DNA from: Methyloversatilis sp.
GTDB taxonomy: Bacteria > Pseudomonadota > Gammaproteobacteria > Burkholderiales > Rhodocyclaceae
Assembly (NCBI RefSeq): GCF_030698125.1
Contig: NZ_JAUYNV010000010.1
Location: 1-64,000 of the forward strand
Reading direction: 5' to 3'
DNA: 64,000 nucleotides
The position numbers were made by a program, and so were the translations under genes. Positions 1-64,000 of this stretch are shown here, piece by piece. Each line of letters opens with the position of its first letter. Position 1 is the stretch's first letter. The notes below the pieces were generated by a model. The model was not told where the DNA came from. It was given only the letters and a program-made list of their open reading frames with translations, and did no database searches.

Positions 1-160
1 GTACATCGGTATCCTGTCGGGTATCGGCGGCTGGGCCGGCATCGGCCTCGCAGCCGGTCTCGAAAAGCCGACCGATGGTCTGGGCGCCGTGGGTGGTTAC
101 GCCGAACTCTCGAGCTACACCGAGCTGGGCGGCACGATGACTGTCTTCGCACTGCCGTAA
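1..160 (+). CDS. xoxF: Lanthanide-dependent methanol dehydrogenase, C-terminal end (partial)
   Basis: Only the last 52 codons are present, read from base 2 to the TAA at 158-160; the 5' part lies outside the window. The tail has a glycine-rich segment ([13 protein letters not shown]) and ends [10 protein letters not shown], which matches the C-terminus of PQQ-dependent XoxF-type methanol dehydrogenases. These are periplasmic beta-propeller enzymes that oxidise methanol with PQQ and a lanthanide ion. The assignment leans on the following genes, a small cytochrome c and a quinoprotein-associated binding protein, which is the xoxF-xoxG-xoxJ order of methylotrophs. The catalytic residues, including the Asp that marks lanthanide use, are not visible, so another PQQ alcohol dehydrogenase cannot be fully excluded. 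Confidence 0.75.
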
Positions 161-171
161 TCGTGCGTTGA

Positions 172-197
172 GCGGAAAGCGCAACTGCGCTTTCCGC
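172..197. repeat. Perfect 12-bp inverted repeat after xoxF
   Basis: Two 12-bp arms (172-183 and 186-197) are perfect complements separated by two bases. There is no T-run directly after it. It lies between the xoxF stop and the terminator at 208-247, so it could stabilise the 3' end of the xoxF transcript or assist termination. Confidence 0.7.
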
Positions 198-207
198 AAG
201 GTCCCCG

Positions 208-247
208 GACTGGCACCGTGCGGAAACGCCGGTGCCAGTCTTTTTTT
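208..247 (+). terminator. Intrinsic terminator between xoxF and xoxG
   Basis: An 11-bp perfect stem (208-218 paired with 230-240) is followed at once by seven T residues (241-247). It lies between xoxF and xoxG, so most xoxF transcription probably stops here and the cytochrome gene is either reached by read-through or has its own promoter. Confidence 0.88.
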
Positions 248-300
248 GTCCGCAGAATGCTCCCGACGGGTGTCGCGAGCACCCGGCAAACCAGGGGAGA

Positions 301-693
301 ATGATGAAAAAGCAGTTCAGGCAAGCTGTCATGCTGGCACTGATGACTTCGGCTCACATGGCGACAGCACAGACGACGCCTTATCAGGTGCAAGGCGGCA
401 ACAAGGTCGATGACGCCACGCTGGCAGGCTGGCGTGCGTGGCGCAACGCGGCATGCGAACGTTGCCATGGCCCGAATCAGGAGGGCATGGTGGGGCCATC
501 GCTGATCGTCAGCCTCAGGACGCTCGGACGCGACGACTTCAAGGCGGTCGTGACCAGGGGTCGCGTGGACCGCGGCATGCCGAACTTCGATGGTTCAAGG
601 CAGGTCATGGACAATCTCGACGGTCTGTACGCTTACCTGAAAGGTCGTTCCGATGGGGCGATCCGGCCCGGTCGCATCGAAAAGATGGACTGA
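301..693 (+). CDS. xoxG: Cytochrome c, methanol dehydrogenase electron acceptor
   Basis: A 130-residue periplasmic class I c-type cytochrome that should accept electrons from XoxF. The first 24 residues form a signal peptide (MMKKQ start, hydrophobic core, ATAQ cleavage region). One haem-binding CxxCH motif (CERCH) is at residues 52-56, and Met93 in RGMPNF is a likely axial ligand. The start at 301 was chosen because GGGGAG lies just upstream; an earlier in-frame ATG at 232 would place codons inside the terminator region. Position directly after xoxF and before xoxJ supports the XoxG name. Confidence 0.85.
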   Translation: MMKKQFRQAVMLALMTSAHMATAQTTPYQVQGGNKVDDATLAGWRAWRNAACERCHGPNQEGMVGPSLIVSLRTLGRDDFKAVVTRGRVDRGMPNFDGSRQVMDNLDGLYAYLKGRSDGAIRPGRIEKMD

Positions 694-820
694 GCGAAAA
701 CAAAACCGCGCGCGTACTGTCTCAAAGGCTCGCGCGTGAGACGCACGGCACAAGAATTCAAGCAGAGCCCGGGCTTCATTGCCCAGCAAGGGTTCATTCA
801 TCCGGAGGAGACCTGAAACA

Positions 821-1690
821 ATGAAACATTCCCTGATCGCTGCTGCCTTCCTGCTGGGCACCGGACTTGCCGCACCGGCGCTGCAGGCGCAGGAAACCGG
901 CGACGACAAGGTGCTGCGTGTCTGCGCAGACCCGAACAACCTGCCTCTGTCGAACGACAAGGGCGAAGGTTTCGAGAACAAGATTGCCGAGTTGCTGGCC
1001 AAGGACATGGGTTACGCACTCGAGTACACCTACTTCCCGCACCGCATGGGTTTCATCCGGATGACCCTGAAGGCCAAGCACGAAAAGCTGGCCGGCCGCT
1101 ACAAGTGCGACCTCATCATCGGTGTACCGGTCGGCTTCGACATGGGCGCGACGATCAAGCCCTATTTCCGCTCGACCTACGCAATGGTGTTCAAGAAGGG
1201 CACCGGGCTGGACGACGTGAAGGTACCGGACGACCTCCTCAAGTTGCCGCCCGAAAAGCTCAAGTCACTGAAGTTCGGCGTGTTTTCGCAGACGCCGCCG
1301 GTGGACTGGCTGCTGCGCAACAAGCTGTTCGACCAGGCCATTTCCTATCAGCGCCAGTCCGGCGACCCCGGTGCCTACCCGGGTGAAATCGTCGAGAAAG
1401 ATCTGGTCGCCGGCAAGGTCGATGTCGCGATGGCGTGGGGTCCGATCGCCGGCTACTTCGGCCGCAACGCAAAGACCGGTGATCTGGTCACCGTCGCCTT
1501 CCCGCCCGAGAACACGGTGAAGTTCGACTATGCGATCACGATGGCCGTGCGCTACGGCGAGAAGGACTGGAAGAACAAGATCGAAGAAACCGTTCAACGC
1601 AATCTTCCCGGCATCCAGGCCATCCTGACCTCGTACGGCGTTCCGTTGATCGACGAGGCGCAGGCCAGCCACACGGCTGCCGACCGCTGA
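821..1690 (+). CDS. xoxJ: Periplasmic binding protein associated with methanol dehydrogenase
   Basis: A 289-residue secreted protein of the solute-binding-protein fold, of the quinoprotein-dehydrogenase-associated group known as XoxJ/MxaJ. A signal peptide covers about residues 1-23 (MKHSLIAAAFLL to ALQAQ). The mature start, VLRVCADPNNLPLS, is typical of the group. XoxJ is thought to help mature or activate XoxF; this is family knowledge and not shown by the sequence. The start at 821 follows a good GGAGGAG ribosome-binding site. A 127-bp gap separates it from xoxG, so it may have its own promoter. Confidence 0.85.
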   Translation: MKHSLIAAAFLLGTGLAAPALQAQETGDDKVLRVCADPNNLPLSNDKGEGFENKIAELLAKDMGYALEYTYFPHRMGFIRMTLKAKHEKLAGRYKCDLIIGVPVGFDMGATIKPYFRSTYAMVFKKGTGLDDVKVPDDLLKLPPEKLKSLKFGVFSQTPPVDWLLRNKLFDQAISYQRQSGDPGAYPGEIVEKDLVAGKVDVAMAWGPIAGYFGRNAKTGDLVTVAFPPENTVKFDYAITMAVRYGEKDWKNKIEETVQRNLPGIQAILTSYGVPLIDEAQASHTAADR

Positions 1691-1704
1691 CCATCGCAAG
1701 CGCC

Positions 1705-2754
1705 ATGTCGGGCCACCTCCAGCCTGCCGCTGCCTGCCTGCTGACGCTTGCGTTGTGGCCGTTTCCGGCCGCCGCGCTGGACCAGCAGGACATCGCAGCG
1801 CTGATCAAGCTGCGACCGAGCGTGTTGAAAGTCGAAGCGTCCGATGACCGGGGCAATGTGTCGGTCGGCACCGGTGTGGCGGTCGGCCCGGGCGTCATCG
1901 CTACCGCCTGCCATGTGACCGCCCGCGCAACGACCATCCGTGTGGTCAGCAACGGCGAACGCATGCAGGTGAGCTCGCAGCGTGCGCAGGTCGGGCGCGA
2001 CCTGTGCCTGCTCGACGTACCCGGCGCCTCCCAGGTGCCGGTGGTCGAGTTGCGCAGCACGCCGCTCAAGCCGGGCGAGGAACTGGTCGCGCTGGGTTAC
2101 ATCCTGGGCGCGGCGCCAAGGGTGAGCAACGGCATGGTGCTGCAGCTGCATCCGCACGACGGCGCGAACGTCATCCAGAGCACCACGCCCTTCACGTCGG
2201 GGGCCAGCGGCGGCGGACTGTTCGATCGCGAGCACCGGCTGGTCGGCGTGATGACCTTCAAGTTCCGCAGCGGCACCGACAACCAGTTCTCGTTGCCGGT
2301 CGCCTGGATCCGCGAAGGGATGGCGCTGCCTGCCGGCGCCGATGTTGCGCCGTTGAGCGGCCAGGCCTTCTGGAGCGAAAGCGAAGCCGCCCTGCCCGCC
2401 TTCCTGCAGACGCTGCGCCTGCAGACCGAAGCACGCTGGGGCGAACTGGAGTCGCGCGCCCGCGGCTGGATCGCCGGCAATTCCGGCAATGCGTCAGCGT
2501 GGCATGCGCTCGGTCGTTCGCAGGTCAAGCAGGGGCGCCCGGTGGATGGCATCGCCGCACTGGAGCACGCCAATGCGCTTGACGCCGACAACCCGGTGTT
2601 CCTGACCGATCTCGCCACCGCCCAGCTCGGCCAGCGCGACGAAGCGGGCTACGCCCGGACGCGGGCGCGGCTGGCCGGACTGTCACCGGAGGCGCTGAGC
2701 CTGCTCGACCAGCGGCTGCAAAGCTGTGCCGTCAAGTCCGACACCGCATGCTGA
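1705..2754 (+). CDS. Secreted trypsin-like serine protease with C-terminal helical repeat region
   Basis: A 349-residue protein with a signal peptide (residues 1-25) and a chymotrypsin/Deg-type protease domain over about 45-215. The likely triad is His70 (ATACHVT), Asp99 (GRDLCLLD) and Ser168 (TSGASGGGLFD). No PDZ domain is visible. Residues about 235-340 look like TPR-type helices (AWHALGRSQVKQGR, LATAQLGQRDEAGY). It starts 14 bp after xoxJ, so it may be co-transcribed with the methanol oxidation genes, but I know of no established role for it there. Substrate unknown. Confidence 0.75.
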   Translation: MSGHLQPAAACLLTLALWPFPAAALDQQDIAALIKLRPSVLKVEASDDRGNVSVGTGVAVGPGVIATACHVTARATTIRVVSNGERMQVSSQRAQVGRDLCLLDVPGASQVPVVELRSTPLKPGEELVALGYILGAAPRVSNGMVLQLHPHDGANVIQSTTPFTSGASGGGLFDREHRLVGVMTFKFRSGTDNQFSLPVAWIREGMALPAGADVAPLSGQAFWSESEAALPAFLQTLRLQTEARWGELESRARGWIAGNSGNASAWHALGRSQVKQGRPVDGIAALEHANALDADNPVFLTDLATAQLGQRDEAGYARTRARLAGLSPEALSLLDQRLQSCAVKSDTAC

Positions 2755-2807
2755 ACACAACCCCGCCGGACTCGAAGAGGTCCGCACATTCATCACGAGG
2801 AGTCATC

Positions 2808-3491
2808 ATGATCAATCACATCAAGCTGTACGCGCTGTTGCTGGCTCTGGCCATTGCAGCCGGCAACGCCCACGCCGAGCCGAGCGACGAAATCACCGAA
2901 GCCGAAAAGCAGCTGTTCATGAATGACCAGCTGTCGTCACTGAAGGCGCCCACCACGCTGAGTTACACCTTCAAACGCAGCGGCAGTCTGGAAAAGCCGT
3001 TCGAAGACAAGGTGGAGGTGCGCATCAGCGAAGAGGCCGGCGCGCGCAAGGTGAATACGGCCTGTCTCAGCGGCACCAACAGGAAGGAAATGCCCGAGGT
3101 CGATGGCGGTCTGAGCAATCCCGCGCTGATGTGCTTCCTCGAACGCGACATCGCCGAAATGGAACGACTGACCGGCGGCAAGGCAGCCTACTTCCGCAAG
3201 CGCATCCGGCTGGCACTGTCCGAAGGCCCATCGGCCAAGCCGGTCAAGGTGAGCTTCGGCGGCAAGACCGTCGATGCGCGGGAATACCGCATCACGCCCT
3301 ACAGCAACGATCCGAACAAGCAGAAATTTCCGAAGTATGTCGGCAAGACCTACATCTTCGTTCTGTCCGACGCCGTGCCAGGCGGCATCTACCGGGTCGA
3401 CAGCCAGATTCCCGATCTGAGCAAGCCGGACGGCAAGGCGCTGCTGATCGAGGACGACATGATGCTGGCCGGCAGCGGCATCAAGGGCTGA
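2808..3491 (+). CDS. Predicted periplasmic protein of unknown function
   Basis: A 227-residue protein with a clear signal peptide (MINHIKLYALLLALAIAAGNAHA). I do not recognise the mature domain. It looks like a beta-rich soluble protein with one Cys pair candidate (TACLSG and LMCFLE). The start at 2808 follows the ribosome-binding site GAGGAG; a start at 2748 would overlap the protease and lacks a signal peptide. It lies in line with xoxJ and the protease and may be the last gene of that transcript. Confidence 0.65.
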   Translation: MINHIKLYALLLALAIAAGNAHAEPSDEITEAEKQLFMNDQLSSLKAPTTLSYTFKRSGSLEKPFEDKVEVRISEEAGARKVNTACLSGTNRKEMPEVDGGLSNPALMCFLERDIAEMERLTGGKAAYFRKRIRLALSEGPSAKPVKVSFGGKTVDAREYRITPYSNDPNKQKFPKYVGKTYIFVLSDAVPGGIYRVDSQIPDLSKPDGKALLIEDDMMLAGSGIKG

Positions 3492-3518
3492 CACCGTGCG
3501 GCGGATCGGGCGACCGCG

Positions 3519-5603
3519 TCAGCGGGCCGCCTCGATCTGTCGCATGAAATCTTCCGCCGGCAACGGTCGGGAAAACAGATAGCCCTGCATCAGGCCGCAT
3601 TTGCGCTGCACCAGAAACTGCCGCTGCGCCTCGGTCTCGACCCCCTCGGCGACGACGCGCAGACCCAGCGCATGCGCCATCGCGAGAATGGCATCGACGA
3701 TGGACGCATCGCTCTCGTCGTCGGGGAGGTCACGCACGAAGCTGCGATCGATCTTCAGCAGATCGATCGGAAACTGCTTCAGCGTCGACAGCGACGAATA
3801 GCCGGTGCCGAAATCGTCGATTGACAGCGTCAGGCCGAGCGCCTTCAGCGCGGCCAGTTTGGCCAGCGCACTCTGCGGCTCCTGCATCACCGCGCTTTCG
3901 GTCAGTTCCACATGCAGGAAGTGGCTCGACAGGCGGTTCGATTCCAGCGCCTCGACAATCTGCGGCAGCAGGGAGTCGGAACGGAAATTGATCGCGGATA
4001 GATTGACCGCAACCGGCACCACCGGCCGGCCCTGATCGCGCCACTGCGCAATCTGCCGGCAGGCTTCCTGCACCACCCATTCACCCAGCGGCACGATGAG
4101 ACCGGTTTCTTCGGCCACCGGGATGAACTCGACCGGTGAAACCGCGCCGCGCCGCGGGTGATTCCAGCGCAGCAACGCCTCGGCCGACACAATGCGCCCG
4201 GTCACTGCATCGACCTGCGGCTGGTAGTGCAGTGAGAACTGCCCACCCTCAAGTGCGTGCGCCATGTCCTGCTCCAGCGACAAGCGCTCTATCGCCCGCT
4301 TCTGCATGGCTTCGGTGAAGAATTCGAAGGTATTGCGGCCGCGCTGCTTGGCGGCATACATCGCCATGTCTGCGTGGCGAAGCAGGGTTTCGGCATCGTC
4401 GCCATTTTCCGGAAACAGCGCGATGCCGACCGACGCCGTCACCACCAGCTCGACGTGATCAATCTGGATCGGCTGCTCCAGTTCCTGGCAGATACGGGCC
4501 GTCACGCGGGCGGCATCTTCGGTGTGCGCCAGATCGGTCAGCAAAACGGTGAATTCGTCACCGCCCAGCCGCGCGACGACTTCGTCCGGCTGCAGGCCTT
4601 CGCGCCCGACGAAGTCGGCCGAACGCACCGACCCGAGCAGGCGGCTCGCCACTTCGCGCAGGATCTGGTCGCCCAGCGTGTGGCCAAAGCTGTCGTTGAT
4701 GCGCTTGAGGCGGTCGAGATCGAGGTAAAGCAAGGCGCAGCGCTTGCCCAGCCGGCGCGAGCGGGCCAGTGCGTGGTCGAGCATTTCGCGGAACATCTGG
4801 CGGTTGGCGAGACCGGTCAGGCTGTCGTGGTAGGCGAGAAAGCGGATGCGCTGCTCGGCCTGTTCCCGTTCGGTCACGTCCTGGGTCACGCCTTCGATTC
4901 GCACCACGCGGCCGAATTCGTCGCGCACCGGCAACGCCTGTTCGAACAGCGTCGCCAGCGAGCCGTCAGCGCGCTGCACGCGAAAACTCATCTGATAGGG
5001 CACACCCTCGCGGGCGCTTTCCATTGAGGCATGCAGATGCTGTCGATCCGGGCTGAGCACGCGCGACAGCAGTCCGAACGGAACCTGCTGGGCCGCCGCG
5101 CGCGTATCGCCCCACAGGTCGAGACAGATGGCACTGCGCTCGCAGCGGTCTTCCTCGATATGCCAGATCCAGCTGCCCAGCCGCGCTACGCGCTGTGCCA
5201 CCGCAAGCCGGCGTTCCGACACTTCGAGTTCCATCACCGTGCTGGCCGCCCGCAGTGCGTAGCGCACGCGATAAACCAGCAGCGTCCAGTTCAGCGGTTT
5301 GGTGACGAAATCGGTCGCGCCGAGCGAATAGGCACTGTCGATCGAAACCGTGTCGTCCATGCCGGTCAGCATGATGACCGGCAGGCGCCGGCCGTGAGCC
5401 CGCTCGCGGATGCGCCGGCACACCTCGAAGCCGTCCATCCCGCTCATGTTGACGTCGAGCAGCACCAGCGAAAACCCGTGGTGATCGAACAGCTCGAGTG
5501 CCTGCTCGCCGCCGGCGGCCTCCATCACTTCGAAGCCGGCGCTGATCAGCGCTTCGGTCGCCATCAGGCGCACCATCACGTCATCGTCGACCAGAAGAAT
5601 CAT
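3519..5603 (-). CDS. Response regulator with PAS, GGDEF and EAL domains (cyclic-di-GMP turnover)
   Basis: About 694 residues. Order: receiver domain (1-120, phospho-acceptor Asp50 in VLLDVN, Lys in VTKPLN), PAS-like region (about 135-255), GGDEF domain with intact GGDEF (ARLGGDEF), and EAL domain. The EAL part keeps the key motifs SAEALLRW, ELTES, DDFGTGYSS, LLKIDRSF, AEGVE and QGYLFSRP. Both the cyclase and phosphodiesterase halves therefore look potentially active. The ATG at 5603 overlaps the TGA of the upstream Hpt gene (ATGA), which points to translational coupling; a TTG at 5609 is a possible alternative start. The likely phosphate donor to Asp50 is the Hpt protein. Confidence 0.9.
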   Translation of the reverse strand: MILLVDDDVMVRLMATEALISAGFEVMEAAGGEQALELFDHHGFSLVLLDVNMSGMDGFEVCRRIRERAHGRRLPVIMLTGMDDTVSIDSAYSLGATDFVTKPLNWTLLVYRVRYALRAASTVMELEVSERRLAVAQRVARLGSWIWHIEEDRCERSAICLDLWGDTRAAAQQVPFGLLSRVLSPDRQHLHASMESAREGVPYQMSFRVQRADGSLATLFEQALPVRDEFGRVVRIEGVTQDVTEREQAEQRIRFLAYHDSLTGLANRQMFREMLDHALARSRRLGKRCALLYLDLDRLKRINDSFGHTLGDQILREVASRLLGSVRSADFVGREGLQPDEVVARLGGDEFTVLLTDLAHTEDAARVTARICQELEQPIQIDHVELVVTASVGIALFPENGDDAETLLRHADMAMYAAKQRGRNTFEFFTEAMQKRAIERLSLEQDMAHALEGGQFSLHYQPQVDAVTGRIVSAEALLRWNHPRRGAVSPVEFIPVAEETGLIVPLGEWVVQEACRQIAQWRDQGRPVVPVAVNLSAINFRSDSLLPQIVEALESNRLSSHFLHVELTESAVMQEPQSALAKLAALKALGLTLSIDDFGTGYSSLSTLKQFPIDLLKIDRSFVRDLPDDESDASIVDAILAMAHALGLRVVAEGVETEAQRQFLVQRKCGLMQGYLFSRPLPAEDFMRQIEAAR

Positions 5604-6028
5604 GTGCAAAGACCCGGGTCGCCACCGGAGGGGTCGTCCAGCGCGCCGAAAGCGGCCAGTGTCTGCTGCACCGCCTGTTCGAGTCGCAAGCGCAGTTGCC
5701 CGTCGAAGGCGATGCGACCGTCACGTGCGGCATTTTCCATGCCGATGGCGAGATTGCTTATATATATGGCACCGAGCGCGCCGCTCGAACTTTTCAGCCG
5801 GTGCGCCGCCAGACGCAGCGCGTGGGCGTCACCCGCCGCAGCGGCATCGCGCAGTGCGTCGATGATCGCGGCCGCTTCATTGCGCCACGTCGCCAGCACG
5901 CGCGTGCGCAGACCGGCGCGGTTCTCGCGCATGCCGGGAACGCTGAACAGGATGCGCAGGTCGAGCATGGCACCGGCGTCGGGCAAGACGGCGACATCGT
6001 CCTGCTGAGGGGGAATCCGCACATTCAT
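5600..6028 (-). CDS. Histidine phosphotransfer (Hpt) domain protein
   Basis: A 142-residue protein with an Hpt helical bundle. The motif AHRLKSSSGALGA carries the phosphorylatable His, with the Lys and Gly spacing of the family. Hpt proteins relay phosphate between a hybrid kinase and a receiver domain. The stop overlaps the start of the downstream receiver/GGDEF/EAL gene, so the two form a two-gene unit and probably a direct phosphotransfer pair. No histidine kinase is adjacent. The ATG at 6028 (MNVRIPP) was chosen; the reading frame stays open to 6118 but has no better start. Confidence 0.8.
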   Translation of the reverse strand: MNVRIPPQQDDVAVLPDAGAMLDLRILFSVPGMRENRAGLRTRVLATWRNEAAAIIDALRDAAAAGDAHALRLAAHRLKSSSGALGAIYISNLAIGMENAARDGRIAFDGQLRLRLEQAVQQTLAAFGALDDPSGGDPGLCT

Positions 6029-6230
6029 CTGACAAACTTTCGATTGCACGCAATTGAGAACGCAGCTTGATTCTGCGCGGCGTGACCCGCACCTGCCAGG
6101 GGTGATTTCGCTGTACACCTTCAGTTTTCGGCGGCCCGGGATGCAACTTGAGCCTGTGTCGCCGGGCGCCGGGCTAGAATCGATCTCGACCCGTCATTCA
6201 ACTGGCTGACCGCAACGCTTCCGGAACCCC

Positions 6231-8306
6231 ATGAACACGAACCCGCTGCTCGATTTTTCCGCCCTGCCCCGTTTCGATCTCATCCAGCCGGAGCACGTCG
6301 CGCCGGCCATCACCGACCTGCTGAGCCGCTATCAGGCGCTGATCGACGATCTGATCGCGCGCCCCGAAGCGCCGACCTGGGACGGTTTCGCGGCGCCGAT
6401 CACCGACATGGGCGAACAACTGGGACGCGCGTGGGGCGTGGTCGGCCACCTGCACGGCGTGAATGACGTACCGGCCTGGCGCGAGGCGTACAACGCATCG
6501 CTGCCCGACATCACCCGCTTCTACAGCTCGCTCGGCCAGAACCTCGCGCTGTTCGCGAAGTACCGCGCGCTGCACGATTCACCGGAATACGCCACGCTGT
6601 CGCCCGCGCGCCGCCGCATCCTCGACAACGAAGTGCGCGACTTCCGCCTGTCGGGTGCTGAATTGCCCGAAGAACTCAAGCCGCGCTTCAAGGAAATCCA
6701 GGAAGAGCTGGCGTCGCTGGCGGCGAAGTTTTCCGAAAACCTGCTCGACGCGACCAATGCCTTCGCCGAATACGTCACCGACGAGGCGCTGCTGGCCGGC
6801 CTGCCCGAAGACAGCGTCGAAGCGGCGCGCGAGGCGGCGCAGCGCGACGACCGCGACGGCTGGAAATTCACGCTGCACATGCCGTCCTACCTGCCGGTGA
6901 TGCAGTACGCCGACAACCGCGACCTGCGCGCGCGCATGTACCGCGCCAACGCGACCCGCGCGTCCGAATTCGGCGATGCGGCGCGCGACAACACCACACT
7001 GATCGACCGCATCCTGTCGCTGCGCGCGGAAGAGTCGAAAATGCTCGGCTTCGACAGTTTCGCCGAACTGTCCATGGTGCCCAAGATGGCCGACACGCCG
7101 GCCCAGGTCACGGCCTTCCTGCGCGACCTGGGTGCCCGCGCCAAGCCGCACGGCAAACGCGATCTCGACGAGATGCGCGCGTTTGCGCGCAACGAATTCG
7201 GCCTCGACGAGCTGCAGTCGTGGGACATGACCTGGGTGTCGGAAAAGCTGCGCAGCCACCGCTACAACTTTTCCGAACACGAGGTGAAGCTGTACTTCCC
7301 TGAGCACAAGGTGCTCGAAGGCCTGTTCCGCGTCATCGAAGGCCTGTACGGCGTGACCATCAAGCCCGACACGGCACCGGTCTGGCACCCGGACGTGCGT
7401 TTCTTCCGCATCGAACGTGCCGGTGCCGGGGGCGGCGAGCTGGTGGGCCAGCTCTACCTCGACCTGTACGCGCGCGACACCAAGCGCGGTGGCGCCTGGA
7501 TGGACGAAGCCATCACGCGGCGGCGCGTGGCGTCGGGCGTGCAGACGCCGGTGGCCTACCTGAACTGCAACTTCCCGTCGCCGGTCGGTGAAAAGGATGG
7601 CAAGCCGAAGCCCGCCACCTTCACGCACGACGACGTGATCACGCTGTTCCACGAATCGGGTCACGGTCTGCACCACGTGCTGACGCGGGTCGATGACCTC
7701 GCGGTGTCCGGCATCCACGGCGTCGAATGGGACGCGGTCGAACTGCCGAGCCAGTTCATGGAGAATTTCTGCTGGGAATGGGACGTGCTCAGCGGCATGA
7801 CCGCGCATGTCGACACCGGCGAGCCGCTGCCGCGCACGCTGTTCGACAAGATGATTGCCGCGAAGAATTTCCAGAGCGGCCTGCAGACCCTGCGTCAGGT
7901 CGAGTTTTCGCTGTTCGATCTGCGCCTGCACCATGAATTCGTGCCGGGCGGCGAACAGACCATGCTGCAGCTGCTCGACGAGGTGCGCGACGAAATCGCC
8001 GTTGTGCGCCCACCGGCCTGGAACCGTTTCCCGCACAGTTTCAGCCACATCTTCGCCGGCGGCTACGCCGCGGGCTACTACAGCTACAAGTGGGCCGAGG
8101 TGCTGTCGGCCGACGCCTTTGAAGCGTTCGAAGAGGCGCGCGAGCAGTCCGGCAGCGTACTCGACACCGAGACCGGTCGCCGCTTCTGGAACGAAATCCT
8201 TGCTGTGGGTGGTTCGCGCCCGGCGCTCGAATCGTTCAAGGCCTTCCGCGGCCGCGAACCGCGCCCCGACGCACTGCTGCGCCACAGCGGCATGGTGGCG
8301 GCCTGA
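6231..8306 (+). CDS. prlC: Oligopeptidase A (M3 family zinc metallopeptidase)
   Basis: A 691-residue cytoplasmic M3 metallopeptidase. The zinc-binding HExxH motif is in TLFHESGHGLHH, at about residue 478. The N-terminus (NPLLDFSALPRFDLIQPEHV) and C-terminus (FAGGYAAGYYSYKWAEVLSADAF) are typical of oligopeptidase A, which degrades peptides such as cleaved signal peptides. Length fits the family. Transcribed divergently from the Hpt gene; a TAGAAT -10-like hexamer is at 6175-6180. Confidence 0.95.
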   Translation: MNTNPLLDFSALPRFDLIQPEHVAPAITDLLSRYQALIDDLIARPEAPTWDGFAAPITDMGEQLGRAWGVVGHLHGVNDVPAWREAYNASLPDITRFYSSLGQNLALFAKYRALHDSPEYATLSPARRRILDNEVRDFRLSGAELPEELKPRFKEIQEELASLAAKFSENLLDATNAFAEYVTDEALLAGLPEDSVEAAREAAQRDDRDGWKFTLHMPSYLPVMQYADNRDLRARMYRANATRASEFGDAARDNTTLIDRILSLRAEESKMLGFDSFAELSMVPKMADTPAQVTAFLRDLGARAKPHGKRDLDEMRAFARNEFGLDELQSWDMTWVSEKLRSHRYNFSEHEVKLYFPEHKVLEGLFRVIEGLYGVTIKPDTAPVWHPDVRFFRIERAGAGGGELVGQLYLDLYARDTKRGGAWMDEAITRRRVASGVQTPVAYLNCNFPSPVGEKDGKPKPATFTHDDVITLFHESGHGLHHVLTRVDDLAVSGIHGVEWDAVELPSQFMENFCWEWDVLSGMTAHVDTGEPLPRTLFDKMIAAKNFQSGLQTLRQVEFSLFDLRLHHEFVPGGEQTMLQLLDEVRDEIAVVRPPAWNRFPHSFSHIFAGGYAAGYYSYKWAEVLSADAFEAFEEAREQSGSVLDTETGRRFWNEILAVGGSRPALESFKAFRGREPRPDALLRHSGMVAA

Positions 8307-8344
8307 TTGTCGCCGCGCCAGCCGATCCAACAGGGAGCTTATCG

Positions 8345-8920
8345 ATGACGAATCTGCGCCTGCTGCTTTGCGTGTCGATCGCCGGCACATTGCTCGCCAG
8401 CCCGGTCTGGGCACAGACCTACAAGTGGAAGGACGCCCAGGGCAACACCCACTACATCGGCACCCCGCCGCCGCCTGACGCCCGCTCGGTCAGCGAGAAG
8501 AAGCTGCAGCCCAGCGTGGTCGAACAGGGCGCGAGCTACGCCGAGCGTGAAGCGACGCGCACGGCACCGGTCACGCTGTGGCTCGGCAATGAATGCGATG
8601 CGCTGTGCGAATCGGCGCTCGCCTTCCTGAAGAACCGCGGCATCGCCTACACCGAACAGCGCATCATCACCGACGAGCAGAAACAAGCCTTCGTGAAGCG
8701 CTTCAACCTGCAGGAAGCGCGCGTGCCAGCGATCAACGCCGGCAAGGACCACCTGATCGGCTTCAGCGCCAGCGCCTGGACGACGCTGCTGAACCGCGCC
8801 GGCTACCCGGCCAAGGGCACGGCCAGGGTCGCGCCCAAGGCAGCGGCCGCGGGCGCCGCCCCGACCGCGGGTGAGGCCGCACCAGCCGACCAGGGCAACT
8901 GGCAGCCCGCCACCGAATGA
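8345..8920 (+). CDS. Periplasmic DUF4124 and glutaredoxin-like protein
   Basis: A 191-residue secreted protein. A signal peptide (residues 1-24, ending VWAQ) is followed by a DUF4124 segment (TYKWKDAQGNTHYIGTPPP) and then a glutaredoxin/thioredoxin-like fold (VTLWLGNECDALCESALAFLKNRGIAYTE). The usual CxxC is replaced by a CxxxC arrangement (ECDALCE), so redox activity is uncertain. The C-terminus is Ala/Pro-rich. The stop overlaps the start of the exonuclease gene (ATGA). Role unknown. Confidence 0.75.
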   Translation: MTNLRLLLCVSIAGTLLASPVWAQTYKWKDAQGNTHYIGTPPPPDARSVSEKKLQPSVVEQGASYAEREATRTAPVTLWLGNECDALCESALAFLKNRGIAYTEQRIITDEQKQAFVKRFNLQEARVPAINAGKDHLIGFSASAWTTLLNRAGYPAKGTARVAPKAAAAGAAPTAGEAAPADQGNWQPATE

Positions 8921-9690
8921 CGGAGACCGGTGTGAAGATCGCCTGCTGGAACGTCAATTCGCTGAAAGTCCGCCTGCCCCACCTCACCGACTGGCTCGCC
9001 GCCGAGCAGCCCGACGTGGTGTGTCTGCAGGAAACCAAGACCGAAGACGCCACCTACCCGCGCGCCGAGCTGGAGGCGGTCGGCTATCACAGCGCGATCA
9101 GCGGCCAGAAGACCTACAACGGTGTGGCCATCCTCACGAAGCAGCCGGCGGAAGACGTGCAGGCGGGCATCCCCGGCTTCGACGACGAACAGCGGCGCGT
9201 CATCGCGGCCACCGTCGGCGGCGTGCGCGTCGTGTGCGCCTACTTCCCGAACGGCCAGGCCGTGGGTTCCGAGAAGTTCGAATACAAGATGCGCTGGCTC
9301 GCTGCGCTCACCGCATGGCTGCGCGACGAGCTGACCCGCCACCCGCAACTCGCCCTGCTCGGCGACTACAACATCGCACCCGAGCCGCGCGACGCCCACC
9401 CGGACTGGAAGGACGAAATCCACGTGTCGCCGCAGGAGCGCGCCGCCTTCGCCGGCCTGCAGGCACTCGGCCTCAGCGACGCCTTCCGCCTGTTCGATCA
9501 GCCGGAAAAGAGCTGGTCCTGGTGGGACTACCGCGCCGGCGCCTTCCGCCGCAACTTCGGCCTGCGCATCGACCACATCCTGCTGTCAGCTCCGCTGGCC
9601 GCCCGCTGCACCGCCTGCGTCGTCGACAAGGGCCCGCGCAAGCTGGAGCGCCCGTCCGACCACGCGCCGGTCATCGCCACGCTGTCGTGA
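8917..9690 (+). CDS. xthA: Exodeoxyribonuclease III
   Basis: A 257-residue endonuclease/exonuclease/phosphatase-fold enzyme. Family motifs are complete: ACWNVNSLKVR, VCLQETKTED (metal-binding Glu), LLGDYNIAPEP (catalytic Asp/Asn), SWSWWDYR and RPSDHAPV (catalytic His). It repairs abasic sites in the cytoplasm. It overlaps the preceding gene by ATGA and the following regulator gene by GTGA, so these three genes are probably one transcript. Confidence 0.95.
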   Translation: MTETGVKIACWNVNSLKVRLPHLTDWLAAEQPDVVCLQETKTEDATYPRAELEAVGYHSAISGQKTYNGVAILTKQPAEDVQAGIPGFDDEQRRVIAATVGGVRVVCAYFPNGQAVGSEKFEYKMRWLAALTAWLRDELTRHPQLALLGDYNIAPEPRDAHPDWKDEIHVSPQERAAFAGLQALGLSDAFRLFDQPEKSWSWWDYRAGAFRRNFGLRIDHILLSAPLAARCTACVVDKGPRKLERPSDHAPVIATLS

Positions 9691-10364
9691 ACACGCCCGC
9701 ACCCGGCACCGCCGTCGGCGCACTGACCGCGCTCTATCCGCTGCTGTCCGGCCTGTCGGCCGCGGCGCGCCAGCGCATCGAAACCGAAGGCCGGCTGCTC
9801 GACGTGCCGGCCGGCACCCGCCTGTTCGACGAGCACCAGCCGTGCACCGGCTTTCCGTTCGTACTGTCGGGTCAGGTGAAGGTGGCCAAGGCCTCGGCCA
9901 GCGGGCGCGAACTGCCGCTGTACCGCGTGCATGCGGGTGAAACCTGCGTGATTTCCAGCGCATGCCTGCTCGGCCACAGCGACTACAACGCCTACGGCGT
10001 CGCCGAAACGCCACTCAAGCTGCTGGTGTTGCCGGCCGGCCTGTTCGAAGCACTGCTGGCTGAACCCGACTTCCGACGCTTCGTGTTCGGCCTGTTTTCC
10101 GAACGCGTCGCCGACCTGATGCAACTGGTCGAAGCCATCGCCTTCCACCGCCTCGACCAGCGCCTCGCCAGCCTGCTGCTCGGCCACGGCAAGACGCTGC
10201 ACACCACCCACCAGCAACTGGCCGACGAACTCGGCAGCGTGCGCGAAATCGTCACCCGCCTGCTGAAGAGTTTTGCTGATCAGGGGCTGGTGTCACTGGG
10301 GCGGAATCAGATCGACATCCTTGACGCTGCAGGGCTGCGGGGGATTGCTGCGGAGAAGAAGTGA
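9687..10364 (+). CDS. Crp/Fnr family transcription regulator
   Basis: A 225-residue protein with an N-terminal cyclic-nucleotide-binding-like beta-roll (about 20-135) and a C-terminal winged helix (HTTHQQLADELGSVREIVTRLLKSFADQGLV). It lacks the N-terminal cysteine cluster of Fnr, so it should not carry an Fnr-type iron-sulfur cluster. Its only early Cys is in QPCTGFPF, with others at ETCVISSACLLG. The sensed signal is not evident. The GTG start at 9687 overlaps the xthA stop. Confidence 0.85.
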   Translation: MNTPAPGTAVGALTALYPLLSGLSAAARQRIETEGRLLDVPAGTRLFDEHQPCTGFPFVLSGQVKVAKASASGRELPLYRVHAGETCVISSACLLGHSDYNAYGVAETPLKLLVLPAGLFEALLAEPDFRRFVFGLFSERVADLMQLVEAIAFHRLDQRLASLLLGHGKTLHTTHQQLADELGSVREIVTRLLKSFADQGLVSLGRNQIDILDAAGLRGIAAEKK

Positions 10365-10387
10365 ATGAAGGACCGGCGGGCTCTACG

Positions 10388-10606
10388 TCATGTATTCAAC
10401 GTCCCTTGTGGGATATCAAGCTCATCCCATAGGGGCGGCAAACCAAGGCTTTCCATATATGTGCCAAAGTCTATAAACGCACACTGATCAATGCTCTTCT
10501 CGCAAAGCCAAGTAGCCTCGCATTCGGGGCAAACGTAAAGTCTAGTGCCGGTCTTCCGAACCCGAACTTCTAGAACGTTGTCCTGTTCGCATCGCGGGCA
10601 AATCAT
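10388..10606 (-). CDS. Small zinc-ribbon protein, candidate immunity protein
   Basis: A 72-residue protein with four ligand cysteines as two CxxC pairs (Cys3/Cys6 and Cys26/Cys29), predicted to bind one zinc. The C-terminal part (FGTYMESLGLPPLWDELD) is acidic. It starts 16 bp after the stop of the FHA/CdiA-like gene on the same strand, which is the usual place for the immunity gene of a contact-dependent toxin. Like the toxin tip, its DNA looks AT-richer than its surroundings, which supports acquisition as a unit. The immunity function is inferred from position. Confidence 0.6.
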   Translation of the reverse strand: MICPRCEQDNVLEVRVRKTGTRLYVCPECEATWLCEKSIDQCAFIDFGTYMESLGLPPLWDELDIPQGTLNT

Positions 10607-10622
10607 TTTCCGTATCCTCGTC

Positions 10623-11035
10623 TCACTTAACCGGATAGGCAGTAATCAGCTTATTAGTGCCCGGACGCACAACGATCTTGATGCTTGTTTCCCCAGTGGT
10701 ACCCACAACTCTCCCCAGTGGTATCACATACGAACCTGGATCATTCGGGAGCGGTTCCCCTCGTTTTTCCCACGCCTCGTCGATTAATGCAAGAACTTGC
10801 TTTCGATCCACGTTGAAAATGGTGTGAGTTCGCTTTTTGGGATTTTCTACTGCGTGATCGAGTACATGCTTGATGCGATTACCATGGATAGAGCCGATCC
10901 CATACTCAAGCCCTGCGGGGGTTCTCCATACTTTTGAAACTTTGTCATAAACGAGTGCGATCGAGGTTGCAGCAATATTCTCTTCTGGGCTTGAGTTTCT
11001 TCCGTTGGAAAAGGAGTCATCGTGTAGGCGCAGCA
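10623..11035 (-). other. Variable C-terminal toxin tip of the FHA/CdiA-like protein
   Basis: This covers about the last 135 codons of the exoprotein. Sequence composition changes sharply near 11035: upstream coding DNA is very GC-rich, while this part is clearly AT-richer. The end contains HGNRIKHVLDH, VLALIDEAWEKR, and ITAYPVK at the very C-terminus, a layout like BECR-fold RNase toxins of polymorphic toxin systems. That fold call is from memory and is an inference. Together with the zinc-ribbon gene it forms a likely exchangeable toxin-immunity module. Confidence 0.5.
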
Positions 11036-14000
11036 GCTTCTGCCCCCCCACCTCGATCACCCGTGCGACGAACTGCCCGGCCTTCGTCATCAGCACTGCG
11101 CCGACGACCAGATCCTCCGGGCCGGGCAGCAACAGCGATGCGCCGGCCGCTGACAGCACGACGACGTTGTCGATATTCCGCGCCGTGATGGCGCCGACGT
11201 ACTGGCTGCTGCCCTGCGGGGCGAACGCGTAGGCCTCGGGGTCGGGTGCGAAGTCCTGGCGCACGATTTCGTCCGACAGCGGGCGCGCCATCAGGCGGTC
11301 GAACAGGGACAGGTTGTGGGCGACGGCGTCGGCGTTCTGCTGCGCGCCGAGCCACGGGTTTTCGGGGTCCATGTCGCCCGGAAGATGCGCACCCATGCCA
11401 AGTGGCATGGCCTCGGTCATCAGGCGGTAGTAATCGGTACATAAGCCGGTCGTTTCGCAGGCTTCACGCGCGTCCGCCAGCGCGCGCTTGTTCGCCTGCG
11501 ACTTCTGACTGAACTCGGCGTCGACCGCCTGAAGGCATGCCGCGTCGCCACCACATGCGTTCCGCGCATCTGCGTAGCGAACCTGTTCCTGATGCTTCAG
11601 GTAGTTGAACAGCGTGACGTTCTGCGCCGCCCAACCAGCCGTCACCGGATCGCCGCCGGCCAGTCCGGATGCCGTGCCGCCGACCAGCATCGAAAACGCG
11701 GTCAGGGCAATCTCCCGGTCCGGACCGCTCAGATCGAGGGCATCGTCGAGCGGCGCTTCCACGAGGGTGGCTGTGATCGCGCCGAGGGCGCCGGAGTACG
11801 GGTCGTCGCCGCGGGCGGCGGCGGTCAGTGCGCCGAGCACGCCATGTGCCAGCGTGTGGCCGAGACTGCCTTGCGGGCCGAAGTTGCCATTGCCGATCTG
11901 GTTGGCGCCCAGTGCGGACGCTTCGTTGATGACGGCATTGAACAGTGCGTTTTCGAAGCCGGCGCCGGTCAGTTCGCCGACGGCGCCAGTGGTCAGCGCA
12001 CGGACGGACCAGCGACCAATGGCTGACTCGATGTGCGCGTTTGCCCAGGCGCCGGTACCTGCCGTGACGGCGCCAGCCAGCCCGCTGGTCAGGGCCGCGT
12101 CGACATCGATGCGGCCGGTCGCAACGAACTGACCGATCGCGCTCGACAGCGTCTGCGTAATGGCCGCGGTTCCGGCAACGTTGGCGAGACCGGGCGCGGC
12201 AAAGGCAGTGGCCGCCGACCACGCCGGACCGAAGTTGGTCGCCAGACTGCCGATGAGATTCGACATCTGCGGGCCGATCAGCATGCTGGCGGTGAAGCCG
12301 GCCACGACGCCCACCAGATCGCCGAAGCTGCCACTTTTCCGGAAGCGGTAGCGCAGGTTGTCGCGCGCTTCTTCGTAGCGGTAGGCATCGCCCAGTTCGG
12401 CCGCAATCTGCGTTTCGAAGGCGCGACTCAACGCGCCCGTGTGCGCTGCGTCTTCGCCCAGCACGCGGAATTCGCCGGATACCGAGCGCACCGATGAAAC
12501 CTGCAGATTCCACACGGCAGCCTGCATGAAACCGCCGGGCTGCACGGTATTGCCTTCGATGGTCAGCGTGCCGCCACTGACCTTGCGCTTTTCGTAGAAG
12601 TAGGCGGACCGCTTGCGGTTGAGCAGTGTGTCGGCCGTGAGGGTCAACGCGCCGTCGGACAGGACGAAGCCGGTGTTGTCGACGCGCTCGCCCGTCAGTT
12701 CGATGGCGACGCCGGCATCGAGCGCGCCGCCGGGCACGACGGCCAGTTGCGCCTGCCAGTCGGAAGGCAGATACACAATGGGGTGCAGTTGACCGCCGCG
12801 TGCGGCGTACCAGAGCACGGGTGCGCCCAGCAACGACTGCTGACCCGCCGTGAGATCGGCACCCATCGCAATGCCGTGTTCAATGGCAAACGCGGCGCCG
12901 TTGGCCGCCAGGATGGCGTGCTCCTGCTGTTGTGGCGACTGCCCGGTGAGCGCGTCCCATGTCAGGCCGGGCAGTATCCAGCCGCGGCGGGTGGTCGCGA
13001 GGAAGGCGTTGCGCAAGGCCGCCGCCTCTTCTGCCGGCGTGAGCGCAAAGGGCAGCGTGCTCGCCAGCCCGGGCGGAAGCAGGCGCATCAGCGCCGCACC
13101 GCTGTAGCGGTCCGCGGTCAGGACCGGCAGCAGCGAGCTGCCGTGAATACCGAAACCGGCGACATTGATCTGCGCAGGCGGGACGGTCGGCTCGGCAGTG
13201 CGATGGTAGTAGTCCGCGACAACGTCGAAGCCGTTGCGGATGTCTGCGGCCCTGACGACGATGCTCGCGGCGTGGATATTGCCGGTATTGACGAAGGACG
13301 AAAGCGGGGGAGGCGTGTCGGTCATGCTGAGCACACCTGTCGACAGCATCCGGGCGAGCGCTTCGGTCAGCGTGCCCGACACGATTGGCGGCATCGCAGG
13401 CGCCGGGCCATCGGAAGAGGGAGGCGTGGGGGTCGTCGAGGGCGGACTGACCGGACCGCCATCCGAAACGAAGCGGCCACCCGCCTGGATCACCCCGGGC
13501 AGCACGCCCAGTTCGAGCGCGCCGCTGTCGGTTCGCCGCCAGTCGATGTCGACAACGCAGTCGCTGGTGCAGGGCGTACCGACGGATTGCGCATCGACGT
13601 CGATCAGGTAATAGCTCGACGACCAGACGGCGCCGTAGCGACGATCTTCGTTCACGACATCGGGCGCGTCGATGCGGATGTCGCGACCGGCAAGGATGGA
13701 CGCGCCGCGGTTGTGGAAGAAGGACGTCGCGGCGACCAGGTCCCGCCCGACCAGCATCAGCGCGTGTGACGACGGCACTTCGGTGGTCGTCGTGCACAGC
13801 CCGTCGTACTCCGTGCGACAGCCGGGATAGTAGGGATAGTCGAAGGAGGCCTGCCGGCTGCCGACCGCGGTTTCATTGCTGATGCCACGCGCGCCGATCA
13901 GCAGATCGCGGCCTGCATCGATGACCGACGGATTGATGAAGTGGGCGTTCAGCGCGATCACGAGGTCGTGGCCGGCGGTCAGCCGGTCGCGATTCACGTA

Positions 14001-15555
14001 GGGGTGCCGCGCCACAGCTTCGGCTGGCGTGCCCGCATCGGACAGCCAGGGGCGATCGATCAGGTGCAGGTTTCGCGTTGCGGTGAAGGACTGCCGGCGC
14101 GCACCGTCCAGCCATTGCGCGCCCTCGGCGGGGGTGTGGATGAACAGGTCGCGTCCCGCATTCACCTCCCCTGCGAGGTCGATGTTCTCCGGCGCAAGGA
14201 AGCCGGGCTGGCCGCGTCGTGTCTGCGACAGGAACACATCGCGCCCGGCCGAAATGTCGCCGCTGTTGTCGATCAGGTTCAGAAACAGGTCGCTGCCCGC
14301 ATGGATCACGCCCGAGTTGGCCAGCGTGACGCCGTCGACGTTTACGGCGTGCTCGCCATGACTACCCGGTAGCCCGGCGTCACCCGCCCGGACCTGCACG
14401 TTGCCGGACGCTGCATCGATCGATGCGCCGGCGAGAATGACGCCCGTGTTGAGGCCCGTGCCGGGTCCGGCAAACGTCAATGAAGCGCTTGCGTCGATCA
14501 GACCGTCATTGCGGAAAGCGCTCCATCGGTCGGAATTGTCGCCAACGAATCCCAGGCCGATGTCGCGGCCCGCCGTGATGCGCCCCGTGTCGGCCAGCGT
14601 GATGCCGGTTGCGAGCAGCGTGACGTCGCGCCCGGCCATGAGCGCACCCTGCAGCACCGATTCGAAGGCACCGATGTTGTACAGCGCGATGTCGCGCCCC
14701 GCCGTCACGTCGCCGCTCAGTTCGATGTGTCCGCGCGTGGCGATCACCACATCGTCCAGTGCGATCAGCGGCGCGGTGCTGCGCACCCCCAGCTCGCCAC
14801 CGACCGCGATCAGCCGGATGCTCGCCGCGCTGACGCTCTGGCCGATGTCGATGGAAAACGCCTCGAAATCCTCCGGAAGCGGCGCATCTGCATTGCCGAG
14901 GGCCAGCGTGTCGGCATCGACCCGGGTGCGCCCGGCGATCACTTCGAGCGTCGAGCCGGGTCGCCAGTGCAGACAGTCCGCCTGCACCGATGTCGATCCG
15001 TCCGCCGGACACGTCGAAGCGCAGGGCGTCGTTCAGTCGCTCGATGCGGCCGGTGCTGAGCTGGACGTGAGGCGTGTTGATGAAGCCGCATCCATCACAC
15101 GTGATGCCGTTCGGGTTGGCGATGACCAGCCGTGCCGCCTGCCCGGCGATTTCGATGCTGCCCAGCAGCAGGCTGGGCTGGCTGCCGCTCACTTCGTTCA
15201 GGATGACGCGTGCCGCCGATCCGTTCAGCGCTGCATTCGCCGGCAGCGGTCCGGCCAGCACACTGCTTGCATCGCCGGCCGAATTGTTGAACACGAGACC
15301 GTGGCGCGACACATCGAAGGTCGTCCAGCGATTGTGCGAAATGCCTGCCGCGTCCGGCGCGGTGATGCCGACCACCGGTACATCGCCCACCCGGGTCACG
15401 ACAGCCTGCTGACTCGCCGGGCCCGCCAGGTCGACGACGGCATCGGCACGGACGGGCGGTGCATGGGCGAGCATCACCGTGAGCACGACGCCCGCCCCGC
15501 ACCACGTCAGCGGGTTGATTGACCGCTGCAGCAACTTCCTGAGTGCGGTGCGCAT
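10623..15555 (-). pseudogene. FHA/CdiA-like two-partner secretion exoprotein, frameshifted
   Basis: The N-terminal part reads from ATG 15555: signal peptide, then a TPS secretion domain with the NPNGI motif (LVIANPNGITCDGC). Its frame runs out of homology near 14950 and ends at 14506. The rest lies in another frame, open from GTG 14987 to the stop at 10623 (1454 residues). It holds haemagglutinin repeats (many xAGRDI/L units), a DUF637-like glycine/alanine-rich region, a VENN-like pre-toxin segment (AAQNVTLFNYLKHQE) and a C-terminal toxin-like tip. It follows the transporter and parvulin genes in one operon. As assembled, it cannot give a full-length secreted protein; a sequencing or assembly error is possible. 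Confidence 0.75.
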
Positions 15556-15567
15556 CCGAACCCGCCC

Positions 15568-16386
15568 TCAGTCGCTGACCGTGATGCGGGCGTGCCGCAG
15601 CAGGTCGACGATCAGTTCGCGCAGCTGCGCCTCGCGCGCCTGCGCAGCCAGCAAGCTGCGCAAGGTTTCGCGCATGTCTGCGTAGTCCGGCGTCAGCGTC
15701 GGGCGCACGGCATCGAGCCGGACGAGTACCCATCCATCGTCCGCCTTCAGCGGCGGGCTGACCTGCCCGGGCTGCATGCCGGCCAGTGCCTGCGCGATGC
15801 CTGCGGGGACGCCGTTCGTGCGGCCATCGGTCACCGGTTCGGGAAAGCTGTGCCAGCCAAGTTCGCCACCGTTCGCCGCCGATGCAAAGTGCGAATGCGT
15901 GCGCGCCTCGCGCGCGAAATCGGCGCCCGCGGCGATACGGTCCGCCAAAGCACGCAGCGCGGCGGCATCAGCCATCCCGATCAGGCTGAAGCGGAACTCG
16001 CGCTGCCCGAGGCGGGACACGATGTCGTCGTAACGCGCCCGAACCGCCTGTTCCGTGACCTCGACCACCGGCACACGGCGATTCACGTAATCCTCGATCA
16101 GCGCGTCGCGCGAGGTGTCATCGCACACCGTGGGCGCACCACACGCTCCACTCGCGCGCACCTTCTGCCACAGCAATTCGCGTGCGATGAGGCGATGGCG
16201 GACGGCATTCGCAGTTGCCGCATCGACCGCCAGACCGGTTGACTGCAAGCGGGAAACCTCGGCGTCGAATGCCGCGCGCGGGATCTCGACGCCATTGACC
16301 TGCGCAACCACGCTGGCGGCCGAGGCGGCCTGTGTGACCGGGCTGACCAGCAGTGCCGCCAGGCAGAGCCGCAGCAGGGCGTTCAT
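15568..16386 (-). CDS. Periplasmic parvulin-type peptidyl-prolyl isomerase of the secretion operon
   Basis: A 272-residue SurA/PpiC-like protein. A signal peptide (MNALLRLCLAALLVSP to ASA) precedes a chaperone-like N-terminal region and one parvulin domain (GELGWHSFPEP, ALAGMQPGQVSPPLKADDGWVLVRLD). The start overlaps the stop of the transporter gene (ATGA), and the exoprotein gene begins 12 bp after its stop. In Bordetella the parvulin Par27 is known to handle FHA in the periplasm, so this is likely a dedicated chaperone for the exoprotein. A longer frame to 16476 exists, but the signal peptide fixes the start at 16386. Confidence 0.82.
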   Translation of the reverse strand: MNALLRLCLAALLVSPVTQAASAASVVAQVNGVEIPRAAFDAEVSRLQSTGLAVDAATANAVRHRLIARELLWQKVRASGACGAPTVCDDTSRDALIEDYVNRRVPVVEVTEQAVRARYDDIVSRLGQREFRFSLIGMADAAALRALADRIAAGADFAREARTHSHFASAANGGELGWHSFPEPVTDGRTNGVPAGIAQALAGMQPGQVSPPLKADDGWVLVRLDAVRPTLTPDYADMRETLRSLLAAQAREAQLRELIVDLLRHARITVSD

Positions 16387-18008
16387 ATTTCGAACGACAG
16401 CGACAGATGCGCGCGCCAACCGGGCGACGGCAGATCGGTTTCGCGCGCGATGGGTACGCTGACGACGCCTTCCCACAGCATGCCCCGGCCAGCGCCGCGA
16501 GCACCGAGGCCAGCGCTGGCCAGCGTAGTGCGCCGACCTTCAGACAGCCGAGCGGCGCCATGATCGACATGCACGAAGGGAACGACCGGAAGCCCCGCCG
16601 CCCTGAACGCCTGCGGCAGCCGCAGTTCCGAGCGCAGCACGTGACCGGTGTCGCCCGACACCGACGCTTCGCGGAAGCCTCTGACGCTGGCAAAGCCGCC
16701 GAGGTGGATCTGTTCGGCGCCAATCAGGCTTTCGCCGGCACGCTGCGCCGTCAGCTGCACCGCGTATTCGATCTCATCCGACGCACTGCGGACGACGGCA
16801 CCCGCGGCGATCGCCCACTTGAGGAACTGGCGGTGCGTGTCGCCGCGCGACAGGTCAGGACGGTCACGCGTCGCGCCAAGCAGCGGCAGACCGGCCAACA
16901 GTGAGGGCTCGATGAACACTTGCCAGCGCTCGCCGCGCCGGATGTGCATCCAGGCGGCACGGCCGACCGTGCTGTGCTCGGTCTGCAGCGCGACCGACTC
17001 GATGTCGCGTGCCAGCCGCGACCGGATCAGCGACACATCGATGACGCTGCGACCGCCAGCCGACGACCACAGCACACGACTCCAGCCCAGTACCGCGCTG
17101 GCCGACCGGCTGGTGACGTTCAGCCCGGCGATGTCGAACGATGCGCGGGAGCCGGAAACGGTCACCGACCACAGGTTGTAGCCATCGGGTACGGACAGTG
17201 ACGCCAGCAGGGCGTCACTGCCGGTGCTGTGCAGCAGTGCAAGCTGGAAGTCGTCCAGCCAGCCCAACACATTGCCGGCCCGCGCCGTGACGCGCAGGCG
17301 CTCACCGCCAGTGGTGGATGAGCCCTGATTGTCGAGACCGAAGGCCATTGACCACGCGCGGCCCTCGTTCAGCACGATATCGAGCAGGCTCGTTCCGGCC
17401 GTGTTGCCCGGCAGTACGCGGACCTGCGCCTGATACATGCGCAGCCTGTTGAGCTGCTGCACCCCCTGTTCGAGCGCCGGCAGCGACAGCGGCTCGCCGA
17501 CGGCGAACGGAAAGGCACGCGCCAGGGCCGCTGCATCGATGCCCGGTGCGCGCAGCGATTCGATCCGCCCGGGTACCAGCTCGATGGCCAGATCACCCGC
17601 CTGCGCGTCAAGCGACAGCAGACGCGCGCGACTCGTGATCCAGCCCGCTTCGACCAGCTGCGCATCAAGCTGGCGCAGCAGCAGCTCGATCCGCTGGCGT
17701 CCGAGTGGCAGATCGAGAAACGGCACCACCAGGGCATTGACCGAAGCGTCCGGCAGCAGCCCGGACGTTTCAATGCGGATAGCGCGGAAGCGCGTCGTCG
17801 CGCCGGTTTCATCGACGTCGGCCGGATGGCTGTGCAGCGCGGGCTGCGGCTGCGCCGGCATTTGCGTGGGCGCGCGCTGCCAGCGTGCATCGCGCTCCGA
17901 TGCGCGTCTGTCGTCGATCAACCGGTCGGACGGTTCCGGCGATGCGGCGAGCCCGAACGGCAGGCTGACCAGCAAGACGATCGGACAGAGACGACAAAAG
18001 GCGTGCAT
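16383..18008 (-). CDS. Two-partner secretion outer-membrane transporter (FhaC/ShlB/CdiB family)
   Basis: A 541-residue TpsB transporter. A signal peptide (MHAFCRLCPIVLLVSLPFGLAA) is followed by a linker, two POTRA regions (about 75-230) and a 16-strand-type beta-barrel. The conserved L6 motif is in FASVRGFREASVSGDTG. It exports the FHA/CdiA-like protein encoded downstream. The ATG at 18008 has the ribosome-binding site ACGGAG at normal distance, inside a long palindrome at 18017-18060. It is the first gene of a four-gene operon running to 10388. Confidence 0.88.
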   Translation of the reverse strand: MHAFCRLCPIVLLVSLPFGLAASPEPSDRLIDDRRASERDARWQRAPTQMPAQPQPALHSHPADVDETGATTRFRAIRIETSGLLPDASVNALVVPFLDLPLGRQRIELLLRQLDAQLVEAGWITSRARLLSLDAQAGDLAIELVPGRIESLRAPGIDAAALARAFPFAVGEPLSLPALEQGVQQLNRLRMYQAQVRVLPGNTAGTSLLDIVLNEGRAWSMAFGLDNQGSSTTGGERLRVTARAGNVLGWLDDFQLALLHSTGSDALLASLSVPDGYNLWSVTVSGSRASFDIAGLNVTSRSASAVLGWSRVLWSSAGGRSVIDVSLIRSRLARDIESVALQTEHSTVGRAAWMHIRRGERWQVFIEPSLLAGLPLLGATRDRPDLSRGDTHRQFLKWAIAAGAVVRSASDEIEYAVQLTAQRAGESLIGAEQIHLGGFASVRGFREASVSGDTGHVLRSELRLPQAFRAAGLPVVPFVHVDHGAARLSEGRRTTLASAGLGARGAGRGMLWEGVVSVPIARETDLPSPGWRAHLSLSFEI

Positions 18009-18016
18009 CAACAACG

Positions 18017-18064
18017 CTCCGTAAAATACTTATGTCATATTACATAATAATTTTACGGAGTCAA
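18017..18064 (-). promoter_or_regulatory. Palindrome over predicted promoter and ribosome-binding site of the secretion operon
   Basis: Perfect 11-bp arms at 18017-18027 and 18050-18060 enclose an inner 6-bp pair (18030-18035 with 18042-18047) and a 6-base loop. The right-hand element of the transcript contains the GGAG ribosome-binding site of the transporter gene. On the minus strand a -35-like TTGACT (18064-18059) and a -10-like TAATAT (18042-18037) are 16 bp apart, so the palindrome overlaps the promoter too. It could be a repressor operator, or an RNA hairpin hiding the ribosome-binding site if transcription starts further upstream. It is AT-rich against a GC-rich background. Confidence 0.65.
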
Positions 18065-18199
18065 AAACACTCTGCAGCCTGTTCGGTGACCACGCGGTCG
18101 CCGGCCGAGCGCCCGCCAGTCATGTAACCGCAGTCACAGACCGCACCCCGTCCGCGGCGCAAGATGAAGTCACCTTATCAACCCACAGGGAGCTTCATC

Positions 18200-18397
18200 A
18201 TGAAATCCAACGTCGGCGGCATCGACAAGATCGCACGCATCGTCATTGGCCTGGCGCTGATCGCGCTGGCTGCAACCGGCACCGTCGGGGTGTGGGGCTA
18301 TATCGGCATCGTGCCGCTGCTCACGGGTCTGTTCAATTTCTGCCCGGCCTACTCGCTTCTGGGCATCAACAGCTGCAGCGTGAAGAATTCGGCCTGA
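18200..18397 (+). CDS. Small inner-membrane protein, DUF2892/YgaP-transmembrane type
   Basis: A 65-residue protein with MKSNVGGIDKIARIVIGLALI at its start and FNFCPAYSLLGINSC near its end, the pattern of DUF2892 proteins. Two transmembrane helices are predicted (about 12-28 and 33-49). The start at 18200 follows AGGGA; an earlier in-frame ATG at 18164 has no such site. The CP-x10-C arrangement is typical of the family. Function unknown. Confidence 0.8.
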   Translation: MKSNVGGIDKIARIVIGLALIALAATGTVGVWGYIGIVPLLTGLFNFCPAYSLLGINSCSVKNSA

Positions 18398-18400
18398 GTT

Positions 18401-19222
18401 TCAGGCGCCGGCGGAATGGCCGGTGACGGGGTTCGGGACGTGCCGGGAGATGTGATTTGCGATGCGCACGTAGTCGGCGACACCGAGGGTTTCGCCGCGT
18501 CGTGAGGCGTCGATGGCAAGTGCGTCCCAGTCGTCCTGGGTCAGCCACTCGCGCAGCGTGTTGCGCAGCGTCTTGCGGCGCTGGCCGAAGGCGGCCTTGA
18601 CGATGTCGGACATCAACTGCGGATCGCGTGCGGTGAGTTGCTCGACCGGGCGCGGCCGCAGCTGCACGATGGCCGACATCACCTTGGGCATGGGCCGGAA
18701 CGCGCCGGGCGGCACGTCGAACACGTGCGCGCACTCGAAGCGGTACTGCAGCATGACCGACAGGCGGCCGAACGCTTCGGTGTCGGGCGCAGCCACGATG
18801 CGGTCCACCACTTCCTTCTGCAGCATGAAGGTGAGGTCGATCACGCAGGTCGCGTGATCGGCGAGATGGAACAGCAGCGGGCTCGAAATGTTGTACGGCA
18901 GGTTGCCGACCACGCGCAGCGCCGAGCCGAGCTCGGTGCTCAGCGCGCCGAAGTCGAACTTGAGCGCGTCCTGTTCATGGATCACCAGCCGGTCCGCCAG
19001 ATCGCCCTCGCGCAGCCGCGCCGCCAGATCGCGGTCGATTTCGATCACGTGCAGGCGGTCGAGCCGTGCGGCCAGCGGGCGCGTCATCGCGCCCAGGCCG
19101 GGGCCGATCTCGACCATGGCCTGCGCCGGTTTCGGGTCGATGGCGGCGACGATATTGCGGATGATGTTGCCGTCGACCAGGAAATTCTGGCCGAAGCGTT
19201 TGCGGGCGCGGTGTTCTTCCAT
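18401..19222 (-). CDS. rsmA: 16S rRNA (adenine1518/1519-N6) dimethyltransferase
   Basis: A 273-residue KsgA/RsmA protein. The N-terminus (ARKRFGQNFLVDGNIIRNIV) and the SAM-binding motif (VEIGPGLGAMTRPL) are clear, and NLPYNISSPLLFHL is the catalytic NLPY motif. It dimethylates two adenines near the 3' end of 16S rRNA late in small-subunit assembly. It is the last gene of the lptD-surA-pdxA-rsmA cluster, a conserved order in proteobacteria, with a 2-bp gap after pdxA. Confidence 0.96.
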   Translation of the reverse strand: MEEHRARKRFGQNFLVDGNIIRNIVAAIDPKPAQAMVEIGPGLGAMTRPLAARLDRLHVIEIDRDLAARLREGDLADRLVIHEQDALKFDFGALSTELGSALRVVGNLPYNISSPLLFHLADHATCVIDLTFMLQKEVVDRIVAAPDTEAFGRLSVMLQYRFECAHVFDVPPGAFRPMPKVMSAIVQLRPRPVEQLTARDPQLMSDIVKAAFGQRRKTLRNTLREWLTQDDWDALAIDASRRGETLGVADYVRIANHISRHVPNPVTGHSAGA

Positions 19223-19224
19223 GA

Positions 19225-20253
19225 TCAGCCGTCCGCCCTGGCGGCAGCGCCGGAACCCGCCATCGCGATGGCGGCATCGACCGCCTCGATCAGGCTGCCG
19301 GCGTCGGCACGGCCGGTGCCGGCGAGGTCGAGCGCGGTGCCGTGATCGACCGAGGTGCGCACGATGGGCAGGCCGAGCGTGATGTTGATGCCGCGGCCGA
19401 AGGTGGCGTACTTGAGCACCGGCAGGCCCTGGTCGTGATACATCGCGAGCACGGCGTCGGCACCCGCCAGCAGGCGCGGCACGAACAGCGTGTCGGCCGG
19501 CAGCGGGCCGTCGAGCTGCAGGCCTTGCGCGCGCAGGGCGTCCAGCACCGGCGTGATGACGTCGATCTCTTCCCGACCCAGATGACCGCCCTCGCCCGCG
19601 TGCGGGTTCAGCCCCGCCACCAGGATGCGCGGCTGCGCGATGCCGAACTGTCGGCGCAGCGCGTCGTGCAGGATGCGCAGCGTGGTGGTGAGCGATTCAC
19701 GGGTGATGGCGGCCGGCACGTCGGCCAGCGCCAGATGGGTGGTGGCCAGCGCCACGCGCAGCCAGGGCGCGGCGTCGCTTTCCGCGGTGCGCCCGGCCAG
19801 CATCATCACGACGCGCGGCGTCGCGGTGGTGTCGGCCAAGTATTCAGTGTGGCCGGAAAACGGGATGCCGGCATCGTTGATGACGCCCTTGTGCACCGGT
19901 GCCGTGACCATGGCGTCGAATTCGCCGCGCAGGCAGCCATCGCGGGCGCAATCGAGCAGTTCGAGCACATAGGGTGCGTTGGCGGTGTCGAGCCGGCCCG
20001 GCACAGCCGGGGCGCGCAGCGGAATGTGCAGCACTTCGATCGCGCCGGCCGGTGCTTCACCTGACGGGGAGTAAGGAACAAGCGGCGCCAGCAGTATGGC
20101 GCCCTGCGGCGCACGCGCCGCGATCAACCCGGCGTCACCGAGTACCACCAGTCGTGCGACAGACGCGCGCACGTGCAGTGCCGCGCAAAGTTCCGGCCCG
20201 ATGCCCGCCGGCTCGCCGCTGGTGAGGGCGATGCAGGGGCGCGGGTGCGTCAC
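19225..20253 (-). CDS. pdxA: 4-hydroxythreonine-4-phosphate dehydrogenase
   Basis: A 342-residue PdxA enzyme of pyridoxal 5'-phosphate synthesis. Motifs: [14 protein letters not shown] at the start, [24 protein letters not shown] in the middle, [18 protein letters not shown], and [39 protein letters not shown] near the end, which together carry the metal and substrate ligands. It overlaps the stop of surA by 4 bp (ATGA). Confidence 0.96.
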
Positions 20254-21575
20254 CGTTCGTCGGCCAGCCGGATTTCGACGTAGGCGTTGTCGCGCAGCTG
20301 GCGCACCCAGTCCTGATACACCTCTTCGGCCTTGCGGTCGCGCAGCGTCATGCGGGCGGCGGCGCGCTGTCGCTCGAGCGACACCTCATCTACGCGCCGT
20401 TCGACCACCTGGATCAGGTGCCAGCCGAACGGTGACTGCACCGGTTCGCTGACTTCGCCCACCTTGAGGTTGTCCATCACGCGCTGGAATTCCGGCACCG
20501 TGTCACCCGGATACAGCCAGCCCAGATCGCCGCCCTTGGACGACGACAGATCCTGCGAATTGGTGCGCGCAAGTTCGGCGAAATCGCCGCCGTTGTCCAG
20601 CCGCTCCTTCAGCCCGGTCAGCCGGCGGCGCGCCTCGGCGTCGTTGAGCACTTCCGACGTCTTGATCAGGATGTGGCGCGCGTGGGTCTGCGTGACGCGC
20701 GACTCGTCGCCGCTGCCGCTGCCGCCGCGCTTGTCGACCACCAACAGCAGGTGGAAGCCGGCCGGGCTGCGCATCACATCACTCACTTCTCTCAGTTTCA
20801 TCTTCGGCACCGCATCGGCGAACAGTGACGGCAGGCGATCGAGCGACCGCCAGCCGAGGCTGCCGCCATTGACGGCGTCCTGCGCGTCGGAATACGAAGC
20901 CGCGATGCGCGAGAACTCCTCGCCCTTGCGGATCTGTTCGAGCGCGGCGTCGGCGCGCGCCTTGAGCCGGATCAGCTGCTCGGGGCTCGCGCCTTCCGGC
21001 ACCCGCAGCAGGATGTGCGACACGTTGTACTCCTCGTTCTGATCCGGCTTGCGCTCCGGATTGGCGATGAAGTTGGCGATTTCGCCTTCGGTCACGACGA
21101 CGCGGCTTTCGACTTCGCGGTCGCGCAGGCGGCTCATGACGATCTGCTTGCGGATGTCTTCGCGGAAGCGTGACCACTGCATTCCGTCCTGCTCGATGGC
21201 CGCGCGCAGTTGCGGCACGTCCATGCGGTTGCTTTCGGCGATGCGCGAAAGGCTGGCATCGAGCAGCCGGTCATCGACACGCAACTGCGTCTCGGCCGCG
21301 TGCTGCAACTGCACCTTCTCGAGAATCATGCGTTCGAGCTGCTGGCGCTCGAACTCCTCGGCCGGCGGCGGCGTGACGTTGCGGCTGCGCATCTGGGCAA
21401 AGGTTTCCGAAATGCGCGATCGCAGTTCGTGCAGCGTGATCACTTCGTCGTTCACCACGGCGACGATGCGATCCAGTTCGATAATGTCCGGCCGCTCGGC
21501 GGGCTGCGCCTGCGCGGTGCCCGCGAGGGCGACACCGAGCGACAACAGCAGGACGGTGAGGATTTTATTCAGCAT
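20250..21575 (-). CDS. surA: Periplasmic chaperone and peptidyl-prolyl isomerase SurA
   Basis: A 441-residue protein. A signal peptide ([23 protein letters not shown]) is followed by the SurA N-terminal domain ([21 protein letters not shown]) and two parvulin domains (about 185-290 and 295-400), each with the GGSLGW or GGDLGW motif. SurA escorts outer-membrane proteins, including LptD, to the BAM complex. The start at 21575 is fixed by the signal peptide; the frame is open further upstream without coding character. It lies 13 bp after lptD. Confidence 0.95.
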
Positions 21576-21588
21576 GTTCGAAGGTCCA

Positions 21589-24528
21589 TCAGTAATCCCC
21601 GCCGAAGATCGGATCGGCGGCGCTCTGGTTGATCTGGCCATAGCCCGGAATGCTGCGCTTGAGCGCATCGAGCGGGTTCGAGCCGATCTGTGAAAAATCA
21701 TTGAGTTCGAGCTGGAAGAACAGTGCAGTACGAGTGCGCAGCTCGGTCGTCGTCTGCCCGGGCAGCCGCGCACCGAGGGCAATCCGCTGGAACACGATGC
21801 GACCGACCCAGCAGCCGCCGTTGTACTCCAGGCCGCCCAGGCCTTCGACCAGCCGGCGATCGGCGACCGAGTAGTTGTGCCGCGCCACCGCATACCAGCG
21901 GTTGGTCAGCGGCCACTGCACCGAAAAGTCGATGTCGCGCACTTCGTTGATCGCCGGATTATCGGAACGGCGGAAGCGGTACGCCGCGTTGAAAACGTGC
22001 GCCGGACGCGGGTTGTAGCGCGCCGACACGCTGTAGCGTTCGGTCTGCGAAAGGTCGGTGTTGTACTGGATCGCGGCGTCCAGATACGTGTCTTTCAGCA
22101 ATTCGCCCGACACTGCCGCGAGCGTACTCGCAATGCGCTCGGTGCGCGGCGTTCCGCCCGGCAGGGTGACCAGCTGATCGCTCAGATAAAAACGTTGCCC
22201 CAGGGCAACCCGGGCGCGCTCGCGTCCATTCTCCGGATCGATGAAACGCGAGGTGGTCGCGGCGGTGATCTGGTTGCTGTCGGCAATGCGGTCCTGACCG
22301 ACGAACACATTCTCGGAAAAGATCTGTGCGAAGTTGAAGTCGGCCAGTGCGGTGTCAAACACCGGGAAATCAGACTGATTCTTGTATGAAGACAGTACGT
22401 AATACAGACGCGGCTCCAGCGTCTGCACATAACCCTGCCCGAACAGGTCGGAATCGCGTTCGAACACGGTGCCGGCGTCGAGACTGAAAATCGGAATGGC
22501 GCGCGTCAGCGAGGTGTCCAGCCCGGCATTGTTGCTGCCGCGCGTGACATCGTAATTGCTGTAATGCACGCCGATCTTCGGCGTCACCGACAGGTAGGAA
22601 GTCTGCATCGGCAACGACAATTGCGGATAGACGACGATGCGGCGGCCTTCGTCGCGTGTCGTATCACTGATGCGGAAGTCGGTGTAGCTGCTCTTCATCT
22701 GGAACACGGAACCGAAAGGCAGATCCGCACGGAACGCATTCAGCGTGACCGCAGGCATCTGCGAATACAGCGGCGCCAGATTGGCCAGCGACTGGTACTC
22801 GGTCACGCGCGCCGTGGCGTTCCACCAGTCACCGGAATAGGTCAGCGAGGCGTCTTGCGGCAGGTAGCTGATCGACGTGATCGCGAGGCGTGTGCCCAGA
22901 TCGGTGTAGTAGTTGCGGTCCGACACTTCGTTGTAGTTGAGTCGGCCGCTCAGCCGGTTGGTGATCCGGTGCGTATGCTGCAGGCTCAGCGCATGGCGAT
23001 CGCGATCCAGGATGCGGTCGCTGAACAGGTAGTCGAGCCGCGCGATGCCGCTGTAGTTGTGGTTCAGGTAGCGGAACTCGTTGGTCATCATCAAACCGCG
23101 CGTACCGAGCACGCGCGGTGCAATCGTCGCGTCCATATTGGGCGCGATGTTCCAGTAATACGGCAACAGGAAGTCGATGCCGGTCCGGTTGGTCGTACCG
23201 AAGGTCGGCGACAGGAAACCGGACTTGCGACGGTTGTTCAGCGAAAAATCGAGCCAGGGCGAATACAGCACCGGCACATCCTTGAAATAGATCGTGCCGT
23301 TGCGGCCTTCGCCTTCATCGGATTCGAAGTTCAGGTCCAGCGTTTCCGCCTTCGCATACCAGTCGGGATTGTCCGGGCCGCAGGTCGAGTAGGTGGCGTT
23401 CGTCATGCGCACCCGGTTCTCGCCCAGAAACTCCATCCGGTCAGCCTGGCCGGTACCGGTGGTCGTTCTGAGATTCGCGCCGGTCTGCAGGTTGCGGCGC
23501 AGCGAATACTGCGGCTTCTCGAACACCCCTTCGCTGCGATCGAGCCGGTAGCGCAGCGACGGGCCTTCGATGCGGTCTTCGCCCCGCACCAGCCGCACGT
23601 TGCCATCGGCCTGCAGTTCTTCGGTCGGTGGTTCGTAGTTGATGCGGTCTGCGGTCAGCGTGGTACCGGGGCGACGCAACTCCGCATTGCCTTCGGCGCG
23701 CATGACTTCGTCGGTGGTGCCACTGACCGATTCGGCCGACAGCAGCGTGACGCGCGAATCCGGATTGCGCGCAACGAACTCCGACAGCGTCATCGTGCCG
23801 TACATCATCTGTGACGCATCGTCCTCGGGCACGATGGACGGCAGTGCAGCGGCGCCCGGCATGCCCGCGTCGGCGCGAGGCACTGCGCCGGGCGCCGCGC
23901 CCGTAGCTGCGATGCCCTCGGCCGGCGCAGGTTTGACGCGGCGGGCGACCGGTGGCGCGCCCATCAGCGCGCGATCGACCTTCAGCGGCGGCATGTTGCG
24001 CGCCGTGCTTACGTTTCCGCGCACCGGAATGTCGTCCGGCGACTGCACGCCGGGCGCAGCGCGGCGCGCGATCGAAGACGGTTGCCGCAGCAGTGCCCGG
24101 TCGACCTTGAGCGCCGGCAAGTTGCGCAGTGCCGGCGCGGTGGCACCGTCAGCCGGTGCAGCGGGTACCGCGCGTTCGGCCGGCTTGACCGGCTCGGCGG
24201 TGGCCTTGGCAGGCACTCCGGCGGCGGGGGCCGCCACGGTGGCGGCAGCCGGAGTTCCGACCGCTTCGTCCGGAGCAACCGGGGTTGCGACAACTTCGCC
24301 GGGCAGCGGCACCGGCACGGTTTCAGCCGTGGCAGGCTGAGCGGGCGCAGTCGGCGTCGCGGCAGTCGGACCGCCCGGCTTCGCCGGCGTCGTGCCTTTC
24401 GCTGTCGCCGCGGGACGGCGCGACTGCGGCACCAGCGAAGGATCGACCTTCAGCTGCGGCAGCGCGTCGGCCGCCTGCGCGGCGCAGGACATCCAGACCA
24501 GATAGAAAGTGACGGAACGCCTGAGCAC
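21589..24528 (-). CDS. lptD: LPS-assembly outer-membrane protein LptD with extended Ala/Pro-rich N-terminus
   Basis: A 979-residue protein. A signal peptide (residues 1-20) is followed by an unusual low-complexity Ala/Pro/Thr-rich stretch (about 33-250), then the OstA/LptA-like domain (SVSGTTDEVMRAEGNAELRRPG) and the beta-barrel (about 380-979). LptD with LptE inserts LPS into the outer leaflet. Within the extension a ten-residue motif of type LPxLKVDxxL occurs three times (23-32, 137-146, 179-188). It appears to start with GTG at 24528. Typical LptD proteins are about 780-800 residues, so about 200 residues here are extra. Confidence 0.93.
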   Translation of the reverse strand: MLRRSVTFYLVWMSCAAQAADALPQLKVDPSLVPQSRRPAATAKGTTPAKPGGPTAATPTAPAQPATAETVPVPLPGEVVATPVAPDEAVGTPAAATVAAPAAGVPAKATAEPVKPAERAVPAAPADGATAPALRNLPALKVDRALLRQPSSIARRAAPGVQSPDDIPVRGNVSTARNMPPLKVDRALMGAPPVARRVKPAPAEGIAATGAAPGAVPRADAGMPGAAALPSIVPEDDASQMMYGTMTLSEFVARNPDSRVTLLSAESVSGTTDEVMRAEGNAELRRPGTTLTADRINYEPPTEELQADGNVRLVRGEDRIEGPSLRYRLDRSEGVFEKPQYSLRRNLQTGANLRTTTGTGQADRMEFLGENRVRMTNATYSTCGPDNPDWYAKAETLDLNFESDEGEGRNGTIYFKDVPVLYSPWLDFSLNNRRKSGFLSPTFGTTNRTGIDFLLPYYWNIAPNMDATIAPRVLGTRGLMMTNEFRYLNHNYSGIARLDYLFSDRILDRDRHALSLQHTHRITNRLSGRLNYNEVSDRNYYTDLGTRLAITSISYLPQDASLTYSGDWWNATARVTEYQSLANLAPLYSQMPAVTLNAFRADLPFGSVFQMKSSYTDFRISDTTRDEGRRIVVYPQLSLPMQTSYLSVTPKIGVHYSNYDVTRGSNNAGLDTSLTRAIPIFSLDAGTVFERDSDLFGQGYVQTLEPRLYYVLSSYKNQSDFPVFDTALADFNFAQIFSENVFVGQDRIADSNQITAATTSRFIDPENGRERARVALGQRFYLSDQLVTLPGGTPRTERIASTLAAVSGELLKDTYLDAAIQYNTDLSQTERYSVSARYNPRPAHVFNAAYRFRRSDNPAINEVRDIDFSVQWPLTNRWYAVARHNYSVADRRLVEGLGGLEYNGGCWVGRIVFQRIALGARLPGQTTTELRTRTALFFQLELNDFSQIGSNPLDALKRSIPGYGQINQSAADPIFGGDY

Positions 24529-24738
24529 GAATGAGGAAACTGGAAGCGGGCAGATCGCGGTTGGATGACGGCGACAGCGTCACGGCGTGCATCTGCCGGA
24601 CTGACTGCAGCCGCGTTATAGAATCGCGCATCTTATCAAACGCCACCCGCTTCCCGGCCCGCATTGGCAACAATTTGCCGCCATCCGCCCGTGCGGACGC
24701 CGAGAGCGCGTCCTCAGCTCGCCCACGACACCCGCCCC

Positions 24739-25743
24739 ATGACACAAGACCTCCGCCTTGACGCCCTGACCGGCTGGCTGCAGCAGCAGTTTCCCGGCCG
24801 CCCGCTCGACATCCGCCCGGCTTCGGCCGACGCCAGCTTCCGCCGTTATTTCCGCGTGACGCTGGACGACGGCTCCAGCCATGTCGCGATGGACGCCCCG
24901 CCGCCGCAGGAGGACTGCCGCCCCTTCCTCGCGGTGCAGGCGCTGTTCGAGTCGGCCGGCGCCCACGTGCCGGCGGTGCGCGCGCAGGATGTCGAGCGCG
25001 GCTTCCTGCTGCTGTCCGACCTCGGCAATACCACCTACCTCGACGTGCTCGATGCCGACAACGCTGCCGCGCTTTACCACGACGCGACCAGCGCCCTGAT
25101 CGACATCCAGAAAGCCAGCCGCCCGGACGTGCTTCCGGCCTACGACCACGACCGGCTGCTGGCCGAGATGGAACTGTTCCCGGTCTGGTACGTCGGCCGC
25201 CACCTGAAGGCCGAACTCGATGAAAAGGAAGCGAACGCCCTGTACGAGGTATTAGATCGCGTGCTCGCGGTCAATCTGGCCGAGCCGCAGGTTTTTGTGC
25301 ACCGCGACTATCACAGCCGCAACCTGATGGTCACCCGGCCCAACCCGGGCGTGATCGACTTCCAGGACGCCGTTTACGGCCCGATCAGCTATGACCTGGT
25401 CAGCCTGTTCAAGGATGCCTACATCGACTGGGAAGAAGATCAGGTGCTCGACTGGCTGATCCGCTACTGGCAGGGCGCGCGCAGCGCCGGCCTGCCGGTG
25501 CGTGCCGACTTTGCCGACTTCCACCGCGATTACGAGTTCATGGGCGTGCAGCGCCACCTGAAGGTACTGGGCATCTTTGCCCGCCTGCACCACCGTGACG
25601 GCAAGGACGGCTACCTGAAGGACCTGCCACGGGTCATGAAGTACCTGCTGCAGACCAGCCTGCGCTACCGCGACCTGGCGCCGCTCGCCCGCCTGCTGCA
25701 GCGGCTTGAAGGCATCACGCCGCAGGCCGGCTACACCTTCTGA
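24739..25743 (+). CDS. amgK: N-acetylmuramate/N-acetylglucosamine kinase
   Basis: A 334-residue aminoglycoside-phosphotransferase-fold kinase. Catalytic motifs: VFVHRDYHSRNLMV (catalytic Asp and Asn) and VIDFQDAVYGPISYDLVSLF (metal-binding Asp). With MurU it forms the peptidoglycan recycling bypass that makes UDP-MurNAc without de novo synthesis, a route associated with intrinsic fosfomycin tolerance in Pseudomonas. The gene lies directly upstream of murU and divergent from lptD, as in other proteobacteria. Confidence 0.9.
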   Translation: MTQDLRLDALTGWLQQQFPGRPLDIRPASADASFRRYFRVTLDDGSSHVAMDAPPPQEDCRPFLAVQALFESAGAHVPAVRAQDVERGFLLLSDLGNTTYLDVLDADNAAALYHDATSALIDIQKASRPDVLPAYDHDRLLAEMELFPVWYVGRHLKAELDEKEANALYEVLDRVLAVNLAEPQVFVHRDYHSRNLMVTRPNPGVIDFQDAVYGPISYDLVSLFKDAYIDWEEDQVLDWLIRYWQGARSAGLPVRADFADFHRDYEFMGVQRHLKVLGIFARLHHRDGKDGYLKDLPRVMKYLLQTSLRYRDLAPLARLLQRLEGITPQAGYTF

Positions 25744-25753
25744 GACGATTGCG

Positions 25754-26449
25754 ATGAAGGCCATGATCCTGGCCGCCGGACGCGGCGAACGCATGCGGCC
25801 GCTGACCGACCACCTGCCCAAGCCGCTGCTGGAAGTCGGCGGCAAGCCGCTGATCGTGTGGCACATCGAGCGGCTGGTGGCGGGCGGCGTGACCGATCTG
25901 GTGATCAACCACGCCCACCTCGGCGACAAACTGGTGGAAGCGCTGGGCGACGGCGCGGCATTCGGCGCGTCGATCCGCTGGTCGGCCGAGCCGCCGGGCG
26001 CACTCGAAACCGCCGGCGGCATTGCGCATGCGCAGCCGCTGCTCGGCGCACAGGCCTTCATCGTGATCAATGGCGACATCTGGTGCGATGTCGAGGTCGC
26101 GGCCCTGCAACGCGCCGCCGGCACGCTGCAGGCGGACGGCCCGCTGGCCCATCTGCTGCTGGTGCCGAATCCGCCGCATCACCCCGACGGCGACTTCACG
26201 CTGATCGACGAACAGGTGGGCGAAACCGGTGGGCCGAAACTGACGTTTTCCGGCGTCGCCGCCTACCACCCGTCACTGTTCGGCGCACTCGACCCGGATG
26301 CGCCGGCGAAACTTGCACCGCTGCTGCGCGCAGCGATGCGCGGGCGGCAGGTGACCGGCGCGCTGCACACCGGCCACTGGTTCGACGTCGGCACACCGCA
26401 GCGGCTGGCCGAGGTCGATGCGCTGGCGCGCGCGGTCAGCGCTCGCTGA
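25754..26449 (+). CDS. murU: N-acetylmuramate alpha-1-phosphate uridylyltransferase
   Basis: A 231-residue nucleotidyltransferase. The N-terminal signature MKAMILAAGRGERMRPLTDHLPKPLL, shown here only by its key parts (LAAGRGERMRPLTD and KPLLEV), binds the nucleotide. VINGDIWCDV carries the metal-binding Asp. It follows amgK by 10 bp. The 3' end overlaps the convergent histidine kinase gene by 14 bp. Confidence 0.9.
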   Translation: MKAMILAAGRGERMRPLTDHLPKPLLEVGGKPLIVWHIERLVAGGVTDLVINHAHLGDKLVEALGDGAAFGASIRWSAEPPGALETAGGIAHAQPLLGAQAFIVINGDIWCDVEVAALQRAAGTLQADGPLAHLLLVPNPPHHPDGDFTLIDEQVGETGGPKLTFSGVAAYHPSLFGALDPDAPAKLAPLLRAAMRGRQVTGALHTGHWFDVGTPQRLAEVDALARAVSAR

Positions 26450-27911
26450 GCAGGGGAATCGTCAGTTCCACACGCATGCCGTGGCCGCCTTCGCCATCTA
26501 GCAGCGCAATCTGCCCGCCGAGCCGTTCGACCACTTCGCGCACGATGGCCAGCCCGAGGCCGCTGCCGCTGCCGGCCGAACCGGGTATGCGGTAGTAGGG
26601 CTCGAACACCCGTTCGCGCAGCTCGACCGGAATGCCCGGACCCGCGTCGCTGACCGACAGCACGGCCTGACCGTCGCGAGCGGCCAGCGCAACCTGGATC
26701 GCGCTGCCCGACGGCGCATACCGCTGGGCGTTGTCGATCAGGTTGCCCACCATGCTGGACAGACCGGTCGCGTCCGCCAGCAGCATGCACGGTGCGTCGC
26801 ACAGATCGAGTTCCAGCGGATGGCCGCTGGCGTCGCAGCCCGGCCGGCGCTGCGCCACCGCATCGCGGGTCACGTCGCGCAATGACACCGGTACGCAGTC
26901 TGTCTGGCGGCCGGCGCGACTGTGCGCCAGCATCTGTTCGGCCAGATGCACCGATCGCGACACACCGGCCAGCAGGTGATCGAGCGAGGCGTCGCGCTGT
27001 GCGGCGTCTTCCGCGCGGCGGGCGTTCTGGGCATGTATCTTCAGTGCGGCCAGCGGTGTCCGCAGTTCGTGCGCGGCAGAATCGATGAAACGACGTTCGC
27101 GTTCCAGCGTGCTGCGCACACGGCCGAACAGGCCGTTGAGCGCGCTCAGCACCGGTTCGATTTCGCTCGGCACGCGGGTCAGCGACAGCGGCTCGTCGTC
27201 CTGCGGTCGACGGGCGGCAATGCGTTCGGCCAGTTCGGACAGCGGCGCCAGCCCGTAGCCGATCAGCAGGCCGGTCAGCAGCAGCACGATCAGCAAGCCG
27301 ATCAGCAGCGGCGCACCGGTGGCCCAGCCCAGCTTGGCCGACAGTTCCTCGCGCGCATCGGCGCGCTCGGCAACCTGTATCCACACGTCGCCCGAATGCA
27401 GCACGAACACGCGCCAAACGCCGTCCTCCAGCGTGTGGTCGCTGAAGCCCTTGCGCAGCGGTGCGAAGGGTGAGGCCGGCGCAGACGAGGAGCGCGCCAG
27501 CAGCGCGGCGGCACCCTCGTCTTCCGCTTCGCTCCATATCTGGTAGGCAATATGGGTTTCGTATTCATGGCCGAGCGAGGACTCGACATCGTGATGCCCG
27601 AACAGCCAGTCCTGCAGGTGCCATGAAAAAGACATGTTCGCCCCGGCTTCGTGCGCCCGGGCCCCGGCGCGGATCGGCGCCGGCAGATCCATGACCAGCG
27701 GAGAACTGAGGGTGGCGTGTTCGATCTGGCGCGCCATCAGGCTGTCGAGCACGCGGGCGGACGTGGCGAGGCGGGCATCGAACAGCTCGTCCGCCTCGTA
27801 GCGTCCGGCCACGACGGCCAGCCACACGGTGCTGCCCAGCACACCGAGCAGGATGACTGCGCTGCCGGCCAGCAGCAGCAGGCGTATCGATACGCGGCCC
27901 GGCTGCACCAC
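26436..27911 (-). CDS. Sensor histidine kinase, QseC/PmrB-like
   Basis: A 491-residue inner-membrane kinase. Two transmembrane helices (about 9-35 and 200-221) flank a periplasmic sensor region of about 160 residues. A HAMP region follows, then the dimerisation helix with His281 (SAAHELRTPLAALK) and an ATPase domain (NLIDNAQRYAP, VSDAGPGIP, GSGLGLAIV). The GTG start lies one base after the stop of the response regulator gene. The two close the seven-gene operon that begins at 32951, so the signal may relate to the product of the upstream enzymes. Signal unknown. Confidence 0.88.
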   Translation of the reverse strand: MVQPGRVSIRLLLLAGSAVILLGVLGSTVWLAVVAGRYEADELFDARLATSARVLDSLMARQIEHATLSSPLVMDLPAPIRAGARAHEAGANMSFSWHLQDWLFGHHDVESSLGHEYETHIAYQIWSEAEDEGAAALLARSSSAPASPFAPLRKGFSDHTLEDGVWRVFVLHSGDVWIQVAERADAREELSAKLGWATGAPLLIGLLIVLLLTGLLIGYGLAPLSELAERIAARRPQDDEPLSLTRVPSEIEPVLSALNGLFGRVRSTLERERRFIDSAAHELRTPLAALKIHAQNARRAEDAAQRDASLDHLLAGVSRSVHLAEQMLAHSRAGRQTDCVPVSLRDVTRDAVAQRRPGCDASGHPLELDLCDAPCMLLADATGLSSMVGNLIDNAQRYAPSGSAIQVALAARDGQAVLSVSDAGPGIPVELRERVFEPYYRIPGSAGSGSGLGLAIVREVVERLGGQIALLDGEGGHGMRVELTIPLLSER

Positions 27912-27912
27912 G

Positions 27913-28629
27913 TCAGCGGTCGGACCGGGCAGCCGCCGGCAGCGGATCGATCACATAGCCGACACCGCGCACCGTGCGGATCAGGCCGGGGTGCAGCTTG
28001 CGCCGCAGATTGTGGATGTGCACATCGAGCGCATTGCTCTCGAGCTCACTGTCCCAGCCGTAGATGTTGTCCACCAGCTGTTGCCGGCTCAGCACGTGGC
28101 CGATGTTTTCCAGCAGTTTGCGCAGCACCATGTATTCACGGCGCTGCAGGTCGACGCTGCGGCCATCCGCGCTGACCGTCATCGCCGAGGTGTCGATCTC
28201 GATGCTGCCGTGACGGATCACGTTGACGACCGCACCCCGCGTGCGCCGCTCCAGCACACGGATGCGCGCCATCAGTTCGTCAACATCGAACGGCTTCGTC
28301 AGGTAGTCATCGGCACCGGCATCGAGGCCGCCGATGCGCTGCAGTGTGGTGTCGCGCGCACTGAGCACCAGCACCGGCGTGGTGACGCCGGCCTCGCGCG
28401 CACGGCGCAGCACTTCCATGCCATCCATCCGCGGCAGGCCGAGATCGAGCACGGCCAGATCGACGCCCGAACCACGCAGCGCCTCAAGCGCCTGTGCGCC
28501 ATCGCGCACCCACTCGACGGTGTAGCGCGTACGCTCGAGCGCATCGCAGATGCCGCTGCCGAGCAGCTCGTCGTCTTCAACCAGGAGAACCCTCATCGGT
28601 CGGATCGCGCCATATCGGAAGTGCGTCAT
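27913..28629 (-). CDS. OmpR-family response regulator, QseB/PmrA-like
   Basis: A 238-residue regulator. The receiver domain has acidic residues in VEDDELL, phospho-acceptor Asp62 (AVLDLGLP) and Lys in TKPFDVDEL. The winged-helix DNA-binding domain contains VDLQRREYMVLRKLLENIGHVLSRQQL and ends LRRKLHPGLIRTVRGVGYVID. The start at 28629 is supported by a GGAG site eight bases upstream; a start at residue 12 (MRVLLVEDD) lacks one. It lies 46 bp after the TPR gene of the same operon. A PmrA/QseB-type box at 32994-33010 upstream of the operon is a likely target. Confidence 0.88.
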   Translation of the reverse strand: MTHFRYGAIRPMRVLLVEDDELLGSGICDALERTRYTVEWVRDGAQALEALRGSGVDLAVLDLGLPRMDGMEVLRRAREAGVTTPVLVLSARDTTLQRIGGLDAGADDYLTKPFDVDELMARIRVLERRTRGAVVNVIRHGSIEIDTSAMTVSADGRSVDLQRREYMVLRKLLENIGHVLSRQQLVDNIYGWDSELESNALDVHIHNLRRKLHPGLIRTVRGVGYVIDPLPAAARSDR

Positions 28630-28675
28630 TGTCGCTCCAAAACGCGTTGCGGCCGGGCCTGCGGTGGCAGGTGGT

Positions 28676-29320
28676 CTACTTGAGCTTCTCTTTCACCTTG
28701 ACCATCAGGGCTTCGATCTCCTTGCGGCGCCCTTCGTCGGCCAGCGGGCGGTTCGGCCGTGCCGGCGCCTTGAGCGCCGTCTCGAGCGATGCACGCGCCT
28801 TTTCATACTCGCCGGCCCGGTACAGGCAATCGCCCATGAAATAGTGCGGGTCGATGCCATGCGGGTTGAGCGCGAGTGCCTTGTTCAGCAGTTCACGCGC
28901 CTTGTCCTTGTCGCCGAAGCCGATCGGCCAGCCGGGCACCTGGCAGTACAGCGACGACAGCGTCACGTAAGCCGAGCCATTCAGCGCCTCCGGATTTCGC
29001 GCCAGCGACTGTTCCAGCACGGTGCGCGCTTCCTTGGCCAGCGACAGTGCGCCGAGCCCGCCCTTCGCACCCGCCTGGCTGGCCAGTGCGATGGCGTACC
29101 AGATGTCGGCTTCGGAGCGGTCCGGATGCTCTGCGCGCACGGCGGCGGCGACCTTGATCAGCGCCTCATAGGCCTTTTCCTGCTTGTCGGCCGGCTGCGT
29201 GTACTTGATCTGTTCCCACTCCGACTGCAGTCGGGTGATCGACTCGTCCAGACCCGCCCAGGCCGGCGTGATCAGGAACAGGGCGGTAACGGACAGGAAG
29301 GACTTGATCGACATCCTCAT
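28676..29320 (-). CDS. Secreted tetratricopeptide-repeat protein of the oxidase operon
   Basis: A 214-residue protein with a signal peptide (MRMSIKSFLSVTALFLITPAWA) and helical TPR-type repeats (for example ALNPHGIDPHYFMGDCLYRAGEYEKARASLETAL). It should sit in the periplasm, unlike the cytosolic enzymes encoded upstream. TPRs usually mediate protein contacts; a partner could be the sensor kinase's periplasmic domain, but this is a guess. The start at 29320 follows GAGGAG. It begins 14 bp after the SDR gene. Confidence 0.78.
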   Translation of the reverse strand: MRMSIKSFLSVTALFLITPAWAGLDESITRLQSEWEQIKYTQPADKQEKAYEALIKVAAAVRAEHPDRSEADIWYAIALASQAGAKGGLGALSLAKEARTVLEQSLARNPEALNGSAYVTLSSLYCQVPGWPIGFGDKDKARELLNKALALNPHGIDPHYFMGDCLYRAGEYEKARASLETALKAPARPNRPLADEGRRKEIEALMVKVKEKLK

Positions 29321-29334
29321 TTTGCGGACTCCTC

Positions 29335-30144
29335 TCATTTGCTGACTGTTTGTGCATGACGACGAATGACCGGCAGCTGCTTTGCGAGGCTGGAATCGAC
29401 CAGCGACGGCAGCATACGGTTGATCCGGACGAAAAGACGTTCCGGCCAGCCCAGGTGGCCTTCCGGACGCCGGTTGTCGAGCAGCGCCAGCAGCGCCTGC
29501 GCGACGGTTTCAGGCGTATCGCTGGCGACGCCCAGTTCGCGGTTCAGCGCGACCTGGGCCGGGCTGTTCAGTGCGGTCTGCGTGGCACGCGGCGCGAGGT
29601 ACTGCAGTTCGATACGGCTGCCGACGAGCTCGCGGCGCAGCGCTTCGCTGAAGCCGCGCAGCGCGAACTTGCTCGCGCAGTAGGCAACGCTGCCCGGATG
29701 ACCGATATCGCCCAGGATCGAGCCGATGTTCACCACGCGCGCCTTCTTCTGCCGGTGCAGCAGCGGCAGCAACGCGTGCACCAGCAGCATCGGCGACAGC
29801 GCATTGGTGTGCAGGATGTGTTCGATCTGTTCGGCTGACTGGTCCTCGAACCATGCGAGCTGGCCGACACCGGCGTTGTTGATCAGCAGGTTCGCACCGT
29901 CCGGCAAGGCTTCGGCGGCCACCAGCACGGCGCCACGGCCCGCTGCAGTCGTCAGGTCGGCGCGCACGATGCGCGCGTCCAGCGCGGGAAATGCGAATGT
30001 CAAGTCCGCCTGCAGCGCCGCCAGTTTCACCACGTCGCGACCGACCAGCAGCAGCGCGGCACAGCGCGGAGCCAGCGCCTTCGCAATGGCCGCGCCGATG
30101 CCGCCCGTCGCGCCGGTCAGCACCCCGCGCAGATCCGCCTTCAT
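29335..30144 (-). CDS. Short-chain dehydrogenase/reductase
   Basis: A 269-residue classical SDR. The NAD(P)-binding motif GATGGIGAAIA is at residues 11-21, the structural NNAG at 89-92, and the catalytic residues are Ser142, Tyr155 and Lys159 (YCASK). It overlaps the upstream oxidase gene by 4 bp (ATGA), indicating translational coupling. It probably reduces a carbonyl, or oxidises an alcohol, of the operon's unknown metabolite. Confidence 0.88.
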   Translation of the reverse strand: MKADLRGVLTGATGGIGAAIAKALAPRCAALLLVGRDVVKLAALQADLTFAFPALDARIVRADLTTAAGRGAVLVAAEALPDGANLLINNAGVGQLAWFEDQSAEQIEHILHTNALSPMLLVHALLPLLHRQKKARVVNIGSILGDIGHPGSVAYCASKFALRGFSEALRRELVGSRIELQYLAPRATQTALNSPAQVALNRELGVASDTPETVAQALLALLDNRRPEGHLGWPERLFVRINRMLPSLVDSSLAKQLPVIRRHAQTVSK

Positions 30145-30821
30145 GCCGCGACCGCCTCGTGCTGAGGCGTCAGCGAGCGAGTCAACGAGCGGAACAGGTC
30201 GCCATAAAGCCGGTACATCACGCGTGCCACATGGATGACCGCGAGCCGGTCGTCCTCGTCGTCCAGGCTGTCCATCAGGGTGGCGAAGAAGCGCACGTGC
30301 TCCTGGTCCAGCGTGCCGTGGGAATTGAGGTAGGTGAAGGCGGCCGGCGGCAGGTGCAGGCTGTGCGCGATGCGCTCGGCCGCGCTGGTCGCGATCGACA
30401 CGCTGGTGCCTTCGAGCACATGCACCATGCCGAAGAATCCGACCGGGTTCTTGCGCGCAATCCAGTCGTGTGCGTAGGCCACCATCAGTTCGGCCTCGAC
30501 CCCGGGCTCGGCGTTGCGGGCGGCTTCGCGCTCGCCACCGCAGGCCGCAATGTCGTCGAGTATCCATTCCTCGTGGCCGATCTCCTCGTCGATGTATTCG
30601 GCAATGGCGTGCCGCAGCGCTTCGTGCCGCGCCGGCAGGCGCGCGCCGCAGGCCATCAGCAGCGGCACGGTGTGCCGGACGTGATGGAAGGCCTGACCGA
30701 GGAAGGCTCGGTACTGCGTCAGTGTCACGCGACCCGATACAGCGTCCTGCAGGATGGGAGCGCTCAGCAGGTGGGCGCGTTCGGCAGCGGTTTCGCGCTG
30801 CAGGCGTTCATGAAACGACAT
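30141..30821 (-). CDS. Haem-oxygenase-like di-metal oxidase (UndA/BesC-type fold)
   Basis: A 226-residue all-helical protein of the iron-containing redox enzyme family. The full set of three His and three carboxylate ligands expected for haem-oxygenase-like diiron enzymes can be placed: Glu80-x2-His83 (EEIGHEE), Glu137 (VLEGTS) and His168-x3-Asp172-x2-His175 (HGTLDQEH). Known relatives include UndA, which makes 1-undecene from lauric acid, and amino-acid or N-oxygenases such as BesC and SznF. The upstream ligase gene overlaps its start by 14 bp, and the SDR gene overlaps its stop by 4 bp. It is not likely a TenA thiaminase, because those lack these metal ligands. Substrate unknown. Confidence 0.8.
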   Translation of the reverse strand: MSFHERLQRETAAERAHLLSAPILQDAVSGRVTLTQYRAFLGQAFHHVRHTVPLLMACGARLPARHEALRHAIAEYIDEEIGHEEWILDDIAACGGEREAARNAEPGVEAELMVAYAHDWIARKNPVGFFGMVHVLEGTSVSIATSAAERIAHSLHLPPAAFTYLNSHGTLDQEHVRFFATLMDSLDDEDDRLAVIHVARVMYRLYGDLFRSLTRSLTPQHEAVAA

Positions 30822-32283
30822 CGGGAAAGGTCTCCGCAGTGAAGGGAAGGTGTGCTTCGGGAGGTGCTTCGTACAGCACGGCGAGCCGTTCGCCGTAGGC
30901 CCGGAAGATGGGATCCCTGCGCACGCGGCCGTTGTCGGTCGCCTGCCCGTTGAGCGCAGAAAAAGGCGCGTCGGCACGCAGCCAGTGAATGATCCGGGCG
31001 TAATCGGGCAGGCGGTCGTTGGCCGCGCGCACCACGGCGGCGAGCGCTTCGTCGGTCACCTCGCCGCGCGGAACGATGACGGCGCACAGCCCCGGCCGAC
31101 CTTCGCCGAACACGACTGCCTGCGCCACGGATGGCGCGGCCAGCAGTTCCGCTTCAGGCCATTCGGGCGCCACGTTGCGACCGAAGCCGGTAATGATCTG
31201 GTGCTTGATGCGACCGGTGACGTGCAGACAGCCGCGCGCATCGACGTGGCCGATGTCGCCGGTGTGCAGCGGTCCGTCGGCCGGCGGGGCAGCGCCCAGA
31301 TAGCCGGCCGGTCGGCTGCCATGCAGCAGGATTTCGCCATCCGGCGCGATCTCCGCCCGCAGGTGGGGCAGCACGCGACCGACCGCGCCGGGCGCGTCGT
31401 CCGGCCGGTTCAGTGCCACGACCGAACCCGCTTCGGACAGGCCATACCCTTCGCACGCCGGAAAACCGAGCGCCCGCGCTCGCGTGATCAGGTCGGGCGA
31501 CACCCGGGCGCCACCGACCGCCACCAGCTTCAGGCCACGCGGTACCGGTGCCCCAGCCTCGGCCGCGGCCACCAGCGCGGTCAGCATCTGCGGCAGCAGG
31601 ATGACGCTGTCCGGCTGCCAGCGATGCAGCGCTGCCAGCGCGGCCCGCACATCGAAACTGCTCGAACCGTGCAGCCCGACGTCGGCCAGCGGCAGCACCA
31701 CGCATTCGCCATCGAGCGCGATGGCCACATCGGCGCCCGCCACATTTTCGAGCAGCACGGCCAGCGGCAGCATGCACAGGTGGCGCCGGATACCCAGTTC
31801 GCGTACAACCTGCACCAGCGAACCGGTGACCGCCGACAGTTGCGCGGCCGTCAGGCAGACCCCCTTGGGCTGGCCGGTCGTACCCGAGGTGAAGGTAATC
31901 TTGGTGGTCATCGGCGGGACGACGACCGCCGATTCATTGCGCCGTGTCCACACCGACAGACCTTGCGACGATCTCGTGTCGGCGCTCAATCCGAGTCGCG
32001 CGGCGCGTGACGGATCATCCGTCAGCAGCACCGGCGCCCCGGCGGCATCGAGCGCGTGCCGGCACTGTGCGTCGGTGAAGAAGGTCGGCAACGGCAGGGC
32101 GACCCGGCCGGCCCGGCGGATGGCCCGATCAGCCACCAGCCAGTCGATGCCGTTGTCGGCCAGCAGGGAAACGACCTGCCCCGGGCACCCGGCCAGCCGT
32201 TCGGTCAGCGCGTCGACGCGGCCGATGACGGTCGCGTCATCGGCGACACCGTGGGCATCGATCAGGACTGCCTGACGGCTCAC
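30808..32283 (-). CDS. AMP-forming acyl/aryl ligase
   Basis: A 491-residue member of the adenylate-forming superfamily. Motifs: phosphate-binding TSGTTGQPKG (residues 132-141), the YGLSEAGS motif, and HTGDIGHVDARGCLHVTGRIKHQI near the hinge. The A10 motif reads ATDNGRVRR, with Arg453 where most family members have the catalytic Lys (GKxxR). This may weaken or alter adenylation, or be normal for this subgroup. It begins with GTG at 32283, overlapping the hemolysin-family stop (GTGA). It probably activates a carboxylic acid for the oxidase or for the GNAT-like protein. Confidence 0.82.
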   Translation of the reverse strand: MSRQAVLIDAHGVADDATVIGRVDALTERLAGCPGQVVSLLADNGIDWLVADRAIRRAGRVALPLPTFFTDAQCRHALDAAGAPVLLTDDPSRAARLGLSADTRSSQGLSVWTRRNESAVVVPPMTTKITFTSGTTGQPKGVCLTAAQLSAVTGSLVQVVRELGIRRHLCMLPLAVLLENVAGADVAIALDGECVVLPLADVGLHGSSSFDVRAALAALHRWQPDSVILLPQMLTALVAAAEAGAPVPRGLKLVAVGGARVSPDLITRARALGFPACEGYGLSEAGSVVALNRPDDAPGAVGRVLPHLRAEIAPDGEILLHGSRPAGYLGAAPPADGPLHTGDIGHVDARGCLHVTGRIKHQIITGFGRNVAPEWPEAELLAAPSVAQAVVFGEGRPGLCAVIVPRGEVTDEALAAVVRAANDRLPDYARIIHWLRADAPFSALNGQATDNGRVRRDPIFRAYGERLAVLYEAPPEAHLPFTAETFPDVVS

Positions 32284-32951
32284 GCCGCGTCCTCGACCAC
32301 GGTGTGCAGGCCGCTGGCAATGCGGCCGACCATGACGGTCGGGCTGTTGCGGTAGTAATTGCCCCAGTTGCCGACGCCATCGTGCAGCCGCGCCGGGTCG
32401 GCCACGCCCACCGGAAAGATCGGGATGCCGAGGCGCACGAATGAATTGGCCAGCGCACGGGTCGCCGTGAACACCACGTAATCCAGACCCTGCGCGTAGA
32501 AATGCTGCGTGGCAAGCGCAATCAGCAGGCGCCCCAGTCCGGCGGACGTCGATGCCATATTGCCCACTTCGGCCACCGCGCTGCGTGCGACCCGCTCGCC
32601 GAGCACCCCGCCCAGTGCGCTTTCCAGCGGTACGTCGAGATACTGTTCGATGAATACCGGACGCACGCCCGGCAGGCTGTAGCCCAGTCCGGCCGCCCAT
32701 TGGCCATCGCTGTTGCGCACCCCCAGCAGCGTGTCGGCAAAGTGCGTGATCACCGCACCGTAGCCGCGGAAAAAACAGCCGGCGATGAAGCGCTCGAGCG
32801 CGGCGCGTTCCGGATGCAGCCGGCCGACGACTTCGAGCGCCGGGTCGGACAACACGGGCGCCATGGCGCGACCCAGCACGCATGCACGGACACCGGCGGA
32901 ATGCGCGGCGGACTTTCCTGCAAGGGTACTCAGTGTTGCGGCCTGGTTCAT
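32280..32951 (-). CDS. Thermostable-hemolysin-family protein
   Basis: A 223-residue protein of the thermostable hemolysin family, first named from Vibrio. That family is placed, as I recall, with GNAT-like acyltransferases, so a cytolysin role is doubtful. Features: AALERFIAGCFFRGYGA, YSLPGVRPVFIEQYLDVPLE, VAEVGNMAS and GLDYVVFTATRALANSFVRLG. No signal peptide is seen. It is the first gene of the seven-gene operon; ATG 32951 follows a GGAGG site. An N-acyltransferase or synthase role working with the ligase fits the context but is inference. Confidence 0.75.
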   Translation of the reverse strand: MNQAATLSTLAGKSAAHSAGVRACVLGRAMAPVLSDPALEVVGRLHPERAALERFIAGCFFRGYGAVITHFADTLLGVRNSDGQWAAGLGYSLPGVRPVFIEQYLDVPLESALGGVLGERVARSAVAEVGNMASTSAGLGRLLIALATQHFYAQGLDYVVFTATRALANSFVRLGIPIFPVGVADPARLHDGVGNWGNYYRNSPTVMVGRIASGLHTVVEDAA

Positions 32952-32993
32952 CGCGTGCCTCCATTGGGATGGAAGGCATGTTTGCCGGCGAAC

Positions 32994-33010
32994 ATTAATG
33001 GAGACTTAAG
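32994..33010 (-). promoter_or_regulatory. PmrA/QseB-type direct-repeat box upstream of the oxidase operon
   Basis: On the minus strand the sequence is CTTAAG, five bases, then ATTAAT. This fits the PmrA/QseB-type consensus YTTAAK-N5-YTTAAK with one mismatch. It is centred about 50 bp upstream of the first gene (start 32951). The operon's last two genes encode a regulator of this type, so autoregulation is likely. Confidence 0.6.
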
Positions 33011-33136
33011 CAAATCCGGCGCGACATGAAACAGGACATTTCCGGACCGGATGCGGCACGAGGAACCGGAACGCATTCCGGGCCCCCGGGTCTGTTGGCA
33101 TTAAACTCCCGTCCTGATCGAATGCCGGAACCCGCC

Positions 33137-34462
33137 ATGCACCCCTATTCAGAACGCCGCGCCCGCCTGATCGAACGCATGGGAAGCGGCGTCGCCGTGA
33201 TTGCCACGGCGCCCGAACACCTGCGCAACCGCGACACCCATTACGGCTACCGCCACGACAGCTACTTCTATTACCTGACCGGATTCAGCGAGCCGGAGGC
33301 GGTGCTGGTGCTGATCGCGGGCGATGCGCCTCGCGCCATCCTGTTCTGCCGTGAAAAGAACGAAGAACGGGAAATCTGGGACGGCTGGCGCCACGGGCCG
33401 GATGCCGCACGTGAACAGTTCGGCTTCGACGAGGCGCACTGCTACGCCGAACTGGACGCGAAGCTGGCCGAGCTGATCGCCAACCAGCCGCGCCTGCACT
33501 ACGTCATCGGCGAAGACGCCGCGTGGGACAACCGCATGATGGCGGCACTCAATGCGGTGCGCGCGCAGAGCCGCGCCGGCAAGTTCGCGCCGTCGGAATT
33601 GCTGGACATCCGCCAGCCGCTGGACGACATGCGGCTGATCAAGGACGCGCACGAACTGGACATCATGCGCCGCGCCGCCGAAATTTCCGCCCGCGCGCAC
33701 CGGCGCGCCATGCAGGCCACGCGGCCGGGCGCCTTCGAGTACGAAATCGAAGCCGAATTGCTGTACGAATTCCGTCGCTCCGGCTCGGAAGCCCCAGCCT
33801 ATGGCTCGATCGTGGCGGGTGGCGCCAACGCCTGCGTACTGCATTACGTATCGAACAACGCCCCCCTGCGCGACGGCGATCTGCTGCTGATCGACGCCGG
33901 CTGCGAACTCGGCGGCTATGCGTCCGACGTCACCCGCGCCTGGCCGGTGAATGGGTGCTACAGCGCGGCACAGCGAGACCTTTACCAGCTCGTGCTGGCC
34001 GCCCAGGACGCCGCGTTTGCCGCGGTGCGACCGGGCGCACGATTCATCGACTATCACGACGCTGCCGTGCGCGTGCTCGCCCAGGGCTTCGTCGACCTGA
34101 ACATGCTCGCAGGCAGCGCCGACAGCGTGATCGAACAGGGCACCTACAAGCGCTTCTACATGCACCGCACCGGCCACTGGCTGGGCATGGATGTGCACGA
34201 CGCCGGCGAGTACCGACCGCGACCGGGCAGTGCCGGCGCCGGCGAGCAGGACTGGCGCACGCTCGAAGCCGGCATGGTGCTCACGGTTGAACCTGGCTGC
34301 TACGTGCGCCCGGCCGACGACGTACCGGAAGCATTCTGGAACATCGGCATCCGCATCGAAGATGACGTGGTCGTGACCGCCGACGGCTGCGACATCTACA
34401 CCTCGGCCACGCCGAAGACGATCGCCGAGGTCGAAGCCGTCATGCGTGAGACACGCGGATGA
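33137..34462 (+). CDS. pepP: Xaa-Pro aminopeptidase
   Basis: A 441-residue M24 metallopeptidase. An N-terminal AMP_N domain (YSERRARLIERMGSGVAVIATAP, HDSYFYYLTGFSEPEAVLVL) is followed by the pita-bread catalytic domain. Metal ligands lie in LLIDAGCELGGYASDVTRAWP (two Asp), HRTGHWLGMDVHD (His), TVEPGCYV (Glu) and RIEDDVVVT (Glu). It removes N-terminal residues next to proline. The start at 33137 has GGAA nearby; an in-frame ATG at 33122 is possible. It overlaps ubiH by ATGA, a pairing common in proteobacteria. Confidence 0.95.
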   Translation: MHPYSERRARLIERMGSGVAVIATAPEHLRNRDTHYGYRHDSYFYYLTGFSEPEAVLVLIAGDAPRAILFCREKNEEREIWDGWRHGPDAAREQFGFDEAHCYAELDAKLAELIANQPRLHYVIGEDAAWDNRMMAALNAVRAQSRAGKFAPSELLDIRQPLDDMRLIKDAHELDIMRRAAEISARAHRRAMQATRPGAFEYEIEAELLYEFRRSGSEAPAYGSIVAGGANACVLHYVSNNAPLRDGDLLLIDAGCELGGYASDVTRAWPVNGCYSAAQRDLYQLVLAAQDAAFAAVRPGARFIDYHDAAVRVLAQGFVDLNMLAGSADSVIEQGTYKRFYMHRTGHWLGMDVHDAGEYRPRPGSAGAGEQDWRTLEAGMVLTVEPGCYVRPADDVPEAFWNIGIRIEDDVVVTADGCDIYTSATPKTIAEVEAVMRETRG

Positions 34463-35634
34463 GTGACGCACCGACAGCCGCGGTGCGCGATGCACTCATC
34501 GTCGGCGCCGGCCCGGTCGGGCTGGCTGCCGGCTGCGCGCTGCGCGCCGCCGGCCTCGATGTAATGGTGCTGGACGCCGGGCCCGCCGGACGCGCGTTCG
34601 ATGACACGCGCGTGATCGCGCTGTCGGCGGGTTCGCGCGACATCCTGCGCGGCCTGCAAGCCTGGCCGGTTGCCGACACGACGCCGATCCGGCGCATCCA
34701 TATTTCGCAGCGCGGCCACCTGGGCCGCACCGAACTGCGCGCCGAAGATTTCCGGCTGGAGGCGCTCGGCCATGTGACGCGCGCCGGCGCGCTGGTGCGT
34801 GCGCTGCGCGAACGCGCCGATCAGCTCGGCCTGACCGTGCAGCACGACAGCGCAGTGCTCGGTGCGCACGAGGCCAACGAAACGGTGGAGGTCCGCACTG
34901 CGGAGGGTGACATGACGGCGCGCGCGCTGCTGTGGTGCGAAGGGCGGATCGCCGATGACGAGCTGCTGTCACAACAGCGCGACTACGACCAGCACGCCGT
35001 GATTGCGCTTGTCACACCGGTCCGGCCACACGACAACGTGGCCTACGAACGCTTCACGTCTCAGGGCCCGGTGGCACTTCTGCCGTGTGGCCGCGACTAC
35101 GCGCTGGTGTACACCTGCGCCAGCGACGATGTCCAGACGCTGATTGCCGAATCCGGCGCCGCCTTCGCCGCGCGCGTCAGCGATGCACTGGGTGGACGCG
35201 TCGAGTTTTCGGCCATCGGCCCGCGCAGCGCGTGGCCGCTGACTTTGCGCATGCGCCGCGACATCGTCAGCGGTCGCCAGGTGTGGCTGGGCAATGCGGC
35301 GCAGACGCTGCACCCGGTGGCCGGCCAGGGCCTCAATCTCGGCCTGCGCGATGTCGCCCAGCTGTCCGCCTGTCTGCTGCCTGCGCTGGCGCGCCACGCG
35401 GGCGATCCGGCGGTGGCGCTGCAGGCGTACGCCCGGCTGCGCCGGGCCGACCGGATGGCCACTGGCCGGTTCACCGACGCACTGGTGCGCATCTTCGGCT
35501 TCGGCGGCACACAACCCGGGCTGGGCGCCCTCGCAGGCCATGCACGCGGCGCCGCGCTCGCGCTGCTGGATGCCTGTCCGCCGGCCCGTCAGTTCATCGG
35601 CCGGCGCATGATGTTCGGCGCACGCGGCTGGTAG
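34459..35634 (+). CDS. ubiH: UbiH/VisC-type FAD-dependent ubiquinone biosynthesis monooxygenase
   Basis: A 391-residue flavoprotein. The FAD-binding motif is ALIVGAGPVGLAAGCALRAAG, with DDTRVIALSAGS and the second FAD motif VWLGNAAQTLHPVAGQGLNLGLRDVAQL, both typical of UbiH/UbiF/VisC hydroxylases. It hydroxylates a ring position of the ubiquinone precursor; which position cannot be told from sequence alone, so the gene name is by best pattern. It follows pepP with a 4-bp overlap. Confidence 0.87.
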   Translation: MSDAPTAAVRDALIVGAGPVGLAAGCALRAAGLDVMVLDAGPAGRAFDDTRVIALSAGSRDILRGLQAWPVADTTPIRRIHISQRGHLGRTELRAEDFRLEALGHVTRAGALVRALRERADQLGLTVQHDSAVLGAHEANETVEVRTAEGDMTARALLWCEGRIADDELLSQQRDYDQHAVIALVTPVRPHDNVAYERFTSQGPVALLPCGRDYALVYTCASDDVQTLIAESGAAFAARVSDALGGRVEFSAIGPRSAWPLTLRMRRDIVSGRQVWLGNAAQTLHPVAGQGLNLGLRDVAQLSACLLPALARHAGDPAVALQAYARLRRADRMATGRFTDALVRIFGFGGTQPGLGALAGHARGAALALLDACPPARQFIGRRMMFGARGW

Positions 35635-35743
35635 CCACGGCCGACAGAAATTTTGACCGCATTTGCGTGACGGACACGCTTCGCCCCGGCCTCGCATCGG
35701 GTTAGAATCGCGCCCCTGTTCGTCTGCAATGCCCCCGCACCCC

Positions 35744-36778
35744 ATGCACTTCGTTGGCTTCAACCTGCGAAACAATCTGTTCGTCGCCCCCATGGCCGGC
35801 GTGACCGACCGCCCTTTCCGCCAGCTGTGCAAGAAGCTGGGCGCCGGGCTGGCCGTGTCCGAAATGGTCACGTCGAACTCGCTGCTGTACGGCAGCGCCA
35901 AGACGCAGCGGCGCGCCAACCACGATGGCGAAGTGGCGCCGATTTCGGTGCAGATCGCCGGCGCCGATCCGAAGATGATGGGTGACGCGGCACGCCACAA
36001 CGTTGATCGCGGCGCGCAGATCATCGACATCAACATGGGCTGTCCGGCCAAGAAGATCTGCAACGTGATGGCCGGCTCGGCGCTGATGCAGGACGAGCCG
36101 CTGGTCGAACGCATCCTCGAAGCCGTGGTGCGGGCGGTGCCCGACACCCCGGTCACGCTGAAGATGCGCACCGGCTGGAACCGCGACAACCGGAACGCAC
36201 CGATGCTGGCGCGCGTGGCCGAACAGTGCGGCATCCGCGCACTGGCCATCCACGGCCGCACACGCGCCGACCAATACACCGGCCACGCCGAGTACGACAC
36301 CATCCGCGCGGTCAAGGCCGCGGTGAACATTCCGGTGATCGCCAATGGCGACATCACGACGCCGCAGAAGGCGCGCGACGTGCTCGCCATCAGCGGCGCC
36401 GACGGCGTCATGGTCGGCCGCGCCGCACAGGGCCGGCCATGGATCTTCCGCGAGATCGAACATTTCCTGGCCACCGGCGAGCTGCTCGCGCCGCCGGAAG
36501 TGTCGGAAATCCATCGCGTGTGCCGCGAGCACATCGAAGATCTCTACGGGTTCTACGGCATCGAGTCCGGCGTGCGCATCGCACGCAAGCACATCTCCTG
36601 GTACACCAAGGGGCTGATCGGTTCAGCCGCCTTCCGCCATGCGATGAACCAGCTCGAAGGCACCGACCGGCAACTGACGGCAATCGACGAATTCTTCGGC
36701 CGCATGGCGGCCGACAACCACTGGTTAGCCTACGAGCCGGGCGCGCTGGACGAACACGCACAGGAACTGGCCGCCTGA
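35744..36778 (+). CDS. dusB: tRNA-dihydrouridine synthase B
   Basis: A 344-residue FMN enzyme that reduces uridine to dihydrouridine in tRNA. Motifs: APMAGVTDRPFRQLC, DINMGCPAKKI (catalytic Cys), HGRTRADQYTG and VIANGDITTPQKA. The start at 35744 (MHFVGFNLRNNL) aligns with the E. coli DusB N-terminus; an in-frame ATG at 35729 is also possible. A TAGAAT -10-like hexamer is at 35703-35708. The next gene is fis, the same order as in E. coli. Confidence 0.95.
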   Translation: MHFVGFNLRNNLFVAPMAGVTDRPFRQLCKKLGAGLAVSEMVTSNSLLYGSAKTQRRANHDGEVAPISVQIAGADPKMMGDAARHNVDRGAQIIDINMGCPAKKICNVMAGSALMQDEPLVERILEAVVRAVPDTPVTLKMRTGWNRDNRNAPMLARVAEQCGIRALAIHGRTRADQYTGHAEYDTIRAVKAAVNIPVIANGDITTPQKARDVLAISGADGVMVGRAAQGRPWIFREIEHFLATGELLAPPEVSEIHRVCREHIEDLYGFYGIESGVRIARKHISWYTKGLIGSAAFRHAMNQLEGTDRQLTAIDEFFGRMAADNHWLAYEPGALDEHAQELAA

Positions 36779-36828
36779 TCACTCTGCAGGGTGACGGAGC
36801 AAGGCCAGACCATCAGGGAGATGCCGCC

Positions 36829-37065
36829 ATGAGCGGACGGAGTGATATTGCCGAGTGCATCCGCCATTCGCTGGAACGCTATTTCCAGGATCTGGATGGC
36901 GAAGCCGCAAGCGGCATCTATGACATGGTGCTCAGGCAGATGGAGCGGCCGATGCTTGAAGTGGTGATGCGCGAAGCCGAAGGCAACCAGACGCGCGCCG
37001 CCGACATGCTGGGCATGAACCGCAACACCCTGCGGCGCAAGCTGAACGATCACGGCATGATCTAG
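36829..37065 (+). CDS. fis: DNA-binding protein Fis
   Basis: A 78-residue nucleoid and regulatory protein. The C-terminal helix-turn-helix is NQTRAADMLGMNRNTLRRKLNDHGM, with the preceding dimerisation helices intact. Fis bends DNA and regulates rRNA and growth genes. The ATG at 36829 follows AGGGAG. It lies 50 bp after dusB and upstream of purH, so the three may share a transcript. Confidence 0.93.
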   Translation: MSGRSDIAECIRHSLERYFQDLDGEAASGIYDMVLRQMERPMLEVVMREAEGNQTRAADMLGMNRNTLRRKLNDHGMI

Positions 37066-37122
37066 CGCATCCCGCGCCACCCCATCCCGCACAGCCTTCC
37101 CAACCCCCTTCCGGAAAAGCAC

Positions 37123-38712
<1,590 letters not shown>

Positions 38713-38937
38713 GATGAATGCCCCCACGCTCACTCCGTTCGCTCGGGAGGGGCGGCTTTGCACAGCCGCCCCGTTCAGCCGGCGCAGCACATGCGCTGCG
38801 CAACCCCGGCTTCACCCCCACCGAGGGGGCTGCGCCGCCCTTGGGGCGGCCCGGCGGGCGGCGCGCCGGGCCACGGAAAACAGATATGCCACGATTTCCG
38901 GCCGCAGGTCGGCATACGCACTGAAGAAGGACGCATC
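38713..38937. repeat. Intergenic hairpin repeats between purH and purD (repeat copy A)
   Basis: This gap holds no gene. It contains copy A of a dispersed two-hairpin element in reverse orientation: stem 38749-38757 with 38764-38772, and stem 38782-38788 with 38795-38801. Two more GC-rich stems follow (38834-38840 with 38844-38850; 38848-38856 with 38864-38872). Copies B, C and D are at 41121, 41195 and 51807. Confidence 0.75.
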
Positions 38938-40200
38938 ATGAAGCTGCTGGTCATCGGTTCAGGCGGACGCGAACACGCGATAGCCTGGAAGCTGTCGCAA
39001 AGTCCGCGCGTACAGAAAGTGTATGTCGCGCCCGGCAATGCCGGCACGGCGCTCGAGCCCGGTCTGGAAAATCTGCCGATCACCGATTTCACCGAGCTGA
39101 TCAACTTCGTCGAAGGTGAAAACATCGCCTTCACCGTGGTCGGCCCGGAAGCGGCACTGGCCGCCGGCGTGGTCGATTGCTTCCGGGTGCGCGGTCTGAA
39201 GATTTTCGGCCCGACCCGCAAGGCGGCCCAGCTCGAAAGCTCGAAGGACTTCGCCAAGCAGTTCATGGTACGCAGCAACATTCCGACCGCGCGCCATGAA
39301 ACCTTTAGCGACGCGGCCGCCGCGCATGCCTATGTCGATGAGATGGGCGCGCCCATCGTCATCAAGGCAGACGGCCTGGCTGCCGGCAAGGGCGTCGTGG
39401 TGGCGATGACACTGACCGAGGCGCACGGCGCCATCGGCATGATGCTCGCCGACAATGAAAGCGGCCGGGCGCGTGTCGTGATCGAGGAATTCCTGCAAGG
39501 GGAGGAAGCGAGCTTCATCGCCATGTGCGACGGTGTGACGGCACTGCCGCTGGCCACCAGCCAGGACCACAAGCGTCTGCTCGACGGCGATGCCGGCCCG
39601 AACACCGGCGGCATGGGTGCCTATTCCCCTGCTCCGGTGGTGACGCCGGAAATCCACGCCCGCGTGATGCGCGAGGTGATCCAGCCGGTGTTGACCGGCA
39701 TGGCGCTGGATGGACTGCCTTTCACCGGCTTCCTGTATGCCGGCCTGATGATTTCTCCGGAAGGAGACGTCAAGGTGCTCGAATTCAACTGTCGCATGGG
39801 CGACCCGGAAACCCAGCCCATCATGATGCGGCTGAAGACCGACCTGGTTGATCTGATGGAAGCCGCACTGGAAAACCGCCTGTCCGAAGCGCACACCGAC
39901 TGGGACCGCCGCGTCGCCCTCGGTGTGGTCATGGCCTCGGCCGGTTATCCGGATACGCCGCGCAAGGGTGACGCCATCGGCGGCCTGCCGCCAGACACGG
40001 CGGAAAGCCATGTCTTCCACGCGGGTACGGCTGCGCAGGACGGTCAGATCGTGACCGCCGGCGGGCGTGTGCTGTGCGTGACCGCGCTGGGCGACACGGT
40101 GAAGCAGGCGCAGCGTGCCGCCTACCTGCTGTGCGACAAGGTGCAGTTCGCCGGCATGCAGTTCCGCCGCGACATCGGCTACCGGGCGGCACGGCGGTGA
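38938..40200 (+). CDS. purD: Phosphoribosylamine-glycine ligase
   Basis: A 420-residue ATP-grasp enzyme that makes GAR in purine synthesis. Motifs: [76 protein letters not shown] and [12 protein letters not shown]. The start at 38938 follows GAAGGA. The frame is open upstream through the hairpin repeats, without coding character. Its stop overlaps the hemF GTG start. Confidence 0.97.
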
Positions 40201-41120
40201 GCGCGCGCGCAGAGGGGGTACGCGGCTGGCTGCTCGGTCTGCAGGACCGCATCATCGACGGTCTGCAGGCGGCGGATGGCAAGACCTTCATCACCGACAG
40301 CTGGGTACGCGGTCCGGAAGAGCACCTGCAGGGCGACGGGCGCACACGGCTGGTCGAAGAAGGCAATGTATTCGAGCGCGGCGGCTGCAATTTCTCGCAC
40401 GTGCGCGGCCCCAGCCTGCCGCCGTCGGCCTCGGCCAACCGGCCGGAACTGGCCGGCGCCTCGTTCGAGGCGATGGGCGTGTCGCTGGTGCTGCACCCGC
40501 GCAACCCCTACATCCCGACGGTGCACCTGAACGTGCGCTTCTTCACCGCGCAGCCGCCATCCGGCGATGCGGTGTCCTGGTTCGGCGGCGGCATGGACCT
40601 CACGCCCTACTATGGCTTCGAAGAAGACGCCACGCACTTCCACCGCACCTGCCGCGACGCACTGGCCCCGTTCGGCGCCGACACCCACGCGCGCTACAAA
40701 CAATGGTGCGATGAGTACTTCCACCTGAAGCACCGCAAGGAAGCACGCGGCATCGGCGGGGTGTTCTTCGATGACCTCGGTGCCGACGGCGAAGTCAGCT
40801 TCGACCACGGCTGGGGTGTGACGCAAGCGGTCGGCGATGCTTTCCTCGCCGCCTATCTGCCCATCGTCGAGCGCCGGCGAGCGCTGCAGTACGGCGAACG
40901 CGAGCGCGACTTCCAGGCCTATCGGCGCGGCCGCTATGTCGAATTCAACCTCGTCTTCGACCGCGGCACGCTATTCGGCCTGCAGTCGGGCGGCCGCACC
41001 GAATCCATCCTGATGTCGATGCCGCCGATCGTGAAGTGGCGCTACGACTGGCACCCGGAACCGGGCTCGCCGGAAGCAAAGCTCTACACCGACTTCCTGC
41101 CCCCGAGGGAATGGGTGTAG
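40197..41120 (+). CDS. hemF: Oxygen-dependent coproporphyrinogen III oxidase
   Basis: A 307-residue enzyme converting coproporphyrinogen III to protoporphyrinogen IX with O2. Motifs: [46 protein letters not shown] and [13 protein letters not shown]. It begins with GTG 40197, overlapping the purD stop by 4 bp. Its dependence on oxygen fits an aerobic life; another haem cluster (hemCDXY) lies at 43-48 kb. Confidence 0.96.
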
Positions 41121-41182
41121 CGGGTGTTTCGCGAAGCACTGCTTCGCGCCCGCGGAACCGGGCCGCTGTGCAAAGCGGCCCG
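41121..41182 (+). repeat. Two-hairpin intergenic repeat, copy B
   Basis: Directly follows the hemF stop. Stem 1 pairs 41130-41137 with 41141-41148; stem 2 pairs 41160-41167 with 41174-41181 around the loop GTGCAA. The flanks (GGGTGTTTCGC and GAACCGGG) match the other copies while stem bases differ in a compensated way. Confidence 0.78.
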
Positions 41183-41194
41183 TGGCTGTAGCGG

Positions 41195-41265
41195 GGGGTG
41201 AGGCAGGGGTTTCGCAGCGCACGCGCTGCGCCTGCCGAACGGGCTGGCTGTACAAAGCCAGCCTC
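41195..41265 (+). repeat. Two-hairpin intergenic repeat, copy C
   Basis: A second copy in the same orientation, right after copy B. Stem 1 pairs 41213-41220 with 41223-41230; stem 2 pairs 41242-41249 with 41256-41263 around GTACAA. The stems have other bases than copy B, but pairing is kept. Confidence 0.78.
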
Positions 41266-41307
41266 CGTTCAACAAGCAAATTCGGCAAGCACCGCTTCCG
41301 GCCCGGC

Positions 41308-41381
41308 GTTGGGCATCGCTGCGCTCACCCCAACCTACGAAGTGCGGCAAGTAGGTTGGGGTGAGCGCAGCGATGCCCAAC
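41308..41381. repeat. Perfect 31-bp inverted repeat
   Basis: Arms at 41308-41338 and 41351-41381 are exact reverse complements over 31 bases, with a 12-base spacer (41339-41350). One arm reads GTTGGGCATCGCTGC through to CAACCTAC. Elements with this GTTGGG...CAACCTAC pattern are, as I recall, frequent in betaproteobacterial genomes. No reading frame or T-run is linked to it. The rest of 41382-41555 shows nothing I can assign. Confidence 0.85.
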
Positions 41382-41555
41382 ACCCGCCGCAATGAAAACC
41401 GCAACCCATGAAAACGCCGCCCATGCCGGCGGATGCGCGGCGCGATCGTTTCGGAAGCGGATCGTGCGTCCGTTCGCGGCTTTCACCGCTTCCCACAGCT
41501 CGGCGTCACAGCGGGTCGCGCACCGACCCGCCGAATCACGGCGGCCGGACACAAT

Positions 41556-41580
41556 AAAAAAGGGCACCCAGAGGGTGCCC
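41556..41580 (-). terminator. Intrinsic terminator of ompW
   Basis: On the minus strand an 8-bp stem (41580-41573 with 41569-41562, loop of three) is followed by six T residues. It lies 81 bp after the ompW stop. Confidence 0.88.
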
Positions 41581-41660
41581 GAACCGGGACTACAGGAAGA
41601 ACCTGTGGCCTGCCCGCCGGCATCAGGCTTGTGGCCCTCAACCGGCGAACCCGCACTCAA

Positions 41661-42326
41661 TCAGAAGCGATAGCCGATACCGACAGAAACCAGCAGCGGA
41701 TCAATATCCAGCTTGCTCACCTTCTGGCCTTGCAAGGCAACTGCATCGTTCCTGACATGGATGTCGGTACTGATGGTCACGTACTTCACATCGACGTTGA
41801 AGAACCACTTGTCCGCGAGCTTGTAGTCCGCACCGACCTGAAGCGCCCAGCCGAAGCTGCTGCGGTCGATGCGCAGCGGCAACCCTGTCGTTCCGGCAAG
41901 CGCGAGATTCGCATCCAGATCAACGCTGCTGAAACGTGTGTAATTGATGCCCGCACCGACATAGGGACGAATCGTACCTTCCGGATTGAAGTGGTACTGC
42001 AGCGTGAGCGTCGGCGGCAGGTGCTTGACCGAACCGATCTTGCCAAGGCCATCCAGATCGATGTCATGCTTTTGCGGGTAAGTCAGGATCAGTTCGGCAG
42101 CGATGTTCTTCGTGAAGAAGTAGCTGATGTCGATTTCCGGGAACACCTTGCTCTCGGCTTCGACATCGGGAACGGCGCCAGCGCCGACCAGTCCGCCGCC
42201 ATTGCCGTTGTGCGGGTTCATGTGCAGTACTCGTGCGCGCACCATCCAGTTTCCTTCTTCGGCCGCTTGCGCAACGCCAGCCACGGCAGTCAGCGCCGCC
42301 ACACCCACCCACTTGATCGCCTTCAT
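41661..42326 (-). CDS. ompW: OmpW-family outer-membrane protein
   Basis: A 221-residue eight-stranded beta-barrel. A signal peptide (MKAIKWVGVAALTAVAGVAQA) is followed by WMVRARVLHMNP, the typical OmpW start, and GIRPYVGAGINYTRF-like and FFNVDVKYV strands, ending in a terminal Phe (GIGYRF). OmpW forms a narrow hydrophobic channel for small molecules. The ribosome-binding site GGGAG precedes ATG 42326. An Fnr-type palindrome upstream suggests control by oxygen. Confidence 0.92.
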   Translation of the reverse strand: MKAIKWVGVAALTAVAGVAQAAEEGNWMVRARVLHMNPHNGNGGGLVGAGAVPDVEAESKVFPEIDISYFFTKNIAAELILTYPQKHDIDLDGLGKIGSVKHLPPTLTLQYHFNPEGTIRPYVGAGINYTRFSSVDLDANLALAGTTGLPLRIDRSSFGWALQVGADYKLADKWFFNVDVKYVTISTDIHVRNDAVALQGQKVSKLDIDPLLVSVGIGYRF

Positions 42327-42396
42327 TTTTGTTACTCCCGAGAACTAGAAACCGAATTTGGTGACGGAAGTATCCTGAAGACGACATAACCCTACG

Positions 42397-42410
42397 TTGA
42401 CCAAGGTCAA
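42397..42410 (-). promoter_or_regulatory. Fnr/Dnr-type binding site upstream of ompW
   Basis: TTGACCAAGGTCAA is a perfect 14-bp palindrome of the TTGAC-N4-GTCAA type. On the minus strand a -10-like GATACT lies at 42375-42370, which predicts a start near 42363. The palindrome centre is then about 41 bp upstream, the class II Fnr activator position. The site overlaps the last codons of the M48 peptidase gene. Confidence 0.65.
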
Positions 42411-43456
42411 TCGGCAGCGAACTCCGTGGAACGCAGCCGCGTGATGCGTTCGGCCGTATCCGGATGACTGGACAACCAGCCCATCGGTCCGGAACGGCTC
42501 GCCGCGCCCTCTCCATGCGCGGCGGCCAGCTTCTCCAGCATGCCGGCCAGCAATCCGGCTGACTGTCCGCGGGCACGCAGCAGCTTCACGGCAAAGTCGT
42601 CGGCCTCGCGCTCCATGTCGCGCGAATAGCCGGCCTGGACCAGCGCAGCCGGCGCACCTGCCAGCAGACTGCTGATGTCGCCCAGATACCAGGCCATGAA
42701 CAGTGCGGTCGCCGAGCCCTGCAGCAGCATGCGCACGCCGTGGCGCTGCTGCACATGCCCCAGTTCGTGCGTCAGCACGGCCAGCACCGGCGCGTCAGCC
42801 CCGGCCAGCGCCACCAGTTCGTCGGTCACGATGAGCGTACCGTCGGGCAGCGCAAAGGCATTTGCGCCCAGTTGCCCGCCGCTGCGGAACAGCAGCGTGT
42901 GCACGATGGGCTGACCATCGATCGACGCCACCGACGAGAGCGCCTCGCGCAGCGCCTGCTGGCGCGCCGCTGGCAAGGCCGTCGGGCGGGTCAGCGCCTG
43001 GTCCAGCCATTCAAGTGTGCGTTCCGACAGCACGGTCATCGCACTGTCGGGCACCAGCGGCGCGGTGATGCGGGCTGCCCAGGGCAGTCCGTACTGCATG
43101 ATGAGCCAGACCGACAGCAGCAACGCCGACAGCATGATCACCACCATGCGCGGCTCGAATGCCCAGCGCACGACCGCCGCATCGCGATGGCCGGTCGCAG
43201 CGAGCAGGGCCGCCAGCGCGGCGTGGTCGCGCACTTCCAGATGGGCGCCGTCGGCAAAGCTGATCAGGCGTGCGGCATCGCCCATCGGCTCGGACACGCG
43301 CAGTGCGCCCAGCGGCTCGCTGCGCGACACGTCGTCACCTTCGACATGCAGCACGCCGTCGGTCACGCCCAGCGTGACGATGTGCGCCCGCGCACTGCGG
43401 CCGTCGAAATACAGCGCAGCGACGGCGGTCACCGGATCAGAGGGCGATGTCGACAT
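42407..43456 (-). CDS. M48-family membrane metallopeptidase
   Basis: A 349-residue protein. The N-terminal region (1-100) is of unknown type, a transmembrane helix follows at about 105-125 (MVVIMLSALLLSVWLIMQYG), then the M48 domain. The zinc motif is HELGH (VLTHELGHVQQRHG), with the third ligand Glu in SRDMEREADDFA and His in LSSHPDTAERI. It should degrade or quality-check envelope proteins, like LoiP or BepA. It overlaps the upstream YjgN-like gene by 20 bp, so the two are probably coupled. Confidence 0.87.
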   Translation of the reverse strand: MSTSPSDPVTAVAALYFDGRSARAHIVTLGVTDGVLHVEGDDVSRSEPLGALRVSEPMGDAARLISFADGAHLEVRDHAALAALLAATGHRDAAVVRWAFEPRMVVIMLSALLLSVWLIMQYGLPWAARITAPLVPDSAMTVLSERTLEWLDQALTRPTALPAARQQALREALSSVASIDGQPIVHTLLFRSGGQLGANAFALPDGTLIVTDELVALAGADAPVLAVLTHELGHVQQRHGVRMLLQGSATALFMAWYLGDISSLLAGAPAALVQAGYSRDMEREADDFAVKLLRARGQSAGLLAGMLEKLAAAHGEGAASRSGPMGWLSSHPDTAERITRLRSTEFAAD

Positions 43457-44504
43457 CGAACAGGTCCGCTGCCTCTTCGCCGGTGGCGGCGGCATCCTGC
43501 GCCTGGCCGGCGATGAAATCATCGAGCGGGCCGGCACACAGCATCGTGACGCTCTGCAGCCGGTAGCGCGCCAGGCGAATGGCCGCAAATGGCATGAACA
43601 GACCCAGCGTACCTATCACGCCGATCAGGTTGGTCAGCATGATCCAATACAGCCGGCGCGCGCTGACACTTGATTCGAAGCGGTGACCGTCGAGCTGCAT
43701 GTGGTTCCAGACCAGATTCTGCAGGCGCGCCGACAGATAGGGCTGGACGAACAGCAGCAGCAGGATGAACAGCAGCGGCGCCAGCCCGAATACCGCCCGA
43801 TTGCCGTCGGCCAGCGACCCGAGCAGCGCACCGATGGCCGCCATGCCAAGCAGCACGACGGCGATCGCCGCGCCGTAGATGCGGTAGTAGGCGCCGACCG
43901 GCGCGTCGATGGCGAACTGCGCACTGCCGAAGCGCGCATGGTTGAACTGGTAGGCCTTCATGCGCTGGTGCCACATCGGCCCCAGCAGGTACAGCGTCAG
44001 CACAGTGAAGATCGGCCACTTCAGGAACACCGAATAGGCGCCGCCGGTGCCGCCGTCGAAACCGAAACGCAGGCCGCGCCAGCTGGAGTAACGCGCGCGG
44101 AAGCGCAGCGAACGCATCAGGAGCACAGGCATGACGGCCGCCAGCGCAACCGCCACGGCGATACCCGCAATCATCGAGAACTGGAACGACACGTTGTAGG
44201 CCAGCAGCAGCATGAAGCCGATGACCCGGCCCTTGAGGATGGCGCGCGGGTCGCCGTGGTAATCGAAGGCCGCGCCGCCAAGCGTCGTGTGGCGGTAGAA
44301 ATACTGCAGCCGCCTGACCTTGGCCCAGGCCGAATAGATGCCGAGCGTGAGCAGCGTCAGCACCAGATTGACGATCCAGATGCCGAAGTATTCGCCACCG
44401 CGTCCGGAAAACGTGATCGGCTCGCGCTGCAGCGCCGGCGAGCCGGCTGCGAAGGGGTTGCCGCCGGCCGCTTCGGCCGGGGCGTGTTCAAACGGGTTGT
44501 CCAT
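43437..44504 (-). CDS. YjgN/DUF898-family multi-pass membrane protein
   Basis: A 355-residue integral membrane protein. The family pattern is clear: GGEYFGIWIVNLVLTLLTLGIYSAWAKVRRLQYFYRHT near the start (residues about 34-71, given here as key parts GGEYFGIWIVN and YSAWAKVRR), with a repeat near the end (WIMLTN region and FMPFAAIRLARYRL). About eight transmembrane helices are predicted. It is coupled by overlap to the M48 peptidase gene, a common pairing. Function unknown. Confidence 0.85.
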   Translation of the reverse strand: MDNPFEHAPAEAAGGNPFAAGSPALQREPITFSGRGGEYFGIWIVNLVLTLLTLGIYSAWAKVRRLQYFYRHTTLGGAAFDYHGDPRAILKGRVIGFMLLLAYNVSFQFSMIAGIAVAVALAAVMPVLLMRSLRFRARYSSWRGLRFGFDGGTGGAYSVFLKWPIFTVLTLYLLGPMWHQRMKAYQFNHARFGSAQFAIDAPVGAYYRIYGAAIAVVLLGMAAIGALLGSLADGNRAVFGLAPLLFILLLLFVQPYLSARLQNLVWNHMQLDGHRFESSVSARRLYWIMLTNLIGVIGTLGLFMPFAAIRLARYRLQSVTMLCAGPLDDFIAGQAQDAAATGEEAADLFDVDIAL

Positions 44505-44556
44505 GATGGATGGGCAGTAGTCAGAATGACCGCATCATGCCAGATGGCATGCCGGT

Positions 44557-45720
44557 TCAACCCATCAGCGCGGCCGAGCGGAAATGACTGCGTGCATCTT
44601 CGCCGCGGTCGAGGTGTTCGTACAGCAGCGCCAGTTCGACATGCACGCCACGCGTCGGCTGTACGGCCAGGGCCGCTTCGAGATAGCTCTGTGCCTTGCC
44701 CCACAGCTGCTGGGTACGGCACAGCCGGCCCAGCGCGAGCAACAGGCCGGCGTCCCCCGGATGCACGCGCAACCAGGCTTCGGCGCGACCGATGCGGGCC
44801 TGCACATCGCTGCCGTCGGTTTCGGCGTACAGCACGACCAGTGCGGAATCCCATTCGCGGTCGAGCTGCGCCTCGATCAGCTTGCGCGCCTGCGCGTGCT
44901 GACCATCGGCGATCAGCGCTTCGCACATGGCGCGTACCACCTGCGCATCCTCCCGCTCGAGCGCCGGCAGTTCGCGCCAGTAGGCATCGAGCTCGGACGG
45001 ATCGGCCTCACGCAGCGCGCCCATGTGCGCCTGACGGCGCACCGGCGCGGCCTGCTCCGGCGTCAGCGCACGATGCTTCTGCAGCAGGCGTACCACCCGC
45101 AGCAGACCGACCCAGTCGCCCAGCCCGCGGCGCGCGCGCATCGCCAGCCGCAGCGCCGCCACGTGGCGCTGACCGCCGGACTGCAGCGCGTCGATACGGG
45201 TGAGCGCGTCGGCGAAATCGCGTCGGTCGGTCAGGATGCCCGCTTCGGTCATCAGCCGGGCGGTGCGCAGATCTTCATGCTGCGACGCCTGGGCCAGCCA
45301 GTCGTCGACCTGGTCCGACTCGCGCATTTCATGCGCCGCGCGGGCGCCGATCAAGGCAGCCAGTCCGGGTGACTCCCCGCCTTCGACCGCCACCTTGGCA
45401 CTGCGCTGCGCCTGGCCGTAGCGCCCTTCGAAATACAGCCGAGCCGAATCGCGCAGCGCGGTGACCGCGCGCTGGCGCCGCTGACGCAGGCGGTAGCGAC
45501 GCGCGCGCGCCGGCATGCGTAGCAAGGCATCGATGAAATGGAACAGGCTGTACAACGCGGCGACGCCAAGCAGCAGCACGACGATGAAGAAATTCAGCGA
45601 CATCTCGATGCGCCAGGGCGACCACTGCAGCAGCACGAAGCCGTCGTTCTCGCGTGCCGCGATCACCAGGCCGACCGCCAGCACGCACAGGCCAAGCAGC
45701 CAGAGCAGCAGGCGCACCAT
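44557..45720 (-). CDS. hemY: HemY, TPR protein linked to haem synthesis
   Basis: A 387-residue inner-membrane protein with two N-terminal transmembrane helices (LLLWLLGLCVLAVGLVIAA; FFIVVLLLGVAALYSLFHF) and cytoplasmic TPR repeats. This proteobacterial HemY is unrelated to the Bacillus protoporphyrinogen oxidase of the same name; its exact role is unsettled. The start overlaps the hemX stop by 1 bp. Last gene of hemC-hemD-hemX-hemY. Confidence 0.9.
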   Translation of the reverse strand: MVRLLLWLLGLCVLAVGLVIAARENDGFVLLQWSPWRIEMSLNFFIVVLLLGVAALYSLFHFIDALLRMPARARRYRLRQRRQRAVTALRDSARLYFEGRYGQAQRSAKVAVEGGESPGLAALIGARAAHEMRESDQVDDWLAQASQHEDLRTARLMTEAGILTDRRDFADALTRIDALQSGGQRHVAALRLAMRARRGLGDWVGLLRVVRLLQKHRALTPEQAAPVRRQAHMGALREADPSELDAYWRELPALEREDAQVVRAMCEALIADGQHAQARKLIEAQLDREWDSALVVLYAETDGSDVQARIGRAEAWLRVHPGDAGLLLALGRLCRTQQLWGKAQSYLEAALAVQPTRGVHVELALLYEHLDRGEDARSHFRSAALMG

Positions 45721-46847
45721 CAGTTCGCCCCCTCGCGCACGACCGGCACGCGCTGGCGGCTGGCCTTCAGCTGCGCCAGCGCGCTCATCGATTCGTTCAG
45801 GTCAGGCAGCGCCTCGCCGGGATCGACCATGCCGAGCTGGCGCAATGTGTTCAATGCGTTTTCGGTGGCGCGCGCGCGGGTGTCGAAATAGCGTTCCACC
45901 CACTCGCCGGCCTGCCGGATGTCTTCGCGCCAGATTGCGCCATTGCGCTGCAGCAGCGCGATACGCGCATTGACCAGGCGAAGTTTCAGGTTCTCGCGCA
46001 GGAAAAAGCTGTGCGACGGCGCCAGCAGCACCGGATCCGGGCGATCCAGCCGCTCGATCCGCACCAGCTGGCGGAACTCGCCCCAGATGCCCTGCAACAA
46101 TCGGGCGACAATGGTCTGGTCGGCAGCGGCAGCGGCAGCGGCAGCGGCCGGCGGCGGAGGTGGTTCCGACGGCGAACGCTCGAACGCCAGCGGCAGCGTG
46201 TCGATGGCCCCCAGCAAGGTGTCGATGCGCAGCGCCTGTCCGGCCAGATCGGCCATCGGCGCGCGCCGCAGGCGCTCCATGTCATTGGCCATGGCGCGCC
46301 GCAGAGGTAGATAGCGGCCGGTATCACTTCGCGCCAGCTGGGCTTCGGCATTGGACAGCGCCTTGAGCGCCAGTTTGGCGTCGCCCGCCAGCAGCAGCTG
46401 CTGCTGGCCGAGCACCAGCGCATGCTCGACCTCGGCCAGCGCGCGCTCGTCATAGGTGCGCACAAGATCGTCCGCCAGAAATTCGTACGCTTCGATGCGC
46501 GAGCGCAATTCCGACAGCTGCACTTCGTGGCTGCCCAGTCTCTCGCCATTGCTGGCGATACCTTCCGCGCCCTGTTCGTTCGCTCGGCTCGCTTCAACCG
46601 CCTGGGCGCCCACCGCCGCCACCCGCCTGTTCAGTTCGGCTTCGAGCACGCGCATGCGCTGCACCATGAAGAAGCTGAGCAGGCCGAAGATGATCAGCAC
46701 GAACACAACAACCGGCAGCAGCCAGCCTGGCAGGCGGGTTTCACGCGCCGCACGCACATCGGGTGCGGTTTCGGGTGCGGCGTCGGTCCTGCCAGCACTG
46801 GCTACGGGCGGCATCGGTGCGGCGGAATTCGGGGAGGGGTCTGTCAT
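45720..46847 (-). CDS. hemX: HemX family membrane protein
   Basis: A 375-residue protein with one transmembrane helix near residue 45-65 (LLPVVVFVLIIFGLLSFFMVQ), a coiled-coil-rich periplasmic part and the HemX C-terminal domain. It lies in the hem operon; it resembles the fused uroporphyrin-III methyltransferase HemX of E. coli but has no methyltransferase motif that I can see. A poly-Pro/poly-Ala run (PPPPPAAAAAAAAA) is coded by four GGCAGC units at 46122-46145. The start at 46847 overlaps the hemD stop by 4 bp. Confidence 0.88.
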   Translation of the reverse strand: MTDPSPNSAAPMPPVASAGRTDAAPETAPDVRAARETRLPGWLLPVVVFVLIIFGLLSFFMVQRMRVLEAELNRRVAAVGAQAVEASRANEQGAEGIASNGERLGSHEVQLSELRSRIEAYEFLADDLVRTYDERALAEVEHALVLGQQQLLLAGDAKLALKALSNAEAQLARSDTGRYLPLRRAMANDMERLRRAPMADLAGQALRIDTLLGAIDTLPLAFERSPSEPPPPPAAAAAAAAADQTIVARLLQGIWGEFRQLVRIERLDRPDPVLLAPSHSFFLRENLKLRLVNARIALLQRNGAIWREDIRQAGEWVERYFDTRARATENALNTLRQLGMVDPGEALPDLNESMSALAQLKASRQRVPVVREGAN

Positions 46848-47647
46848 GTCGGTCCGGTCGAGGCGTACTGCGAAAAATAGTCGGTCAGGCCGGCCATCAG
46901 GCCGGCGTCGCTGGCGGCAGTTTCGATCACGCGCGTAAAACCCTGTGCCACTGCCTCTTCCGCGATGCGCGCATGCGGCACGAACAGCGGCAGGCCGCAC
47001 AGCCGCTCGAAACAATCCGGTGTCGCGAGCGCGCGCAGATTTCGCACCGATTCGGACGAGGTCAGCGTCAATGCATGCAGCGAGCCGGCCATCACCGCTT
47101 CGCGCAGCAAGGCGGCACCTTCGGTCGGCGCACGTCGACGGTAACAGGTGACGTGGTCAACGATTGCACCGCGTTCACGCAGCGTGTCGCCAAGCAGTTC
47201 GCGACCGCCGTCGCCGCGGAAGATCAGTACATGGCGACCGGCCAGCGCGGCGGCAGACAGTTCCGGCAACGCCAGCAGCGCCTCGGAATCGGAACGGCCG
47301 TGCGGCACGACGACCCGCGTCACGCCGCGCGCCCGCAGCGCCTGCGCCGACTGCTCGCCCACGGTGGCAGCGGGCAGCGCCGCCGGCCAGGGGTGCAGCG
47401 GCAGCATCACGTCCAGCGCATGCGCCACCGCGTTTGCGCTGACGAAGATGGCCAGCGCGAGCGAGTCGAGCAGGCCGGCGGCATCGGCCACCGCGCGCTT
47501 GTCGTCAAGCGGCTCGATGTCGATCAGCGGCAGCAGCAGCGGCTCGCCGCCAGCCGTGCGGATCGCCTCGCCCAGCGCGGCTGCCTGGGCGCGCGGGCGG
47601 GTGACCAGCACACGGCGTCCGGCCAGCGCGCTGACTGCCCCGGTCAT
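46844..47647 (-). CDS. hemD: Uroporphyrinogen-III synthase
   Basis: A 267-residue enzyme closing hydroxymethylbilane to uroporphyrinogen III with ring D inversion. Family features: [19 protein letters not shown] at the start, [31 protein letters not shown] and [12 protein letters not shown]. The start (ATG 47647) overlaps the hemC stop by ATGA, and its own stop overlaps hemX. Confidence 0.93.
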
Positions 47648-48651
47648 CGGGTGTCCAGGGCGTCGAGGATGTCCTGCGCACCGTCGGCACGCAGCAGTGC
47701 CACGCATTCGGCAGCCAGTTCGTCCGGCTGGGCGATGTTGCCGCGCACTTCGGCGGCGGCGATGCGCGTGCCATCCGGCAGCGCGACCCGGGCGCGCAGC
47801 CACAAGGCGCCGCCATCGACCACGCAATAGGCGGCCAGCGGCACTTCGCAGGAACCGGCCAGTGCGCGCGACACCGACCGTTCGGCGCGCACGCAGGCCT
47901 GAGACGGCCCGCACACCAGCGGCGCCAGCCAGGCCGCCACCTCCGGTCGTGATGACAGTGCCTCAATGCCAAGCGCGCCCTGCCCGGCTGCCGGCAGCGA
48001 CAGTTCGACCGGAATGGTCGCGCGGATGCGACCACCGAGGCCGAGCCGCTTCAGGCCGGCGGCGGCGAGAATGATCGCGTCGTACTGGCCTTCGTCAAGC
48101 TTGCGCAGCCGGGTATCGAGATTGCCGCGCAGGCTGGTCACGGCGAGATATGGAAAGTGGGCACGCAGCTGCGCTTCGCGGCGCAGGCTGGAGGTACCGA
48201 CCACGGCGCCCGGGGGCAGCTCGTCGAGACTGGCGTAGCGCGACGACACGAAGGCATCCTGCGGCGTTTCGCGCTCCAGCGTGGCCACCAGCGCGAATTC
48301 GCCGGCCAGCGTCATCGGCACGTCCTTCATCGAATGCACGGCCAGATCGGCGCGACCTTCAAGCAGCGCGGCTTCAAGCTCCTTGACGAACAGCCCCTTG
48401 CCGCCGACCTTGGCCAGCGGACGGTCAAGAATCTGGTCGCCGCGGGTGGTCATGCCCAGTATGTCGACCCGGGTGCCGGGGTACAGGGCGGACAATCTGT
48501 CACGCACGTGTTCCGCCTGCCACATCGCGAGCCGCGATTCGCGTGATGCAATCACGATACGCGCGGGCTTCGGGTAAGCTTGGGTTTCATGCTGCGGGAC
48601 GGGATTCGACAGATCCGAAATCACGTTCTCCAGGCCGGCCGGGTAGTCCAT
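47644..48651 (-). CDS. hemC: Porphobilinogen deaminase (hydroxymethylbilane synthase)
   Basis: About 335 residues. Motifs: [51 protein letters not shown], and [10 protein letters not shown] carrying the Cys that binds the dipyrromethane cofactor. It joins four porphobilinogens. The start is uncertain: ATG 48651 is used here, but no good ribosome-binding site precedes it, and a start nearer the conserved region is possible. It is divergent from ppc and heads hemCDXY. Confidence 0.95.
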
Positions 48652-48834
48652 GAGGGATAAGGGGGCGTGAGGTGAACACACCGCGCGCCAGCGTGATCAG
48701 GAGCCCCACCGGCTCCTGCAGACAGCGCGCGAAACGGCCTCGGATTCTAGCAGCCCTGAATGGAACGCACTGCCCCGCCAATGCAGGCTGGCAGCGTCAT
48801 TCCCGACCTGACCGATCTTCTGGAAGGATTGCAC

Positions 48835-51618
48835 GTGAATCAACAGGCCCAGACGCCCGTTGCGACGCATGAACGCGCCGCACACGACAAGGACCAGCCG
48901 CTGTTCGACGACATCCGACTGCTCGGCCGCATGCTGGGCGACGTGGTACGCGAACAGGAAGGCAGCCGCATGTTCGAAATCATCGAGAACGTGCGCCAGC
49001 TGTGCGTGCGCTTCCGCCGCGATGACGACCTGGAAGCGCGCGCAGAACTGGCCAAGCTGCTGAACGGATTGAGCGACGACGACACCATCATCGTGGTGCG
49101 CGCCTTCAGCTACTTCCTGCATCTGGCCAATATCGCAGAGGACCAGCACCACATACGGCGCGCACGCGCGCACGCCATCGCCGGCGACGCGCCACGTCCG
49201 GGCACGCTGGCCAATGCGCTGGGCAAGGCGCTTGACGCCAAGGTACCGGCGGAAGAAATTCTTGGCTTCTTCCGCGACGCGCTTGTCGTGCCAGTGCTGA
49301 CCGCCCACCCGACCGAGGTGCAGCGCAAGAGCATCCTCAGCCAGGAAATGAAGATCGCGCGGCTGATCGACGAGCGCGACCGCACCCGCCTGACCCCTGA
49401 CGAGCTGGCCGACCACGACGAAGCGGTGCGGCGCACGATCACTTCGCTGTGGCAGACCCGCATGCTGCGTCGCACGCGCCTGTCGGTCGCCGACGAGGTG
49501 ATCAACGGGCTGTCCTTCTATGACTACACTTTCCTGCGCGAACTGCCGCGCGTCTACAACGCGGTCGAAGACCAGCTCGAAGCGGCCTTCCCGGAGCACA
49601 AGCGCGACATCGGCAGCTTCCTGCGCATGGGTTCGTGGATCGGCGGCGACCGCGACGGCAATCCGTTCGTCACGGCCGACGTGCTGCGCTCGACGCTGCG
49701 CGTGCAGTCGGCCCGCGCGCTGGACTACTACCTGACACAGGTGCACATCCTCGACACCGACCTGTGTTCGACGATGATGCTGAACAATGTCAGCGACGAA
49801 CTGCGCGTACTCGCCGCCACCGCGCCGGACAAGTCGCCGCACCGCGAGGACGAGCTGTACCGGCGCGCGCTGGCCGGCATCTACGCCCGGCTGGCCGCCA
49901 CCGCCCGCACGCTCGATCAGCACGAGGCGCTGTGGAAGGCGGTCGGCGACGCCGACCCCTATCGCAACGCCGCCGAATTCGTGCGCGACCTCGACGTGAT
50001 CCACGACTCGCTGATCGGCCACAAGTCGCGACTGATCGCGCGCGGCCGGCTGCGCCGCCTGCGCCACGCGGCACGCGTATTCGGCTTCCACCTTGCCGCG
50101 CTCGACCTGCGCCAGAACTCCGATGTGCACGAGCGGGTGATCGCCGAGCTTTTGGCCCGGGCGCATGTGTGCAACAACTATCTCGAACTGCGCGAAGAGC
50201 AGCGCATCGAAATACTGATCAACGAGCTGGGCACGCCGCGGCCACTGACGTCGAGCTTCATGCAGTTTTCCGAAGAAACCGAGGGCGAACTGGCGATCGC
50301 CCGCACGGCGGCTCAGATGCACGCGCTGTACGGCCCCGAAGCACTGCCCAACTACATCATTTCCAAGGCCGACGGCGTATCGGACATGCTGGAGGTGGCG
50401 CTGATCCTGAAGGAAGTCGGGCTGCTGAACGTGCATGAGCGGCGCGCCGCGATGAACATCATTCCGCTGTTCGAAACCATCGGCGATCTGCGCAATGCAC
50501 CGCGCGTGATGGACCGCATCTTCACCATCCCGATCTGGCGCGTGCTGCTCGATGCCCGCTCGACGACGCAGGAAGTGATGCTGGGCTATTCCGATTCGAA
50601 CAAGGACGGCGGCTTCCTGACTTCGGGCTGGGAGCTGTACAAGGCGGAAACCCGGCTGGTGCAGGTGTTCAAGCGGCACGGCGTGCGGCTGCGTCTGTTC
50701 CATGGCCGCGGAGGTTCGGTCGGTCGTGGCGGCGGCCCGAGCTTCCAGGCCATCCTCGCGCAGCCGGCCGGCGCGGTGCAGGGCCAGATCAGGGTCACCG
50801 AACAGGGCGAGGTGATCGCGTCGAAGTATTCGAATCCCGATGTCGGCCGTCGCAATCTGGAAGTGCTGGCCGCCGCCACCTTCGAGGCGACGCTGCTGGG
50901 CAAGCGCGAAGGCGATGCGCCGCCGGAATTCACCGACGCGATGGAAGAGCTGTCCGGCTATGCCTTCAAGGCCTACCGCAATCTGGTCTATGAAACCGAA
51001 GGCTTCGAGAAGTACTTCTGGGAGTCGACGGTCATTTCGGAAATCGCCGAGCTGAATATCGGCTCGCGCCCGGCCTCGCGCAAGAAGGGCCAGAAGATCG
51101 AGGACCTGCGCGCGATTCCATGGGTGTTTTCGTGGTCACAGTGCCGCCTCATGCTGCCGGGCTGGTACGGCTTCGGCACCGCGGTGAACGAATATCGCGC
51201 CAAGCACGCCGACGGTCTGGCGCGGCTGCAGGCCATCGTGCACGAGTGGCCGTTCTTCGCGACGCTGATTTCCAATATCGACATGGTGCTGTCGAAGACC
51301 GACATCGCGATCGCCAGCCGCTACGCCGAGCTGGTCGAGGACGAGGCGCTGCGCAGCGCGATCTTCTCGCGCATCCGCGCGGAATGGCAGTCCACGCTGG
51401 AGGCGGTGAGCCAGATCACCGGCGCGCCGGAACTGCTGTCCACCAATCCGCTGCTCGCCCGCTCGATTCGCAACCGCTTCCCCTACATGGAGCCGCTGAA
51501 CCACCTGCAGGTCGAACTGCTGCGCCGTTTCCGCAGCGGCAACCGCCACGAACGCACCCGTCGGTCCATCCACCTCACCATCAACGGCGTGGCTGCGGCG
51601 CTGCGCAACAGCGGGTAA
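48835..51618 (+). CDS. ppc: Phosphoenolpyruvate carboxylase
   Basis: A roughly 927-residue enzyme adding bicarbonate to PEP to give oxaloacetate. Active-site segments: [13 protein letters not shown] (catalytic His), [40 protein letters not shown], the [12 protein letters not shown] lid region, and the C-terminal [22 protein letters not shown] with a typical terminal [11 protein letters not shown]. In serine-cycle methylotrophs PEP carboxylase fixes CO2 for assimilation. GTG 48835 is preferred, as GGAAGGA precedes it; ATG 48760 would add 25 residues. Confidence 0.95.
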
Positions 51619-51931
51619 TTCGGCAAGGGGGTGCGTGCGACGAGTGCTGCCCCCCACACCCCGCTCAGCCTGCGCCTGCGCCGCCACAGCCACCATACAA
51701 CGCAAAATTTTTCTGTCGGAGTGGCGTCGTGTGTGAGCGGCGTTCCCGCCGCGATCAGTGCCGCGATGGTCACCGTGCAAAGTGCGTATCGCGGCGGGGG
51801 CGGAGCGGGGGTTTCGGCGAGCACTGCTCGCCGCCCGCAGAGCCGGCCGGCCATGCAGGGCCGGCAGTGGATCGCCGCTCCCACAAAAATCTCACTTCTC
51901 GCGGCTCCGACGCGTGCCGATGCAGAAACGG
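51619..51931. other. Intergenic region between ppc and algR
   Basis: No gene is supported in these 313 bases. They contain repeat copy D (51807-51870) and an AT-rich patch near 51700-51720. Neither end shows a clear intrinsic terminator. Confidence 0.6.
51807..51870 (+). repeat. Two-hairpin intergenic repeat, copy D
   Basis: Stem 1 pairs 51815-51822 with 51826-51833; stem 2 pairs 51846-51852 with 51859-51865. The GGGGTTTCG start and CGCCCGC middle match copies A to C, while the stem bases differ with pairing kept. Confidence 0.72.
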
Positions 51932-52717
51932 CTACCCGCGCCCGGTTTCCGCGAATTCTGCCTTGACCTGCGCCCACTGCCGGCGGCTGACCGGGAGGCG
52001 CTCTTCCAGCCCTTTCAGCACGACTGCCCAGTGGCCGTCGGTGCCGTCGCGCACCTGCTCGAAACCGACCACGGCATCGCGCGCGACCAGGCAGCTGCGA
52101 TGGATGCGCACGAATCGGCTGGCGAATTCCTGCTCCAGCGCAGCCAGCGGTTCCTCCAGCAGGTATTCGCGTTCGGCGGTGCGCGCGGTGACGTACTTGA
52201 GCTCGGCGCGCAGATACAGCACATCGCGCACCGGCACCAGCAGGATGCGGCCGCGTTCGCTGCACGACAGGTGCAGGCGTCCGCCGGGCAACAGGCTCTG
52301 CACGACGTCGGCCGGCACCGCCCGGCCGGGCACGCGGCGCAGCGCATCGAGCAGACGGGCGGCGCGCACCGGCTTGAGCAGGTAATCGACGGCATTCAGT
52401 TCGAAGGCGCGCACCGCGTACTGGTCGTAGGCGGTGCAGAACACCAGCGTCGGTGGCGTAGGCAGCCGGCCGAGGTGCGCGGCCAGTTCGATGCCATCCA
52501 TGCCGGGCATGCGGATGTCGACCAGCGCCAGATCGGCCGCATCGTGCGGCGGCAGCGCCTGCAGCGCGTCGAGCGCCTCATGCCCGTTGGCTGCTTCGCC
52601 GACCACGCGATTGGGCAGTTCGGGTGCGATGTCGGACAACAGGGCGCGCAGACGCAGGCGGGCTGGCGCCTCGTCGTCGGCGATGAACACGCGCAGTTCG
52701 GCCGGCCGGTCGATCAT
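51932..52717 (-). CDS. algR: LytTR-family response regulator, AlgR-like
   Basis: A 261-residue regulator. A receiver domain (FIADDEAPARLRLRALL; phospho-acceptor Asp in LALVDIRMPGMDG; Lys in YLLKPV) is followed by a LytTR DNA-binding domain (DVLYLRAELKYVTART, RFVRIHRSCLV, LPVSRRQW). In Pseudomonas AlgR controls alginate and type IV pili; here the targets are unknown. It overlaps the upstream kinase gene by 4 bp. Confidence 0.88.
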   Translation of the reverse strand: MIDRPAELRVFIADDEAPARLRLRALLSDIAPELPNRVVGEAANGHEALDALQALPPHDAADLALVDIRMPGMDGIELAAHLGRLPTPPTLVFCTAYDQYAVRAFELNAVDYLLKPVRAARLLDALRRVPGRAVPADVVQSLLPGGRLHLSCSERGRILLVPVRDVLYLRAELKYVTARTAEREYLLEEPLAALEQEFASRFVRIHRSCLVARDAVVGFEQVRDGTDGHWAVVLKGLEERLPVSRRQWAQVKAEFAETGRG

Positions 52718-53730
52718 GTGGCCGCCCGGTACGGAAAGCGGATGCGCACCCGGTACAGGCCGTCCTGTTCGCCTGCATCGAGTTGTGCTTCGAGATCGAA
52801 GAACAGCATCAGCCGCTCACGGATATTGTCCAGCGCCATGCGGTTGCCGCCGCCGTGCGCCGACATCCGGCCGTCGCGCGGCGGCGCCGGATTGTCGATC
52901 TCGACCACCACTTCGTTGCCGCTGCGCGTGACGCTGACCCTGACTTCGCCATTGCCGGCCATCGGCTCGACGCCGTGATAGACCGCATTTTCGAGCAGCG
53001 GCTGCAGCATCAGCGGCGGCACGCGGGCGTCCGGCGGGCAGCCGTCGGTCTGCCACAGCACGCCGAGCCGGTCGCCCAGACGCAGTTTTTCCAGCGCCAT
53101 GTACTGGCGGCACAGGGCAAGTTCCTCGCCCAGGGTGACCAGTTCGCGGTTTTCGCGCATCAGCACGCGGAACAGGTCTGACAGCTCCTCGAGCGCCCGT
53201 TCGGCCCGACGCGGGTCCTCGCGCATGATGCCCAGCACCGCATTCAGGCTGTTGAACAGGAAGTGCGGCCGGATGCGCGCCGACAGTGCCATCAGTCGCG
53301 CCTGCGCGATGGCCGGGCCGAGGGCCCGTTCCTGCACGGTGAAATAGACCATCGCCGCGGCCGACGCGAGCAGCGCCCACAGGGCCTCGCGCACCGGCCA
53401 GGCCTTCATGTCCTCGATCGCCCAGCCGGTCATGGCTTCGGCGAGCAAGGTACAGACGAGCGCACACAGCGCCACCAGCGCCCAGCCCGCGCGCACCGGC
53501 AGGCGGGCGAACAGCGGCGCCGCGAGATAAAGCAGCAGCAACGACATCAGCAGCGCTGGTTCGACCCGCGCCGCCATCTCCATGGCATCGAGCGGCAGCG
53601 CATCCCAGCTGCGATTGCGCGCCAGCAGCGCCAATGCGGCCAGTGCATTGACCAGCAGCACGGTGCGCAGCACCACGCCCAGGTTGCGCCAGTCGGGCGC
53701 GCGCGACGGCCTCAAGCGGCGCTCCGCCAC
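52714..53730 (-). CDS. algZ: LytS/AlgZ-type sensor histidine kinase
   Basis: A 338-residue membrane kinase. Four transmembrane helices cover about residues 18-145. The His_kinase motif is [19 protein letters not shown] (phospho-acceptor His), and an ATPase domain follows ([30 protein letters not shown]). It pairs with the AlgR-like regulator through a 4-bp overlap and is divergent from argH, as in many beta- and gammaproteobacteria. Confidence 0.87.
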
Positions 53731-53810
53731 GGGCAGACTGCCCGGTGGCCTATACTTGCAGTCCTTTTTCCGACGCTTCTCATCGCGCGTTTCTTCTACC
53801 TGTTGCCATC

Positions 53811-55214
53811 ATGAGCCATCCTTCGCAGCCCGAGCCGACCAAGGCCTGGTCGGGCCGTTTTTCAGAGCCGGTGTCCGAACTGGTGAAACGTTACACCGCT
53901 TCGGTATTTTTTGACCGCCGCATGTGGCGGCAGGACATCCGCGGCTCGCTGGCCCACGCCGCCATGCTGGCGCGTCAGGGCATCATCGCGCAGGCCGATC
54001 TGGACGACATCCGGCGCGGCATGGCGCAGATCGAGGCGGAAATCGAGAACGGGCAGTTCGACTGGAATCTCGACGACGAAGATGTGCACCTCAATATAGA
54101 GAAGCGCCTGACCGCGCTGGTCGGCGACGCCGGCAAGCGGCTGCACACAGGCCGCAGCCGCAATGACCAGGTGGCGACCGACATCCGGCTGTGGTTGCGC
54201 GACGAGATCGACGTCATCCTCGCCCGCCTGACCGACTTCCAGTCCGCCCTGCTCGATCTGGCCGCCCAGCACACCGACACCGCGATGCCCGGCTTTACCC
54301 ACCTGCAGGTGGCGCAGCCGGTCACCTTCGGCCACCACCTGCTGGCCTATTTCGAAATGGCGCAGCGCGACCGCGAACGCCTGATCGACTGCCGCCGCCG
54401 CACCAACCGGCTGCCGCTCGGTTCGGCTGCGCTGGCCGGCACCAGCTTTCCGATCGACCGTCACTTCGTCGCCGAGCAGCTGGGGTTCGAGGCGGTGTCC
54501 GAAAATTCGCTCGACGCGGTCAGCGATCGCGACTTCGCCATCGAGTTCTGCGCGGCCGCGGCGCTGGTGATGATCCACCTGTCGCGCATGTCCGAAGAAC
54601 TGATCCTGTGGATGAGCCCGCGCGTCGGTTTCATCGATCTGGCCGACCGCTTCTGCACCGGCTCGTCGATCATGCCGCAGAAGAAGAACCCGGACGTGCC
54701 CGAACTGGTGCGTGGCAAGACCGGCCGCGTCAACGGCCATCTGGTCGGGCTGCTCACGCTGATGAAGGGCCAGCCGCTGGCCTACAACAAGGACAATCAG
54801 GAAGACAAGGAACCGCTGTTCGACACCGCCGACACGCTGCGCGACACGCTCACCATCTTCGCCGACATGATGACCGGCATCCGGGTCAAGCCCGATGCGA
54901 TGCGCGCCGCACTGCGTCAGGGTTTCGCCACCGCCACCGACCTGGCCGACTGGCTGGTCAAGCGCGGCCTGCCGTTCCGCGACGCGCACGAGGCGGTGGC
55001 CCGTGCAGTGCGTCTGGCTGAACAGAAAGGATGCGACGTGTCCGACCTGTCGCTCGACGAGCTGAAATCGTTCTCGCCGCTGGTCGACGCATCCGTGTAT
55101 GCGGTGCTGACGGTCGAAGGATCGCTGTCGGCGCGCAATCACATCGGCGGCACGGCGCCGGAACAGGTGCGCGCCGCCATCGTGCGCGCCCGCGCCCGCC
55201 TGGCGGCGGGCTGA
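53811..55214 (+). CDS. argH: Argininosuccinate lyase
   Basis: A 467-residue enzyme of the fumarase/aspartase superfamily, last step of arginine synthesis. Motifs: [55 protein letters not shown] and the signature [20 protein letters not shown] with the catalytic Ser loop. The start at 53811 gives the usual N-terminus. Confidence 0.97.
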
Positions 55215-55266
55215 GCCATGGCCGACCCCAGGCCGCTGTTTGCTCCCAACCCGGCCGGCCGCTGAC

Positions 55267-56577
55267 ATGGACCTGCTCGGCAAGTACCGCATCCAGCGCC
55301 TGCTCGGCGAAGGCGCGACCTCGAAGGTATTCCTCGCGCACGACCCGTTCGGCAACCGCGACGTGGCGATCAAGATCGTCGCGCGCGGTGTGGCCGACGG
55401 CGAAGGCGGCAAGTCCGAGCGTTTCCAGAAAAAGTTCTTCATCGCCGAGGCCTCGCTGGCGGGCAAGCTGACCCACCCGCACATCGTGCAGATCTACGAC
55501 GCGGTGGCCGACGCCGATCCGGCGTATCTGGTCATGGAATACGTGCGTGGCGGCACGCTGGAGCCGCACACCCGGCCGGACCGGCTGCTGCCGATCGGCG
55601 ACGTGCTTGAAATGATTTTCAAATGCACGCGCGCGCTCGACTTCGCGTGGCGGCTCGGGGTGATCCACCGCGATCTGAAGCCGGCCAACATCATGCGCGT
55701 GGAAGAGCCGCGCAACGATGGTCACCACCAGCCGGGCACCAATGTGAAGGTGTCGGACTTCGGCGCCGCGATGTCGATCTCGGCCAGCGAAACCCAGGTG
55801 TCGGGCGTCGGCTCGCCGGCCTACATGAGTCCGCAGCAGATCAAGGAACACCCGCTGAACCACCAGACCGACATCTTTTCGCTCGGCGTGGTGATGTACC
55901 AGTTGCTGACCGGCCAGCTGCCGTTCCAGGGCAGCAACAACTACAGCATGATGTACCAGATCACGCACGCCGAGCCGGTGCCGCCATCGGCGCTGCGGCC
56001 CGAGCTGCCGCCGGCGCTGGACGCCATCGTGATGCGCGCATTGCAGAAGTCGCTCGACGACCGCTACCCGACCTGGGACGCCTTTTCCTTCGATCTGGCC
56101 GAAGCCTTCCGCGGCGAATCGCTGCGCGAACACGACAACCGTATCGCCGACAGCGAAAAATTCAACTCGCTGCGCCGGCTCGCCTTCTTCCGCGATTTCA
56201 CCGATGTCGAACTGTGGGAAGTGGTGCGGCTGGGCGAATGGCATCGCGTGGCCGGCGGCCAGATGCTGTTGCGCGAGGGCGATGCAGCCGACGGCTTCTT
56301 CATTCTCGCCGAGGGTGAAGTGAAGGTGACCAAGGCGCGCAAGCTGCTGAACGTACTGTCGGCCGGCGAATGCGTCGGCGAAATGGCCTGGCTGACGCCG
56401 GAGCGCGGCACGCGCGGCGCCGATGTGTCGACGCTGTGCGAGTCGGTCGTGATCCATCTGGCCAATGCCGCACTGGAGCGCGCGTCCGAACCTTGCCGCC
56501 ACCGCTTCGACCGCGCCTTCCTGCGCATCCTCGTCGAGCGGCTGGCGCTGGCCAACCAGCGGCTCACCAACGTCTGA
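55267..56577 (+). CDS. Serine/threonine protein kinase fused to a cNMP-binding-like domain (first copy)
   Basis: A 436-residue cytosolic protein. The kinase domain (about 7-280) is complete: glycine loop GEGATSKV, Lys36 (VAIKIV), HRDLKPAN with Asp136, and DFG with Asp164. An activation segment with GSPAYMSPQQ follows. The C-terminal part (about 295-436) looks like a cyclic-nucleotide-binding beta-roll (LREGDAADGFFILAEGEVKV, GECVGEMAWLTPERGTRGADV), but the cNMP-binding Arg region is degenerate. No transmembrane helix is seen. The stop lies 3 bp before its paralogue. Confidence 0.88.
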   Translation: MDLLGKYRIQRLLGEGATSKVFLAHDPFGNRDVAIKIVARGVADGEGGKSERFQKKFFIAEASLAGKLTHPHIVQIYDAVADADPAYLVMEYVRGGTLEPHTRPDRLLPIGDVLEMIFKCTRALDFAWRLGVIHRDLKPANIMRVEEPRNDGHHQPGTNVKVSDFGAAMSISASETQVSGVGSPAYMSPQQIKEHPLNHQTDIFSLGVVMYQLLTGQLPFQGSNNYSMMYQITHAEPVPPSALRPELPPALDAIVMRALQKSLDDRYPTWDAFSFDLAEAFRGESLREHDNRIADSEKFNSLRRLAFFRDFTDVELWEVVRLGEWHRVAGGQMLLREGDAADGFFILAEGEVKVTKARKLLNVLSAGECVGEMAWLTPERGTRGADVSTLCESVVIHLANAALERASEPCRHRFDRAFLRILVERLALANQRLTNV

Positions 56578-56580
56578 ACG

Positions 56581-57903
56581 ATGGACAGCCTGCGTCCGAA
56601 GGACTACCAGGCCGGCAGCACGCTCGGCCGCTACCAGCTGCGGCGCATCATCGGTCGCGGCAGCACGAGCACCGTCTGGCTCGCGTGGGATCCGGCCACG
56701 CAGCGCGAGGTGGCGATCAAGTGCATCGATCCCGACGTGCTGAACGACCGCACGCGCGGCAAGATGCACCGCAACCTGCTGATCAACGAGGCGTCGCTGG
56801 CCGACAAGCTGCAGCACCCGCACATCGTTCCGATCTACGACGCGGTGGTCGGCGACGACCAAGCGTGGATCGTCATGGAATACGTGGCCGGCGGCACGCT
56901 CGACGCGCACACCCAGCGGCCGTTCCTGCTGCCGGTCGAGCGCATCGTCGAACTGATGTTCAAGTGCACCCGCGCACTCGACTACGCCTGCCAGCTCGGC
57001 ATCACGCACCGTGACATCAAGCCGGCCAACATCCTGCTGACGCGCGACGGCGACATCAAGCTGAGCGATTTCGGCGCCGCGATGTTTACCGCCAACCAGC
57101 GCACCCAGGTCGAAGGCGTCGGTTCGCCGGCCTATATGAGCCCGCAGCAGGTGCGCGAAATGCCGCTGAACCACCAGACCGACATCTATTCTCTCGGCGT
57201 CGTGCTGTACCAGCTGCTGGCCGGCGAGCTTCCATTCCAGGCCAGCAACAACTACAGCCTCGTGTACCAGATCATCCACGTCGAGCCGCCGCCACCTTCT
57301 GTGCACCGGCCCGGCCTGCCGCCGGCGCTCGACGCCGTGGTCGCCCGCGCCATGCACAAGGACATTGCGCTGCGCTACGCGAACTGGACCGGATTCACGC
57401 ACGACCTCGCCCAGGCGTTCCGCAACCGCAGGCTCAGGCCGCGCGACAAAGATTCCGATTCGGCGGAACACTTCCGGCTGTTGCGCACCCTCTCTTTCTT
57501 CACCGACTTCAGCGATGTCGAACTGTGGGAAGTCGCGCGTTTCGCGCGACTCGAACGCGTCGCCGCCGGCACATTGCTGATGAAGGATGGCGAACAGGGC
57601 GACCACCTGTACGTGATTGCCGAAGGCGATGTATCGGTATCGAAGTTTGGCCGTACGCTGACCATCCTGACCGCCGGCGAGTGCTGCGGCGAAATGTCCA
57701 TCGTCGCACGCGACCAGAAGCTGCGCGCCAACGACGTGCATAGCAATACCGACAGCCTGCTGTTCGTGATCGACGGCGAGCGCATCCGCCGCGCGTCCGA
57801 AACCTGCCGCATGCGTTTCTACGAAGTATTCCTGCAGGTGCTGGCGAGCCGGCTGTCGTCAGCCAATGCGCGCCTGGCCGACAGCTGGGGCCAGGGCGCG
57901 TGA
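56581..57903 (+). CDS. Serine/threonine protein kinase fused to a cNMP-binding-like domain (second copy)
   Basis: A 440-residue paralogue of the preceding protein with the same order. Kinase residues: GRGSTSTV loop, Lys47 (VAIKCI), HRDIKPAN with Asp145 and DFG with Asp163. The C-terminal beta-roll (LLMKDGEQGDHLYVIAEGDVSV, GECCGEMSIVA) lacks the canonical phosphate-binding Arg pattern. Long shared blocks between the two proteins (PLNHQTDI.SLGVV.YQLL, SNNYS..YQI.H.EP) point to a tandem duplication. Its stop overlaps the start of the next gene (GTGA), so the three genes are likely one transcript. Confidence 0.88.
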   Translation: MDSLRPKDYQAGSTLGRYQLRRIIGRGSTSTVWLAWDPATQREVAIKCIDPDVLNDRTRGKMHRNLLINEASLADKLQHPHIVPIYDAVVGDDQAWIVMEYVAGGTLDAHTQRPFLLPVERIVELMFKCTRALDYACQLGITHRDIKPANILLTRDGDIKLSDFGAAMFTANQRTQVEGVGSPAYMSPQQVREMPLNHQTDIYSLGVVLYQLLAGELPFQASNNYSLVYQIIHVEPPPPSVHRPGLPPALDAVVARAMHKDIALRYANWTGFTHDLAQAFRNRRLRPRDKDSDSAEHFRLLRTLSFFTDFSDVELWEVARFARLERVAAGTLLMKDGEQGDHLYVIAEGDVSVSKFGRTLTILTAGECCGEMSIVARDQKLRANDVHSNTDSLLFVIDGERIRRASETCRMRFYEVFLQVLASRLSSANARLADSWGQGA

Positions 57904-58778
57904 CGCTGGAGGCGCTGGCACAGCATATCGTCGCGACGCTGGGCAGCCGATTCGAGACATTCAGCGAACTGCCGGCCGGGCGCACCCGGCGGGCGCTGCG
58001 GATCGATACCGGCGACGGGCCGCTGTTCGTCAAGCTCCTGCCGGCCGACCGGGCTGCCGTATTCGCGGCCGAAGCCGACGGCCTGACATTGCTGACGCAG
58101 ACCGACACCTTCCGCGTACCGGCCATACGTTCGCAAGCCAGCCACGACACGTATGCGTGGCTCGCACTCGAATGGCTGGATCTGCAGCCGGTGCGCGATG
58201 CCGACGACGGCCGGCGCTTCGGCGAAGCACTGGCCGCGCTGCACGCTGTGCACGGGCCGCATTACGGCCTGAACCGCGACAACTGGCTGGGCGACAGCCG
58301 TCAGGAAAACGGCAGCTCGGAATCGTGGCCGCTGTTCTTCGCTCGCAAGCGCCTGCTGCCGCAGCTCGCGACCGCGGTAGAAGGCGGGCTGCGCGGGTCG
58401 TTGGTCAGCGACCTACAGGGCATCGTCGAGCGGATCGGCGCGCTGTTCCTCGACTATCGCCCGGCGGCATCACTGCTGCACGGCGACCTGTGGCACGGCA
58501 ATGCCGGCGTCGATGGCGATGGCCGCCCGACGGTATTCGACCCGGCGGTGCATTACGGCGACCGCGAAGCGGATTTCGCGCTGGCCGAAATGTTCGGCGG
58601 CTTTCCGACGACGATGTACGCCACCTACCTGCAGAGCGCACCGCTGCATCCGAATGCCTCGTCGCGACGCGCGCTGTACCGGCTGTACCACCTGCTCAAC
58701 CACTACAACCTTCATGGCACGTCGTATCTGCGCGAGACCGAGCGCACCGCAGCAAGACTGCTGTCGGAACTGACCTGA
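57900..58778 (+). CDS. Fructosamine/ketosamine-3-kinase family protein
   Basis: A 292-residue kinase of the fructosamine-kinase fold. Motifs: LFVKLLPAD (ATP-binding Lys), GLNRDNWLGD, SWPLFFARKRL, LLHGDLWHGNAGV (catalytic Asp) and FDPAVHYGDREADFALAEMFGGFP. The family removes sugar adducts from lysines of glycated proteins, though bacterial substrates are poorly known. GTG 57900 overlaps the kinase gene upstream. The link to two Ser/Thr kinases may be coincidental. Confidence 0.87.
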   Translation: MTLEALAQHIVATLGSRFETFSELPAGRTRRALRIDTGDGPLFVKLLPADRAAVFAAEADGLTLLTQTDTFRVPAIRSQASHDTYAWLALEWLDLQPVRDADDGRRFGEALAALHAVHGPHYGLNRDNWLGDSRQENGSSESWPLFFARKRLLPQLATAVEGGLRGSLVSDLQGIVERIGALFLDYRPAASLLHGDLWHGNAGVDGDGRPTVFDPAVHYGDREADFALAEMFGGFPTTMYATYLQSAPLHPNASSRRALYRLYHLLNHYNLHGTSYLRETERTAARLLSELT

Positions 58779-58908
58779 CGATATACACCTGCATATATTT
58801 GACGCGCAGCGGTTGCACAGGCTTCGATCTGAACGATCGTTCACATCATATTGATTCTGTTGCTTAAGTCTATTTCAAGTTTTTGTGTGCAGTGCAGCAA
58901 AAACAGCT

Positions 58909-58936
58909 TGACTTCGTGTGGACCACCCCTATAATC
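58909..58936 (+). promoter_or_regulatory. Strong sigma-70 promoter of the phasin gene
   Basis: TTGACT (58909-58914), a 16-bp spacer and a consensus TATAAT (58931-58936). Predicted start is near 58943, giving an untranslated leader of about 125 bases before the phasin ATG at 59070. A TGCA-rich near-palindrome just upstream (about 58880-58905) is a possible PhaR operator. No gene is present in 58779-59069. Confidence 0.8.
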
Positions 58937-59069
58937 GTCCTCATGGTGCGGTGCAATACAGACGCTGCTTGGTTTGTATGAGCTGCACGCATTTCGGTGG
59001 CCCGTCAGCGTTTAACGTCTTGTTCGCTTCGTGGTCGCTCTTTCAATCATATGTATGGAGACTTTCACC

Positions 59070-59633
59070 ATGGCTTTCACGACCGAACATTTCGCCGCTG
59101 CAAACAAGAACACCATCGAAGCGATGCTGACGCTGGCCAACACCGCCTTCGCAAGCACCGAGCGCCTCGCAGCCCTGAACCTGAACACCGCCCGTTCGAT
59201 GCTGGAAGACAGCGTCGCCAACGTGAAGACCATGATGGGTGCGAAGGACGTGCAGGACATCGTTTCGCTGCAAAGCGGTCTGGTGCAGCCGTCGATCGAA
59301 AAGGCCGTTGCCTACTCGCGCAGCGTCTATGAAATCTTCTCGCAAACCCAGGAAGAACTGACCAAGGTTGTTGAAGCCCAGGTCGGTGAAGTGAACAAGG
59401 CCGTCAGCACCACGCTCGACCAGGCTGCCAAGCAAGCTCCGGCCGGTTCGGACGTCGCCGTCGCCGCCGTCAAGTCGGCCATCGCCGCCGCCAACAGCGC
59501 CTACGACAGCATGAGCAAGGCTGCCAAGCAAGCTGTGGAAATGGCTGAAGCCAATGTGAATGCAGCAACCTCGGCCACCGTGCGTGCCGTGGGTTCGGCC
59601 AGCACCGCCGCGAAGAAGAAGGCAGCCGCCTGA
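59070..59633 (+). CDS. phaP: Phasin, polyhydroxyalkanoate granule protein
   Basis: A 187-residue helical, Ala-rich protein. It starts FTTEHFAAANKNTIEAMLTLANTAFASTERLAALNLN (key parts: NKNTIEAML, STERLAALNLN), typical of the betaproteobacterial phasin family, and ends in a Lys/Ala-rich tail (STAAKKKAAA). Phasins coat PHA granules. The ATG at 59070 follows GGAG; earlier in-frame ATGs exist but lie before the ribosome-binding site. Strong promoter and terminator frame this single-gene unit, which fits high expression. Confidence 0.93.
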   Translation: MAFTTEHFAAANKNTIEAMLTLANTAFASTERLAALNLNTARSMLEDSVANVKTMMGAKDVQDIVSLQSGLVQPSIEKAVAYSRSVYEIFSQTQEELTKVVEAQVGEVNKAVSTTLDQAAKQAPAGSDVAVAAVKSAIAAANSAYDSMSKAAKQAVEMAEANVNAATSATVRAVGSASTAAKKKAAA

Positions 59634-59654
59634 ATCTTCAAGCTGAATGAAAAG

Positions 59655-59680
59655 GCCCCGCCGAGTGCGGGGCTTTTTTT
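59655..59680 (+). terminator. Intrinsic terminator after phaP
   Basis: A 7-bp GC-rich stem (59655-59661 with 59667-59673) is followed by seven T residues (59674-59680). Confidence 0.93.
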
Positions 59681-59758
59681 CGTCTGTCGATCCGGGTGTG
59701 AGGCGTCTGCATCGGAACCGCTGCTCCTGCGAAGCACGTTCTTGCGCGAGCTTGACCG

Positions 59759-60514
59759 TCAGCGGTCGGCGGCATCCTGCACAGTCAGGCCGCGCAGCAT
59801 GAGCTCGTGGCGCATGGCCGCCATCGCTGCGGCGACTTTTGCGGGTTCGCCCTTGGCACCCAGTTCGATGTGCGGATAGGCGCGTTCGGCATTGCCGAAG
59901 CAGGGCAGGCTGAACACCGTCACACCATGCTCGCGCTCGATCGCTTCCATCATGTCGAGCAGCCTGCTTTCATGCGCATTCGGCACATAGACCGAAGATT
60001 CGCGCCAGGCGCTCGTGTGGTGCAGGTCGCGGTAAGGGTTGTCGAGCAGCCACTCGATCATCGGCCAGGCCATTTCGGGGAAGCCGGGCACAAAGTGGTG
60101 ATGGCCGCAGCTGAAACCCGGAATGCGGTTGAACGGATTCGGAATGATTTGACTGCCGGCTGGAAACTCGCCGAGCCGCAGGCGATTCTCGGTCGTTTCG
60201 GCGCCGAAGCGGGCGCGGATTTGCGCCTCGGCTTCCGGATGCAGCACACACTCGACACCCAGCGCTGCAGCAGCGGCTTGCCGCGTGTGATCGTCCGGCG
60301 TGACGCCGATGCCGCCGCATGAGAAAACGATGTCGTCGGTCGCCAGGGTGCGGCGGAAGGTTTCGATCAGCCGTTCGCGCTCGTCGCCCAGATAACTCAC
60401 CCACGACAGTTGCAGGCCGCGTTCGGCGAGCAGCGCACGAACCTTGGCGAAGTGGCCGTCCTGACGACGCCCGGACAGGATTTCGTCGCCGATGATGTAA
60501 AGGCCGATGGCCAT
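59759..60514 (-). CDS. CinA N-terminal-type molybdopterin-binding domain protein
   Basis: A 251-residue protein of the MoaB/MogA fold. Motifs: LYIIGDEILSGRRQDGHF, VFSCGGIGVTPDDHTRQAAAAALG and PGFPEMAWPMIEWLL. It contains only the N-terminal domain of CinA and lacks the nicotinamide deamidase part. Related stand-alone proteins are annotated as competence/damage-inducible, but no function is established. It lies 37 bp after ubiD on the same strand. Confidence 0.83.
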   Translation of the reverse strand: MAIGLYIIGDEILSGRRQDGHFAKVRALLAERGLQLSWVSYLGDERERLIETFRRTLATDDIVFSCGGIGVTPDDHTRQAAAAALGVECVLHPEAEAQIRARFGAETTENRLRLGEFPAGSQIIPNPFNRIPGFSCGHHHFVPGFPEMAWPMIEWLLDNPYRDLHHTSAWRESSVYVPNAHESRLLDMMEAIEREHGVTVFSLPCFGNAERAYPHIELGAKGEPAKVAAAMAAMRHELMLRGLTVQDAADR

Positions 60515-60551
60515 GGTGCATTCCTCTTGTTGTTTGACCGCGGCAGAAAAC

Positions 60552-62045
60552 TCAAAGCCCCAGCTCGGACCACATCGCGTCGACCCGGCGTTTCACGTCA
60601 GCGTCCATCGTGATCGTTCGCCCCCATTCGCGCGTGGTTTCGCCCGGCCACTTGTTGGTCGCATCCAGCCCCATCTTGGAGCCGAGACCGGCAACCGGGC
60701 TCGCGAAATCAAGGTAGTCGATCGGCGTGTTGTCGACGATGACCGTGTCGCGCCGCGCGTCCATGCGCGTGGTCATCGCCCAGATCACCTCCTGCCAGCT
60801 GCGGATGTCCACGTCCTCGTCCACCACGATGATGGTCTTGGTGTACATGAACTGGCGCAGGAAACTCCACACGCCGAACATGACGCGCTTGGCGTGACCG
60901 GGGTACTGCTTGCGCATGGACACCACGGCCAGACGGTACGAGCACCCTTCCGGCGGCAGATAGAAATCGGTGATTTCCGGAAACTGCTTCTGCAGCAGCG
61001 GCACGAACACCTCGTTCAGCGCCACGCCCAGCATGGCCGGTTCATCCGGCGGCTTGCCGGTATAAGTGGAGTGGTAGATGGGATTCCTGCGCATCGTGAT
61101 GCGCGTGATCGTGAACACCGGAAACTCCGCCACCTCGTTGTAGTAGCCGGTGTGGTCGCCGAACGGCCCTTCCGGCGCGTGTTCGTAGCCGGACGGGTGG
61201 TTCGTGTCCGGGCGCAGTTCGCCCTCGAGCACGATTTCGGCGCTGGCCGGCACATCGAGATCGTTGCCGATGCATTTCACCAGTTCGGTCCGGCTGCCGC
61301 GCAAGAGGCCGGCGAACTGGTACTCGGACAGCGTATCGGGGACCGGCGTCACCGCACCGAGTATCGTCGCCGGATCGCAGCCGAGCACGACCGACAGCGG
61401 AAACGGCGTGCCCGGGAATTTGCGCGCATGGTCGCGGAAATCGAGAGCGCCGCCGCGGTGGGCCAGCCAGCGCATGATCACCTTGTCCGGCGCGATCACC
61501 TGCTGGCGATAGATGCCGAGGTTCTGCCGCTTCTTGTCCGGCCCGCGCGTCACGACCAGGCCCCAGGTGATCAGCGGCCCGGCGTCATCCGGCCAGCAGG
61601 TCTGCACCGGCAGGCGGCCGAAGTCGACATCCTTCCCCTCCCACACGACTTCCTGGCAGGCGGCCGACGACACCCTTTTCGGCGCCATGGAAAACACCTG
61701 CCGGATCATCGGCAGCTTGTCCCATGCATCGCGCAGGCCCTTCGGCGGTTCGGGTTCCTTCAGCATCGACAGCGTGCGACCAATGTCACGCAGCGCCTCG
61801 GCCCATTTCTCGCCGCTGACACCCATGCCCAGCGCCACCCGGCCCGGCGTGCCGAACAGGTTACCCAGTACCGGCATGTCGAAGCCGGCAGCGTTCTCGA
61901 ACAGGATGGCCGGGCCTTGCGCGCGCAGGACGCGGTCGCAGATTTCGGTCATTTCAAGATTCGGCGACACCGGGCGCGCGACGCGCTTCAGTTCGCCCAA
62001 TTTTTCGAGCTGCGCGATGAAATCGCGCAAATCCGTGTATTTCAT
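60552..62045 (-). CDS. ubiD: 3-octaprenyl-4-hydroxybenzoate decarboxylase (prenyl-FMN dependent)
   Basis: A 497-residue UbiD enzyme of ubiquinone synthesis. Motifs: [22 protein letters not shown] at the start, the metal/prFMN-binding [10 protein letters not shown] region and [12 protein letters not shown] with conserved acidic residues, [11 protein letters not shown] and [16 protein letters not shown]. The start at 62045 fits the family; the open frame further upstream is not coding-like. It needs the UbiX prenyl-FMN synthase, not seen in this window. Confidence 0.95.
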
Positions 62046-62213
62046 GTCGTGGTGCGGCTCCCGTGCATCGCACCCTGCTGCATCCCGCACAGGGCGCGGC
62101 CGATGGTAAGCGATAAGTGACGGCGCCGTACCCCGGATGCCGCCACAGACATCGATTCGCCGTCGACGTTCCGGCACAGCTGTCGCAACCGTCATCTGCG
62201 GCCCGCTGTCAGA

Positions 62214-63143
62214 ATGCCCGACCGCCTCGCTTCCACACCCGACATGCTCGCCTGGTACGCCGATCACTTCGTCCTGCCGCTGCCCGAAACCCATCGCTTT
62301 CCGATGGACAAGTACCGCCGGCTGCGCGAACGCGTCGCCGCAGAACTCCCGGGCGTGACGCTGCGCGTACCGCCGGCGGCGACCGACGCCGAACTGTTCC
62401 GTGCGCACGACGCCACCTATGTGGCGCGCGTCAGCCGCGGCGACCTGACGACGCAGGAAGTGCGCATGATCGGTTTTCCGTGGTCGCCGCAGATGATCGA
62501 ACGTTCGCGCCGCTCAGCCGGCGCCACCATCGCCGCCTGCAGGAGCGCGCTGCGCGACGGTGTGTCGGTCAATCTGGCTGGTGGCACGCACCACGCCAAA
62601 CACGCCAGCGGCGCTGGCTACTGTGTATTCAACGATGCCGCGGTTGCGGCGCGCCTGCTGCAGGCGGAACACGGCATCGAACGCGTGGCCATCGTCGACC
62701 TCGACGTGCATCAGGGCGACGGCACGGCGGAGATACTCGGACGAGCTGACGATGTCTTCACGCTGTCGCTGCACGGCGACCGCAACTTCCCGTTCCGCAA
62801 GGAATGCAGCCACCTCGACGTTTCACTGCCCGACGGCACCGGCGACGAGGCCTATCTTGCCGCGCTCGACGACGCACTGGCCACGCTCGAATGCCGTTTT
62901 GCGCCGCAGTTCGTCATCTACCTGGCCGGCGCCGACCCGTTCGAGGGCGACCGGCTCGGCCGGCTCAAGCTCAGCAAGTCCGGGCTGGCCGCGCGCGACA
63001 CCCGGGTGTTCGACTGGTGCCGCACCCGCGGTCTGCCGCTGGCCATTGCGATGGCCGGGGGCTACGCGGAAAACATCGACGACATCGTGGACATCCATTT
63101 CGCAACCGTCGCCGCGGCCCTGCGTCACTGCGTGCAGCGATAG
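62214..63143 (+). CDS. Histone deacetylase superfamily hydrolase
   Basis: A 309-residue zinc hydrolase of the HDAC/AcuC/AphA superfamily. Key motifs: [21 protein letters not shown] (catalytic His pair), [14 protein letters not shown] (zinc-binding Asp and His), [11 protein letters not shown] and [14 protein letters not shown] (zinc-binding Asp). The substrate is likely an acetylated small molecule or polyamine. The start may be 62214 or 62244; a TCAGAAT -10-like run just before the first favours the second. Divergent from ubiD. Confidence 0.88.
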
Positions 63144-63181
63144 GTCACGCCGATTCGACCGACGCTGCCGACAGGCGGACG

Positions 63182-63340
63182 TTACGAACCCGGCTTCAGT
63201 ACCATCTTGGTCCAGCCGTCGTCACTCGCGCCGAAGTGCTGGTACGCCCGGGGTGCATCGCTCAGCGGCAGTTCGTACAACACGATGAAGGAAGGACTGG
63301 CCTTTCTTTCCGCGATCAAATCCTCCGGATCGGGTGGTCG
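63182..63340 (-). pseudogene. C-terminal remnant of a zinc-dependent alcohol dehydrogenase
   Basis: The last codons read PSFIVLYELPLSDAPRAYQHFG and DDGWTKMVLKPGS before the stop at 63182. This matches the tail of medium-chain zinc alcohol/formaldehyde dehydrogenases. Upstream in the same frame the similarity fades within about 50 codons, with no catalytic domain or nucleotide-binding fold. It therefore looks like a decayed or truncated gene. Confidence 0.6.
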
Positions 63341-63440
63341 GCAATCTGCAGCAAGATGCGCAGGGGCGGCTTTTTGTCGACGCAGCTTCAAGCCTTGCAC
63401 CCGGGCGGTCCGTTCGACAGCACACGCAGGTCGCATGACC

Positions 63441-64000
63441 TCACGCCGCGTTGCGTGCCATCACTGCGGGCGATGCGGCGGGATCCATCCACAGTTCGTC
63501 GCGGTATTGCGCGAAGCAGCGGGCGCCAAAGCGCAATCGCAGCAGTGCCCCTTCCGCAACGGGTCGCGCCAGTGAAGGATCGGCCGCCACCAGCGGCCGG
63601 ATCACCTCGCGGTTCCAGCACAGCGAATGCTGTACGTCGAGTCCGGCATGCAGCTGGAAGTAGCGACGGGCCGGTGTCGGCACACCGAGTCGTTTCAGGC
63701 CGTCATTGACCAGACCGACACGGCCGGGTGCGGTCATTTCGACTGCGCCCAGCGCACCGATCGATTGCCACGCGTAGCGCCGGTTGCTCGCCAGCGCAAG
63801 CATCAGATTGGCCAGCGCAAGTGCGGCCCATACCGTGTTCGACATTTCCGGCTTCAGATTCAGCTCGCGCGCCGTCTCTTCAAGCATCGGACCGTGCATG
63901 CCGTCTTCGTGGCCCCGACCCATTTCGTCCCAGTAGTTACGCGCCAGTTCCAGCTTCGCCTGCCGCGGCAAACCGAGTTGAGTCAGTGCAACCAGATCGT
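63441..64000 (-). CDS. Haem-oxygenase-like iron-containing redox enzyme (partial)
   Basis: The frame is open from the window end to the stop at 63441, giving at least 186 residues; the N-terminus is missing. The segment ARNYWDEMGRGHEDGMHG and the later LHAGLDVQHSLCW (His-x3-Asp-x2-His) match the iron-containing redox enzyme family of haem-oxygenase-like fold. It is the second member of this superfamily in the window but shows little direct similarity to the one at 30141. Substrate unknown. Confidence 0.72.
   Translation of the reverse strand, partial: DLVALTQLGLPRQAKLELARNYWDEMGRGHEDGMHGPMLEETARELNLKPEMSNTVWAALALANLMLALASNRRYAWQSIGALGAVEMTAPGRVGLVNDGLKRLGVPTPARRYFQLHAGLDVQHSLCWNREVIRPLVAADPSLARPVAEGALLRLRFGARCFAQYRDELWMDPAASPAVMARNAA

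What the first reader, a model, noticed from the sequence alone, without database searches (positions are those of the whole stretch)
26436..32951. Seven-gene overlapping operon that looks like an uncharacterised small-molecule pathway with its own two-component system
Transcribed on the minus strand: thermostable-hemolysin-family protein, AMP-forming ligase, haem-oxygenase-like di-metal oxidase, SDR, secreted TPR protein, response regulator, histidine kinase. The first four genes overlap by 4 to 14 bp; the other gaps are 1, 14 and 46 bp. A ligase, a GNAT-like protein, an oxidase and a reductase together suggest activation and oxidative tailoring of an acyl or amino acid substrate. I do not know of a published product for this gene set.
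Basis: partly seen in the sequence, partly recalled or inferred. Interest (0 to 1): 0.82.

Follow-up and report, generated by a model that had tools for sequence, protein, structure and literature searches.

The report
Misnamed hemolysin operon, likely acyl-lipid maker
A seven-gene bacterial operon filed under "thermostable hemolysin" looks instead like a self-regulated cassette that attaches a fatty acyl group to a small molecule and oxidises it; its product is still unknown.

Summary
In detail: seven minus-strand genes, with overlaps and gaps as stated. The window is Methyloversatilis-like.

Main reinterpretation: the "thermostable hemolysin" is a predicted AHL-synthase/N-acyl-amino-acid-synthase-fold acyltransferase (nine best structural matches all AHL synthases) with an invariant glutamate aligned to LuxI's. 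Published N-acyl-amino-acid synthases also score as hemolysins because of their lipid product.

The promoter carries an exact Salmonella-type PmrA box. A strict pattern finds it once in the genome and, in the 8 of 13 genus genomes with a match (window's included), only at this promoter.

In 16 of 17 relatives the insertion site is empty; plasmid copies exist.

Best model: ligase plus acyltransferase make an acylated amphiphile, modified by an intact di-metal oxidase, with the operon autoregulated by its own kinase/regulator. Product and signal are not shown. The cluster is already in print, read as a hemolysin or virulence cluster.

The parts
32994..33010 (-). PmrA-type regulator box CTTAAG-N5-ATTAAT in the operon promoter region, starting 59 bp before the first start codon
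   Evidence: only match to CTTAAK-N5-MTTAAK in the genome; fits the verified Salmonella PmrA box CTTAAG-N5-XTTAAT quoted in PMC3973317
32280..32951 (-). Thl: 'thermostable hemolysin' family, predicted AHL-synthase/N-acyl-amino-acid-synthase-fold acyltransferase; catalytic Glu candidate E128
   Evidence: PF12261 4.7e-51; model pLDDT 85.4; fold matches; E128 invariant in 61 of 61 and 29 of 29, aligned to LuxI Glu
30808..32283 (-). AMP-forming acyl ligase, PF00501 + AMP-binding_C_3; A10 lysine position is Arg
   Evidence: motif counts
30141..30821 (-). Haem-oxygenase-like di-metal oxidase (HDO); proposed ligands E80, H83, E137, H168, D172, H175
29335..30144 (-). Short-chain dehydrogenase, PRK09072 equivalog
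   Evidence: NF006565 316.3 bits over cut-off 238
28676..29320 (-). Probably exported TPR protein (signal-peptide-like N terminus read by eye, no predictor run)
   Evidence: TPR families; BstC sterol-transport TPR protein matched over residues 41-181, 3.4e-8, below designed TPR proteins in the list; NF045602 6.4e-11, under its cut-off
27913..28629 (-). OmpR-type response regulator, PmrA/QseB-like (start 28629 or 28596)
26436..27911 (-). Sensor histidine kinase with 2CSK_N-type sensor region, QseC-like

Best explanation
The operon is a transferable, self-regulated biosynthetic cassette for an acylated, oxidised small amphiphile. The ligase activates a fatty acid. Thl, an AHL-synthase/FeeM-fold acyltransferase, moves an acyl group onto an amine (probably an amino acid or derivative, not SAM). 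The di-metal oxidase and the SDR then oxidise and reduce a conserved part of the molecule. The exported TPR protein handles or presents the lipid in the periplasm. The histidine kinase reads the product or the envelope state it affects, and the response regulator feeds back on the operon's own promoter. Shown by computation: gene order, predicted folds, conserved catalytic residues, the box and its position, the insertion site. Inferred: acyl acceptor, chemistry, product, TPR role and what the kinase senses. The hemolysis that named the family is most simply an effect of the lipid product and not of a protein toxin.
Confidence: 0.55

Rival explanations
1. A virulence/toxin cluster: Thl is itself a secreted protein hemolysin and the other genes support it, as the published reading has it.
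For: Family name; V. cholerae protein reported hemolytic in lysate and supernatant (summarised in PMC4046660); PMC6262041 calls the cluster potentially virulence-related and cites a V. alginolyticus thermostable hemolysin as toxic to zebrafish; PMC10872708 compares it with the V. cholerae hemolysin cluster.
Against: The Serratia paper says no signal peptide was identified for its homologue or the Vibrio protein. Thl has a predicted acyltransferase fold and is followed by an acyl ligase in 26 of 30 loci. The operon occurs in Methyloversatilis, Polynucleobacter, Azotobacter and Mariprofundus records, environmental groups as I recall them.
Confidence: 0.12
2. An iron-linked system: the product binds or mobilises iron (for example an acyl hydroxamate-like metallophore) and the kinase senses iron.
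For: Some gammaproteobacterial loci carry a cupredoxin, an FTR1-type permease and an unassigned protein on the operon strand: 9, 11 and 12 of 107 loci compared (examples scanned). The regulator box is PmrA-type. PMC6262041 proposed iron activation. Mariprofundus MAGs carry the core.
Against: FTR1 is absent from the window operon and was found in 11 of 107 loci, some of them cut by contig ends. No metal test was done.
Confidence: 0.15
3. A UndA-like hydrocarbon or fatty-acid oxidation route, with the oxidase acting on free fatty acid and the ligase and SDR recycling the product.
Confidence: 0.08

Closest known systems
dth / delta-VPH 'thermostable hemolysin' cluster of Vibrio and Pseudoalteromonas
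   Same: The operon itself: V. parahaemolyticus VP1729 (hemolysin), VP1731 (oxidase), VP1735 (QseC-type kinase); V. cholerae VCA1110 ligase beside the hemolysin; a Pseudoalteromonas plasmid record has all seven genes
   Different: Previously read as a hemolysin/virulence cluster; no biosynthetic product assigned in what I read
N-acyl amino acid synthases (FeeM, Nas354, commendamide synthase)
   Same: Similar predicted fold; invariant Glu at the LuxI/FeeM-type position; hemolytic phenotype when the gene is expressed
   Different: Separate Pfam family (61 of 61 hit PF12261, no other family below 0.006); coupled to its own ligase, oxidase and SDR
AHL synthases (LuxI, LasI, TofI)
   Same: Best structural matches
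   Different: Only 2 of 10 columns invariant in my six LuxI-like sequences are shared (Glu and one Gly); LuxI E46 and D48 fall in a gap and D51 faces Thr; no LuxR-type gene among the seven
tyz cluster of M. tuberculosis (acyl-oxazolones)
   Same: N-acyltransferase followed by O2-dependent oxidation of the N-acyl amino acid (PMC10404671, abstract)
   Different: Flavin oxidase and ThiF homologue instead of a di-metal oxidase and SDR
HDO superfamily (CADD, UndA, HrmI; 3dde)
   Same: Fold and a likely di-metal ligand set
   Different: A separate, highly conserved group; CADD His88 position is Trp86, with His83 nearby (CADD ligand numbers recalled)
PmrAB / QseBC two-component systems
   Same: Regulator and kinase architecture; PmrA-type box
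   Different: Below curated cut-offs (QseB 214.9 of 345, PmrA 221.5 of 330, QseC 225.4 of 475); the strict site is found only at its own operon where it is found

Membership tests
T_hemolysin (PF12261) | Score over curated cut-off | tested here: met
   173.5 bits against 27
AHL synthase (LuxI, PF00765) | AHL-synthase fold | tested here: met
AHL synthase (LuxI, PF00765) | Family profile match and conserved acidic/Arg residues | tested here: not met
   PF00765 is not among the 21 families listed for 61 Thl members; LuxI E46/D48 in a gap, D51, R27, R72 and R106 not shared, in an alignment of moderate score
[quoted passage not shown]
   Needs LC-MS of an expressing strain
HDO superfamily | Haem-oxygenase-like fold with six metal ligands | tested here: met
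   Fold; E80, H83, E137, H168, D172, H175 each 80 of 80; ligand roles from alignment and recall
QseBC or PmrAB equivalogs | Curated NCBIfam cut-offs | tested here: not met
   All below cut-off
Autoinducer circuit with kinase receptor | Kinase responds to the operon's own product | not testable with these tools
   Only indirect: promoter box and sensor co-variation
AMP-forming acyl ligase | A3, A5, A7, A8 motifs | tested here: met
   A3 Thr, A7 Asp, A8 Arg 79 of 79; A5 Glu 78 of 79
AMP-forming acyl ligase | A10 lysine | tested here: not met
   Arg in 74 of 79, Lys in 3

The most novel reading that the evidence does not exclude
The 'thermostable hemolysin' operon is a horizontally mobile, self-contained cell-to-cell signalling circuit spread across Pseudomonadota: a LuxI-fold synthase and an oxidase make a new class of N-acyl autoinducer, which the linked histidine kinase (helped by the exported TPR protein) senses to switch on its own operon.
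Probability: 0.22. Interest if true: 0.92.

Novelty: new variant of a known kind. Interest (0 to 1): 0.7.

Why it matters
A family named as a toxin and listed among virulence genes in Vibrio and Aeromonas genome papers (listing) would be an acyltransferase making a small lipid, so that annotation would mislead. The operon couples an AHL-synthase-like enzyme, a di-metal oxidase and a two-component system in one transferable cassette present in Pseudomonas, Massilia, Lysobacter, Polynucleobacter and vibrios (Mariprofundus records show the core). It offers a tractable route to a new lipid class, a new di-metal oxidase reaction and possibly a new signalling circuit, testable by gene deletions and LC-MS in laboratory hosts.

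Tried and rejected
AHL synthesis proper was rejected because LuxI-conserved residues are missing and PF00765 is not listed for any member. A PDB search with the A2 Thl profile found nothing by sequence; only the fold search did. The first test of box against regulator presence (p 0.14 at 1 mismatch, 0.026 at 2) was redone with a tighter window and a 180-bit rule for the regulator (p 0.28 and 0.008): the box itself is clear, the association only moderate; one 'no regulator' locus, L158, holds regulator fragments and a perfect box. The looser pattern gave 2 sites in the genome against 3 in its reversed control. The strict pattern was chosen after seeing the window's box, and its reversed control matches in 7 of 13 genus genomes; the Salmonella definition is independent. 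In one search, 26 of 48 plasmid-collection matches (25 at 22.5-30.4% identity and one partial at 43.6%), all 23 Pseudomonas plasmids among them, are remote oxidases or fragments and were not counted; the other 22 are at 45% or more, some on records of chromosome size, and I read the neighbours of 3. In one search the term T_hemolysin was read as 'themolysin', so that term was lost. Paper searches cover open-licence PubMed Central only, and long listings were not opened paper by paper.

Rows dropped before counts: one search kept sequences within length limits, the window always included (79 ligases, 81 SDR, 76 TPR, 59 HK, 80 HDO, 62 RR); one search used 47 of 60 complete loci; one search used 29 of these after dereplication; one search used 75 of 78 loci with Thl (3 too near a contig end). 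The 80 loci are the best 80 of 581 and biased to close oxidases. Searches used the 30 loci returned for 78 and 44 matching genomes. One search left out 15 near-identical or same-genus loci and compared 107.

Full report
Observation. Pfam gives T_hemolysin, AMP-binding, Haem_oxygenas_2, short-chain dehydrogenase, TPR, OmpR-type regulator and histidine kinase with a 2CSK_N sensor. NCBIfam makes the SDR a PRK09072 member over its cut-off; regulator and kinase resemble PmrA/QseB and QseC but stay below their cut-offs. The window's genome holds one match to the oxidase. The nearest named relatives are Methyloversatilis.

Conservation. T_hemolysin occurs in 13 of 13 genomes of the genus (own included), 2 of 24 others of the family and 2 of 24 others of the order, in 29 of 274 of a class sample and 78 of 398 of a phylum sample (77 over the cut-off). 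All seven genes stand in order in 12 of 12 congeners. Among the 28 class-sample loci other than the window's, 21 have Thl, ligase, oxidase, SDR and TPR, and 13 also have the regulator and kinase downstream (L087 is included although its Thl scores only 24 bits against the window's). The other seven are L066 and L073 (contig ends), L078 and L089 (no oxidase found), L086 (Thl alone), L088 (partial) and L090 (none). In L083-L085 TPR and SDR are swapped. Of the 80 named loci, 76 have the core and 60 all seven on one strand. Thl is followed by the ligase in 26 of 30 phylum-sample loci.

Insertion and mobility. In 13 of 13 Methyloversatilis genomes the operon adjoins pepP; in the window and 11 of 12 congeners it is flanked by murU-amgK on the other side, the twelfth showing no murU in the stretch held. 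In 16 of 17 other relatives examined murU is next to pepP. That is an empty-site comparison for a cassette of about 6.5 kb. A conjugative V. parahaemolyticus plasmid carries the five-gene core next to a divergent cytochrome b561 gene, a Citrobacter plasmid carries the core, and a Pseudoalteromonas plasmid record carries all seven followed by a cupredoxin, an 'iron transporter' and a hypothetical gene; the TPR genes of these were identified.

Regulation. Upstream of Thl lies CTTAAG-TCTCC-ATTAAT (32994-33010). Verified Salmonella PmrA boxes are CTTAAG-N5-XTTAAT (PMC3973317, passages). A box with at most 1 mismatch to YTTAAK-N5-YTTAAK lies in the -150 to -10 region in 35 of 60 loci with a regulator (56 of 60 at 2 mismatches), 3 of 9 without (5 of 9) and 2 of 6 cut by contig ends (3 of 6). 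Dinucleotide shuffles give 1.3% and 8.1%, random stretches of the same loci 0.5% and 2.5%; Fisher p with against without is 0.28 and 0.008. The strict pattern occurs once in the 4.2-Mb genome, here, and once each in 8 of 13 genus genomes (own included), each time at this promoter by comparison with the coordinates; 5 of 13 have no strict match, and the reversed control matches in 7 of 13. So position, not rarity, makes the case that the regulator's clearest target is its own operon. Partial distance correlations over 47 loci, and over 29 after dereplication, tie the kinase's sensor domain to TPR (0.40 and 0.39) and Thl (0.22 and 0.21) more than its catalytic core (0.08 and 0.07; -0.13 and -0.15); ligase, oxidase and SDR show no clear such excess. 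In some loci without the PmrA/QseB-type pair another system stands beside Thl: an OmpR-type regulator with a HAMP kinase upstream (L066, L068, L070-L072), or, in L049, L077, L084, L086, L144, L156 and L168, a divergent kinase and regulator, in L156 a sigma-54 activator with a dCache kinase (only L068 and L156 were domain-scanned). Others, such as L067, L105 and L118, show none nearby.

Literature. The operon is the dth/delta-VPH region of vibrios (PMC12208996, passages; PMC10469919, passages naming VP1729, VP1731 and VP1735). It was described as a potential virulence cluster with iron transporter and QseBC in Pseudoalteromonas, where a V. alginolyticus homologue is cited as toxic to zebrafish (PMC6262041, passages), and as a hemolysin cluster in Methylophilaceae (PMC10872708, passage). 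A Serratia homologue lies in a different operon with a TauD dioxygenase, an AMP ligase and an efflux gene and is the most induced gene of an rsmA mutant, 184-fold (PMC4046660, passages); this separate pairing with a ligase fits an acyltransferase. A VCA1110 transposon mutant made C15 but no C17 from fed C13 fatty acid, as did two other mutants. A term search of the 2026 HDO review found no mention of hemolysin or Shewanella.

Verdict. A real, widely conserved cassette whose first gene is probably misnamed. The chemistry is inferred and the signal unknown. Autoinduction is attractive but unproven.

Noticed in passing
L075, L076, L080-L083, L107, L112, L158, L159, L162, L169 and plasmid locus L223: Gammaproteobacterial relatives (named ones include Porticoccaceae, Microbulbifer, Glaciecola) extend the operon with a cupredoxin, an FTR1-type permease and a conserved protein; not every locus has all three detected, and Pfam was run only on examples.
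   Followed up: partly
L099, L128, L136, L145, L152, L163, L170 (same strand, downstream); L117, L146, L149, L153 and plasmid L221 (divergent, upstream); L161 (further off): Cytochrome b561 genes lie near the operon in several pseudomonads, one betaproteobacterial locus and a V. parahaemolyticus plasmid.
   Followed up: no
L074:4627-6113: A radical SAM gene and a pyridoxamine-phosphate-oxidase-like gene lie between ligase and oxidase.
   Followed up: no
L144, L156, L168 (also L077, L084, L086): Upstream, on the Thl strand, lie a small periplasmic-looking protein and a porin-like protein (by eye; neither has a Pfam match in L156 or L168), beside a divergent two-component system.
   Followed up: partly
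window 10623-14987 (-) and 60507-62120 (+): Long ORFs of 1454 and 537 aa without a Pfam match at 1e-3; whether both are genes was not tested.
   Followed up: no
G000 contig C29:4342-4358: A second site of the looser PmrA-type pattern in the genome; its neighbours were not read.
   Followed up: no
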